Source: Fibrobacter sp. UWH4 (GTDB lineage: Bacteria > Fibrobacterota > Fibrobacteria > Fibrobacterales > Fibrobacteraceae). Taken from it: a DNA stretch of 39,727 nt. The stretch covers positions 1 to 39,727 of the forward strand of contig NZ_FRAY01000014.1 in NCBI RefSeq assembly GCF_900142475.1, written 5' to 3'. Numbering within the stretch: the stretch's first letter is position 1; each line of letters begins with the position of its first letter. A model generated the notes under the pieces. The model had not been told where the DNA came from. It ran no database searches and saw nothing but the letters and a program-made list of their open reading frames with translations. Positions 1 to 39,727 of the stretch are shown piece after piece. Position numbers and translations under genes: made by a program.

Positions 1-59
1 AAAACATGAAGAACCTGGTCGAAGAAATCCTGAAGGATACCCCGCTCCAGAAGAAGTAA
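1..59 (+). CDS. C-terminal end of an unidentified protein (5' partial)
   Basis: Only the last codons of a reading frame are in the window; they end KDTPLQKK and a TAA stop at 57-59. An in-frame ATG at 6-8 may be internal. A strong terminator follows 28 bases later, which supports a real gene end. There is too little sequence to suggest a function. Confidence 0.55.
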   Translation, partial: NMKNLVEEILKDTPLQKK

Positions 60-87
60 CCGTCACCAATACTCCTTATATATGATG

Positions 88-116
88 AAGCCCCGTGCAT
101 TGCACGGGGCTTTCCC
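88..116 (+). terminator. Rho-independent terminator
   Basis: A perfect 11-bp stem (AAGCCCCGTGC with GCACGGGGCTT) and a 3-base loop lie at 88-112, followed by TTCCCTTAT. It ends the partial gene at the window start. The next gene lies on the opposite strand and converges on it. Confidence 0.85.
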
Positions 117-221
117 TTATTCAAATCATTCTCAAAGTTGCTGGCCGCAACGGCCTTACTCAAATTTCCCTAACGGTCGCAGATTCCTGCTTTCCAGAAG
201 CAGCCTCTGTACGCGGCCCAG

Positions 222-1118
222 TTATTTTTTCTTCTTGGACTTGGCTGCGGACTTCTTCTTGTCCTTCATTTCTACACGGCGCGTTCCGGAGCGCAGGCGT
301 TCCCACGGGGCAAACGACGCCATCGGGAAAAAGAAGGAGAAGAACCAGACGCCAAACACAGCAAAATAAAGCAGTGCCCCCGGAATGTTCGAAGTCACGG
401 ACGGAGCCTCTTCCGAGGCTTCGGCAGGCATATCGAACGCAATCGATGCAATCAGCAAAAGTGCACCCACCAGCACAGGAGTCATCAGCTGCTTGGCGGC
501 CTTGATCAAAGCTCCCGCCTGCGGGTCCCCGGCCCCCAAATGCTTGCCCGCCACGACAGACAGCACCATGGCCGACGCAAAACCGAAGGCAGAAAGAACA
601 GCCCAAACCAGCCACGAAGGTTCAACCAGCTGCGGCAAAACCGACAGGAGCCCGGTCAAGAACAACCACGAAAGCACGAACGGGAACAGAGCGCACGACA
701 CCGAGAGCTTTACAAAAAACAGCATCACCAGGGCGACCAGTGTCAGGATTCCAAACATCGGCAAGGGCATCGATTCGCTACCGCCCATCACGTAAAGCGC
801 TACGAACGAAAGCGCCGCCGACACCACCGAAGCGATCGCGCCGCGAACACCGCCAAAAACGGTAAACATCACGACGCAGGCGATGGCCGCCACGGCAATA
901 AAGCGGGAACTCGACCAGAGGTTCTGCACCGATTCGATATTGGCAAACCACATTCCGAACGATTCAGAAGCCGCAAGCGACGGGGACACCATCTCTTGCC
1001 AGTTGGTCGCCACAAAAGAAACGGTCGTCACCACCATCGCGACAACGGCGATCAACCTAAAGCGCAGCATCCATTCCAAAAAAGTCTGAATTTTTCCAGG
1101 CTTTTCCCTCAAATCCAT
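222..1118 (-). CDS. Polytopic inner-membrane protein, unknown function
   Basis: This 298-residue protein has about eight hydrophobic segments, near residues 18-38, 68-88, 93-110, 117-135, 139-160, 167-185, 205-225 and 247-268. A strongly basic cytoplasmic-type tail ends in SAKSKKKK. I do not recognise the family; the even spacing of helices resembles Yip1/DUF-type small membrane proteins, but no signature motif is visible. It starts only 5 bases after the stop of the C25 peptidase gene on the same strand, so it is the last gene of that four-gene operon. Its job may relate to export or envelope assembly, which is inference from position only. The ATG at 1118 is the natural start, since it begins a short hydrophilic lead (MDLREKPGK) before the first helix. 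Confidence 0.8.
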   Translation of the reverse strand: MDLREKPGKIQTFLEWMLRFRLIAVVAMVVTTVSFVATNWQEMVSPSLAASESFGMWFANIESVQNLWSSSRFIAVAAIACVVMFTVFGGVRGAIASVVSAALSFVALYVMGGSESMPLPMFGILTLVALVMLFFVKLSVSCALFPFVLSWLFLTGLLSVLPQLVEPSWLVWAVLSAFGFASAMVLSVVAGKHLGAGDPQAGALIKAAKQLMTPVLVGALLLIASIAFDMPAEASEEAPSVTSNIPGALLYFAVFGVWFFSFFFPMASFAPWERLRSGTRRVEMKDKKKSAAKSKKKK

Positions 1119-1123
1119 AATAA

Positions 1124-4100
1124 TTACCTCGAAATTAAGAGTTTCTGTTTTTTAGTCCAAGTCTTTTTACCCGAAGTCGCCTTCGAAGACACTTCGCTAC
1201 GAACAACATAATGATAAAGGCCGTTAGCCAACGGGCGTCCATGATTGTCGCGGCCGTCCCAATGCATCACTCCCGAAACAACGTCCTTCAGAACCTTGAC
1301 AAGTTTACCGTTCTGGTTGTAGATAAAGATATTCACCTTCGACATATCGGGATCCATGACCAGGTTCTTGAAATAGAAGGTCGTCCCCTTCTTGCCCATC
1401 GGATTCGGGGCATTAAACACATCGGCAAGGCCCGCTTCCATATTGTCGGTGATTTCGACATTCACGGTCTTAATTTGGACGTTGTCAAGTACATCCATGG
1501 CGCGGACGCGGAACACGTACGTTCCCGCCGGATACTGTTCCGCGGTAAAGTTCATGCGCAACTTGGCGCGCTTGGAATTCTGTTCCAGGTACGGCCACGG
1601 ATGGAACGGATCCTGCACTCCGACCACTTCGAAAGAAATTCCCTCGTCGGCCTGTTCCCTGAAATCAAGCGCAGTAGAATCTTCGATAATCACCTGCAGG
1701 CACGCGGGAGTCTGCAACTTGACAGTTTCACCATCAGCAAAGGAAGTCACGTTGTTCCCCATGTAGCAGGACTGAATCTGAATGTTCGGCGGAACCGTAT
1801 CGTGAAGATCGGCAGCAAACTCAGAAAGTCCTCCGATACTCAGATTCCGCAACCATAGGCGTCCTACACTGCCGCTGTTATTGGAATACGCCCAGGCACT
1901 GAATTCTGCCGCCGAATCGCCCGAAGAAATCTTTCGCGGCGTCACGAATTCCGTTTCGAAACGTCCCGACTTCACGGGAACCTTTTCGGAGTACACCAGC
2001 GGTCCGTCGTAGAAAATCATCATCGAATCGTTACCGTCCGTTTGGGAACTGGCAACCTGCAAATCCAAGACTTTCTCGATGCGGCCTTCGCGCAAGACCA
2101 GGTCAACATAGCCGTCATCCATCCCCGACACGGTTCCCGACAGACGCATCTTGTCGAGAGCCTTGATAGTATCTAGGGTAGAATCGAGAGTCACCTTCAG
2201 TTCGCTGCGGGGCATACGGACAACGGGTTCACCCATGAGCACGTAGCGTTCGTTGTTGTAGCGTTGCCTGTTGTACTCGAGCCCCGTCGTATTCCTCTTG
2301 GCATTCAAGAAAGCAAGGCCGATTGTAGACGATTCCCGCAGCAGGGCTTCTTCGAGCAGTTCCGTTCCAAAAGCCACATTATACGTCGCAAAAGTTTCGC
2401 GGCTCGCCCCCACCGAATTGATAGAACCGGCACTGGGCGCCAACAGGAATTCCTCGGAAAGCGAACGGCCATCTCCTTCGTCAAAACGCCCCACCGTACA
2501 GGAGAACGATCCAAGAATCGTATAGCGCCCTTCGTTGTTGATTTTCGAAAGGTAGCTTGGCTTCAGAAGACCTTCGCTAGCCCAGTCCGTCTTGGATCCG
2601 TGCCCAAAATAGACCGAGAACAAGGCTCCCTGATTCAAGAAATCCAGCAAGGTTTCAGCCGCATCCTTCTTTTGCCCCGCAGCGTCTTCCACATAATCCA
2701 ACAAGTAGACCTTTTTCATGTTCCAACGGTAGCCCCGTTCCACAGAAAGGCTGTCGATCATGCGCGCCACCGTTTCCTGGTAACGCGTATGCGGGTCACC
2801 GTCCGTGTGCCCGCTATTTACAGCATCATCTGCCGCAAACAGCAAAGAGGATCTCCAGTCCGAATAGTCCATGACTCCGACGGAATCGTAATCCTTGGCC
2901 TTCTTGATATACTGCGCGAATTCGGTCACCGAATTCACCGGCAAACGACCCACCGCAATATCCAAATCATATTTGCCATACTGGCAGACTTCTCCCGAAT
3001 CAAGAATTCCGAAAAAGTCCTCGACAACAGCATCTTCCTTTTCAAACGGAGGAATGTAAGATGTTCCCAAGCGTCCGGTAATGCCCCTATAATCGTAATG
3101 GCCTCCACCCGCCAAAAGCACGTACTGCAAATTTGGACAAACGGAGTACACGTAAGAAATGTAATTGCGAATCGCTATCGGCGACACACGGCCACCCGTA
3201 TAGGAACGATAAATGTCCTGCGCCGAAACGACCGAGGTCGCAAAGGACTGCACCGACGACCCGCCAGAACGGAAGGACGCCAACGCGACCGCAGGTTCCA
3301 GGAATTCATCCGGAGCGATAATCAGGTACTCCAGCTTGGAATTCGGACGACTCAAATCCTTAAGCACGCCATCGTTATGGATCGGCAAGGGTTCGACCTT
3401 CAAGCCCGAACGGTAGACGCCTTCGCGCACGGCAAGGTAACGCACATCCTCGTCCGACGAGACACTGTCCTTAGCCACGCCACCCGATACCGAAAGCAAA
3501 CCGACGGGGCGCAAGTCCACGAACTTCATGATCCGCGTTCCCGAAGGGGCCGGCACATTGACAACGCCGGAAACGTTTCCCGGCAACAGCCATTCCGCAG
3601 AATCGACAACGGGAGTCCACTGGTACGCCACGGTATAGCCGTCAAAACGGTCGTACTGAAGGTCATTCGGGAGCATGGTCAGCGTATACTGGTTTCCGGA
3701 TTCAACTAGGCCCGGAGAATCCATTCTGAAATTACCGCCCGGCATCAGCGTCATGTCGAGCCGGTTTACGGTATTCCCGTTGACATCGAACGCAAAACGG
3801 ATTGACTCCATTCTTGATTCGTAACCTAAACTCGCAAAATCCATTTTCTTGACCTGGTCATTGAGCACGACGGCCGTTCCCGAAAAGATCGAACGATACG
3901 GAAAATAGGAAATCGCCACATATTCCTTCCCTCCGGAAACAAGCCCCGGAAGGCGGGAAGTTTCGGTCATGTTCACAGACACCGTCGTCGAATCGAATCG
4001 ACTATGCCACATCCAGAACCATTCCTTACCCGTCGCCATTTCCCAGTCCAGCGACTTTCCGAAATAGGAATCCCGCAAAAGGGCTTCCTTTTCGGTGCGG

Positions 4101-5239
4101 ACATAGCGCATCCACTTGACATCTTTCCCTTGTCCAGAAGGCGTCTTCACCATATCGCTCAGGCGAAGTCCCTTGCCGGTATCCTTGTAGCCGAACAGGA
4201 AATTCTGATAGAAGGAATAAGGCGAATACGAATGGAAGTAATCCATCTTGCCGTTCATAAAGAATTTGTCTTCACGGTCGCAACGTTTCCAGAAAGCATT
4301 GCCGTACCCGACAAAGACAAGCGTATCGCCTTCATTGAAAATACCGTCGGGAGAACTTGAATTGTTGCCCGGAGTATGGTCACGAATCTCGATCGGAATT
4401 TCAAAGATGCGGTTGGGAATGCGGTCCGCTTCGCCGGGAGCCATATCGGCAAGAGTGTCCGGAGAAGCCCCGTAAAGACAGAGGCGTTCTACGGGAATTC
4501 CGTCCAAGTCGCTTTGGCGTTGCAAAAGCAGCAAGGCGGTGCGGATCGTCTTGAAATCCACCGCATACAGGCCATCTTCGCTGAAGGTCGCCACATTCTT
4601 GTCGCCCACCTGGATCGATGCGATAAAATTAACGTCCGAAGCAGAACTGCTCGCTTCTTTCCTCAAGGCTTTCATCGCGCCGGAACGCGACACGCCAAAA
4701 CGGGAGGCGCCTCTTTCGTTCAGCACCCTGGACACGGCTCGCTTGCCGGGATTCACGCCGTTTGCACTCCCCTGGAAGGTAACGCTGATCTTGAACTTCT
4801 TGCGGAGCGAAACAGACGAGCCGTTACGCACATACAGCGGAACACGGATATCGGTCATCCACAAGCCATCCCTAAAGAAGGGCGTAGAGACATCGACCGG
4901 CATAAAACGGAGCGAATCCGTTCTTCCCATGGGGCCTTCCTTACACAGGGGTTTTCCCAGGGACACCGTCGAGATATCCTTTACTGAAACTTCGGGACGA
5001 TCCTTTGTCGGAAGCGCCACGCGGTAATAGCGGAAAGGCATCGAGTTGCCGTCTAGGTAAGCGGCCCCTTCGGGGACAAACTTTCCACCACGAGAATCCA
5101 ATGAATCGCAGCCATGGACCGTCGATTCATAGACCATATCTTCTAGGACAAATCGCGAACGTGAATCTTCTACGACGCGGGCAAAAGAAGGCGTAACGAC
5201 GACAAGCGCCAGGACTAGGAATGCTAAAAAGGACTTCAC
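1124..5239 (-). CDS. Gingipain-family (C25) peptidase, PorU-like type IX secretion sortase candidate
   Basis: This 1371-residue protein has a signal peptide (residues 1-20, ending SFA). The C25 catalytic core lies in the middle. Y-F-G-H-G-S-K-T-D-W places the catalytic His at residue 880, and G-S-F-S-C-T-V-G-R-F-D places the nucleophilic Cys at 914; the 34-residue spacing matches the His/Cys spacing in gingipains. A segment VLLAGGGHYDYRG precedes them. The last 100 residues (from about 1272: NAPNPMGKKG, WDGRDNHGRPLANGLYHY) form a FlgD-like/type IX sorting-type beta domain. In PorU the C25 enzyme cleaves and anchors type IX cargo at the cell surface, and the architecture (long N-terminal beta region, C25, C-terminal domain) fits. 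A secreted C25 cargo protease is the alternative. It is third in a minus-strand operon, 25 bases after the upstream gene. Confidence 0.82.
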   Translation of the reverse strand: MKSFLAFLVLALVVVTPSFARVVEDSRSRFVLEDMVYESTVHGCDSLDSRGGKFVPEGAAYLDGNSMPFRYYRVALPTKDRPEVSVKDISTVSLGKPLCKEGPMGRTDSLRFMPVDVSTPFFRDGLWMTDIRVPLYVRNGSSVSLRKKFKISVTFQGSANGVNPGKRAVSRVLNERGASRFGVSRSGAMKALRKEASSSASDVNFIASIQVGDKNVATFSEDGLYAVDFKTIRTALLLLQRQSDLDGIPVERLCLYGASPDTLADMAPGEADRIPNRIFEIPIEIRDHTPGNNSSSPDGIFNEGDTLVFVGYGNAFWKRCDREDKFFMNGKMDYFHSYSPYSFYQNFLFGYKDTGKGLRLSDMVKTPSGQGKDVKWMRYVRTEKEALLRDSYFGKSLDWEMATGKEWFWMWHSRFDSTTVSVNMTETSRLPGLVSGGKEYVAISYFPYRSIFSGTAVVLNDQVKKMDFASLGYESRMESIRFAFDVNGNTVNRLDMTLMPGGNFRMDSPGLVESGNQYTLTMLPNDLQYDRFDGYTVAYQWTPVVDSAEWLLPGNVSGVVNVPAPSGTRIMKFVDLRPVGLLSVSGGVAKDSVSSDEDVRYLAVREGVYRSGLKVEPLPIHNDGVLKDLSRPNSKLEYLIIAPDEFLEPAVALASFRSGGSSVQSFATSVVSAQDIYRSYTGGRVSPIAIRNYISYVYSVCPNLQYVLLAGGGHYDYRGITGRLGTSYIPPFEKEDAVVEDFFGILDSGEVCQYGKYDLDIAVGRLPVNSVTEFAQYIKKAKDYDSVGVMDYSDWRSSLLFAADDAVNSGHTDGDPHTRYQETVARMIDSLSVERGYRWNMKKVYLLDYVEDAAGQKKDAAETLLDFLNQGALFSVYFGHGSKTDWASEGLLKPSYLSKINNEGRYTILGSFSCTVGRFDEGDGRSLSEEFLLAPSAGSINSVGASRETFATYNVAFGTELLEEALLRESSTIGLAFLNAKRNTTGLEYNRQRYNNERYVLMGEPVVRMPRSELKVTLDSTLDTIKALDKMRLSGTVSGMDDGYVDLVLREGRIEKVLDLQVASSQTDGNDSMMIFYDGPLVYSEKVPVKSGRFETEFVTPRKISSGDSAAEFSAWAYSNNSGSVGRLWLRNLSIGGLSEFAADLHDTVPPNIQIQSCYMGNNVTSFADGETVKLQTPACLQVIIEDSTALDFREQADEGISFEVVGVQDPFHPWPYLEQNSKRAKLRMNFTAEQYPAGTYVFRVRAMDVLDNVQIKTVNVEITDNMEAGLADVFNAPNPMGKKGTTFYFKNLVMDPDMSKVNIFIYNQNGKLVKVLKDVVSGVMHWDGRDNHGRPLANGLYHYVVRSEVSSKATSGKKTWTKKQKLLISR

Positions 5240-5264
5240 CTTTTTAAAATAGCAAATTATCGAT

Positions 5265-6152
5265 TTAGCGGCTGATCAGGAGCTCGGAATAGCCCCTTCC
5301 ATCCGTCTTGAATTCCACCGTTTCTCCGGACGCCGTTTTCGTCTTGAAAAGGGTCAGCAAAGGCGGGAAATATCCCTGTTTCAAGATGGCATCGAGTTCC
5401 TTGCGGTTCATCAGGCACTTCGCATTCCATTCGGGCATGTACCAGTGCCAAGCCTGCCAGTTGAAAATGCTCCGGGTCGACTGCACAAAGGCGCGCAGCA
5501 TCAGCGAATATTCATACTTGAAATAATCCTCGTATTCACGCAACACCGCTTCTTTTTCGGTAAACGACATCGAGGCGTACCCCGGGTCGATTCGCAGGGG
5601 CTCTTCGCCTTTCTTTTCGTAGGTAAAACGCATGCCGCCATTCAAAAGGCGAACCTTCAAGTTGTCCCTGTCTCGGTGGACGAATTCCGTTTCGTTAATT
5701 TGTCTATAATCACGTAGAACCACATCGGGCGAAAGCACCGGATTAATCGAAAGCGGAACCGGCTTGGCATCGAGCGAAGGCAACTCGTAGAACAAAATTA
5801 CTTCGCCAGTTCCCTTGGGCAAGAGGACTGCCGCCAAGGGTTTCGAGCGTTCCGTGATGACCCAGACCATCTCGGGCTTATTCGCGCCCTTGAGCATCGG
5901 ATCGAGCACACTCATCAGCGAAGGATCCTTCACGCCGTTCACGTCCCATTCCATCCAGGTTCCCGTTCCACCGACGGAATCGAGTGTCGCAAAGAGACGG
6001 TCTCCGCTGAAAGGTGCCGCCGACTCCACCGCTCCTAGCACCTTCGCTGCGCCCGCCGTATATCCGGAAGCCTTCCCCGCCTTTTTAACCGGGGCTGCCC
6101 AGACACAGGCTACGACGACTAGTACAAGAACTATCGCTTTAAAAAATTTCAT
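5265..6152 (-). CDS. Exported protein of unknown function
   Basis: The protein is 295 residues from the chosen ATG at 6152 (MKFFKAIVL), which begins a clean signal peptide ending near VWAAP. A TTG at 6176 could add eight residues, but the signal peptide favours the ATG. The mature part is a soluble beta/alpha mixture with no motif I recognise, including repeated mentions of charged loops and a C-terminal segment ending ELLISR. It lies between a lipoprotein gene (30 bases upstream) and the PorU-like peptidase gene (25 bases downstream) on the same strand, so the three are probably co-transcribed. Its C-terminus shares the five residues LLISR with the peptidase, encoded by different codons, which may be chance. 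Confidence 0.75.
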   Translation of the reverse strand: MKFFKAIVLVLVVVACVWAAPVKKAGKASGYTAGAAKVLGAVESAAPFSGDRLFATLDSVGGTGTWMEWDVNGVKDPSLMSVLDPMLKGANKPEMVWVITERSKPLAAVLLPKGTGEVILFYELPSLDAKPVPLSINPVLSPDVVLRDYRQINETEFVHRDRDNLKVRLLNGGMRFTYEKKGEEPLRIDPGYASMSFTEKEAVLREYEDYFKYEYSLMLRAFVQSTRSIFNWQAWHWYMPEWNAKCLMNRKELDAILKQGYFPPLLTLFKTKTASGETVEFKTDGRGYSELLISR

Positions 6153-6182
6153 AGGAAAACGCTTCACTCGCAACAACTTATT

Positions 6183-6935
6183 TTAGAAGCCGATCGGCTC
6201 GCAGAGGGAGTCGTCAAGACGTGAATACTGCAAGTGGTATTCGCGGTCCAGCCAGTACAGGGCAAGTTTCTTATTGCTCCAGCTTTTCTTGACGGCGGTC
6301 GCCTCGACACCCTTCGTAATGAGCGGCACGGTTTCGGTCAAGTCAAGTTTCCAGTCGTTGTCGTCCCATTCGAAAATCATGATCGGGACTTCGGGGCTCT
6401 TGGCAAGACCGATGCTTCCACGGTCATTCTTGATCTTGAGGGGGCCCAAGTCCAACTTGGTGAAGTTATGGATGACTCCCGCCTTTGAAAGATACAACCA
6501 AAGCATGCGGTCTTCGGGAACCTGCCACAGATGTTCGCGCTCGTAGAGGCGGTAAAGCAGAATGGAATAGACTTCGTAGAACTGGCATGTATCCAGATCT
6601 TCGGGCCTGTAGACGCGGGCGTGGTTTTCCAGCGTGTCGAGCCAGTACTCCGAAGAATCGGTCAGCATGGAATAGAGGACCTCGGCAGGAGTGTCTTCGC
6701 GGATAGCCGCCATAAAATTGCGGAACATGGCTTCGAGCATCGCCTGCTTGTCGTTTTCGCGGTGCTGCACCTTGGCGTCCTTGACTTCGGCCGATTCACC
6801 CAGAGCGGCGTCCGCGAAAGATTCATTACGCGGATTATTCGAGTCTTTGGCCCCGGAAGAGCCTGCACAAGCATTAAAGAAGACTGCGGCACCAACCGCA
6901 ACCGCCGCAACAATTGTATTTTTCAGTACATGCAT
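6183..6935 (-). CDS. Putative lipoprotein, first gene of the C25 operon
   Basis: The protein is 250 residues from ATG 6935 (MHVLKNTIVAA). The N-terminus is a lipoprotein signal: a hydrophobic stretch followed by the lipobox F-F-N-A-C-A-G. A longer frame upstream would bury this signal behind 30 hydrophilic residues, so it is rejected. The mature protein is acidic and helix-rich, with no known domain visible. It heads the minus-strand operon with the exported protein, PorU-like peptidase and membrane protein. Its start codon is interlocked with that of the divergent release-factor-like gene: ATGCAT at 6930-6935 reads as ATG on both strands, so both genes must share or abut one control region and mRNA 5' ends overlap. 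Confidence 0.78.
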   Translation of the reverse strand: MHVLKNTIVAAVAVGAAVFFNACAGSSGAKDSNNPRNESFADAALGESAEVKDAKVQHRENDKQAMLEAMFRNFMAAIREDTPAEVLYSMLTDSSEYWLDTLENHARVYRPEDLDTCQFYEVYSILLYRLYEREHLWQVPEDRMLWLYLSKAGVIHNFTKLDLGPLKIKNDRGSIGLAKSPEVPIMIFEWDDNDWKLDLTETVPLITKGVEATAVKKSWSNKKLALYWLDREYHLQYSRLDDSLCEPIGF

Positions 6936-7421
6936 CGCGATACCTACCTGAAAATGACTTTGGACGAGCTCCTCCGCGCCTGTAGCCTCAAGGGATTCCA
7001 GGGGTCCGGTCCGGGCGGACAACACCGCAACAAGACCAACACCGGAGTTTTGCTCACCTTACGAGATTTCAATTTAGAAATCAAATCCTGCGAAGGAAGG
7101 TCCGCTCACGAAAACAAGGTGCATGCACTGCACCGAATGCAGATGGCGCTCGCCCTGCAAATCCGCGAAACTCCAGCCAACCCCGAAATGCCTTTCCCGG
7201 GGAGCAACGGGCACCTGCAACCGAGCAACGCCCTTTTTCCGCTGTTCGTCGCGCACGTGTTCGACATCATGGCGACCAAGAACGGCGACACCAAGGCCGC
7301 AGCGGCCGCTTTCGGGCTCACCCCGAGCGCACTCGTGAAAATTCTCCGGCAAGACAAGGCCTGCGCCACCAAGCTGCAAGGCAACCGCAAGCAAAACGGG
7401 CAGAAAGCCCTGAAACTGTAG
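6930..7421 (+). CDS. Peptide chain release factor-like protein (RF-1/GGQ domain)
   Basis: This short protein (163 residues from ATG 6930, or 155 from ATG 6954) carries the peptidyl-tRNA hydrolysis motif GSGPGGQHRNKTNTGV at residues 25-40. The GGQ is at 29-31 and is followed by the conserved basic H-R-N-K and a later R-S-A-H-E-N-K. It lacks the codon-recognition domains of RF1/RF2, as in ArfB/ICT1-like and other stand-alone RF-1 domain proteins, which rescue stalled ribosomes or act on free ribosomal subunits. The C-terminal part contains NGDTKAAAAAFGLTPSALVKIL, a helix-turn-helix-like stretch seen in the short release-factor-like family, and a basic end (GNRKQNGQKALKL). Start choice is unsure because no clear ribosome binding site precedes either ATG. 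Confidence 0.8.
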   Translation: MHRDTYLKMTLDELLRACSLKGFQGSGPGGQHRNKTNTGVLLTLRDFNLEIKSCEGRSAHENKVHALHRMQMALALQIRETPANPEMPFPGSNGHLQPSNALFPLFVAHVFDIMATKNGDTKAAAAAFGLTPSALVKILRQDKACATKLQGNRKQNGQKALKL

Positions 7422-7750
7422 AAAGTTCGGAGTTGGTAGAACTTAGTTGGTAGAGCTTAGGTTAATTCGGAATTCGGATTTCAGAATTCGGAGTTGATTG
7501 ATACTTAAGTAGGATGTTTAGAGTTTAGAAGCAGTTTGCTGAGGCTAAAGGCTGGCCGCTAAGCGAGCATTCGTCGGTCGAAGACCGAGGCCATGCGAGC
7601 GTGCGGAGCAGACTGAGCCGAGGAAAAGAGGCGTTCACATCGTTTAAAAATTATTTTACACTGTTTTGAACGAAAAACAGGGGTAAAATCCATACGATTT
7701 TTTTGAAACTTACGTGTATAGAGTAGGACATCTCAACCAATGGAGGTAAA
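7422..7750. other. Intergenic region with degenerate short repeats
   Basis: No convincing gene lies in these 329 bases. A 14-base unit is repeated in tandem with one mismatch (GTTGGTAGAACTTA at 7432-7445 and GTTGGTAGAGCTTA at 7446-7459), followed by several copies of AATTCGGA. A GC-rich stretch at 7550-7635 includes a perfect 6-bp hairpin (TCGGTC GAA GACCGA, 7574-7588). The last 110 bases are AT-rich and probably hold the promoter of the lipoprotein gene at 7751, whose ribosome binding site GGAGGT is at 7742-7747. Confidence 0.5.
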
Positions 7751-8986
7751 ATGAGTCCTATTCTGAAAAAATACATCACCATCGCCACCCTGTTCCTGTG
7801 CGTATGCACCCTCTGGAACTGCGGCAACCACTCCACCGAATCCAGCTCCGCCGCAAGCGCTACGGCCGAAGGGAACACCGCCAATGTTTCGCTTCACCTG
7901 CAATACAGCATCCCGCCGCTCCTGGACAGCCTCGTGCTGGACTGCTACGGCACCGACACGCTGCACTACGTGCATTCCGCCGACAACCCTAACTTCAGTC
8001 TGGAACTTTTCCCGAGCGACAGCTGGAACTTCAAGGCGAAGATCTACGCGAACGGCGCCTTGATGCAGATGGGCGAACTGGAAACCAGTCTCACTGCAGG
8101 AACCACGGTGAGCCTGGCGATCCAGATGCACCCGGTCGTAGGATTCGTCTTCGTAGAAATTCCGCTCGGGCTCAAGAACGACGCGGGAATCACAGGAGGT
8201 TCGATGAAGCTGAAATCGTCAACCGACCAGTACGAATTCCCCATGGAAATGACTGTAGACGGAGCAATCTTCAAGAGCGACATGCTCAAGCTCGGTTGCG
8301 AATACGAGCTGGAAATTCTGCTCCTCAACCAAGAAGGAATGGCCATCTACAGCGTTACGGACAAATTCACGCTTACTGAAGACAGCCCCGTCCCCGAACT
8401 CACGCTGAACTCGCTCCGTAGCCAGGTCGCGCTTGCCATCAAGGCCGCCGAGGAACGCCGCATCGAAATCACGATACCCCTGAAGGCGGGCTACCGCAAG
8501 CCAAGGGTTGACGATTTGCTGATTACGGAATTTTACACCAGTGCAGCAAAAACAGATACGACTCAATACGAGTTTATCGAGATCTACAACGGAAGTACGG
8601 ACACACTTATTTTAGATGATTGCGCTATTGGGGCGACCAGTAACAGCGCCATCCGCTACCTGCCCCTGACCACCAGCGAAATCGCCCCTCGTCAGGTACT
8701 GGTCTTGGGAGACGCCACCAAGGACATCACTCCACCCCTCCATATCAACACGGAAAGCTGGAACGATATCACCAACTCAAGGGGAAGCATCGTCCTAAAA
8801 TGTGACGGAGAATCGCTTGATTCTCTATACTATGCTCCCGATACAGATTCATTACATGCGCAAGTGGTTCCAAGCGCAAACTCAAAAAACGGCATCAGCA
8901 CCCAGCTGAATATCGAACAATGGAAAAGCCGTAGGGATTCTACGGCCTGGAGTCTCGGAAAACCCACCCCCGGTGAGTTGAATTAG
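7751..8986 (+). CDS. Lipoprotein with a lamin-tail (LTD) domain
   Basis: This 411-residue protein starts at an ATG with a strong ribosome binding site (GGAGGT). The signal peptide ends in the lipobox L-W-N-C-G with Cys24, followed by a Ser/Ala-rich linker (residues 27-45). Residues about 45-250 look like beta-sandwich material. From about 255 the sequence D-D-L-L-I-T-E-F-Y...Y-E-F-I-E-I-Y-N-G-S-T-D-T-L matches the start of the lamin-tail domain, a cell-surface or nuclease-associated Ig-like fold common in Bacteroidota and Fibrobacterota lipoproteins. The role is unknown; surface adhesion or carbohydrate binding is only a guess. Its stop codon overlaps the stop of the convergent gene (TTAG at 8983-8986), so there is no room for a terminator between them. 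Confidence 0.8.
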   Translation: MSPILKKYITIATLFLCVCTLWNCGNHSTESSSAASATAEGNTANVSLHLQYSIPPLLDSLVLDCYGTDTLHYVHSADNPNFSLELFPSDSWNFKAKIYANGALMQMGELETSLTAGTTVSLAIQMHPVVGFVFVEIPLGLKNDAGITGGSMKLKSSTDQYEFPMEMTVDGAIFKSDMLKLGCEYELEILLLNQEGMAIYSVTDKFTLTEDSPVPELTLNSLRSQVALAIKAAEERRIEITIPLKAGYRKPRVDDLLITEFYTSAAKTDTTQYEFIEIYNGSTDTLILDDCAIGATSNSAIRYLPLTTSEIAPRQVLVLGDATKDITPPLHINTESWNDITNSRGSIVLKCDGESLDSLYYAPDTDSLHAQVVPSANSKNGISTQLNIEQWKSRRDSTAWSLGKPTPGELN

Positions 8987-9438
8987 GCGTGAATCTGCGT
9001 ATTGGCGCGTTCGACATCGAACAGCCTGCGCAGAAGTTCCGTACGCATCGGATCGCGTTCTTCGGGAAGAGTCAGGGGACCCATGTTCAGGGCGACCAGA
9101 ATGGAACCCGGATAATTGTTCGCACTCTTGATAAAGTCGCTCGAAGAAACGCCTTCGGTGTAGAAATCCACGACAAAAGTATCCCAGTCGTCGTTTTCGA
9201 GCTGTTCCTGGGCTTCGGCTTCGGTCTTGACCGCCTTGATGGTCGCACCCACCAGAAGGTCCGTCAGCACTTCGAGGCAGGCATCGCGGTGGGAATCATC
9301 TTCTTCCCAGATCAGGATGCGGCGGTCGCTGTAGTCGCGGACTTGAGGAGCCTGGCTGAGGCTTTCTTCAGAATCGAACATCTGAAGGGCGGCTTCATCC
9401 ATTTCTTCATCATCAAAATTATCGATTTCTTTTGCCAT
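8983..9438 (-). CDS. Response-regulator receiver-like protein, degenerate
   Basis: The protein is 151 residues from ATG 9438, which has TTGGGGT upstream. The first 40 residues are very acidic and look unstructured. Residues 40-145 resemble a CheY-like receiver: R-R-I-L-I-W-E-E-D-D-S-H (acidic pocket), then D-T-F-V-V-D-F with a candidate phosphorylated Asp91. The usual Thr/Ser and Lys positions are not evident (S-I-L-V-A-L-N-M-G-P). It has no DNA-binding output domain. It is therefore either a phosphorylation-independent receiver or a stand-alone signalling protein. It is divergent from typA (about 100 bases between starts) and converges with the lipoprotein gene, overlapping its stop. Confidence 0.65.
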   Translation of the reverse strand: MAKEIDNFDDEEMDEAALQMFDSEESLSQAPQVRDYSDRRILIWEEDDSHRDACLEVLTDLLVGATIKAVKTEAEAQEQLENDDWDTFVVDFYTEGVSSSDFIKSANNYPGSILVALNMGPLTLPEERDPMRTELLRRLFDVERANTQIHA

Positions 9439-9538
9439 AGTACCCCAAATATAGTAAACTTGGGCCCCAAACATTGCCATAATCGCTCAGAATTTCTAAA
9501 TTTGCGCCCAAAAATAAACGTCAATCAAAAGAGCCATT

Positions 9539-11371
9539 ATGGATACATCTAAAATCAGAAACGTCGCCATTATCGCCCACGTTGACCACGGTAAGACTAC
9601 CCTGGTGGACCAGCTCCTCAAGCAGTGCGGAACCTTCCACGAAAACGAAGAAGTGAACGAACGCGTGATGGACTCTGACAACCTGGAACGTGAACGCGGC
9701 ATCACCATCCTTTCCAAGAACACGAGCGTCATGTACAAGGGCTATCGCGTGAACATCGTCGATACCCCGGGGCACGCCGACTTCGGCGGCCAGGTGGAAC
9801 GCGTTCTGGGTACGGTGGACGGCGTTATCCTGGTGGTGGACGCATTCGAAGGCCCCATGGCCCAGACCCGTTTCGTGACCCAGAAGGCCCTTGAAATGGG
9901 ACTTATTCCTATCGTCGTCGTGAACAAGATCGACCGCGACGGCTGCAACCCGCACGCCGCTCTTGACAAGGTGTTCGACCTGTTCTGCGAACTCGACGCC
10001 AACGAACAGCAGCTGGACTTCGACAAGGTGTTCGGTTCTGGCCGTAAGGGCATCTGCAAGGCCGAAATGGAAGACCCCGATGGCGACTTCCACATTTTGA
10101 TGGACAAGATTATCGAACGCATCCCGGCCCCGAAGGGCGATCCGGCTGCAGAACCGCTTCTGCAGATTGCATCGCTTGAATACTCGGGCTTCCTCGGCCG
10201 CTTGGCCGTGGGCCGCATGCAGCAGGGAACCTTCAAGCCGAACATGACCGTTGCCCAGGCCATGACGGACGGCAAGGTGAAAAACATCCGCATCCAGAAG
10301 ATTCTGCGCTACGAAGGCCTGACCCCGCAGCCGATCGAAGAAGCGGGCCCCGGCGACATCATCTTGATTGCCGGTCTCGACAACTTCGACATCGGTGACA
10401 CCCTTTCTTCTACGAACAATCCGGTGCACCTCCCCCGCATCCACATTGACCCGCCGACCATCTCTATGCTCTTCACCGTGAACACCTCGCCCCTGGCCGG
10501 CAAGTACGGTGGAAAGTTCATGACGGGTAACCAGCTCCAGGAACGTCTGGAACGCGCCCACATGGCAGACCCCGCCCTCTTGGTCGAAAAGGTCGACGGT
10601 GCATCCACCTTCAAGGTGTCCGGTCGTGGTATTCTCCACCTCACCATCCTCGTCGAAAACATGCGTCGTGAACTCTACGAATTCACCATCGGGAGCCCGC
10701 AGGTAATTTTCAAGAACGACGAAAACGGCAAGCTCCTCGAACCGATCGAAGAATTCAAGGTCGAAGTGCCGAACGAATTCAGCGGCGCCTGCATCCAGGA
10801 AATCAACACCCGTAAGGGCGAAATGGTCAACATGACCACCGACGAAAACGACCGCGTCACTCTCGAATACCTCGTTCCGAGCCGTGGCCTTATCGGTATC
10901 CGTCCGAAGCTCCTTTCCCTCTCCAAGGGTTATGCCGTCAGCCAGTCCATCTTCAAGGACTACGAACCGTACAAGGGCGAAATTCCGGCCCGCGTGAACG
11001 GCGTGCTCATCGCGAAGGAACCGGGCGAAGCTGCAAGCTATGCTCTTTCCAACCTGGAAGACCGCGGCTACCTCATCATCGGACCGGGTGCCGAAGTTTA
11101 TCCGGGCATGATCGTGGGTGAACACAACCGCGACGTCGACATCATCGTGAACGTCACCAAGGGTAAGCACCTCACCAACATGCGCTCCAAGTCCGCCGAC
11201 GACATGATCCAGCTGACTCCGTACCGCCGCCTGACTTTGGAAGAATGCGTTACCTTCATCAACGAAGACGAATGCATCGAAGTCACGCCGGAAGTGCTGC
11301 GCCTCCGCAAGACCGAGCTCGACCCGATCAAGCGCAAGCAGCTCTCCAAGCGCCCCGCTGAAGAAGACTAA
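9539..11371 (+). CDS. typA: Ribosome-associated GTPase TypA/BipA
   Basis: At 610 residues this is full length for the family. The GTPase domain shows G1 [10 protein letters not shown] (residues 13-22), G2 R-E-R-G-I-T-I, G3 D-T-P-G-H, and G4 N-K-I-D. It is followed by EF-Tu domain II-like, EF-G III/V-like parts and the BipA-specific C-terminal domain (ending L-K-R-K-Q-L-S-K-R). TypA binds 70S ribosomes and helps 50S assembly and stress or cold adaptation. It is a single-gene unit with an AT-rich upstream region and a terminator at 11489. Codon use is strongly biased towards C- and G-ending codons, consistent with high expression. Confidence 0.97.
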
Positions 11372-11439
11372 GAGACTAGGGTGGGCTCCCGCCCTCCCTA
11401 AGGCCCTCCCTACACGACCAAACATTCGTTTGTTCGTGA

Positions 11440-11458
11440 GTCGTCAGTTCCTGACGAC
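11440..11458. repeat. Short perfect hairpin downstream of typA
   Basis: GTCGTCAG and CTGACGAC are separated by TTC, a perfect 8-bp stem without a T-tract. It is probably part of a dispersed palindromic intergenic repeat and not the terminator, which is 30 bases further on. Confidence 0.45.
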
Positions 11459-11488
11459 CTAAATTCGAATTCCGGAGTAAAAAATTCA

Positions 11489-11520
11489 AAAGCCTCGCTA
11501 ATTGCGAGGCTTTATTTGTT
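11489..11520. terminator. Bidirectional Rho-independent terminator
   Basis: The stem AAAGCCTCGC / GCGAGGCTTT (10 bp) with loop TAATT lies at 11489-11513. T-rich sequence follows it on the plus strand, and an A-rich flank on the other side makes a T-tract for the minus strand. It can end both typA and the convergent GNAT gene. Confidence 0.85.
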
Positions 11521-11551
11521 ATGTATTTCTGGAACGGGTTTCATACCCCAC

Positions 11552-12109
11552 CTACGCACACAGATCCATCAGGTCGTAATACATAAGACGTGTATGCGGA
11601 TCATGGTCTTCTACATTCATGAAGCGAAATCCGTTCTTCTCGTAAAAGGGAATTGCCTCCAAATACGCATCAACAGTCAGGAATCGGCATCCCGTCTTGT
11701 TCTCGAATACAAACATAGACTTGATGTAATCCAAGACCGTCGTACCAATCTGTTGACCTTTGGCAGATTCGTCCACACCCAGACGGCATAGCTTTACCGC
11801 AGGATAACTCTTCAAACGCTTTTCGTTAGGAAATCCCTGCTTTTTGCGGAAACGGTTAAACTCCGTTTTATCCTTGAAATCTCCGACGGCCACCTTGTCA
11901 TTCGCCAAACTGCAATAAGCCAACATCCGCCCTGTTTCGGCGTCAGCACAAGCGTAACTCACGGCTAACAAATGCTTTTGGAATCCCGACGCACGATTTT
12001 GAATAAAGTCATCTAAATCGGGGTCGCCGCAGCGAAAATCTTTAACGGAATAAAACGGCTGTAACCGAATAAAACTTAGCTTTTCTTTTTCTACACATGC
12101 TTGAACCAC
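11552..12109 (-). CDS. GNAT-family N-acetyltransferase, possible toxin
   Basis: The protein has up to 185 residues. An acetyl-CoA binding region is visible around A-V-K-L-C-R-L-G-V-D-E-S-A-K-G-Q-Q-I-G-T, which matches the R/Q-x-x-G-x-G/A motif A (here K-G-Q-Q-I-G-T). The C-terminal P-F-Y-E-K-N-G-F is typical of GNAT. The early segment F-R-C-G-D-P-D-L-D-D-F-I resembles the start of TacT/AtaT-like GNAT toxins (F-x-C-G-x-x-x-L-D-x-F-L), which acetylate aminoacyl-tRNA. The best start is a GTG at 12109, overlapping the upstream small gene by 19 bases; no ATG is available near the N-terminus. The overlap with a small basic protein gene gives a toxin-antitoxin layout. A housekeeping acetyltransferase is the alternative. 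Confidence 0.78.
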   Translation of the reverse strand: MVQACVEKEKLSFIRLQPFYSVKDFRCGDPDLDDFIQNRASGFQKHLLAVSYACADAETGRMLAYCSLANDKVAVGDFKDKTEFNRFRKKQGFPNEKRLKSYPAVKLCRLGVDESAKGQQIGTTVLDYIKSMFVFENKTGCRFLTVDAYLEAIPFYEKNGFRFMNVEDHDPHTRLMYYDLMDLCA

Positions 12110-12309
12110 GGATCAAAACCTCCATTGGCTTCTTCACGGGCACGCTGTTCGGCCATACCACGCTCATAAGCTTTTTTCATCAGTTCGTAGTTCCGCAAGC
12201 GGCGGGCACGAACTTCTGGAGGTTCGGGGCGACGTTCCTGCATCGCAGCAAGAAAACGGCGAGCATCTTCACCAAAGAGTATAGGAGTTTCACGAATGGG
12301 TCTGGCCAT
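12091..12309 (-). CDS. Small protein paired with GNAT, putative antitoxin
   Basis: This 72-residue protein has a good ribosome binding site (AAAGGA, 8 bases before the ATG). It begins MARPIRETPILFGEDARRF and continues with a long, charged, Arg/Glu-rich helix (about residues 20-62), then ends in GFDPWFKHV. Small proteins of this layout precede GNAT genes in Bacteroidota and Fibrobacterota genomes. The DNA-binding fold is not obvious, so it is not clearly a ribbon-helix-helix antitoxin. The gene order (small protein first, overlapping the acetyltransferase by 19 bases) fits a toxin-antitoxin operon. The function is inferred from context only. Confidence 0.65.
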   Translation of the reverse strand: MARPIRETPILFGEDARRFLAAMQERRPEPPEVRARRLRNYELMKKAYERGMAEQRAREEANGGFDPWFKHV

Positions 12310-12539
12310 AGCTTTGTCCTTTGTCTATCTCATATAAGTAACGGATATATTAACTATGGAGCATCACTAGACAGGTGAAACCCGGCAACACACTTCTACG
12401 GTGGTGTCTATAATATAAAATGTTCTAATTCCAAAAGCAAGGGGTTGCATGTTGGACCGTGCATTTTGTCAACAGTAGTTTGCAAAATGAAAATTAATTT
12501 TCAAAATTAAGAGCAGGCTTTTTGACAGGCAGAGCAAGA
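12310..12539. other. Intergenic region upstream of the GNAT pair
   Basis: This AT-rich stretch has no convincing gene. The part next to 12310 presumably holds the promoter of the minus-strand small protein and GNAT genes. TTTTGCAAACTACTG and AATTAATTTTCAAAATTAA tracts are present without clear structure. A gene remnant begins at 12540. Confidence 0.4.
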
Positions 12540-12597
12540 TTATTCTTCGTCTTTGACGCAACGAATAGACTCGATTTTTACATTCCAACTTGGAATA
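12540..12597 (-). pseudogene. Possible remnant of a FISUMP-type C-terminus
   Basis: Read on the minus strand, the last codons before a TAA stop (12540-12542) encode WNVKIESIRCVKDEE. The S-I-R-C-V-K-D ending resembles the S-V-R-C-V-K ending of the FISUMP gene at the right edge of this window. There is no start codon or convincing upstream domain before the thiD terminator region, so this would be only a decayed tail. The match is short and may be chance. Confidence 0.35.
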
Positions 12598-12605
12598 TAA
12601 AAATC

Positions 12606-12640
12606 CAAAAAACAGCAAAGCCAGGATATAAATCCTGGCT
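12606..12640 (-). terminator. Rho-independent terminator of the thiD unit
   Basis: On the minus strand, AGCCAGGA (12640-12633) pairs with TCCTGGCT (12626-12619) around a short AT loop. It is followed by TTGCTGTTTTTTGG. It lies 30 bases past the thiD stop. Confidence 0.75.
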
Positions 12641-12669
12641 GAACATCCGCGTTAGTCCGTGAAAAAATT

Positions 12670-13410
12670 TCAAACAAATCCCAGCCGGCCTTCCCCGCTC
12701 CGGAGAAATTCATTCATGTAATTTTTGGCGATTTCGCATGCTGTCGGAACATCTTTGCCAAGGGCAACGTTTGCAAGAATTGCTGAACTCAGCACGCAGC
12801 CGGTGCCGTGCTTGCCCTTGCCGGGGAGCCGCGGACTCCGGAACTTGTATTGTTCATCTTTGTACCACAAGGTATCGATTGATTCCTTGCCGTGAGCATG
12901 ACCGCCTTTTAGCAGCACCGCAAAATCATGACCCATACGGATTTCACCGCGGGATTCCGCAAGTCCGAGCCCCAGATAGCTGTACTCATCCTGATTCGGT
13001 GTCACGAGGTCAATCGACTTCATAATCGGCAGGAACTTTTCTGCATCGCGCATAAAGTGGAAGCCAGCAGAAGCGCTTGCAATGGGGTCCCACACGATGA
13101 ATGCATCTGGCGACTTTTCACGGACAAATTCAACGATACGTTTCAAGGTGCGCGACTTTTCCACAAGTCCAATTTTCACGAACTTGAAGGTATGCTTTCT
13201 AAAAAGGGTTTCGAGCTGGGCCTCGATGCGGTCCCAAATGACCCAACCGGGAGCCACGAATTCCTCTTCGTTCTGCTGCGTGAGCGCGGTGCAGACCGCC
13301 TGACCGTACACGCCGAAATGCGCCATCGTCTTGATGTCCGAGATAAAGCCCGCCCCGGCAGAACCGTCAAAGCCCGCCACCGTCAAAGCATGTATCAATT
13401 TTTCACCCAT
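12670..13410 (-). CDS. thiD: Hydroxymethylpyrimidine/phosphomethylpyrimidine kinase (ThiD-like)
   Basis: This 246-residue protein belongs to the ribokinase-like family. The substrate-binding start T-V-A-G-F-D-G-S-A-G-A-G is at residues 10-21, V-W-D-P-I-A-S-A-S lies mid-protein, and V-T-P-N-Q-D-E is the loop before the active site. L-L-K-G-G-H and G-K-H-G-T-G-C are the ATP and anion-hole motifs, with the catalytic base expected at the residue beside the G-T-G-C loop. ThiD makes HMP diphosphate for thiamine synthesis. Family members also act as pyridoxal kinases, and the slightly short length and G-F-D-G-S (usual G-x-D-x-S) do not settle which. It lies about 100 bases downstream of yicC on the same strand. 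No TPP riboswitch is visible upstream. Confidence 0.85.
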   Translation of the reverse strand: MGEKLIHALTVAGFDGSAGAGFISDIKTMAHFGVYGQAVCTALTQQNEEEFVAPGWVIWDRIEAQLETLFRKHTFKFVKIGLVEKSRTLKRIVEFVREKSPDAFIVWDPIASASAGFHFMRDAEKFLPIMKSIDLVTPNQDEYSYLGLGLAESRGEIRMGHDFAVLLKGGHAHGKESIDTLWYKDEQYKFRSPRLPGKGKHGTGCVLSSAILANVALGKDVPTACEIAKNYMNEFLRSGEGRLGFV

Positions 13411-13479
13411 ATTTTACCCATTCCTTTTTTGCCCAAACACCCACTCCGCCGCATTCCTCACTCGCTCGGCTCGGTCATA

Positions 13480-13495
13480 GGCAAGCAAGCTTGCC
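13480..13495. repeat. Palindromic intergenic repeat unit
   Basis: GGCAAGC AA GCTTGCC is a perfect 7-bp stem within a GC-rich stretch (13440-13508) between yicC and thiD. There is no T-tract, so it is more likely a dispersed repeat than a terminator. Confidence 0.4.
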
Positions 13496-13508
13496 CGCGA
13501 CGCTCGCC

Positions 13509-14390
13509 TTATGCGATGTTGAGCGATTGCTCGCGGATGCATTCAACTTCGTTCTTCAGTTCAATGGCGAGCGCGGCGATGTCGGCACTCTGGCACTTGG
13601 TGCCAAGGGTGTTGGCTTCGCGGCCCATTTCTTGCAGAATGAAACCGAGGTTCTTGCCCTGGGCGCCGCCTTCCTTGAGAGCGTTCAGGAACAACTTATT
13701 GTGGCTGCGGAAACGCGTGATTTCTTCGTGGATGTCGAGTTTGTCGGCCATGATGCAGGCTTCCTGCAGCAGGCGTACATCGTCGATTTCGCTATCCTTC
13801 AGGAGCACGTTGATGCGCTCCTTGAACTTGTCTTTCCAGACTTCGATGCGCTGGGGGTCGAGGACTTCGATTTTGTCGAGAACGGCGTTCAAGTGATTCA
13901 CGCGGCCTTCGAGATCTCGGGCGAGGTTTGCGCCTTCCTTGGCACGCATTTCGTTCACTTGGTCAAGAGCCTTGTCGAGTTCCGCTGCCAAATGTTTTTC
14001 GAGCGCTTCAGAGTCCGCATCGGCGTCAGTAAACTGCAGCACTTCGGGGAGTGCAAGTACGTGTTCCAGCTTGATTTCGCCCGTAATACCGAATTTCTTT
14101 TGCATAGTGCGCGTGATGTCGACGAACTTGGCAATGGCAGCTTCGTTATAGGAAACCGGAATGTTTCCGCCGGTGCCTGCACCGAGCGTCACGCTAAAGA
14201 TAACCGAACCGCGGACCAGTTTGTCCTTGATTTGGTTCTTGAAGCTGTTTTCGAGGTAGGCAAGGTTCTTGGGCAACTTGCAGGAGATGTCCAAGAAGCG
14301 GTTGTTTACGCTGCGGACTTCAATCACGCAGCTTGCGCCCTGGTACATGGACTCGCTTTTTCCAAACCCCGTCATCGATAAAATAGCCAT
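13509..14390 (-). CDS. yicC: YicC family endoribonuclease
   Basis: At 293 residues from ATG 14390 this is full length for YicC. The start is chosen because the family begins M-x-x-S-M-T-G-F-G, seen here as MAILSMTGFGKSE, and AGGATTG lies upstream; an extra seven codons upstream are not needed. Conserved blocks include V-E-V/I-x-S-V-N-x-R-x-L-D (here E-V-R-S-V-N-N-R-F-L-D) and the C-terminal D-U-F1732-type stretch G-x-x-L-x-F-I-L-Q-E-M-x-R-E-x-N-T-L-x-x-K (here L-G-F-I-L-Q-E-M-G-R-E-A-N-T-L). E. coli YicC cleaves small RNAs such as RyhB, and B. subtilis YloC is similar. In many genomes yicC precedes gmk; here it is followed by thiD. Confidence 0.95.
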   Translation of the reverse strand: MAILSMTGFGKSESMYQGASCVIEVRSVNNRFLDISCKLPKNLAYLENSFKNQIKDKLVRGSVIFSVTLGAGTGGNIPVSYNEAAIAKFVDITRTMQKKFGITGEIKLEHVLALPEVLQFTDADADSEALEKHLAAELDKALDQVNEMRAKEGANLARDLEGRVNHLNAVLDKIEVLDPQRIEVWKDKFKERINVLLKDSEIDDVRLLQEACIMADKLDIHEEITRFRSHNKLFLNALKEGGAQGKNLGFILQEMGREANTLGTKCQSADIAALAIELKNEVECIREQSLNIA

Positions 14391-14417
14391 ATTCAATCCT
14401 TTTGCATTCATTAATAG

Positions 14418-14449
14418 ATTGCTTCGTCACTGCGTTCCTCGCAATGACG
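14418..14449. repeat. Dispersed intergenic hairpin repeat
   Basis: The unit ATTGCTTCGTCACTGCG...TCGCAATGACG has nested inverted parts (ATTGC/GCAAT and CGTCA/TGACG). It sits between the metXW stop and the yicC start. Similar units are spread through many bacterial genomes. It has no T-tract, so a terminator role is not shown. Confidence 0.4.
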
Positions 14450-14455
14450 TTGCAA

Positions 14456-16255
14456 CTATTTCTTGCTCACCATTGCAATTACATGTTCTGCGCCGAAGTT
14501 TGCAAAACCGATCGCGGTCAGGAACTTGCTGAGCTTGTGTTCGTTCTGGTAGCTGATGGTTTCAATTTTCAAGCCTTCCTTGTCGCAAAGGGTGTGGAAA
14601 TCCTTTACGGTCAAGAGGCGGATGTTCGGCGTGTCATACCATTCGTAAGGGAGTTCCTTCGATTTCGGCATGCGTCCGTGCAGCATCAGGCTTCCGCGGG
14701 TTGTCCAGTGACCGAAATTCGGGAAGGTCACGATAGCTCGCTTGGCGACACGCAGAAGTTCGTTCAAGAGGGCGACCGGGTCGCGGATTTCTTGAATGGT
14801 GCGGTTGATGATGGCGTAATCGAAGCTTCCGTCCTTGAAGTCGCTGATTCCGCTTTCGTCGAGGTCGCGCTGGATGACGGGCACATCGTTTTCAAGGCAA
14901 TCCATGATGCTCTTGAAGTTGCGTTCGATGCCGAGGACTTCAACATGCTTTTTCTTGTTCAAGAAATCAAGAAGTTCGCCGTTACCGCAGCCGAGGTCGA
15001 GCACCTTGCTGTTTTCCTTGACAAGGCTTCCGATGTAGTCGAAGTCTTCGGTGTCGTGGAATACCGGCATCACCTGCGTATCCGTCGCGGTCGGGATAAT
15101 TTTACTGTCAAGGAAACGGCCTACGGCCTTTCCGAGGTCACCGACTTCGATAAGGAAACCATCGTGGCCAAATTGAGTATCGAGCTCAAGGCTTGTAACC
15201 GTTTTACCTGCATTCAAGAGGGCGCTTGTAATACGACGCGATTCGTGCGGCGGGAAAAGCCAGTCTGTACTCAGGTTCACGTTCAGGAATTCCGCCTTCA
15301 CGCCCTTGAATGCGTTTTCAAGAGAACCGTATTCGGTTTCCAAGTCAAAGCTGTCGGTCGCGTGTGCAATATGCAGGTAGCTGTTGGCGTCGAAGCGGTC
15401 TACGAATTTGGCACCCTGGTAGCGCAGGTAGCTTTCGAGCGGAAGGTTCAAATCGAAAGGTGTGCTGTAGGTGACGGCGTGGTTACGGCTTTCTTGGTCC
15501 TGGGCGCGTTTGAATTTCTGTTCCATGCCCACGGCGCTGAGGTAGGTAATGTGCGCCAACTTGCGGGCATTCGAAAGACCGACATCAGGGTGAGCCGATT
15601 CGTAGTAGTCGCCGCCGTTAAAATTCGGGTCTTGGGTAATCACGTCGCGGGCGACGATTTCAAAACCGAGAGCCTGGCTGCTGAATCGCGGAGAGCTTGC
15701 AATCACGATGCAGCGGCGCACGAGATCCGGATAGTAGATGGCCCACTTCATCGCCTGGAAACCACCCATGGAACCTCCAATCACGCAGCAGAGCTGATCG
15801 ATGCCGAGTCCCTTGGCGAGTTCACGCTGGGCGTTCACCATGTCGCCGATGGTAATCATCGGGAAGGTACTGCCGTAGGGCTTGCCGGTGCGCGGGTTAA
15901 TGCTAGCCGGGCCAGTAGTGCCCTTGCAACCACCTAAAATGTTACTGCAAACGACAAAGAACTTGTCCGTATCGACCGGTTTTCCGGGGCCAATCAGGGC
16001 ATCCCACCAACCGGGTTTCTTATCGTTTTCGGTATAGTATCCTGCCACGTGGGCATCTGCCGTCAACGGGGAACACACCCAGACCACGTTGTTCTTGTCT
16101 GCGTTCAAAGTTCCGTATGTTTCGTAACGGATCGTCAGCGCCGGGAGCGTCTTGCCACACTCCAACATAAAGCCCTGTTCACCATAATCCTTTTCAAAGG
16201 TCTGGGGAACTACGGGACCGACGCTGTTTTTATGCAAAAATTCACTCATACGCAT
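14456..16255 (-). CDS. metX: Fused homoserine O-acetyltransferase MetX and MetW methyltransferase-like protein
   Basis: This 599-residue protein has two parts. Residues 1 to about 390 are an alpha/beta-hydrolase MetX: nucleophile G-G-S-M-G-G (Ser162), Asp331 in L-S-T-D-W-L-F-P-P, His364 in F-G-H-D-G-F, with N-I-L-G-G-C-K-G-T-T-G-P nearby. MetX makes O-acetylhomoserine from homoserine and acetyl-CoA (some members use succinyl-CoA). Residues about 400-599 are MetW, starting F-D-Y-I-G-S-L-V and carrying the SAM-type motif V-L-D-L-G-C-G-N-G (418-426) and N-R-T-I-Q-E-I. In proteobacteria metX and metW are usually separate neighbouring genes and MetW stimulates MetX, so the fusion fixes their ratio. 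The start could be ATG 16255 or 16249. No SAM riboswitch is seen upstream. Confidence 0.93.
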   Translation of the reverse strand: MRMSEFLHKNSVGPVVPQTFEKDYGEQGFMLECGKTLPALTIRYETYGTLNADKNNVVWVCSPLTADAHVAGYYTENDKKPGWWDALIGPGKPVDTDKFFVVCSNILGGCKGTTGPASINPRTGKPYGSTFPMITIGDMVNAQRELAKGLGIDQLCCVIGGSMGGFQAMKWAIYYPDLVRRCIVIASSPRFSSQALGFEIVARDVITQDPNFNGGDYYESAHPDVGLSNARKLAHITYLSAVGMEQKFKRAQDQESRNHAVTYSTPFDLNLPLESYLRYQGAKFVDRFDANSYLHIAHATDSFDLETEYGSLENAFKGVKAEFLNVNLSTDWLFPPHESRRITSALLNAGKTVTSLELDTQFGHDGFLIEVGDLGKAVGRFLDSKIIPTATDTQVMPVFHDTEDFDYIGSLVKENSKVLDLGCGNGELLDFLNKKKHVEVLGIERNFKSIMDCLENDVPVIQRDLDESGISDFKDGSFDYAIINRTIQEIRDPVALLNELLRVAKRAIVTFPNFGHWTTRGSLMLHGRMPKSKELPYEWYDTPNIRLLTVKDFHTLCDKEGLKIETISYQNEHKLSKFLTAIGFANFGAEHVIAMVSKK

Positions 16256-16334
16256 AAATTTAAAAAAAAAGGACTAAATAGGAAGATTTTACGGAGTATA
16301 AGCCTCCTGTAAAAACCATTATGCGCACAAGGTA

Positions 16335-16361
16335 TAGAAAAAACCTATAATAAGTTATAGG
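16335..16361 (-). terminator. Rho-independent terminator of the chorismate mutase-tyrA-nadK operon
   Basis: On the minus strand CCTATAA-CTTA-TTATAGG (16361-16344) is a perfect 7-bp stem followed by TTTTTTCTATACC. It lies about 55 bases after the NAD kinase stop and before metXW. A second weaker hairpin (TTTTACAGGAG/CTCCGTAAAA, 16288-16315) lies nearer to metXW. Confidence 0.75.
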
Positions 16362-16414
16362 AACATATTTCAGCGAGTCAAACCCAGCTCCATTTTCATA
16401 AAAATCCACTACAA

Positions 16415-17305
16415 TCAGACTTGTCGGGGCTTTCCCGTCCAGCCGAGTTTTTCACGAAGGGCGCCAACGAATCCCGTATGGCGCATTCGGATAAAAGTCG
16501 TCACCGACTTACTTTCGGAAAGAGTCACGATATCGTCCGGTTTCAACACGATTGTCGTACGCCCGTCGAAAACCAAATCCAGCGGACCGTCAACTGCCGA
16601 CTTCATCTGCAATTTCTTGGACGAAAGCGACAGCACCAGCGGGCGCACCGAAAGACTGCTCGGCGCCACAGGAGTCAGCACCACGGCAGGAGTCGCCGGA
16701 TGGATAATCGGGCCGCCGGCCGCCAAGTTGTAAGCGGTAGAACCCGTCGGCGTAGAAACAAGCAGAGAATCCGCCCAATAATCCGTAAGGGCGGTACCGT
16801 TGTAGGCAACACTCACGTTCACCATGCGCTCGGGTGCGTGCGCACGCACATGCACCTCGTTCAACACCGTCTGCTTGGCGACCTGTTTTTTGCCATGGTA
16901 AACGACCGCATCGATCATCATGCGCTCGCGGGTCGAAAAGTCTCCCGCAAACAAGCTATCCAAGGTCTGTGTAAGGTCCTCGACACGCGTCTCCGCCAAA
17001 AATCCGACTCGACCCGCGTTCACGCCCAGAATGGGCGTGTCGTGCCCGAGCGCCATATGCGCCGCCGAAAGCACCGTACCGTCCCCGCCGATAGCAAGCA
17101 GCAAGTCCGACTTGCAAAGAGCACTTTCCTTGACCACCTTGATCGGCTTACGGGCGATTCCCTTCAGGTTTTCCAGAGCGCAAAATTTCACCTGCGGATG
17201 CGCCGTCGCCCACGCCGAAATCACGTCGAGCGCAAGCGCCAAATCAGGGCTCTTGTCTTTCCAGCCCACGATGCCAATTGTCCGAAAGTGAAAGTCCTTT
17301 TTCAT
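16415..17305 (-). CDS. nadK: NAD kinase
   Basis: The protein is 296 residues from ATG 17305, one base after the TAG stop of the upstream gene, which points to translational coupling. A longer frame upstream overlaps the aroA-like gene and is rejected. The NAD kinase signature is clear: L-A-I-G-G-D-G-T-V-L (Asp75), G-V-N-A-G-R-V-G-F-L-A-E, L-N-E-V-H-V-R-A, and S-T-P-T-G-S-T-A-Y-N-L-A-A-G-G-P-I. The enzyme phosphorylates NAD+ to NADP+. Its place at the end of an operon of tyrosine-branch genes is unusual. Prephenate dehydrogenase uses NAD(P)+, so a metabolic link is possible but not shown. Confidence 0.96.
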   Translation of the reverse strand: MKKDFHFRTIGIVGWKDKSPDLALALDVISAWATAHPQVKFCALENLKGIARKPIKVVKESALCKSDLLLAIGGDGTVLSAAHMALGHDTPILGVNAGRVGFLAETRVEDLTQTLDSLFAGDFSTRERMMIDAVVYHGKKQVAKQTVLNEVHVRAHAPERMVNVSVAYNGTALTDYWADSLLVSTPTGSTAYNLAAGGPIIHPATPAVVLTPVAPSSLSVRPLVLSLSSKKLQMKSAVDGPLDLVFDGRTTIVLKPDDIVTLSESKSVTTFIRMRHTGFVGALREKLGWTGKPRQV

Positions 17306-17306
17306 C

Positions 17307-18677
17307 CTACGATTCCTCCGGCTTTGCCGTCGCCATTTCAAGCATCTGAGCAAGCTTCTGCAACACGCCCGGATAAGTGCGTTCCACCAGTTCCACATTC
17401 GCTACGGGTTCGTCGTTTTCGAGCGCCATTGAAAGCACCGAAAGGGCGAGACCATTCTCCGGCGCCTCTCCCCCGTCAAAGTCACTTCCGTTCACAATCG
17501 TCTCAAGTCCGCGGATGACGAGGCCGTCGTCGTAGACACCGACTTCTGCACCGGTCTTGCGCAGGTTTTCGGCGAGGGCTTCATTGCGCGCCCGCATTTC
17601 CTTGCGGATTTCCTTCGGGATCCGAAGGATCGTTTCGCCCTCGGCGAAACAGGCCGCCACCGCAAGGAATGGATATTCCTCGAGTCCCGTCGCTATCGTA
17701 TCTTCCGAAAAGCGGCGGCCCTGCAGGCGTTTCCCCGATGCCAGCGGATACACCATCACGTCGCCGTAGACATCGCCAAAACGTTCGCGGCGGCTCACCG
17801 TCTCGAAATTTCCGCCCATACGCTTCAGGCAAGTAAGCGCACCGGCGCGCGAACTGTTCAGATCCACATTCTTCAGACAGACTTCGGTATTCTTCGGGAT
17901 GCCCGCAATCGTTGCCAGCAACACAAACGCCATGGCCTCGGTGGTATCGCCGGGAATGTAGTAGTCGCGCCCCGTAATCACCTGCGTTTCCGAAAGTTCC
18001 GTGAACTGCGTACGTTCAATCTTCTGGCCGCGCGCCATCATCATGCGGCGTTCAAGCTCCGTCAGCTGTTCCATGCCGCGGCCTTCGTACTTCAGGTTTA
18101 CGCCAAAATAGGCAAGCATCTTGGTCCACTGGTCATGAACCGAGCCCTTTTCCTCAAACGAGATGTATTCGCCGCGAATCAACGTCCGCAAAAGGATCCT
18201 GTTGCGCATCACCGTAGAAATGTTTCCGAGCGAATCCTTCTTAATCGGCAAATCTTCCGCCGCAAAGGTAAACGTGAATTTTGCCGCCTCATCGGAAACG
18301 GGCTTCACCTTGAAATACTTCTGCAACATCTCCTTGGCGCACGCAACTTTCGCTATTCCCGCCTCGTCCTCTTCGGCGGCAAACGTGTAAATCTGTTCCA
18401 TGTCCTTCGAGGCAAGCGTCCAAAGCATCACGCAGCGTGATTCGCTCATGTCCATCGGGAGCATGCTCGGAAGCGCATACTGGAAGCCCTTACCTTCGAG
18501 CACCAGCTGGTGACCCTGCTGCACATACGAAAGTCCGAATTCCTTGAGGGCCTCGGCAAAAGGTTCAACGCCAGCGGCAAACGAAAAATCTTCGAAAACG
18601 GTACGGCCATTCACCAGGAGCGCCATCACCAGCGCAAGCTCCATGCGTTCGCGATCGGGATTTAAGATAAATTCCAT
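17307..18677 (-). CDS. EPSP synthase-like protein (AroA fold) with degenerate active site
   Basis: At 456 residues it has the length and two-lobed motif order of 3-phosphoshikimate 1-carboxyvinyltransferase: P-G-D-T-T-E-A-M-A-F at mid-protein, Y-P-F-L-A-V-A-A-C-F-A-E-G-E-T, L-R-K-T-G-A-E-V, and R-T-Y-P-G near the end. Aligned by eye to E. coli AroA, most catalytic positions are changed. The N-terminal K-S...R is N-P-D-R-E-R-M-E-L, S-S-Q is absent, Asp313 is Glu in L-E-E-Y-P, Lys340 is lost while the Arg344 position is kept, the H-R pair is E-N, and Lys411 is Arg. It may be a non-catalytic paralogue or do another job. It lies 10 bases after tyrA and 1 base before nadK in the same operon, with AAAGGAA before its ATG. 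Confidence 0.8.
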   Translation of the reverse strand: MEFILNPDRERMELALVMALLVNGRTVFEDFSFAAGVEPFAEALKEFGLSYVQQGHQLVLEGKGFQYALPSMLPMDMSESRCVMLWTLASKDMEQIYTFAAEEDEAGIAKVACAKEMLQKYFKVKPVSDEAAKFTFTFAAEDLPIKKDSLGNISTVMRNRILLRTLIRGEYISFEEKGSVHDQWTKMLAYFGVNLKYEGRGMEQLTELERRMMMARGQKIERTQFTELSETQVITGRDYYIPGDTTEAMAFVLLATIAGIPKNTEVCLKNVDLNSSRAGALTCLKRMGGNFETVSRRERFGDVYGDVMVYPLASGKRLQGRRFSEDTIATGLEEYPFLAVAACFAEGETILRIPKEIRKEMRARNEALAENLRKTGAEVGVYDDGLVIRGLETIVNGSDFDGGEAPENGLALSVLSMALENDEPVANVELVERTYPGVLQKLAQMLEMATAKPEES

Positions 18678-18687
18678 TAGAGTTCCT

Positions 18688-19830
18688 TTAGCGTTCCTTT
18701 ACATCGTAACCGAGTAGTTTCAAAATCTGGACCGCACGGCGGGCCTCTTCGGGAGTCTTGAAGGCAAGCAGCAACGTTCCCGCAATATTCTCGCGGACCT
18801 TCATCAATTCGATATCGCGGATATTCAAGTTGTTCTGTGCCAGCGGAGAAAGCACCTGCAGCAAGGCTCCCGGCACATCCTTCAGGGGAACCGTAATTTC
18901 AGAGAACGCAGCGGCCGCGTTACGGCCCTTTTCGAAAAGACTCGCACGGCCTTCGTTCCCGGCCTTAAAGACCGATTCCAGTTCTCCGGCACGGTCATCG
19001 GCGGCGGGTTTACCGTCAGAAACCACCTGCAAATGATCCATGGCCTCGATGGTCTTGTCAAGCCCCTCGCGCACCTCGCGCAAAGCAAGCACCGTCTGGT
19101 CGCGGTTAGTGACCGCAATATCGTGCCACATATTCCAGCCAGATGCGGCAATGCGCGTCATGTCCCTAAAGGCACGGCCCGCGTAATGCTGGTAGCTCGG
19201 CTTGACCAGGCGCTCCGGCATACTCGCCGCAAGTGTCGACGAAAGCATCTGCGGCATGTGCGAAACCCACGCCATCGTCCGGTCGTGATGTTCCGGCGGA
19301 AAAACAACCGCGTTCGCCCCGACAAAAGAAATCAGGTCCAGAAGCGACTTGTAATCGGCCTCCTCCACGCCTTCGGGCGGACACACGAACCAGTAGGCAT
19401 TTTCAAAAATTGACGGGTCGTTGTATTCAAGGGTACGCTTTTCGGAACCCGCCATCGGGTGGCTTCCTACGAACACGAACGGCTTCGGCAGTTTGGCCCC
19501 CGCCTTGCAGATTTCCACCTTGGTACTGCCGATATCGCTCACCAGGATTTTTGGCTGCGAAGAAAGCACCGATAAATCCATCTGCGCCAAATTCTCGATC
19601 GTATGCAAAATATGCAGAATCGGCGCACACAGCAAAATCATATCGGAACCAGGCACCCAGTCCGTAATTTCGTCGTAGCCGAAACATTCGTCAGCAAGTC
19701 CCAAATCCTTCGCTCGCGCAAGAGTCGCAGGACTGCTCACCGCACGCACCACCGTAGGCAACTTCGCCTGCTTGATAGCGGCGGCAACGGAACTCGCCAG
19801 GAGTCCAAATCCAACGAAGGTGATCCGCAT
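18688..19830 (-). CDS. tyrA: Prephenate dehydrogenase (TyrA) with C-terminal ACT domain
   Basis: This 380-residue protein begins with a Rossmann fold (M-R-I-T-F-V-G-F-G-L-L-A-S-S). It shows S-D-I-G-S-T-K, the family S-H-P-M-A-G-S-E (with the prephenate-binding His), and H-D-R-T-M-A-W-V-S-H-M-P-Q. It continues with the helical dimer domain (R-D-M-T-R-I-A-A-S). The last 75 residues (I-T-V-P-L-K-D-V-P-G-A-L-L-Q-V-L) form an ACT domain, which normally gives feedback control by tyrosine. The enzyme converts prephenate to 4-hydroxyphenylpyruvate. Its ATG shares one base with the TAA of the upstream chorismate mutase (TAATG), so the two are translationally coupled. They make consecutive steps of the pathway. 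Confidence 0.95.
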   Translation of the reverse strand: MRITFVGFGLLASSVAAAIKQAKLPTVVRAVSSPATLARAKDLGLADECFGYDEITDWVPGSDMILLCAPILHILHTIENLAQMDLSVLSSQPKILVSDIGSTKVEICKAGAKLPKPFVFVGSHPMAGSEKRTLEYNDPSIFENAYWFVCPPEGVEEADYKSLLDLISFVGANAVVFPPEHHDRTMAWVSHMPQMLSSTLAASMPERLVKPSYQHYAGRAFRDMTRIAASGWNMWHDIAVTNRDQTVLALREVREGLDKTIEAMDHLQVVSDGKPAADDRAGELESVFKAGNEGRASLFEKGRNAAAAFSEITVPLKDVPGALLQVLSPLAQNNLNIRDIELMKVRENIAGTLLLAFKTPEEARRAVQILKLLGYDVKER

Positions 19831-20084
19831 TATTCCTCCACCTTCCGGGTTTCTTGCATAATGACCCTAAAGATATTCTTGATAGACTCGGGCGTAAGCG
19901 GTCCCTTGGTCAGCGTAGAAACCTTCTCGAGAACAGCATCTTCTCGCGCCGGGTCAAAAACCGGGAGTCCCTGTTCCTTCTTGATTTTACCGATTTCAGT
20001 CGCATAAGACGCCCGCTTGTTCAGGAGCGAAATAATCTCGTCGTTCAATTCATCGATGCGAATTCGCCAGTCTTCAATCTTCAT
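19830..20084 (-). CDS. Chorismate mutase, AroQ type
   Basis: The protein is 84 residues from ATG 20084 (MKIEDWRIRIDELND); an upstream extension is rejected because it is not family-like. The sequence matches the all-helical AroQ fold: R-I-D-E-L-N-D-E-I-I-S-L-L-N-K-R-A-S-Y-A, then I-G-K-I-K, and P-V-F-D-P-A-R-E-D-A-V-L-E-K-V. This includes the Arg in helix 1, the Lys of helix 1/2 (G-K-I-K), and the Asp-x-x-Arg-Glu of helix 2. It converts chorismate to prephenate for the tyrA product it overlaps. It is the first gene of the four-gene operon. The 120 bases upstream contain no attenuator that I can identify. Confidence 0.9.
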   Translation of the reverse strand: MKIEDWRIRIDELNDEIISLLNKRASYATEIGKIKKEQGLPVFDPAREDAVLEKVSTLTKGPLTPESIKNIFRVIMQETRKVEE

Positions 20085-20203
20085 ATAGCGTAATGTAGCA
20101 AAATCAAAGTTAGGGAGCCTGGAACTCCAGCCCGAAGGGCGCCAAAACAAAAAGCCGACCGGCACCGCGACCAGTCAGCTCTTGAAAAGCGCGTATTTAT
20201 CGA

Positions 20204-21145
20204 TTAGAAGATGAAGGCTACGCCGACATGCGGAACCACATTGATTCCGGAGAAGAGGTAATCGATACCCCAGCTGTCGTCGTAATCGTCATAATCGTCA
20301 CCGTTGGTTGCGTCATAGGAGAACGCTCCCAGACCAAGCAGATTCGTCGTCACATCGACACCGGCAACAAAGCCAAAGTTTTCTGTCACGCGGAAACCGA
20401 CAATCAGGTCGCCGCCCAGCATCACGTCAAAAACGAATGCGGAGTATTCAAAGCCCGGATAGTCGTCTTCATTTTCGACCAGCTTGAAATCGATACCCAT
20501 AAGGACGTGCATCGCGACAATGACATCATTTGCCACGGGAGCCATACCCTAACCAAACTTCATATTGAAGTCCATGCCACTCAGGTCAATACCCCTATTA
20601 GCACGTTCCGGTTCCATTTCACCCGAGACATAGCCAAAGGTCAAGCCGAACACAGAAGAATAACCGCTTTCGTTCACACGGTAACGGGTCCAGCTAAATT
20701 CATAGCCAACGGAGCTCCATTCTGTGTCGCCGGGGCCATCACTGTCCATTTCCCAGGTTTCGTTTTCAACAGGAATAGCGAAATTGAGCGTCTGCAAAGA
20801 CATACCCGTCTTCTGCTTGGGCTGGGGTGCGGGTTGGCCGTATGCCTGTTGCGGCTGGGCGTAGCCGTTGTTGTACTGTTGCGGCTGACCGTAACCCTGC
20901 TGAGGCTGGGCATAACCGTTATTGTACTGTTGCGGCTGACCGTAACCCTGCTGAGGCTGGGCGTAACCGTTGTTGTACTGCTGCGGCTGGCCATACCCCT
21001 GTTGCGGCTGGGCGTAACCGTTGTTGTACTGCTGCGGTTGCGCGTACCCCTGTTGCGGCTGGGCATATTCAGCATAGCCTTCGTCCTGAGCAAAAGCGGA
21101 AAGAGCCAAGGACAGAACCGTAGCGAGCATCATATTCTTCTTCAT
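20204..21145 (-). pseudogene. Outer-membrane beta-barrel-like protein interrupted by an in-frame TAG
   Basis: The gene starts at ATG 21145 with AGGAG upstream and a signal peptide ([19 protein letters not shown]). Residues about 25-100 are a Tyr/Gln/Pro-rich repeat (G-Y-A-Q-P-Q-Q). The rest has alternating beta strands typical of an outer-membrane barrel, ending G-V-A-F-I-F, a C-terminal Phe. The frame is broken by TAG at 20549-20551 between K-F-G and G-M-A-P-V, and the same frame continues to 20204. One base change (TGG to TAG) would explain it. It could be a real nonsense mutation, a sequencing error or a readthrough site. Translation may restart at ATG 20545, but that product would lack a signal peptide. 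Confidence 0.75.
20838..21066 (-). repeat. Tandem 51-bp repeat encoding Y/Q/P-rich units
   Basis: A 51-base unit (17 residues, [17 protein letters not shown]) is repeated about four times with few changes. The landmark CCGTTGTTGTACTG recurs at 20865, 20916, 20967 and 21018, exactly 51 apart. Such a repeat can change copy number by slippage. Confidence 0.9.
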
Positions 21146-21265
21146 ATTCACTCCTGTGAACAAAATAGGTTATACTGCATCAATATAACATTTTTTTCTT
21201 ACATCGTTCAAAAAAAATTACTTTTTCAGACAATTTATATTCAAAGTCGTCCGGAAAGACGTTTT

Positions 21266-22780
21266 TCAGTGACGGACATCAACCGAATACTCGTCAAAAG
21301 CATCCTTGTTCGCATAAAGGTCACTGCCACGCCAGTCAAAAAGGGCGCTACCCCACTCTCCGTACAAGGTCGGTTCCCAGAAAAACGCGCCTATCCAGCG
21401 GTCTAGGCCCCGTACCATTTCATCAGTACGGCGGCGCGATCCGTCATAATTATAGTGGTTGTTGGCATCGCCACCGTTGTATTCCGCCACGATAAATTCA
21501 AGATTCGGGTAATTTGACGCAAGACTTTCAAACAAACTTTTCCAGCTATCCGGCAAGCCGTCATCGTAAGCCGTATACGCAGAAAAGCCCATCACGTCTG
21601 CAGGGACCTTCTGGTTCTTGAAGATTTCTGTCATCCACCAGTTCACGGTTGACGTCTTGTGAATGCCCTCGATATGAAGTACCGTCTTGATATTCTGCGA
21701 AACCGCCTTGACTGCGCGGATTCCTGCCTTAAAGTACTTAGCCGCATTCGCCTTTCCGCTAGATGTTCCCATATCACCATTGATGCTCGTCGGAGCCTTG
21801 TCTACATTTTTCCCCCAACAGTTTGTGCTGCTGTTAGGCACATGAATCATAATGCCCGGGGTAGTCTCGTTTCCAATTTGCACCAAGTCGGGGGTCGCAT
21901 TTACCTGCTTGAGCGCGCTTACCAAGTCGTAAGTATAGGCATAAACGGAATCCGCAAGAGCATCGGAACTCTGAACGCTACGCCACCGGCTCGGGATAAT
22001 TTGCTTGCCCGGATCAGCCCAGTTGTCGCTATAATGAATGTCGAGGAGGAATGCCATTCCCGCCGCCTTCACCTTTTGGGCATAGGCAACGACATGCTCC
22101 TTGTCGGCATAGGCCTCGGCATCGTGTTCGCAGCCTTGCGCCGCATAACCATACTGAGCCTTAGGCGAAACAAATGTCTTTAGGCGAATGGCGTTGAAGC
22201 CGTGATTCTTGAGCAGTGAAAAAATGTCCTTTTCCGTTCCGTCGACATCGTAGAATTTCGCACCGAAGCGTTCATACTCCTGCACCGTAGAAATATCGGC
22301 GCCACGATAAAAGCTGAAATCGAGTGGCGATTCCGCAGACGAAGAAGGCTCTTGCGACGCTGATGATTGAGGTGGTTTTGAATCCGAGGAATGCGGAGGT
22401 ATCGCGGCCGAGGAATGCGGAGGAAGTCTTGCCGAAGAAAGTTCCGGCCCAAACGAAGTACGGGGATCCAACGCCGAAGATGCCGGTAAAAGCGTATATG
22501 AAGAAGTCGGCCAAGCCGACGAAGACAGGGATTGCGCAAGCTCCGCAGAAGAAAACGGTTCACCCTGCGACGAAATCGAAAAATCTGCCGAAGAAAAGAC
22601 CTGCGGTTCGATATAGAATGTGTCCCGCTGGACACTCGCCGAAGACTGGACCACCTCGTAATCAAAGTCGGCCACGCTGCCGGAATCACCACCGCAGGCC
22701 TGCAAGCCCATAAACGACGCAACAGCAAGGCTCAGGGCACACAGCGTCCCTTTTTCTAAATAACCCATTCGATATCCCAT
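21266..22780 (-). CDS. Endo-beta-1,4-galactanase, GH53, lipoprotein
   Basis: This 504-residue protein has a lipoprotein signal (lipobox G-L-Q-A-C, Cys29) and a long Ser/Pro-rich linker (about residues 43-150) rich in P-H-S-S and Q-S-S-A-S. The catalytic domain follows from about 155. It starts F-Y-R-G-A-D-I-S-T-V, then L-L-D-I-H-Y-S-D-N-W-A-D-P-G-K-Q. The acid/base Glu305 is in V-Q-I-G-N-E-T-T-P-G, and the nucleophile Glu433 is in F-I-V-A-E-Y-N-G, all typical of GH53. It cleaves beta-1,4-galactan side chains of pectin at the cell surface, fitting a plant-fibre degrader. The start could also be ATG 22768. It is divergent from the methyltransferase gene. Confidence 0.93.
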   Translation of the reverse strand: MGYRMGYLEKGTLCALSLAVASFMGLQACGGDSGSVADFDYEVVQSSASVQRDTFYIEPQVFSSADFSISSQGEPFSSAELAQSLSSSAWPTSSYTLLPASSALDPRTSFGPELSSARLPPHSSAAIPPHSSDSKPPQSSASQEPSSSAESPLDFSFYRGADISTVQEYERFGAKFYDVDGTEKDIFSLLKNHGFNAIRLKTFVSPKAQYGYAAQGCEHDAEAYADKEHVVAYAQKVKAAGMAFLLDIHYSDNWADPGKQIIPSRWRSVQSSDALADSVYAYTYDLVSALKQVNATPDLVQIGNETTPGIMIHVPNSSTNCWGKNVDKAPTSINGDMGTSSGKANAAKYFKAGIRAVKAVSQNIKTVLHIEGIHKTSTVNWWMTEIFKNQKVPADVMGFSAYTAYDDGLPDSWKSLFESLASNYPNLEFIVAEYNGGDANNHYNYDGSRRRTDEMVRGLDRWIGAFFWEPTLYGEWGSALFDWRGSDLYANKDAFDEYSVDVRH

Positions 22781-22838
22781 ACCCTAAATTTAAGCAAAAA
22801 ATGCAATAATGTTCCCGTTAAAATTGTAAATTTAGTGC

Positions 22839-24125
22839 ATGGAACTGTGGAATTTGCTGATATCCGAAAGCGTTCAGGGCTTTATCGAAGAAGCCGCATC
22901 TAAGAAAATGGATGCCCTCCAGATTTCGACCCGACTGAACAAGGACGGATTCAGCAACGAAGAACGCGCCGCCATTATGGACTATATGGCGCTAGTTCCC
23001 AAGTTCCGCGACAAGTTCTTTGACGACAAGGAACGCAAAGGAAAATTCCTGCTCTGCGACAGGCTCGCCCTGGAACAGAGTACCGCAAAGGATATCGGAC
23101 GCTGGAAGGCGAACCTCTGGCCCAGCGAAGGTTCTGTAAACGATTTATGCTGTGGCATGGGAGGCGACAGCTTATTTCTCCCCCATTCGCTAAAGATTAC
23201 CGGGGTGGATCTCGACGAAAACCGCCTCACCATGTACCGCTACAACATGCACGCCCTCGGAAAGGACGTCAACACGCTCTGCGCGGATGTGCGCTCGGTC
23301 GATAATTCGGCAGACTATTTCACTATCGACCCAGCCCGCCGCGCGCTCGAAGGAGAAAACCAGCGCGACCTGCGCAACCTGACCCCTACGCTCGAAGAAG
23401 TCATCGAAATCAGCAAACGCTACAAGGGCGGCATGGCGAAGCTTCCGCCCGGCTACCCGCCGGCAGAAATTCCCGACGGAACCGAGATTCTTTATTTAGG
23501 CGGTCACAGCGACTGCCGCGAATGCCTCGTGCTGTTCGGCGCGCTCGCCAAGAACCCGGACACCGTCCGCGCCGTCATCATCGGCAAATCAGGCGAAACA
23601 CTTGCCGAATGGAGCCGGGGGCGCGACCGTTCCATCGAAACACTAGACGAGGACCTTCAAGAAAAACTCGACAAGAACGACAGCCTCGAAGGCAAGGACC
23701 GCACCTACCGCACCGCAACCAGCAAGAGCGACCTTCCGCTCGGGGAACTCGACAAATATATCGCCGAGCCCGCACCGGTCCTTATCCGCAGTCACCTCTT
23801 TAACGCAGCGGCCCTCGCCTGCGACCCGAACGCGCACCTGATTTCAGAAGGTATCGCCTATGTCGCCAGCGGTATGCCCCTCCCCGCACCGGGTTTCGCC
23901 TGCTACGAAGTTCTCGCCCACGCAGAAATTGCGACGGGCGCCGTCCGCGCGATGCTCAAGGAACACGAGATCGGCAAAATCACGCTCAAGCTCCGCGGCG
24001 TCAAGCTAGATCCCGACGCCGAAATCAAGCGCCTCAAGCCCAAGGGCAAAGAATCTGCAATCCTTTTCTACACCCGTTTCCGCGGCGAGAAAATAGCCAT
24101 ACTTACAAGGAGAACCGAGCCATGA
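22839..24125 (+). CDS. THUMP-like domain class I SAM-dependent methyltransferase
   Basis: This 428-residue protein has an N-terminal helical region. A Rossmann methyltransferase core follows, with motif I V-N-D-L-C-C-G-M-G-G-D-S at residues 100-111, the acidic V-D-L-D-E-N at 123-128, and D-P-A-R-R at 164-168 as the D-P-P-R-like active-site loop. The C-terminal part (residues 330-425: S-E-G-I-A-Y-V, K-I-T-L-K-L-R-G-V, K-G-K-E-S-A-I-L-F) is the THUMP-like domain. Proteins of this build are annotated as putative RNA or tRNA methyltransferases; the substrate is not known to me. It is followed by 120 bases containing a GC-rich hairpin (24155-24171) and then ung. Confidence 0.85.
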   Translation: MELWNLLISESVQGFIEEAASKKMDALQISTRLNKDGFSNEERAAIMDYMALVPKFRDKFFDDKERKGKFLLCDRLALEQSTAKDIGRWKANLWPSEGSVNDLCCGMGGDSLFLPHSLKITGVDLDENRLTMYRYNMHALGKDVNTLCADVRSVDNSADYFTIDPARRALEGENQRDLRNLTPTLEEVIEISKRYKGGMAKLPPGYPPAEIPDGTEILYLGGHSDCRECLVLFGALAKNPDTVRAVIIGKSGETLAEWSRGRDRSIETLDEDLQEKLDKNDSLEGKDRTYRTATSKSDLPLGELDKYIAEPAPVLIRSHLFNAAALACDPNAHLISEGIAYVASGMPLPAPGFACYEVLAHAEIATGAVRAMLKEHEIGKITLKLRGVKLDPDAEIKRLKPKGKESAILFYTRFRGEKIAILTRRTEP

Positions 24126-24154
24126 GCACGCTCGTGTACACTCGCTTTGAGGTC

Positions 24155-24171
24155 GGTCGCCTGAGGCGACC
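24155..24171. repeat. Intergenic hairpin between methyltransferase and ung
   Basis: GGTCGCC TGA GGCGACC forms a perfect 7-bp stem. Only TTT follows, so it is a weak terminator at best. The flanking sequence resembles the GC-rich stretch near 7570, another intergenic repeat zone. Confidence 0.4.
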
Positions 24172-24245
24172 TTTGGGCATAACAATCGTGCCTACGGCGC
24201 CATACTTAAACTTCACACCCCATTATCTCACAACCCCATAGCCCT

Positions 24246-24923
24246 ATGTCCGTCAAACTCGAAGAATCCTGGCTGAACCTGCTCGCAGACCAATTTGAGC
24301 AGCCCTACTTCAAGCAAATCAAAGAAAAACTTTTACAAGAAAAGGCTGAACACCACGTGGTGTACCCGCCGGGATCCCAAATTTTTGCAGCACTCGATTT
24401 TTGCCCGGTCGACAAGGTCAAGGCGGTCATTATCGGGCAGGACCCCTACCACAATCCGGGACAGGCTCACGGACTCTGCTTCTCGGTACCGATGGGAATC
24501 CAGCCGCCACCCTCGCTCGTGAACATCTTCCAGGAACTGCACGACGACCTGGGGATCAATCCTCCCCCGCACGGGAACCTCGAAAGCTGGGCTCACCAGG
24601 GAATCCTTCTGCTGAACGCATCACTCACGGTACGCGCCCACATGGCAGCAAGCCATGCCGGAATCGGCTGGCAGCAATTTACAGACACCATCATCAAGCG
24701 TTTGTCCGAAACCCGCGAAAACCTTGTTTTCTTACTTTGGGGCAGCTTCGCCATCAAGAAACAGGAACTGGTTGCGAAAAATCGCGGTCACTTGATATTA
24801 ACCGCCCCGCACCCAAGTCCGCTTTCTGCCTATCGCGGTTTCTTTGGATGTAAACATTTCAGCAAGGCGAACGAATATCTAAAAAGTAAGGGCCTCGAGC
24901 CCATTGACTGGAGCATTAAATAG
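24246..24923 (+). CDS. ung: Uracil-DNA glycosylase (family 1)
   Basis: This 225-residue protein is a normal length for Ung. The water-activating motif G-Q-D-P-Y-H-N-P-G-Q-A-H is at residues 64-75 (catalytic Asp66). L-L-L-N-A-S-L-T-V holds the uracil-binding Asn, and A-P-H-P-S-P-L-S-A-Y-R-G-F-F-G contains His189 and the minor-groove intercalation loop. The enzyme removes uracil from DNA after cytosine deamination or dUTP incorporation and acts with no cofactor. It is a lone gene in the plus direction; 24935-24947 has a small hairpin (GGACC/GGTCC) that is not a full terminator. Confidence 0.97.
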   Translation: MSVKLEESWLNLLADQFEQPYFKQIKEKLLQEKAEHHVVYPPGSQIFAALDFCPVDKVKAVIIGQDPYHNPGQAHGLCFSVPMGIQPPPSLVNIFQELHDDLGINPPPHGNLESWAHQGILLLNASLTVRAHMAASHAGIGWQQFTDTIIKRLSETRENLVFLLWGSFAIKKQELVAKNRGHLILTAPHPSPLSAYRGFFGCKHFSKANEYLKSKGLEPIDWSIK

Positions 24924-25010
24924 ACTAAAGAACGGACCATTGGTCCTACAGACGAAAGACGATAGGTTAATTCAAAAAAATTTACTAATCATTTTTCTAT
25001 ATTAAATAAC

Positions 25011-25334
25011 ATGAATCGCAAGAATACATTTGGCCGTTTATTGCTGTTTATTGTGCTGGGCCTGATTATCGGCGGAATCCTGGGCGAATGCCTCGGGGTG
25101 CTGTTCGGCCAGCTTGGCGAACTGATGAACGCGGGTGGATACAACAACGTGGTCCACAACTTCTTCGTGTCGTCGTTCAATTTCAACATCGGTTTTGGCG
25201 ACAAGCCCGAGCCCGTGGTTCTTGACCTCTACCTCGTCAAGCTCGCCCTCGGATTTGGCATCAAACTGAACGTGGTCAGTGTCATCGGCATGATTATCGG
25301 CATCTACATTATGAAATGGTCCGGAGAAAGGTAA
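25011..25334 (+). CDS. Small membrane protein, DUF4321 type
   Basis: The protein is 107 residues with a basic N-terminus (MNRKNTFGR). A first helix follows (L-L-L-F-I-V-L-G-L-I-I-G-G-I-L-G), then a soluble loop with I-G-F-G-D-K-P-E-P-V-V-L-D-L-Y-L-V-K-L-A-L-G-F-G-I-K-L-N, and a second helix (V-S-V-I-G-M-I-I-G-I-Y). The G-F-x-I-x-L-N-x-x-x-x-I-G sequence is typical of DUF4321 proteins. The function is unknown. Its TAA shares one base with the ATG of gatA (TAATG at 25332-25336), so the two are coupled, though a functional link with tRNA amidation is not established. Confidence 0.78.
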   Translation: MNRKNTFGRLLLFIVLGLIIGGILGECLGVLFGQLGELMNAGGYNNVVHNFFVSSFNFNIGFGDKPEPVVLDLYLVKLALGFGIKLNVVSVIGMIIGIYIMKWSGER

Positions 25335-26749
25335 TGTTTACTATTGACGAACTTCAAGCTAAGTTGGCTGGCGGCGCTACCGCTGTTTCGCTCGCCGAAG
25401 AATCTCTTAATAAGATTGAATCTACCAAGAACTTGAACGCCTACATTAGCGTATTGAACGAACGCGCTCTTCAAAAGGCAGCCGAATCCGACAAGCGCCG
25501 CGCAGAAGGCAAGAGTCTCGGCGCACTGGACGGCATCCCCGTCGCCGTGAAGGACAATATGTGCATCGAAGGTACGCGCACCACGGCCGCCTCCAAGATT
25601 CTCGACAACTTCGTCGCCCCCTACACCGCTACCGCCATCGAAAAGCTCGAAGCGGCAGGTGCGGTTATCGTCGGCAAGACGAACATGGACGAATTCGCGA
25701 TGGGTTCGAGCAGCGAGACCTCGTACTACGGGCCGGTGAAGAACCCGCTCGACGAGTCCCGCGTTCCGGGTGGTTCCAGTGGCGGTTCGGCCGTAGCCGT
25801 GGCCAGTGGCACGGTCGCCTGTGCGCTCGGCTCCGACACCGGTGGTTCCATTCGTCAGCCCGCCGCCTGCACAGGCGTTGTGGGCTTGAAGCCCACCTAC
25901 GGCCGTGTTTCCCGTTACGGCCTCTTGGCTTACGCAAGCTCTTTGGACCAGATAGGCCCCTTCGGTGCAACCGTTAAGGATACCGCCACCCTCCTCGGCG
26001 CTATCTGCGGCATCGACCCGCACGACAACACCACCAGCACTCGCCCGACCGAAGACTTTACCGCAAAGCTTGATGCCGGCGTGAAGGGCAAGGTGATCGG
26101 CGTCCCGAAGGAATACTTCGGCGAAGGTCTCGACGCCGAATGCAAGGCCGCTATCGAAGGCATGCTGAAGAAACTCGAAGCCGAAGGCGCCACCCTCAAG
26201 GAAATCAGCCTCCCGCACATCAGCTACGCCGTGTCCAGCTACTACATCATCGCAACCGCCGAAGCAAGTTCGAACCTTTCACGCTACGACGGCGTTCGCT
26301 ACGGCTACCGCAGCAAGGAAGCCCGCAAGCTCTTTGACCTGTACGCCAAGTCCCGCAGCGAAGGTTTCGGCAAGGAAGTCCAGCGCCGCATTCTCCTCGG
26401 CAGCTACGTGCTTTCCGCAGGCTTCTACGACGCCTACTACGTGCAAGCCCAGAAGGTCCGTCGCCTGATTACCGACGACTTCAACAAGGCTTTCGAAAGC
26501 TGCGACGTAATCGCAAGCCCGACGATGCCGGGACTCCCGCTCAAGTGCGGCATGAACGAATCTGACCCGATGGCCGTTTACCTCAGCGACATCTACACCG
26601 TGAGCCTGAACCTTTCCGGCCTCCCGGGCGTAAGCGTGCCGTGCGGCATGGCCGGTGGACTCCCCGTGGGTCTCCAGTGGATCGGTAAGCCGTTTATGGA
26701 AGCCGACCTGCTCAGCGTCGCCGCTGCAACTGAAAAGCTTGCAAAGTGA
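25334..26749 (+). CDS. gatA: Asp-tRNA(Asn)/Glu-tRNA(Gln) amidotransferase subunit A
   Basis: The protein is 471 residues from ATG 25334, preceded by GGAGAAAGG; an upstream ATG at 25316 lies inside the DUF4321 gene and is rejected. The amidase Ser-cisSer-Lys triad is intact: Lys73 in A-V-K-D-N, Ser148 in V-P-G-G-S-S-G-G-S, and nucleophile Ser172 in G-S-D-T-G-G-S-I-R-Q-P. The spacing is identical to S. aureus GatA (79/154/178). The GatCAB complex amidates mischarged tRNA using glutamine. gatC and gatB are not in this window. A hairpin without T-tract follows at 26757-26778. Confidence 0.97.
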   Translation: MFTIDELQAKLAGGATAVSLAEESLNKIESTKNLNAYISVLNERALQKAAESDKRRAEGKSLGALDGIPVAVKDNMCIEGTRTTAASKILDNFVAPYTATAIEKLEAAGAVIVGKTNMDEFAMGSSSETSYYGPVKNPLDESRVPGGSSGGSAVAVASGTVACALGSDTGGSIRQPAACTGVVGLKPTYGRVSRYGLLAYASSLDQIGPFGATVKDTATLLGAICGIDPHDNTTSTRPTEDFTAKLDAGVKGKVIGVPKEYFGEGLDAECKAAIEGMLKKLEAEGATLKEISLPHISYAVSSYYIIATAEASSNLSRYDGVRYGYRSKEARKLFDLYAKSRSEGFGKEVQRRILLGSYVLSAGFYDAYYVQAQKVRRLITDDFNKAFESCDVIASPTMPGLPLKCGMNESDPMAVYLSDIYTVSLNLSGLPGVSVPCGMAGGLPVGLQWIGKPFMEADLLSVAAATEKLAK

Positions 26750-26756
26750 GTGTCGC

Positions 26757-26778
26757 ACAGCCAAGTTCACTTGGCTGT
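26757..26778. repeat. Perfect hairpin just after gatA
   Basis: ACAGCCAAG TTCA CTTGGCTGT is a perfect 9-bp stem starting 8 bases after the gatA stop. A second stem (GACGCC GAA GGCGTC) is at 26799-26813. No T-tract follows either. They could act as weak or Rho-assisted ends, or be dispersed repeats. Confidence 0.5.
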
Positions 26779-27002
26779 ATGACCGAACGCCGCAGCGGAC
26801 GCCGAAGGCGTCAAAAACTGAACAAGTAATACTTCAACGAGCAGCCCAATCGCAGACTCCGTCATATAAATCCTTTTCAGGATTTGTTCTTCGGAACAAG
26901 TCCTTTTTTGCAAAGAAAAAATCATCTTGTCAAACAAGCTATTTATCGGAAACTCAAAAACTCATCCTTGAAACAAAGTCAACTCTTTTTTAGATATGGG
27001 AT

Positions 27003-28574
27003 ATGCTATTCGGACACCTTTCAAAATCATTCACAACGATTCTCGTTCTATGCGGAGCACTATTTGCACAGCAGATCGACTCGGTTAAAATTGCGGTCAT
27101 ACCCGACAGCATCCGCGAAAAATTGAAGGACGAAAACGCTGTTTTCAGCATCGAAGAGGCCAGGATTCTTCGCACCGCCATTTTAGGCGATTCAGTCATT
27201 ATGAAACGCGAAAAAGACACCCTTGTCGTGCCTAAGGACAACCTCTATGGCACCCATGTAAACCCATTAATCGTATCAGCCGAAGTTCTCGGTCAAAACG
27301 CGATCGTTTGGGCATGGGATTATTATGTCCTTGATAAAGACTATGCGCACACGGGTCCAAGCTACTGGAAAAGGAACTTTCGCGAAGGCTGGAAATGGGA
27401 TCATAATCACTGGGCAATCAACTTTTACGGTCACCCTTACCAAGGTTCTATGTACTATGCCTCCGCAAGAGGCAGCGGCTACGGATTCTACTCAAGCATC
27501 CTATTTGCAGCACTCGGCAGCTCCACCTGGGAAATGTTCTGCGAAACGGAATATCCCGCCCCGAACGACCTTATTTCTACATCGATCGCGGGTTCCATGT
27601 TCGGCGAAGCCCTCTACAGACTTTCACGAGCAGCCTACAATAAACCTGGTGCTCCCTGGTACAGACAGTTAGCCGCATTCGTGCTTGAACCTGCCGGATA
27701 TGTTCAACGGAAAGCGTTTGGCAATCGCGACTTTTACACGGGATGGGTTCCCATCGAACTCGCCGTTGCGACAGGCATGGGGTCACGATTTGGTTCCGTC
27801 TACCGTATGGGTGGCGAAAATTCCGACGAAGTCGACGCCGAATGGAACGATCGTCACGGATTCCTTGCTGTTTCGCTGGAGTATGGAAAACCCTACACGA
27901 AAGTAAAGCGCCCCTTCGATTATTTTCAGGCTGAATTCATGAGCGAAGGCGGCTTCGAAGGAGCAGTGCTGCAACTGGACGTCATGGGAAAACTCATTAA
28001 CCGAAACATTCACGCGCGTGGACACTGGCTGGACTTTTCAATCAACCTTGACTACGACACCTTTTACGGCGACCTGGCGACCGTCAGCACCCTGTCTTTG
28101 GGTGGTGCTATGGATATCGCGCTCTGGCTTACCCCGCACATGCGCTTTCGCGTCATTAATCAGCTATACTGGATTATGCTCGGTTCCGCCGACATGGGCT
28201 ATGACGACATTATCCAGGAATTCAACCCCGACTACCATCCAGATAAAGACAGTTACCAGTACAATTCCGGCGTAAAATACAGTCTCACCCTGGAAACCCT
28301 CTACAAGAACAAGTGGAAATTTTTCAGCAAGACGACCATCGACGCCATGAAAACGATCGAAGGAACCACACCCGATTATGGCGTGACCGGCTGGGACTTT
28401 TTGTTGCTCAACAAGACTGCGCTCGAATACAAATTGCTGAACTGGATGGACATCGGCTACCGTCTCGATACCTATATCAAGATGGCCGCCTATTCTTCTG
28501 ACATTGCCGAACCGATGTCCCGCAGGATTCACGCCTACACCTTGTATCTGAATTTCCACCTGCTCGGTGAATAA
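27003..28574 (+). CDS. Exported protein with DUF3943 domain
   Basis: This 523-residue protein has a signal peptide (hydrophobic T-T-I-L-V-L-C-G-A-L-F-A). A DUF3943-type core follows: W-D-H-N-H-W-A-I-N-F-Y-G-H-P-Y-Q-G (about residues 130-146), G-S-S-T-W-E-M-F-C-E-T-E, and S-I-A-G-S-M-F-G-E-A-L-Y-R. The C-terminal half has many alternating beta strands and ends in Y-L-N-F-H-L-L-G-E, suggesting an outer-membrane barrel. The function is unknown. Its 5' side is a 250-base AT-rich region after gatA. It is 32 bases upstream of the CDF transporter gene and may be co-transcribed with it. Confidence 0.8.
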   Translation: MLFGHLSKSFTTILVLCGALFAQQIDSVKIAVIPDSIREKLKDENAVFSIEEARILRTAILGDSVIMKREKDTLVVPKDNLYGTHVNPLIVSAEVLGQNAIVWAWDYYVLDKDYAHTGPSYWKRNFREGWKWDHNHWAINFYGHPYQGSMYYASARGSGYGFYSSILFAALGSSTWEMFCETEYPAPNDLISTSIAGSMFGEALYRLSRAAYNKPGAPWYRQLAAFVLEPAGYVQRKAFGNRDFYTGWVPIELAVATGMGSRFGSVYRMGGENSDEVDAEWNDRHGFLAVSLEYGKPYTKVKRPFDYFQAEFMSEGGFEGAVLQLDVMGKLINRNIHARGHWLDFSINLDYDTFYGDLATVSTLSLGGAMDIALWLTPHMRFRVINQLYWIMLGSADMGYDDIIQEFNPDYHPDKDSYQYNSGVKYSLTLETLYKNKWKFFSKTTIDAMKTIEGTTPDYGVTGWDFLLLNKTALEYKLLNWMDIGYRLDTYIKMAAYSSDIAEPMSRRIHAYTLYLNFHLLGE

Positions 28575-28606
28575 TCAATAGTTCTTTTTATAGTACAGGA
28601 GTCTTT

Positions 28607-29719
28607 ATGAACGAATCAGAAAACCGCCAAAAGGTCATTGTCCGGACAAGCATCATCGGCATCGCGGCAAATATCGTGCTGTCGGCATTCAAGGCATTCG
28701 TGGGCTTTGCAACCAACTCCATCGCCGTAACGCTCGATGCGGTGAACAACCTTTCCGATGCACTGTCTTCGGTCATTACGATTGTGGGCGCAAAGCTTTC
28801 AAACAAGTTGCCCGACAAAAAACACCCGCTCGGTTACGGGCGAATCGAATACCTGAGCGCGATGGTGGTTGCAGCAATCGTGCTTTACGCCGGCGGAACC
28901 TCGGCGGTAGAATCGGTCAAGAAAATCTTCCACCCCGAAGCAGCGGACTATTCCACGATTTCACTAGTGATTATCGCCTCGGCAGTGGTAGTGAAGCTCG
29001 TGCTCGGTAAATTCGTAAAGCGACAGGGCGAACGCGTGAACTCGGGCGCGCTCGTGGCATCGGGTGCAGACGCATTGTTCGACGCCATCCTTTCCCTCTC
29101 GGTGCTGGCCTCGGCCATCGTCTTCATTCTCACGGGCATTTCGCTTGAAGCCTACGTGGGCCTCGTGATTTCCGCTTTCATCATCAAGTCGGGCATCGGC
29201 ATGCTCATCGAAACTTTGGACGACATTCTGGGCAAACGCGCCGATAGCGACCTGGTCAAGAAAATCAAGGCACTGCTCACCGAAGAACCGCAAGTCCGCG
29301 GAGCCTACGACGTCATCCTGAACAACTACGGCCCAGACAAGTTTCTCGGTTCTGTACACCTAGAGCTCCCCGATACCATGACCGTCGAAGAAGTTGACGA
29401 ACTCACCCGCAAGGTGCAAGCACGCGTACTCAAGGAAACCGGTGTGATTCTCACGGGCGTAGGAGTTTATTCGCACAATACCAAGAATGACGAAGCCGCC
29501 AAAATCCGCAGCAACGTGTTGAAGTTGGTGAAGGCGCATGAGTGGGCATTGCAGTTCCACGGCTTCTACGTGAACCTTGAAGAAAAGGCTATTCGTTTTG
29601 ACGTGGTCATGAACTTCGAAATCAAGCCTCAAGAAGGTCTGGACATACTCCACAAGGAAATCAGCGAAGCCTACCCCGACTACAACGTACATATTGCAGC
29701 AGACATCGACGCATCGTAA
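28607..29719 (+). CDS. Cation diffusion facilitator (CDF) metal exporter
   Basis: This 370-residue protein has ACAGGAG before the ATG. The N-terminal 200 residues are a six-helix CDF membrane domain. TM2 carries D-A-V-N-N-L-S-D-A-L (Asn47 and Asp51) and TM5 A-S-G-A-D-A-L-F-D-A (Asp155 and Asp159), the metal-site positions. H-P-L-G-Y-G-R-I-E-Y lies between TM2 and TM3. An Asn/Asp-Asp/Asp site is seen in Mn or Fe type members and an His/Asp-type site in Zn members, so Zn is not certain. Residues about 205-370 are a long cytoplasmic domain, longer than the usual 80 residues. It exports divalent cations by proton antiport. It ends 50 bases before the convergent hydrolase gene. Confidence 0.9.
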   Translation: MNESENRQKVIVRTSIIGIAANIVLSAFKAFVGFATNSIAVTLDAVNNLSDALSSVITIVGAKLSNKLPDKKHPLGYGRIEYLSAMVVAAIVLYAGGTSAVESVKKIFHPEAADYSTISLVIIASAVVVKLVLGKFVKRQGERVNSGALVASGADALFDAILSLSVLASAIVFILTGISLEAYVGLVISAFIIKSGIGMLIETLDDILGKRADSDLVKKIKALLTEEPQVRGAYDVILNNYGPDKFLGSVHLELPDTMTVEEVDELTRKVQARVLKETGVILTGVGVYSHNTKNDEAAKIRSNVLKLVKAHEWALQFHGFYVNLEEKAIRFDVVMNFEIKPQEGLDILHKEISEAYPDYNVHIAADIDAS

Positions 29720-29769
29720 CGCCAACCAGACTGTTTCAATTCACAAGCTATCCTTGCGAAGCCGTAGGT

Positions 29770-30870
29770 TTACTCCAGGTACACGACTTCGCCCATTTGC
29801 GGCATAAGCACGGGCTTGCCCGATTCCTGGGCGGCACGTTTCGCATTTTCCAGCGGTTCCGTGTACGAATGCTTGCTCAGGCAGAACTTGGAATGGTGAA
29901 CAGTCATGTAGCGGTTCGCGCCCAGTTCCACCATTTCCTTGCCCAGGTATTCCGGCATGGTGTGGATAAGCGACCAGTCCTTATTGTACTGCCCGTTTTC
30001 AAGAATCGCCAAATCGATGTCGGTAAATTTCTTTCCGATTTTCTCGAAGTGCGGGCCGTACCCCGAATCACCGCCAATCCATATAGTGCGCTTAGGAGAC
30101 TTGAACGCGAACGACGCCCACAGAGTCTTATTCTGGTGCAAATCACGGCCCGAAAAATGCCTTGCCGGAGTCGCTGTCACATAAAATCCTTCGCCCAAGT
30201 CAACAGATTCCCACCAGTCGAGTTCCGTAAGTTTTTCAACGGGATACTTCCAGTATTCAAAATGTTCGCCCACGCCGAGGCCTGTTACCACGCGCTTTAC
30301 GCGGGGTTCCAGTTCCGTCACCACCCGGTAATCCAAGTGGTCCCAGTGGTCGTGCGTAATTACCAGGTAGTCAATATCCGGCATGTCGGCGGGCTTGTAG
30401 ATGTCCGTTCCCTTGAACATCTTGTTCACGAAACTCACCGGCGAGCCCTGGTAAAAAACCGGGTCCACCAGCACCTTCTTTCCAGATAAATTAAGCAGGT
30501 ACGAGGAATGTCCGAACCACACAATCCAATCGCGGTCCTGCGGCAGCAATTTCAGGTCAGTCTTAATGACGTTCAATGCGGTATCGGGAACGGTCTGACT
30601 CTTGTCACCAAACAGGAAATCCTTCCACACGGCAAACACACTCCTGTCGCCGGTCATGGTAACGGTCTCGACCTCGTTCACGAACTGCTTGCCATCGTAA
30701 TTCGGCGACTGCTTGATGCGTTCAAGGCGCTTGCCTTGCGGAATATGGCCGAAGCTCGCCTGCGATAAAAACAACACGCCCACGTCTCCCAAAATAAAAA
30801 GTACAGATAAGATAATCGCCGTAATCATGAGTTTCTTGTTCTTTGCAAAACGCAAGCGCATCGTTCCCAT
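29770..30870 (-). CDS. Membrane-anchored metallo-beta-lactamase-fold hydrolase (UlaG/NAPE-PLD-like)
   Basis: The protein is 366 residues from ATG 30870, one base after the TAG stop of the flavodoxin-family gene, so coupled to it. Residues about 13-36 form a single transmembrane helix after a basic start. The metal motif is T-H-D-H-W-D-H-L-D-Y, with G-H-S-S-Y-L-L before it. Later come P-A-R-H-F-S-G-R, W-I-G-G-D-S-G-Y-G and V-H-H-S-K-F, as in NAPE-PLD-like and UlaG-like hydrolases that cleave phosphodiesters or lactones. The substrate is not predictable. It is the last gene of the merR minus-strand unit. Confidence 0.88.
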   Translation of the reverse strand: MGTMRLRFAKNKKLMITAIILSVLFILGDVGVLFLSQASFGHIPQGKRLERIKQSPNYDGKQFVNEVETVTMTGDRSVFAVWKDFLFGDKSQTVPDTALNVIKTDLKLLPQDRDWIVWFGHSSYLLNLSGKKVLVDPVFYQGSPVSFVNKMFKGTDIYKPADMPDIDYLVITHDHWDHLDYRVVTELEPRVKRVVTGLGVGEHFEYWKYPVEKLTELDWWESVDLGEGFYVTATPARHFSGRDLHQNKTLWASFAFKSPKRTIWIGGDSGYGPHFEKIGKKFTDIDLAILENGQYNKDWSLIHTMPEYLGKEMVELGANRYMTVHHSKFCLSKHSYTEPLENAKRAAQESGKPVLMPQMGEVVYLE

Positions 30871-30871
30871 T

Positions 30872-31456
30872 CTAGCGGATAAAGTTCGTGAAGATTTTCT
30901 TTTCGGCAACGGGCTGTTCTACACCCGCCTTCTTGCCCGCTTCGATGCTCTTCAGGATCCACGCCATATTGCGGCCCAGTTCCTTCATAATCTGCACGCC
31001 TTCCTCGTCCTTCAGCACATCTTCGGGGCTAGAACCGTGAACCATGTTCCAGTAACGCGAAGCCACCATGGGCTGCTGTGCAAACGCCGGATACTTGTTC
31101 AGTGCATCAAGCGTTGCGCTGGTCCCTGCACGGCGGGCAGAAGCAACCGTTGCGGCGGGCTTAAAGAGCAGTTCCGCTTCGGCAATGCCGTAAAGCCTGT
31201 CCAGGAACATCAGCATTTCGCCACTCGGGGATGCATAATAAACCGGAGAGCCGTAAACGACGGCATCGGCCGTTTTAAGGATTTCCTTGGCTTCGTGAAC
31301 CACGGCGTCGGTTTCGCCCTTCAGCACGCGGCCACCCACGAAGAAGATTTCCGTCTCGATGCCTGCGGCCTTGAGTTCGCCTGCCACGAGGCTCAGTGCC
31401 GTATAAGTGCAGCCCTTTTCGCGACGACTACCGTTGAATAAAACAACCTTCATCAT
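30872..31456 (-). CDS. Flavodoxin-family NAD(P)H-dependent oxidoreductase
   Basis: This 194-residue protein starts with ATGATG after AAAGGAG. The FMN phosphate loop is F-N-G-S-R-R-E-K-G-C-T-Y near residues 7-18, and G-S-P-V-Y-Y-A-S-P-S-G (69-79) is the isoalloxazine loop typical of FMN-reductase/iron-sulfur-flavoprotein-like proteins. No cysteine cluster is visible beyond Cys16. It would reduce a quinone, metal or small electrophile at the expense of NAD(P)H, by analogy. It lies 48 bases downstream of merR and one base before the metallo-hydrolase gene. Confidence 0.85.
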   Translation of the reverse strand: MMKVVLFNGSRREKGCTYTALSLVAGELKAAGIETEIFFVGGRVLKGETDAVVHEAKEILKTADAVVYGSPVYYASPSGEMLMFLDRLYGIAEAELLFKPAATVASARRAGTSATLDALNKYPAFAQQPMVASRYWNMVHGSSPEDVLKDEEGVQIMKELGRNMAWILKSIEAGKKAGVEQPVAEKKIFTNFIR

Positions 31457-31504
31457 AAACTCCTTTGTCTTTTGCCAAAAATAAAAAGTTTCCTTATTAA
31501 AATT

Positions 31505-31951
31505 CTACTTGTCAAAATCGTCCGGGGATTCGAACAACTTTTTCTTCAGCTGCATGAAACGCCTTTCGTTGGTGGCGATGTCCAGGTTCCCCACCCGAAC
31601 GGCTTCCCGGTACAGCAGTTCCTTGTAGCGAATCTTATTCATGACCACCGTAAGGCGGGCCATTTCCTTTTCAAGAATCTTGCGGCGGTTTTCAAAAAGG
31701 GAAAGTCTTTGGGAAAGTGTGGAATCGCCCTCGTTAAACCACTCGATGTACTGGCGGATTTCCTTGATTTGCAGTCCCGAATCCTTGAGGCATTCGATCA
31801 TGGTGAGCCAGCGAAGGTCTTCGTCGCTGTAGGCCCGCACGCCCGAGGCGTTCTTCTTGACAAACGGAAGCAGGCCCTCTTTTTCGTAGTAGCGCAGGGT
31901 ATGGGCCGAAAGCCCGGTTTTCTTGACAACTTCGCCTATAGAGTAAGTCAT
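31505..31951 (-). CDS. MerR-family regulator, NmlR/AdhR-like
   Basis: The protein is 148 residues from ATG 31951 (MTYSIGEVVKKTGLSAHTLRYYEKEGLL), the standard MerR start; an upstream extension is not family-like. The winged helix-turn-helix is residues 1-70 and a long coiled-coil dimer helix follows (about 75-120). There is one cysteine, Cys54 in M-I-E-C-L-K-D-S-G. This matches the position of the single reactive Cys in NmlR and AdhR, which sense aldehydes or redox stress, and it lacks the C-terminal metal-binding Cys/His of MerR, ZntR or CueR. Its own promoter has a palindrome (31990-32005), and two more copies control the divergent and lar genes, so it probably regulates the neighbours as well as itself. 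Confidence 0.92.
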   Translation of the reverse strand: MTYSIGEVVKKTGLSAHTLRYYEKEGLLPFVKKNASGVRAYSDEDLRWLTMIECLKDSGLQIKEIRQYIEWFNEGDSTLSQRLSLFENRRKILEKEMARLTVVMNKIRYKELLYREAVRVGNLDIATNERRFMQLKKKLFESPDDFDK

Positions 31952-31980
31952 ATTTACAAAATATAAATTTTTTCGCCCAA

Positions 31981-32005
31981 ATGATAGAGTTAGAGCCAAC
32001 TCTAA
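31981..32005 (-). promoter_or_regulatory. MerR operator 1, merR promoter
   Basis: TTAGAGCCAACTCTAA at 31990-32005 is a near-perfect palindrome. On the minus strand TATCAT (31986-31981) lies 3 bases past it, in the -10 position, as expected for a MerR site inside a long spacer. It differs by one base from the core of operator 3 at larB. Confidence 0.75.
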
Positions 32006-32040
32006 ATAAAATTTTTCAACTTTTTTCAAGAAAGTTCTAC

Positions 32041-32068
32041 ACCTAGAGTAAACTCTAGGTGTTATATT
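32041..32068 (+). promoter_or_regulatory. MerR operator 2, promoter of the membrane protein-DUF362 unit
   Basis: ACCTAGAGTAAACTCTAGGT (32041-32060) is a perfect palindrome with 9-bp arms. TATATT (32063-32068) follows at the same distance as in operator 3. The centre is 53 bases from that of operator 1, about five helical turns, so two regulator dimers could sit on one face. The -35 is poor. Confidence 0.8.
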
Positions 32069-32098
32069 TCTTATAGAACATTTTCAAAAGGAGATTTT

Positions 32099-32503
32099 AT
32101 GTGCTGTTTTGTCGTACCCATGGCCGAAGCGGTCGTCACCACCATCGCAACCCTCGTGTTGCAACAGACCGACAAGTCCAAAAGTGAATCCAGGAACCTG
32201 GAAGCCGCTGTTTCCGGCGCTCCGCAGCCCTTCTATAAAAGCCTGCGCCTGCTTGCCCGTATGCTCTGGCTCGTGACGGGCGTCCTGATTATCGACCATG
32301 TCATGAACGGAGAACTCATGTGGAGTTATCCCTTCTTTACCGCAGCCACAAGCCCCGAAGGTGTTTCCGAGATGGTGCGGGAAATGTCCACGGTGGGTGT
32401 TGCCATGTCAGTTTTTATTACGGCAGTATGGGCGGTGATGATTATCGCACGCAAGTACAAGGCCCAAACCCTCGCCAAGGCCGAGGTCCACACCAACCAC
32501 TAA
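32099..32503 (+). CDS. Small membrane protein of the MerR/Lar regulon, unknown function
   Basis: This 134-residue protein has AAAAGGAG 7 bases before the ATG. It begins MCCFVVPMAEAVVTT, with paired Cys at residues 2-3, and has hydrophobic segments near 3-22, 48-66 and 97-117. The charged stretch Q-T-D-K-S-K-S-E-S lies between the first two. I do not recognise the family. It is the first gene after operator 2 and 64 bases before the Tat-signal DUF362 gene, so it may be its membrane partner or an electron or metal conduit; the Cys, Met and His (I-D-H-V-M) are compatible with metal or heme binding, but that is a guess. Confidence 0.78.
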   Translation: MCCFVVPMAEAVVTTIATLVLQQTDKSKSESRNLEAAVSGAPQPFYKSLRLLARMLWLVTGVLIIDHVMNGELMWSYPFFTAATSPEGVSEMVREMSTVGVAMSVFITAVWAVMIIARKYKAQTLAKAEVHTNH

Positions 32504-32512
32504 ATAAGCAAC

Positions 32513-32558
32513 TGCCTGGATTCTATCGAACCTTCGGTTCTCCAGAATGACAGGCTCA
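32513..32558. repeat. Dispersed intergenic repeat (CTGGA...TCCAG type)
   Basis: CTGGA at the left and TCCAG at the right flank an inner GAACC TTC GGTTC hairpin, followed by AATGACAGG. The form matches a repeat class common between genes in many genomes. It lies inside the regulon between the membrane protein and DUF362 genes, so it may affect mRNA stability. Confidence 0.5.
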
Positions 32559-32567
32559 AGGTAAACT

Positions 32568-33572
32568 ATGGACAGAAGAGACTTTTTAAAAACCGCAGGC
32601 GCGGCAGCGCTCGCTTCCGCCGTATTCACACCCGCTTTCGCGAAAGGGAAATCCATGGAACAGAAGGAACCCGGAAAGGACGTTTCCAACGTCTATTTCA
32701 CCAAGGACCTGAGTGCCGCTGGCCTCATCAAGTTGTACAAGAAAATCAACGAGGGCATCACCGGACGCGTGGCCATCAAGCTCCACACCGGCGAAAAGAA
32801 CGGTCCCAATATCCTGCCCCGTGAATGGGTAAAGGAATTCCAGGCGCAGGTGCCCAACTCCAAGATTGTGGAGACCAACACCTGGTACGAAGGCGACCGG
32901 TACACTACCGAACAGCACCGCGAAACCCTCAAGGTGAACGGCTGGACCTTCTGCGACGTGGATATCATGGACGAAGACGGCGAAGTGATGCTCCCCGTAA
33001 AGGATGGCCTCATTTTCAAGGAAATGTCCATGGGCGCACACATCAAGAATTACGATTCCATGATCGTGCTGACCCACTTCAAGGGCCACGCCATGGGCGG
33101 TTTCGGCGGCTCCATGAAGAACATCGCCATCGGTTGCGCGGGCGGACGCCTGGGCAAGAAGATGATTCACGAATACGTGAAGGGCGGCCCCACCAAGATG
33201 GAAGCGGGCGGCACGGCAGGCTGGAAAACCAGCGGAGCCCTGTTCATGGAAACCATGGCCGATTCCGCAAAGGCAACCTGCGACTTTTTCAAGGGTCACA
33301 TCTGCTTTATCAACGTGCTACGCCGCATGTCCGTGGACTGCGACTGCGCGGGCCTTTCTGCAGCGGAGCCCAAGTGCCGCGACATCGGCATTCTCGCTTC
33401 CACAGACATCGTGGCGGTGGACCAGGCCAGCGTTGACATGGTTTACAAGCTCCCGCCCAAGGAACTTCACGACCTCAAGGAACGCATCGAGACCCGCGAA
33501 GGCCTGCACCAGTTGCCCGCCATGGAAAAACTGAAGATGGGTAACCGTAAATACAGGATTATCGAACTGTAG
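32568..33572 (+). CDS. Tat-exported DUF362 protein, LarA-like segment
   Basis: The 334-residue protein has a twin-arginine signal (M-D-R-R-D-F-L-K-T-A-G, cut near A-F-A at 25). The DUF362 core includes V-A-I-K-L-H-T-G-E-K-N-G-P-N-I-L-P (69-84) and H-A-M-G-G-F-G-G-S-M-K-N-I-A-I-G (174-189). Further on come H201, a Cys pair D-C-D-C (258-260) with C270, and D-I-G-I-L-A-S-T-D-I-V-A-V-D-Q-A. The 174-189 region aligns by eye with the LarA segment that holds the His base and the Lys bearing the nickel pincer. DUF362 proteins have no settled activity; some are near ferredoxins. Tat export means it folds, perhaps with cofactor, in the cytoplasm. tatA and tatC follow directly. Confidence 0.85.
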   Translation: MDRRDFLKTAGAAALASAVFTPAFAKGKSMEQKEPGKDVSNVYFTKDLSAAGLIKLYKKINEGITGRVAIKLHTGEKNGPNILPREWVKEFQAQVPNSKIVETNTWYEGDRYTTEQHRETLKVNGWTFCDVDIMDEDGEVMLPVKDGLIFKEMSMGAHIKNYDSMIVLTHFKGHAMGGFGGSMKNIAIGCAGGRLGKKMIHEYVKGGPTKMEAGGTAGWKTSGALFMETMADSAKATCDFFKGHICFINVLRRMSVDCDCAGLSAAEPKCRDIGILASTDIVAVDQASVDMVYKLPPKELHDLKERIETREGLHQLPAMEKLKMGNRKYRIIEL

Positions 33573-33653
33573 CCTAGTTCGCGATAGTGCCGTAGACAAT
33601 TTTTCGTCACCGTCGCGGATTATGTTATATTTCTAAGAAAAGGCAGGTAAAAT

Positions 33654-33857
33654 ATGTCCCTTGGAATTCCAGAAATAATCCTAATTGTGGTCGTGGTGCT
33701 TCTTTTGTTCGGGGCAAAGCGCATTCCTGAACTCGCACGTTCCCTGGGCAAGGCCCAGAACGAGTACAAGAAGGCGAAAGACGCCCTGAAGGAAGAGGCT
33801 GAAGACCTGCAGAAGACGGTGGAAAAAGCCGCCGAGGCTGAAGATAAGAAAGGCTGA
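33654..33857 (+). CDS. tatA: Twin-arginine translocase subunit TatA
   Basis: This 67-residue protein has the normal TatA layout: a short N-terminal helix (L-G-I-P-E-I-I-L-I-V-V-V-V-L-L-L-F-G-A-K-R-I-P-E-L), the F-G-A-K/P-E-L hinge, then an amphipathic helix R-S-L-G-K-A-Q-N-E-Y-K-K-A and a charged tail. It starts after GGCAGG. Its last base is the first base of tatC's ATG (TGATG). No TatB is visible nearby, so this may be a TatAC-type system. It lies 81 bases after the DUF362 gene, which encodes a Tat substrate. Confidence 0.95.
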   Translation: MSLGIPEIILIVVVVLLLFGAKRIPELARSLGKAQNEYKKAKDALKEEAEDLQKTVEKAAEAEDKKG

Positions 33858-34798
33858 TGACCTCCAAACAGGATCAAGAGGCAACGCTGATTTCGCATTT
33901 GGAAGCGCTCCGTCGGGCGCTTTTGCGTTCTATTATCGCCCTTGCCATCGGCATCGTGCCCCTGTTCCTTGTTTCGCCCTACGTTCTGGACTGGTTCTGT
34001 AAGCAAATCGCCCTGCAGGGCGGCGTCACGCTCCATTACTTTTCCCCGATGGAAGTGTTCCTGCTGCAGCTCAAGATTTCTGCTCTGCTGGACTGCGTGC
34101 TGTTTTCGCCCTACATCGCCTGGAACATGTGGCAGTTCGTGCTCCCCGCCCTATACGACAACGAAAAGCGATTCATCCGCTCCATCGTGGCCATGACCAG
34201 CGGGCTCTTTATCGCGGGCGTCGCCTTCTGCCTTGTCGTCTGCTTCCCGCTGATTGTGCAGTTCGGCATGAGCTTTGCAAGCACGACCTTGCAACCCGTA
34301 TTCGGAGTCTCTAACCTAGTGACACTCGCGCTTTGGCTTTCGCTTGCGTTCGGATGCATGTTCCAGTTCCCGTTGGTGACCTACGCCCTTATCCGTGCGG
34401 GCATCGTGAATTACGAGACCGTCTGCGGCAAGCGCCCCTACGTGGTGGTGGCAATCCTTGTGCTGGCGGCTCTCCTCACGCCCCCCGATGTTGTTAGCCA
34501 ATTGTTGCTCGGAGTCCCGACGTACCTGCTCTTCGAAGCGGGTCTCCTTGCGGCCAGGCATTACAAGGGGCGCGCCTTGAAAGAAGTCCATCCCGAAAAT
34601 GCCCCGAACATCGCACCGCGAGATTCGACCGCAACCGCGACAGAATCAGAGACTGCGCAGACCACAGCGACGAACGAATCCGCGAAAGACCTCGCAGAAA
34701 CCGACGCTCCCGCAACCGACGACATCGATTTCGCGGCCCCTTCTTCCAAGTTCCAGGTCGGCGCAGAAAAAGACGCCGACAAGTGGAAACCTTATTGA
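33857..34798 (+). CDS. tatC: Twin-arginine translocase subunit TatC
   Basis: This 313-residue protein has six transmembrane helices. Family residues are present: I-S-H-L-E-A-L-R-R-A-L at the start, the P-x-E-x-F region (F-S-P-M-E-V-F-L-L-Q-L-K) and later F-Q-F-P-L-V-T-Y. The first 230 residues are normal TatC. The last 75 or so form a Thr/Ala/Glu/Asp-rich, probably disordered tail ending D-K-W-K-P-Y, longer than in most TatC proteins. It recognises the twin-arginine signal and gathers TatA. It is coupled to tatA by a one-base overlap. Confidence 0.95.
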   Translation: MTSKQDQEATLISHLEALRRALLRSIIALAIGIVPLFLVSPYVLDWFCKQIALQGGVTLHYFSPMEVFLLQLKISALLDCVLFSPYIAWNMWQFVLPALYDNEKRFIRSIVAMTSGLFIAGVAFCLVVCFPLIVQFGMSFASTTLQPVFGVSNLVTLALWLSLAFGCMFQFPLVTYALIRAGIVNYETVCGKRPYVVVAILVLAALLTPPDVVSQLLLGVPTYLLFEAGLLAARHYKGRALKEVHPENAPNIAPRDSTATATESETAQTTATNESAKDLAETDAPATDDIDFAAPSSKFQVGAEKDADKWKPY

Positions 34799-34815
34799 TT
34801 TTTAGAAAAATTTAT

Positions 34816-34846
34816 TTGCCTTAGAGTCAACTCTAAGTGATATATT
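34816..34846 (+). promoter_or_regulatory. MerR operator 3, larB promoter
   Basis: CTTAGAGTCAACTCTAAG (34820-34837) is a perfect palindrome with 8-bp arms. TTGCCT (34816-34821) and TATATT (34841-34846) are 19 bases apart, the long spacer typical of promoters opened by MerR proteins. It is only 18 bases after the tatC stop, so lar can be transcribed from here. Confidence 0.85.
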
Positions 34847-34852
34847 AGAAGT

Positions 34853-35581
34853 ATGAAAAAGTTTGTCTCAAAAGATTCCTTTGAAGACCTCGGTTTTGCC
34901 AAGCTGGACGTGAGCCGCGAATCGCGCACAGGCACCAGCGAGGCCGTGTATTGCGCTGGCAAGACGTCGGAACAGCTCCTGAAAATTCTTAGAAAGTTCC
35001 GGGACAAAGGTTGCCGCGTATTAGGGACCCGCTGCAGCAAGGAGCAGGCGGAATTCATCGCAAATGCAGGCGAGAAAATCTGCTACGACGAACTCTCCCG
35101 GACGATTTCACTGGCAGATGAAACGCCTGCCAAGCAGAAGCGCGGAAGTTCCGGCGGTAAGAAATCGCAAACGGCAGCAAAACTCGGGCCCGTGGCCGTA
35201 TGCTGCGCAGGAACGGCGGACCTGCCTATCGCCGAAGAAGCCGCAAAGACTCTGGAATTTAACGGCGTGAAGGTCGTGCGCCAATACGACGTAGGGATTG
35301 CGGGGCTGCACCGCCTGCTTTCGAAGGTAGAGGACATCCGCAAGGCCTCGGTGGTTATCGCCGTTGCCGGAATGGAAGGGGCACTCCCCGGCGTGATTGC
35401 CGGACTCGTGAAAGCGCCCGTGATTGCCGTGCCCACATCGGTCGGGTACGGGGCCTCCTTCGGCGGGATTAGCGCACTGCTCACCATGCTCAACACCTGC
35501 GCCGAGGGCGTGACGGTGGTAAATATCGATAACGGTTTCGGGGCGGCCATCGCCGCATTTAGAATGTTGAAGGTGAAATGA
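34853..35581 (+). CDS. larB: Nickel pincer cofactor biosynthesis protein LarB
   Basis: This 242-residue protein has a C-terminal PurE-like domain. V-C-C-A-G-T-A-D-L-P-I-A-E-E-A, V-V-I-A-V-A-G-M-E-G-A-L-P-G-V-I-A-G and A-V-P-T-S-V-G-Y-G-A-S-F-G-G are clear family sequences, and the N-terminus has the A-K-L-D-V-S-R-E-S-R-T-G motif. LarB carboxylates and hydrolyses nicotinic acid adenine dinucleotide to give pyridinium-3,5-biscarboxylic acid mononucleotide, the start of the nickel-pincer cofactor of lactate racemase. It is the first gene after operator 3. Its stop overlaps the larC start (ATGA). Confidence 0.97.
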   Translation: MKKFVSKDSFEDLGFAKLDVSRESRTGTSEAVYCAGKTSEQLLKILRKFRDKGCRVLGTRCSKEQAEFIANAGEKICYDELSRTISLADETPAKQKRGSSGGKKSQTAAKLGPVAVCCAGTADLPIAEEAAKTLEFNGVKVVRQYDVGIAGLHRLLSKVEDIRKASVVIAVAGMEGALPGVIAGLVKAPVIAVPTSVGYGASFGGISALLTMLNTCAEGVTVVNIDNGFGAAIAAFRMLKVK

Positions 35582-36870
35582 TGAAATATCTCTATCTTGA
35601 TGGCTCTTGCGGTATCAGCGGCGACATGACGGTAGCCGCACTTCTTGGACTTGGCGCATCACGCGAAAAACTAGACGCGGCGATTGCAGGGCTCGGCCTA
35701 GAAGGCGTCCACATCCATGTGGAAAATTCAAAGAGTTACAGCATTGCGGGGCTTTCTTTTTCGGTGCATGTCCATGACCACGATGCTGACCACGTGCATT
35801 CTCATGAAGAAGGGTATGTAGAGCATCATCATCACCATGAGCACGGGCACCATCATCACGAACATCGGCACTTGTCCGAGGTTTACGAGATTCTGGACCG
35901 CACCGCAAATGCAGGGGCTGTCACGCCCCGCGCCCTTGAAACCGCAAAAAAGATTTTCCGCATCATCGCCGAAGCCGAGGCAAAGGCTCACGGCGTGCCC
36001 GTAGAAGAAGTCCATTTCCATGAAGTGGGTGCCATTGATTCCATCGTCGACATCTTGGCGGTCGCCGTCCTTGCAGATGACCTTGGTATAGAGAACTGCA
36101 TCGTTACAGGGCTCAACGAAGGCTCTGGCTTTGTGGAAACGCAACATGGCCAGTTGCCGATTCCCGTTCCGGCGGTAGCGCACATTGCAGAAGCTGCGGG
36201 CATCGCACTTCACATCACCGAAACGAAAGGCGAAATGGTTACACCCACGGGAGCGGGCATCGTGGCGGCCCTCCGGACAAGCGAAAGCCTCCCCGCAGGC
36301 TACAAAATTTTAAAATCGGGCGTGGGTCTCGGCAAGCGCGATTTCGGGCGCGCAAACTTCTTGCGGGCGCAAATCATCGAGGACTGCGCAAGCGACAAAG
36401 GCGGCGACGCAACATCCAGTGCCACAGGCTCCGCGGCTCTTGATTGCAATGTTTTCCAGTTCGAAGCGAACATCGACGATTCCACTCCCGAAGAACTGGG
36501 CTACGCCATGGAAAAACTCTTCGAGGCGGGTGCCCGCGATGTCCATTTTATCCCCTGCTACATGAAGAAAAACCGCATGGGCACTCTCCTGTGCGCTCTC
36601 GCCGACAGCGAGCACCTGGCTGCCGTAGAGAAAGCCATTTTCTTGCATACATCGACCGTCGGCGTGCGCCGTTTCCCCGTAGAACGCACCTGCATGGCCC
36701 GCAGCACCTTCGAAGTCGAAACGGAATTCGGCAAGGTTCGCGTCAAGAAATCCGTTTTGGGCGGCATCGAAAAAATCAAACCCGAATTTGACGACCTGAA
36801 AGCATGCGCCGACAACGCGGGCGTTCCCATCCGCGAAATCCAGAAAGCGGTCGAGAAGAAACTGCACTAA
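35578..36870 (+). CDS. larC: Nickel insertion protein LarC (pyridinium-dithiocarboxylate nickelochelatase)
   Basis: This 430-residue single-frame protein starts Y-L-D-G-S-C-G-I-S-G-D-M, has V-H-F-H-E-V-G-A-I-D-S-I-V-D near 153, and contains a His-rich stretch (residues about 63-100, with runs such as E-H-H-H-H-H-E-H-G-H-H-H-H-E) that probably stores nickel. LarC inserts nickel into the pincer using CTP. In Lactobacillus plantarum larC is made through a frameshift between two frames; here one frame is enough. The start is either ATG 35578, overlapping the larB stop, or ATG 35581, which has better spacing from AAGGTG. Confidence 0.96.
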   Translation: MMKYLYLDGSCGISGDMTVAALLGLGASREKLDAAIAGLGLEGVHIHVENSKSYSIAGLSFSVHVHDHDADHVHSHEEGYVEHHHHHEHGHHHHEHRHLSEVYEILDRTANAGAVTPRALETAKKIFRIIAEAEAKAHGVPVEEVHFHEVGAIDSIVDILAVAVLADDLGIENCIVTGLNEGSGFVETQHGQLPIPVPAVAHIAEAAGIALHITETKGEMVTPTGAGIVAALRTSESLPAGYKILKSGVGLGKRDFGRANFLRAQIIEDCASDKGGDATSSATGSAALDCNVFQFEANIDDSTPEELGYAMEKLFEAGARDVHFIPCYMKKNRMGTLLCALADSEHLAAVEKAIFLHTSTVGVRRFPVERTCMARSTFEVETEFGKVRVKKSVLGGIEKIKPEFDDLKACADNAGVPIREIQKAVEKKLH

Positions 36871-36909
36871 AAGTGAATTGTCAAGCCGCAATTTTGTATT
36901 TTACTTTAC

Positions 36910-37725
36910 ATGGAAAATTTAAAACAAAAGTTTGAAAAACTGAAAACCCTCCTGCGCGAAATGGACCGCGTCGCCATCGCATTTTCTGCCGGCGTAGATT
37001 CCACGTTCCTTGCAAAGGTCGCCCACGACACGCTGGGCGACAACATGGTCGCCTACACAGTCCAGGCGGGAATGGTCCCCGAGCGCGAAATCGCATTTTC
37101 CAGGGAGTTCTGCAAGTTGCACGGAATCCCGCAGCAGCTGATAGAAGTTGACGAAATGCAGGTAGAAGGCTTTGCCGAAAACTCCAGGGAACGTTGCTAC
37201 TTCTGCAAGCGCAACCTGTTTTCGAAAATTGCAGAATGCGCAAAGGCCGCAGGATTTTCAACCGTCTGCGAAGGCAGCAATGCCGACGACATTCACGATT
37301 ACCGCCCTGGAATGCGCGCCCTCCAGGAACTAGGCATCAGGAGCCCCCTCCTGGAATGCGGACTCACAAAAGCGGACATCCGCGAACTTTCGCACCAACT
37401 GGATTTACCCACGTGGGACAAGCCCTCCTTCGCCTGCCTCGCAAGCCGCATCCCTTATGGAGAACCCATTTCCCGGGAAAAGCTTTCCATGATATCAAAT
37501 GCGGAGCAACTGCTTTTTGAACTGGGCTTCAAGCAGTTCCGCGTGCGCCTGCATGGAAACCTTGCCCGCATCGAGGTGTTGCCGGAAGATTTCGACAAGG
37601 TTCTAGAAAAACGCGACCAGATTCTCGCAGCCTTCAAGAAAATCGGATTTACCTACATCTCGCTAGACCTGCAGGGCTTCCGCAGCGGCAGCCTGAACGA
37701 GACTTTAGCCACAAAGCAAGTTTAG
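36910..37725 (+). CDS. larE: Sulfur transferase LarE of nickel-pincer cofactor synthesis
   Basis: This 271-residue PP-loop ATPase has the adenylylation motif A-F-S-A-G-V-D-S-T-F-L-A at residues 23-34. It also has R-C-Y-F-C-K-R-N-L-F (97-106) and F-A-C-L-A-S-R-I-P-Y-G (177-187), whose Cys aligns with the family sulfur-donor cysteine region. LarE converts the two carboxylates of the LarB product to thiocarboxylates. One subclass gives up its own cysteine sulfur and another uses an iron-sulfur cluster; I cannot be sure which this is. It lies 39 bases after larC. No larA follows, and the next sequence is a repeat. Confidence 0.96.
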   Translation: MENLKQKFEKLKTLLREMDRVAIAFSAGVDSTFLAKVAHDTLGDNMVAYTVQAGMVPEREIAFSREFCKLHGIPQQLIEVDEMQVEGFAENSRERCYFCKRNLFSKIAECAKAAGFSTVCEGSNADDIHDYRPGMRALQELGIRSPLLECGLTKADIRELSHQLDLPTWDKPSFACLASRIPYGEPISREKLSMISNAEQLLFELGFKQFRVRLHGNLARIEVLPEDFDKVLEKRDQILAAFKKIGFTYISLDLQGFRSGSLNETLATKQV

Positions 37726-37732
37726 CCCACTA

Positions 37733-37803
37733 TTGGGCGTTCCCCGGCACGGGGCCGGGTCGGGTGCTGCTCGCCAAGCACGCTCGGCTCATCGAGCCGC
37801 TTA
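37733..37803. repeat. GC-rich dispersed repeat, copy 1
   Basis: It begins TTGGGCGTTCCCCGGC and runs through CCGGGTCGGGTGCTG to CGGCTCATCGAGCCGCTT. The same blocks recur in direct orientation at 39056, where a longer form ends in CCCCTAACGC. The CCCCG GCA CGGGG hairpin near the left end is perfect. It follows larE directly and may act as an RNA end. Confidence 0.8.
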
Positions 37804-37819
37804 CAACAGAACAAGGGAA

Positions 37820-38896
37820 TCAAGGTATTTCCCAAGGGCGGACATGCAAAATTCCGTTATTCGATGGCAGCCGGAACTCATCCAACGACACAACAAATTT
37901 TGGATAACTGTCCCTGATTCTTTCTAGTGGAGCGTATTCTCGGGCAATGGTCGACTCGCCGTCCATCTTATAGGCTACCTGGATGTAAATGCGCGCGTCG
38001 TTCCTGATTGCGACAAAATCGACCTCGCTCCCATCCAATTCCCCGACATACACATCGTAGCCACGCCTGCGAAGTTCCAGATAAATGGCATTTTCAAAAA
38101 GATAACCCATTCCATACCCAAAACCCGCATACAGGTAATTGTGGAACGAAAAATCGTTCATGTAGTATTTGGCAGGACCGGACAGCGAATCCTTGCCACG
38201 AATGTTGAAGCGCGGACAGGAATGTATCAAGAAGGCGTTTTCCAAATACCCCGCATAGGTCGAGACAGTCTCGTAATTTGTTTTCCGCCCTTGCCCCTTA
38301 AGGCTCTTGACCACATTCGTGAAAGAAATCAAGTTCGAGGCATTATTCGAAAGAAAGACAAAAAGGTCGTTCAGCAGGGTAGCGTCCTTGATTCTGTAAC
38401 GCTGCACGACATCGCGAAGCATCACGGAATCCTTCAGACTCTCGACATAGTTCCGTCGCATTTCCTCCGAATCAAGGTTGAACAGTTCGGGCAGGGCCCC
38501 ATGCTGGACATAATCCGTAAAAGACGACGCATCCTGCGGCTTGCCGGTCAACTCGCAAAACTCGCCAAAACTGTATGGAAACACTTCAAACCGGACATAC
38601 CGGCCCGAAAGCATGGTCGAGAGTTCCCCGGAGAGAATATCCGAATTGGACCCGCTTATGAATACTTCGCAAGGCTCGGCAAAATCCTGCGAACGGGCGT
38701 TCACAAATCTTTCCCATCCATCGATATACTGGATTTCGTCAATGAAAAGATATGTCTTGCCTTCGGGCGAAAACCGGCTCTTGTAAGCAGCGTAAAGAGA
38801 CTGCAAATCCTCCGCGGATTTTATGGCAGAAAATTCAAGAAATTCCTTGTTGATGTATAGGGTGTTCTCGGCAGGGACTCCGCCTAAATATGCCGA
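37820..38896 (-). pseudogene. AAA ATPase/DUF4143 gene, 5'-truncated
   Basis: Codons on the minus strand run from S-A-Y-L-G-G-V-P-A-E-N-T-L-Y-I-N-K-E down to a stop at 37820 (about 358 residues). Walker B is present (Y-L-F-I-D-E-I-Q-Y-I), as are sensor-type I-S-G-S-N-S and the DUF4143 end (E-N-A-I-Y-L-E-L-R-R-R-G, G-S-E-V-D-F-V-A) with its nuclease-like Asp. The Walker A (G-x-x-x-x-G-K-T) domain that should lie about 50-60 residues upstream is missing, and a TAA (38897-38899) blocks the frame. No ATG precedes it. These ATPases are of unknown function. The gene is flanked by two direct repeats, consistent with recent rearrangement. Confidence 0.75.
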
Positions 38897-38997
38897 TTAA
38901 AGCCCAAAAACGGGCTATTTCCACCCCATAAGTTGTATTTGGATACAGAATCAATAATTTCAACCATATATTAAAATATATATATTTTTATCAAAAA

Positions 38998-39015
38998 TTT
39001 CAAACATATTTGAAA
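38998..39015. promoter_or_regulatory. AT-rich palindrome upstream of the truncated ATPase
   Basis: TTTCAAA CATA TTTGAAA is a perfect palindrome in a very AT-rich stretch (38940-39022) that probably held promoter elements of the lost gene start. It might be an operator or simply an AT-rich structure. Confidence 0.35.
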
Positions 39016-39055
39016 CTTTTACGCAAAACAACCCGCTGAGACGGCTCCCCCCCCC

Positions 39056-39185
39056 TTGGGCGTTCCCCGGCCAGGGCCGGGTCGGGTGCTGTTCGCCTCT
39101 CGTCACCCCGGACCTGATCCGGGGTCGGCTCATCGAGCCGCTTGCGCGTCTCGCCACCGCGCGGCGGTGCGACGCCCCCTAACGC
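39056..39185. repeat. GC-rich dispersed repeat, copy 2, with nested hairpin
   Basis: It starts TTGGGCGTTCCCCGGC and ends GACGCCCCCTAACGC, with inverted ends (GGGCGT/ACGCCC). It shares left and right blocks with copy 1 but carries an extra perfect hairpin, CCCCGGA CCTGA TCCGGGG, where copy 1 has about 8 other bases. A run of nine C (39047-39055) precedes it. Confidence 0.85.
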
Positions 39186-39230
39186 AGAAGCGGGTGTGAA
39201 ATGTGTAGTGTGGGGTGTGGAATGTGGAAT

Positions 39231-39341
39231 TTATACTGCAAAATCCATCATGAACCGGGGTTCAAGAGCCTCAATACGGTAGTTGTTCTTGGTGGACTTC
39301 TTGACGGATTTCTTTATTTTTTCATGTTCATTTTGTAATCT
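39231..39341 (-). pseudogene. Stub with a LEPR-like motif
   Basis: The minus strand reads K-K-S-V-K-K-S-T-K-N-N-Y-R-I-E-A-L-E-P-R-F-M-M-D-F-A-V before TAA (39231-39233). The E-A-L-E-P-R-F-M-M-D segment resembles the LEPR-x-L-L motif found at the extreme N-terminus of large secreted surface proteins. Here no start ATG precedes it and a stop follows at once, so it is probably a fragment. It lies just beyond the FISUMP stop and may have been part of the same large-protein locus. Confidence 0.4.
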
Positions 39342-39353
39342 TACTTATAAATT

Positions 39354-39727
39354 TTATTTTGACTTAACACAACGGACGGAACGTCCTTCAAGTTTTGTGT
39401 AATTAAAATTCGAGGGGCCGTAAATTGAATTGTCTCTATAACTCGTATTGGAGCCCAAAACAAACATTTCACCATCTACAAGGATTTCGCCTGGGTAATA
39501 CCAATACGTTTCTTTTTCAAGGCAATCTTTGAATTCTCCCGTTGGACGTCTCAAGCCAGCGCCCACAAGGCTATACCCAGTGGTGTTGTAACCGCCGAAG
39601 CCGAAGGTGGAACGGACTCCCTTGATGCCATCGTTGTTGCCGTTGGAATTGAGAATGACAACGAAATCATCGTAGGTGAGCAGGCGCCAGTCGTCGGGGC
39701 AGATACCTTGGTGGTTTGGCTTTATAC
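39354..39727 (-). CDS. FISUMP-domain protein, C-terminal part (runs off the window)
   Basis: The frame is open from the window edge to a TAA at 39354. It reads Q-G-I-C-P-D-D-W-R-L-L-T-Y-D-D-F, then V-R-S-T-F-G-F-G-G-Y-N-T-T-G-Y-S, A-G-L-R-R-P-T-G-E-F, and ends G-R-S-V-R-C-V-K-S-K. This is the order of the Fibrobacter succinogenes major paralogous domain (G-x-C-P-D-G-W-H-L-P ... R-C-V-K). The expected H-L-P is R-L-L here. Such domains are on many exported lipoproteins of Fibrobacter and have no known function. The N-terminal part and signal lie outside the window. Confidence 0.85.
   Translation of the reverse strand, partial: IKPNHQGICPDDWRLLTYDDFVVILNSNGNNDGIKGVRSTFGFGGYNTTGYSLVGAGLRRPTGEFKDCLEKETYWYYPGEILVDGEMFVLGSNTSYRDNSIYGPSNFNYTKLEGRSVRCVKSK

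Follow-up and report, generated by a model that had tools for sequence, protein, structure and literature searches.

A probable pseudoenzyme with the EPSP synthase fold encoded beside tyrA in Fibrobacterota and Gemmatimonadota

Gene content of the locus and predicted fold

EPSP synthase (EPSPS, AroA) is a textbook enzyme of the shikimate pathway and the target of glyphosate. The window analysed here, a stretch of 39,727 nucleotides from Fibrobacter sp. UWH4, carries on its minus strand a gene for a protein with this fold, referred to below as dead AroA, within a compact operon (Table 1). The stop codon TAA of the chorismate mutase (CM) gene and the ATG of tyrA share one base (TAATG), 10 nt containing an AGGA lie between the tyrA stop and the ATG of dead aroA, and a single nucleotide separates the dead aroA stop from the ATG of nadK. 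The first-pass annotation had rightly placed the gene between tyrA and nadK with tight spacing; the gene upstream of tyrA, a standalone CM according to Pfam, was absent from it.

Table 1. Features of the CM-tyrA-dead aroA-nadK operon in the window.
Feature	Coordinates	Strand	Remarks
nadK, NAD kinase	16415..17305	minus	
Dead AroA, EPSPS-fold pseudoenzyme, 456 aa	17307..18677	minus	ATG start
C-terminal half of dead AroA, about aa 229-448	17334..17993	minus	Sole surviving part in short Gemmatimonadota forms; contains the majority of the conserved columns
Insertion E(L/F)xRRxxxxxGxK of dead AroA, about aa 200-222	18012..18080	minus	Includes R211
tyrA, prephenate dehydrogenase with C-terminal ACT-like domain	18688..19830	minus	ACT-like domain just below the Pfam cut-off
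Standalone AroQ-type chorismate mutase (CM_2), 84 aa	19830..20084	minus	

Around the operon, the minus strand of the window also encodes a 599-aa chain made of an α/β hydrolase (MetX-like homoserine acetyltransferase by sequence) and a MetW domain (14456-16255). Upstream of the CM gene lie a secreted-looking protein with a tandem repeat of a type 10 residues long (20549-21163) and a lipoprotein-like protein (21266-22780) that has a linker rich in Ser and, judged by eye, a candidate GH53-like galactanase domain.

The Pfam model EPSP_synthase matches the window protein at an E-value of 3e-22, in the C-terminal half only. The protein falls below the cut-off of the NCBIfam aroA model (TIGR01356; 98.5 bits vs 287.25) and below the curated MurA cut-off, with one weak match to a MurA model (13.1 bits vs 552), and a Pfam domain search found no DNA-binding domain in it. 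An AlphaFold2 model, run with 48 family members, predicts a full two-domain EPSPS fold with a pLDDT of 92. The best structural matches of this model in Foldseek are class II EPSPS (TM about 0.72-0.75), and the nearest solved folds are those of Bacillus halodurans (3rmt), CP4 (2gg4) and Coxiella (3slh); with 3rmt, VIA-align gave a Z score of 34.4 and an rmsd of 2.9 over 397 residues.

Loss of the catalytic residues

Catalytic residues were scored at 14 core positions of E. coli AroA, namely K22, S23, R27, N94, G96, R124, Q171, D313, K340, E341, R344, D384, H385 and R386. Alignment with the E. coli enzyme bears out the list of changed residues that the first-pass annotation had drawn up by eye, as 13 of the 14 are replaced. 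The substitutions include K22R, S23E, R27L, N94M, G96E, Q171V, D313E, K340E, E341M, D384A, H385P and R386E, together with K411R. Arg344 alone is kept, as had also been noted; this match carries little weight as a sign of conservation, because the position is occupied by K, V, D, L, M or G in orthologues.

The same loss extends through the family. Fibrobacterota orthologues retain 0-3 of the 14 residues, and in an alignment of 88 proteins the 45 dead copies retain 0-5 and the intact AroAs 13-14, with none intermediate; MurA in this alignment retains 6-7. Lys22, Arg27, Arg124, Asp313, Lys340, His385 and Arg386 are lost in the dead family, and their replacements are not conserved. In intact TyrA-linked AroAs, column entropy is 0.17 at the active site vs 1.43 elsewhere. 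In dead copies the pattern is reversed, with higher entropy at the former active site than elsewhere both in Fibrobacterota (2.93 vs 2.32, p 6e-5) and in Gemmatimonadota (2.24 vs 1.88, p 0.017), the p-values being only indicative because the aligned rows are related. The old cleft looks, from its sequence variation, freed from constraint and not refitted. Among the Fibrobacterota sequences, the columns of highest conservation fall mostly at E. coli positions 241-414, in the C-terminal half. An insertion of the type E(L/F)xRRxxxxxGxK is common to the Fibrobacterota members aligned, with Arg211 invariant in 48 sequences, and is missing from the Gemmatimonadota member L110.

Some members have lost whole parts of the fold. 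In one Fibrobacterota genus (g4), the proteins are about 360 aa long and lack about 90 residues of the N-terminal domain. In a group of Gemmatimonadota (L242-L246), only about 220 aa remain, the first strand being joined to residues from about 240 onward in E. coli numbering. The predicted fold of a 219-aa Gemmatimonadota form has a pLDDT of 94.7 and a pTM of 0.91, and 213 residues of the model can be superposed on EPSPS chains, within the span from residue 2 to residue 428 (Z 28.6). Alignment of the modelled half-protein to both ends of the chain is as expected if the inner domain had been removed. Such half-proteins are unable to form the active site of EPSPS, which lies between the two domains.

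Canonical AroA in the genome and selection on the dead copy

A search of the genome with PF00275 returned three loci, namely an AroA on contig C5, a MurA on contig C3 and the window gene. The AroA on C5 (443 aa) has all 14 core residues and scores 444 bits against TIGR01356, so the second, canonical aroA that the first-pass annotation proposed to look for is present, and the refuting finding that it had named, a genome holding no other aroA, does not apply. Across the phylum, 155 of 168 Fibrobacterota genomes have an AroA above the curated cut-off, and many of the remaining 13 are incomplete or fragmented assemblies. In a plasmid search, the matches listed contained only ordinary AroA-type proteins. 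Several Gemmatimonadota AroAs of the canonical class (L259 1765-3057, L260 1832-3187, L196 1483-2889 and L258 2752-4062) show His or Gln at the position of Lys340, or carry S23N with T97A, variants that possibly bear on glyphosate sensitivity.

Within the genus, pairwise dN/dS of dead aroA is 0.04-0.08, close to the values of tyrA (0.05-0.11) and nadK (0.05-0.11) in the same pairs; the closest five pairs bear the weight of these estimates, because dS is near saturation in more distant ones. A decaying pseudogene is rejected at such ratios. Catalytic residues have been lost while the protein is conserved, as in a pseudoenzyme, and the earlier suggestion of a pseudoenzyme is strongly supported by the canonical AroA, the loss of residues across two phyla, the loss of folding units and the strong purifying selection. 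Judged from these sequence comparisons, the window protein is very probably not an EPSP synthase and nonetheless functional.

Distribution and gene order

Orthologues of dead aroA are present in nearly all Fibrobacteraceae, the four genomes without a match being 69-86% complete. They also occur in the remaining families of this class and in the deep families f13 and f14. With a profile built from divergent Chitinispirillia-type members, a strong match was obtained in 29 of 36 further genomes, and none in the five genomes of family f8. The order CM-tyrA-dead aroA-nadK was found in 81 fetched loci with both flanks covered, some of which share a genome.

In Chitinispirillia-type loci the order is lepB-trpB-trpA-CM-tyrA-dead aroA-nadK-recN, where trpA and CM were assigned by Pfam and lepB, trpB and recN were read from sequence. 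Five Fibrobacterota loci (L293, L294, L295, L297 and L304) read lepA-lepB-trpB-trpA-chorismate mutase-(tyrA)-dead aroA-nadK-recN, with tyrA or CM missing in single lineages. The Chitinispirillia-type CM is about 250 aa long (L099 6434-7174 and relatives) and barely matched by Pfam CM_2 (E 0.0013), so the CM type was swapped, from or to the 84-aa AroQ form of Fibrobacteraceae, while its neighbours stayed.

Outside Fibrobacterota, a TyrA scan found CM-tyrA-dead aroA followed by aroE in the Gemmatimonas MAG L110, the genome of which also has a canonical AroA. The CM-tyrA-dead aroA arrangement occurs in many of the 64 Gemmatimonadota genomes searched, and nadK was not found beside dead aroA in the loci of this phylum. 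In KSB1, Calditrichota, Bipolaricaulota and Firmicutes, tyrA is followed by an intact class II AroA with 14 of 14 core residues. One KSB1 genome has the order CM-tyrA-aroA-aroE-aroK-aroB (the genes after aroA being read from sequence), so that aroE follows the intact AroA there as it follows the dead copy in L110.

Ancestry of dead AroA

In our trees, the dead copies are grouped beside the TyrA-linked class II AroAs (SH-aLRT 98, and 99/97 in another tree), support being about 90 after removal of the longest branches; for neither phylum does the canonical AroA belong to this grouping. One origin for the dead copies of both phyla is favoured by these trees, with the caveat that mutual attraction of fast-evolving rows may contribute. 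The AU test did not reject two alternative placements in which the origins are separate (p 0.10 and 0.058). By its position and its place in the tree, dead aroA is a descendant of a class II EPSPS, and an intact class II AroA after tyrA is likely to be the ancestral state. We infer that catalysis was lost in place, after a second AroA had taken over.

Candidate partners

The neighbours of dead aroA were considered as possible partners. TyrA was not found in seven genomes of four lineages (G166, G167, G021-G023, G036 and G037; lineages f13, f14, g27 and g36) in searches with the A3 profile and with PF02153 at its cut-off; these genomes are 77-100% complete, and single absences could be assembly gaps. 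All seven keep dead aroA and have a CM, which adjoins it wherever the flank was covered. TyrA as an obligatory partner, which linkage had at first suggested, was dropped on these grounds, and a tyrosine-specific role is doubtful, given that these four lineages retain the gene with no TyrA found. The description of the locus as belonging to the tyrosine branch fits the operon, CM-tyrA-dead aroA-nadK, and is doubtful for the role of the protein.

CM is not established as an obligatory partner either, because it is non-adjacent in a few genomes and its partial correlation is low. In three genomes (G020, G038 and G039) CM is unlinked and TyrA still lies beside dead aroA, and the partial correlations of gene distances with dead aroA (TyrA 0.41, NadK 0.44, CM 0.07) single out no partner. 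In family f8, TyrA was found in four of the five genomes and CM likewise in four of five, on other contigs where found; as this family has no dead AroA despite TyrA and CM, the protein is dispensable in some lineages. Since nadK and recN also keep their order, inertia may be enough to explain the conserved neighbourhood taken by itself. The loci read contained no natural fusion in which TyrA or CM is joined to the dead domain, and candidate TyrA-dead AroA fusions among open frames were only overlaps in different frames, none of them real.

Functional interpretation

Since the active site is lost, yet selection and the place in the operon are kept beside a working copy, dead AroA is probably a helper or scaffold and not an enzyme. 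Its forebear would be a class II EPSP synthase encoded next to tyrA, as the last gene of an ancestral operon CM-tyrA-aroA, and the operon copy may have lost catalysis once the genome held a second AroA, remaining under strong selection owing to a second, non-catalytic job. It would most likely act through protein-protein contacts of its C-terminal half-domain and may hold or tune enzymes at the chorismate/prephenate branch, CM and TyrA being the nearest candidates. From the data above, we infer this order of events, the binding of a partner, which partner that would be and a structural or allosteric nature of the effect. On balance, we favour a non-catalytic role in the aromatic branch exerted by protein contact, within which CM as the main partner is a tentative choice. 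A regulatory role, which the first-pass annotation had suggested, is plausible.

More speculatively, the dead EPSPSs of Fibrobacterota and Gemmatimonadota might form an ancient family and represent a new type of subunit, structural or regulatory, in the chorismate-to-prephenate branch, borne by the C-terminal half-domain alone, with the intact TyrA-linked AroAs of other bacteria already sharing a hidden second function.

Among other explanations, the protein could be a ligand sensor, which binds a shikimate-pathway metabolite and controls the canonical AroA, CM, TyrA or a transcription factor. The full two-domain fold of the window protein would allow this, and the fungal repressors QutR, TanX and GaaX, homologous to part of AROM, were hypothesised to be inactive and yet to recognise ligands (PMC10512348). 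We consider such a sensor unlikely, as conservation is lower at the columns that once bound substrate than in the remainder of the sequence, the half-proteins lack one wall of the cleft, and the window protein has no detected DNA-binding domain.

A new enzyme, with the EPSPS fold refitted for another substrate, would account for the strong purifying selection and has parallels in MurA and NikO, which already use this fold. It is improbable here, since the former active-site columns vary between genera without any new common set of residues, and since g4 lost a folding unit and some Gemmatimonadota a whole domain while the gene was kept in place. The new substrate considered in the first-pass annotation is disfavoured on the same evidence, that is, by less conserved active-site columns and by half-proteins without the cleft.

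There is a similarly small chance that dead AroA serves a partner outside the set above, either as the dead member of a pair whose live member is the canonical AroA, or in the service of NadK instead of the aromatic branch. Catalytically dead paralogues activate live partners elsewhere (PMC3663545, PMC5201418), and nadK directly follows dead aroA in nearly all Fibrobacterota loci read, even without TyrA. However, nadK was not found beside the Gemmatimonadota copies, aroE being next in L110, and the canonical AroA is unlinked and falls in other branches of the tree.

It is very improbable that the protein has remained an EPSP synthase whose active site is merely unusual: it belongs to the fold and superfamily, but a canonical AroA is present, seven key residues are gone without conserved replacement, and half-proteins exist. 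A relic without protein function, retained solely to couple the translation of tyrA and nadK, would fit the very tight spacing and has next to no probability, since a dN/dS of 0.04-0.08 over 456 codons needs amino-acid selection and the structure prediction gives a complete fold at high confidence; selection acting on the protein sequence refutes it unless the dN/dS estimate is wrong.

A dead EPSPS conserved this deeply would provide a clear example, in bacteria, of how an enzyme of central metabolism can become a non-enzyme, and nature supplies the stages: the full protein, a form lacking one folding unit, and a half-domain. It also hints that a second, structural function of TyrA-linked AroA may predate the loss of catalysis. 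In practice, EPSPS or glyphosate-sensitivity calls made from the EPSPS domain alone miscount Fibrobacterota and Gemmatimonadota.

Comparison with known systems

The literature searched, the coverage of which is incomplete, yielded no description of a bacterial family of EPSPS pseudoenzymes. The TyrA-linked class II AroA shares with dead AroA its fold, its place after tyrA and its ancestry; unlike it, dead AroA has lost catalytic residues, is accompanied by a second AroA in the genome and, in some members, lacks a folding unit or a domain.

The chorismate mutase of M. tuberculosis is activated by DAHP synthase (PMC4281200), which shows that a small chorismate mutase can rely for its activity on another protein of its pathway. 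That partner, however, is an active enzyme of another fold, while contact between dead AroA and CM is putative. In Aro1 of Candida albicans, the dehydroquinase domain is inactive and a second enzyme performs the step, yet the domain is retained and mediates homodimer formation (PMC9074039). It differs from dead AroA in being part of a multienzyme and of another fold, and its deletion gave no growth defect (PMC9074039).

QutR, TanX and GaaX resemble dead AroA in that shikimate-pathway enzyme domains thought to be inactive are reused for control (PMC10512348). These eukaryotic proteins differ in consisting of shikimate kinase, dehydroquinase and shikimate dehydrogenase domains and in being paired with transcription activators; the window protein, by contrast with an AROM-type repressor, is a single EPSPS fold with CM, tyrA and nadK as its neighbours.

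According to Song et al. (2005), the EPSPS domain of a TyrA-AroF fusion in Pseudomonas syringae is truncated, coupled with the acquisition of a foreign EPSPS, and the authors suggested that the EPSPS remnant could become a new regulatory domain (PMC1173090). The likeness to dead AroA is that a tyrA-linked EPSPS loses its catalytic function in a genome that has gained a different EPSPS. The P. syringae case is one recent lineage with a fused domain, whereas dead AroA is encoded by a separate gene, in two phyla and under purifying selection.
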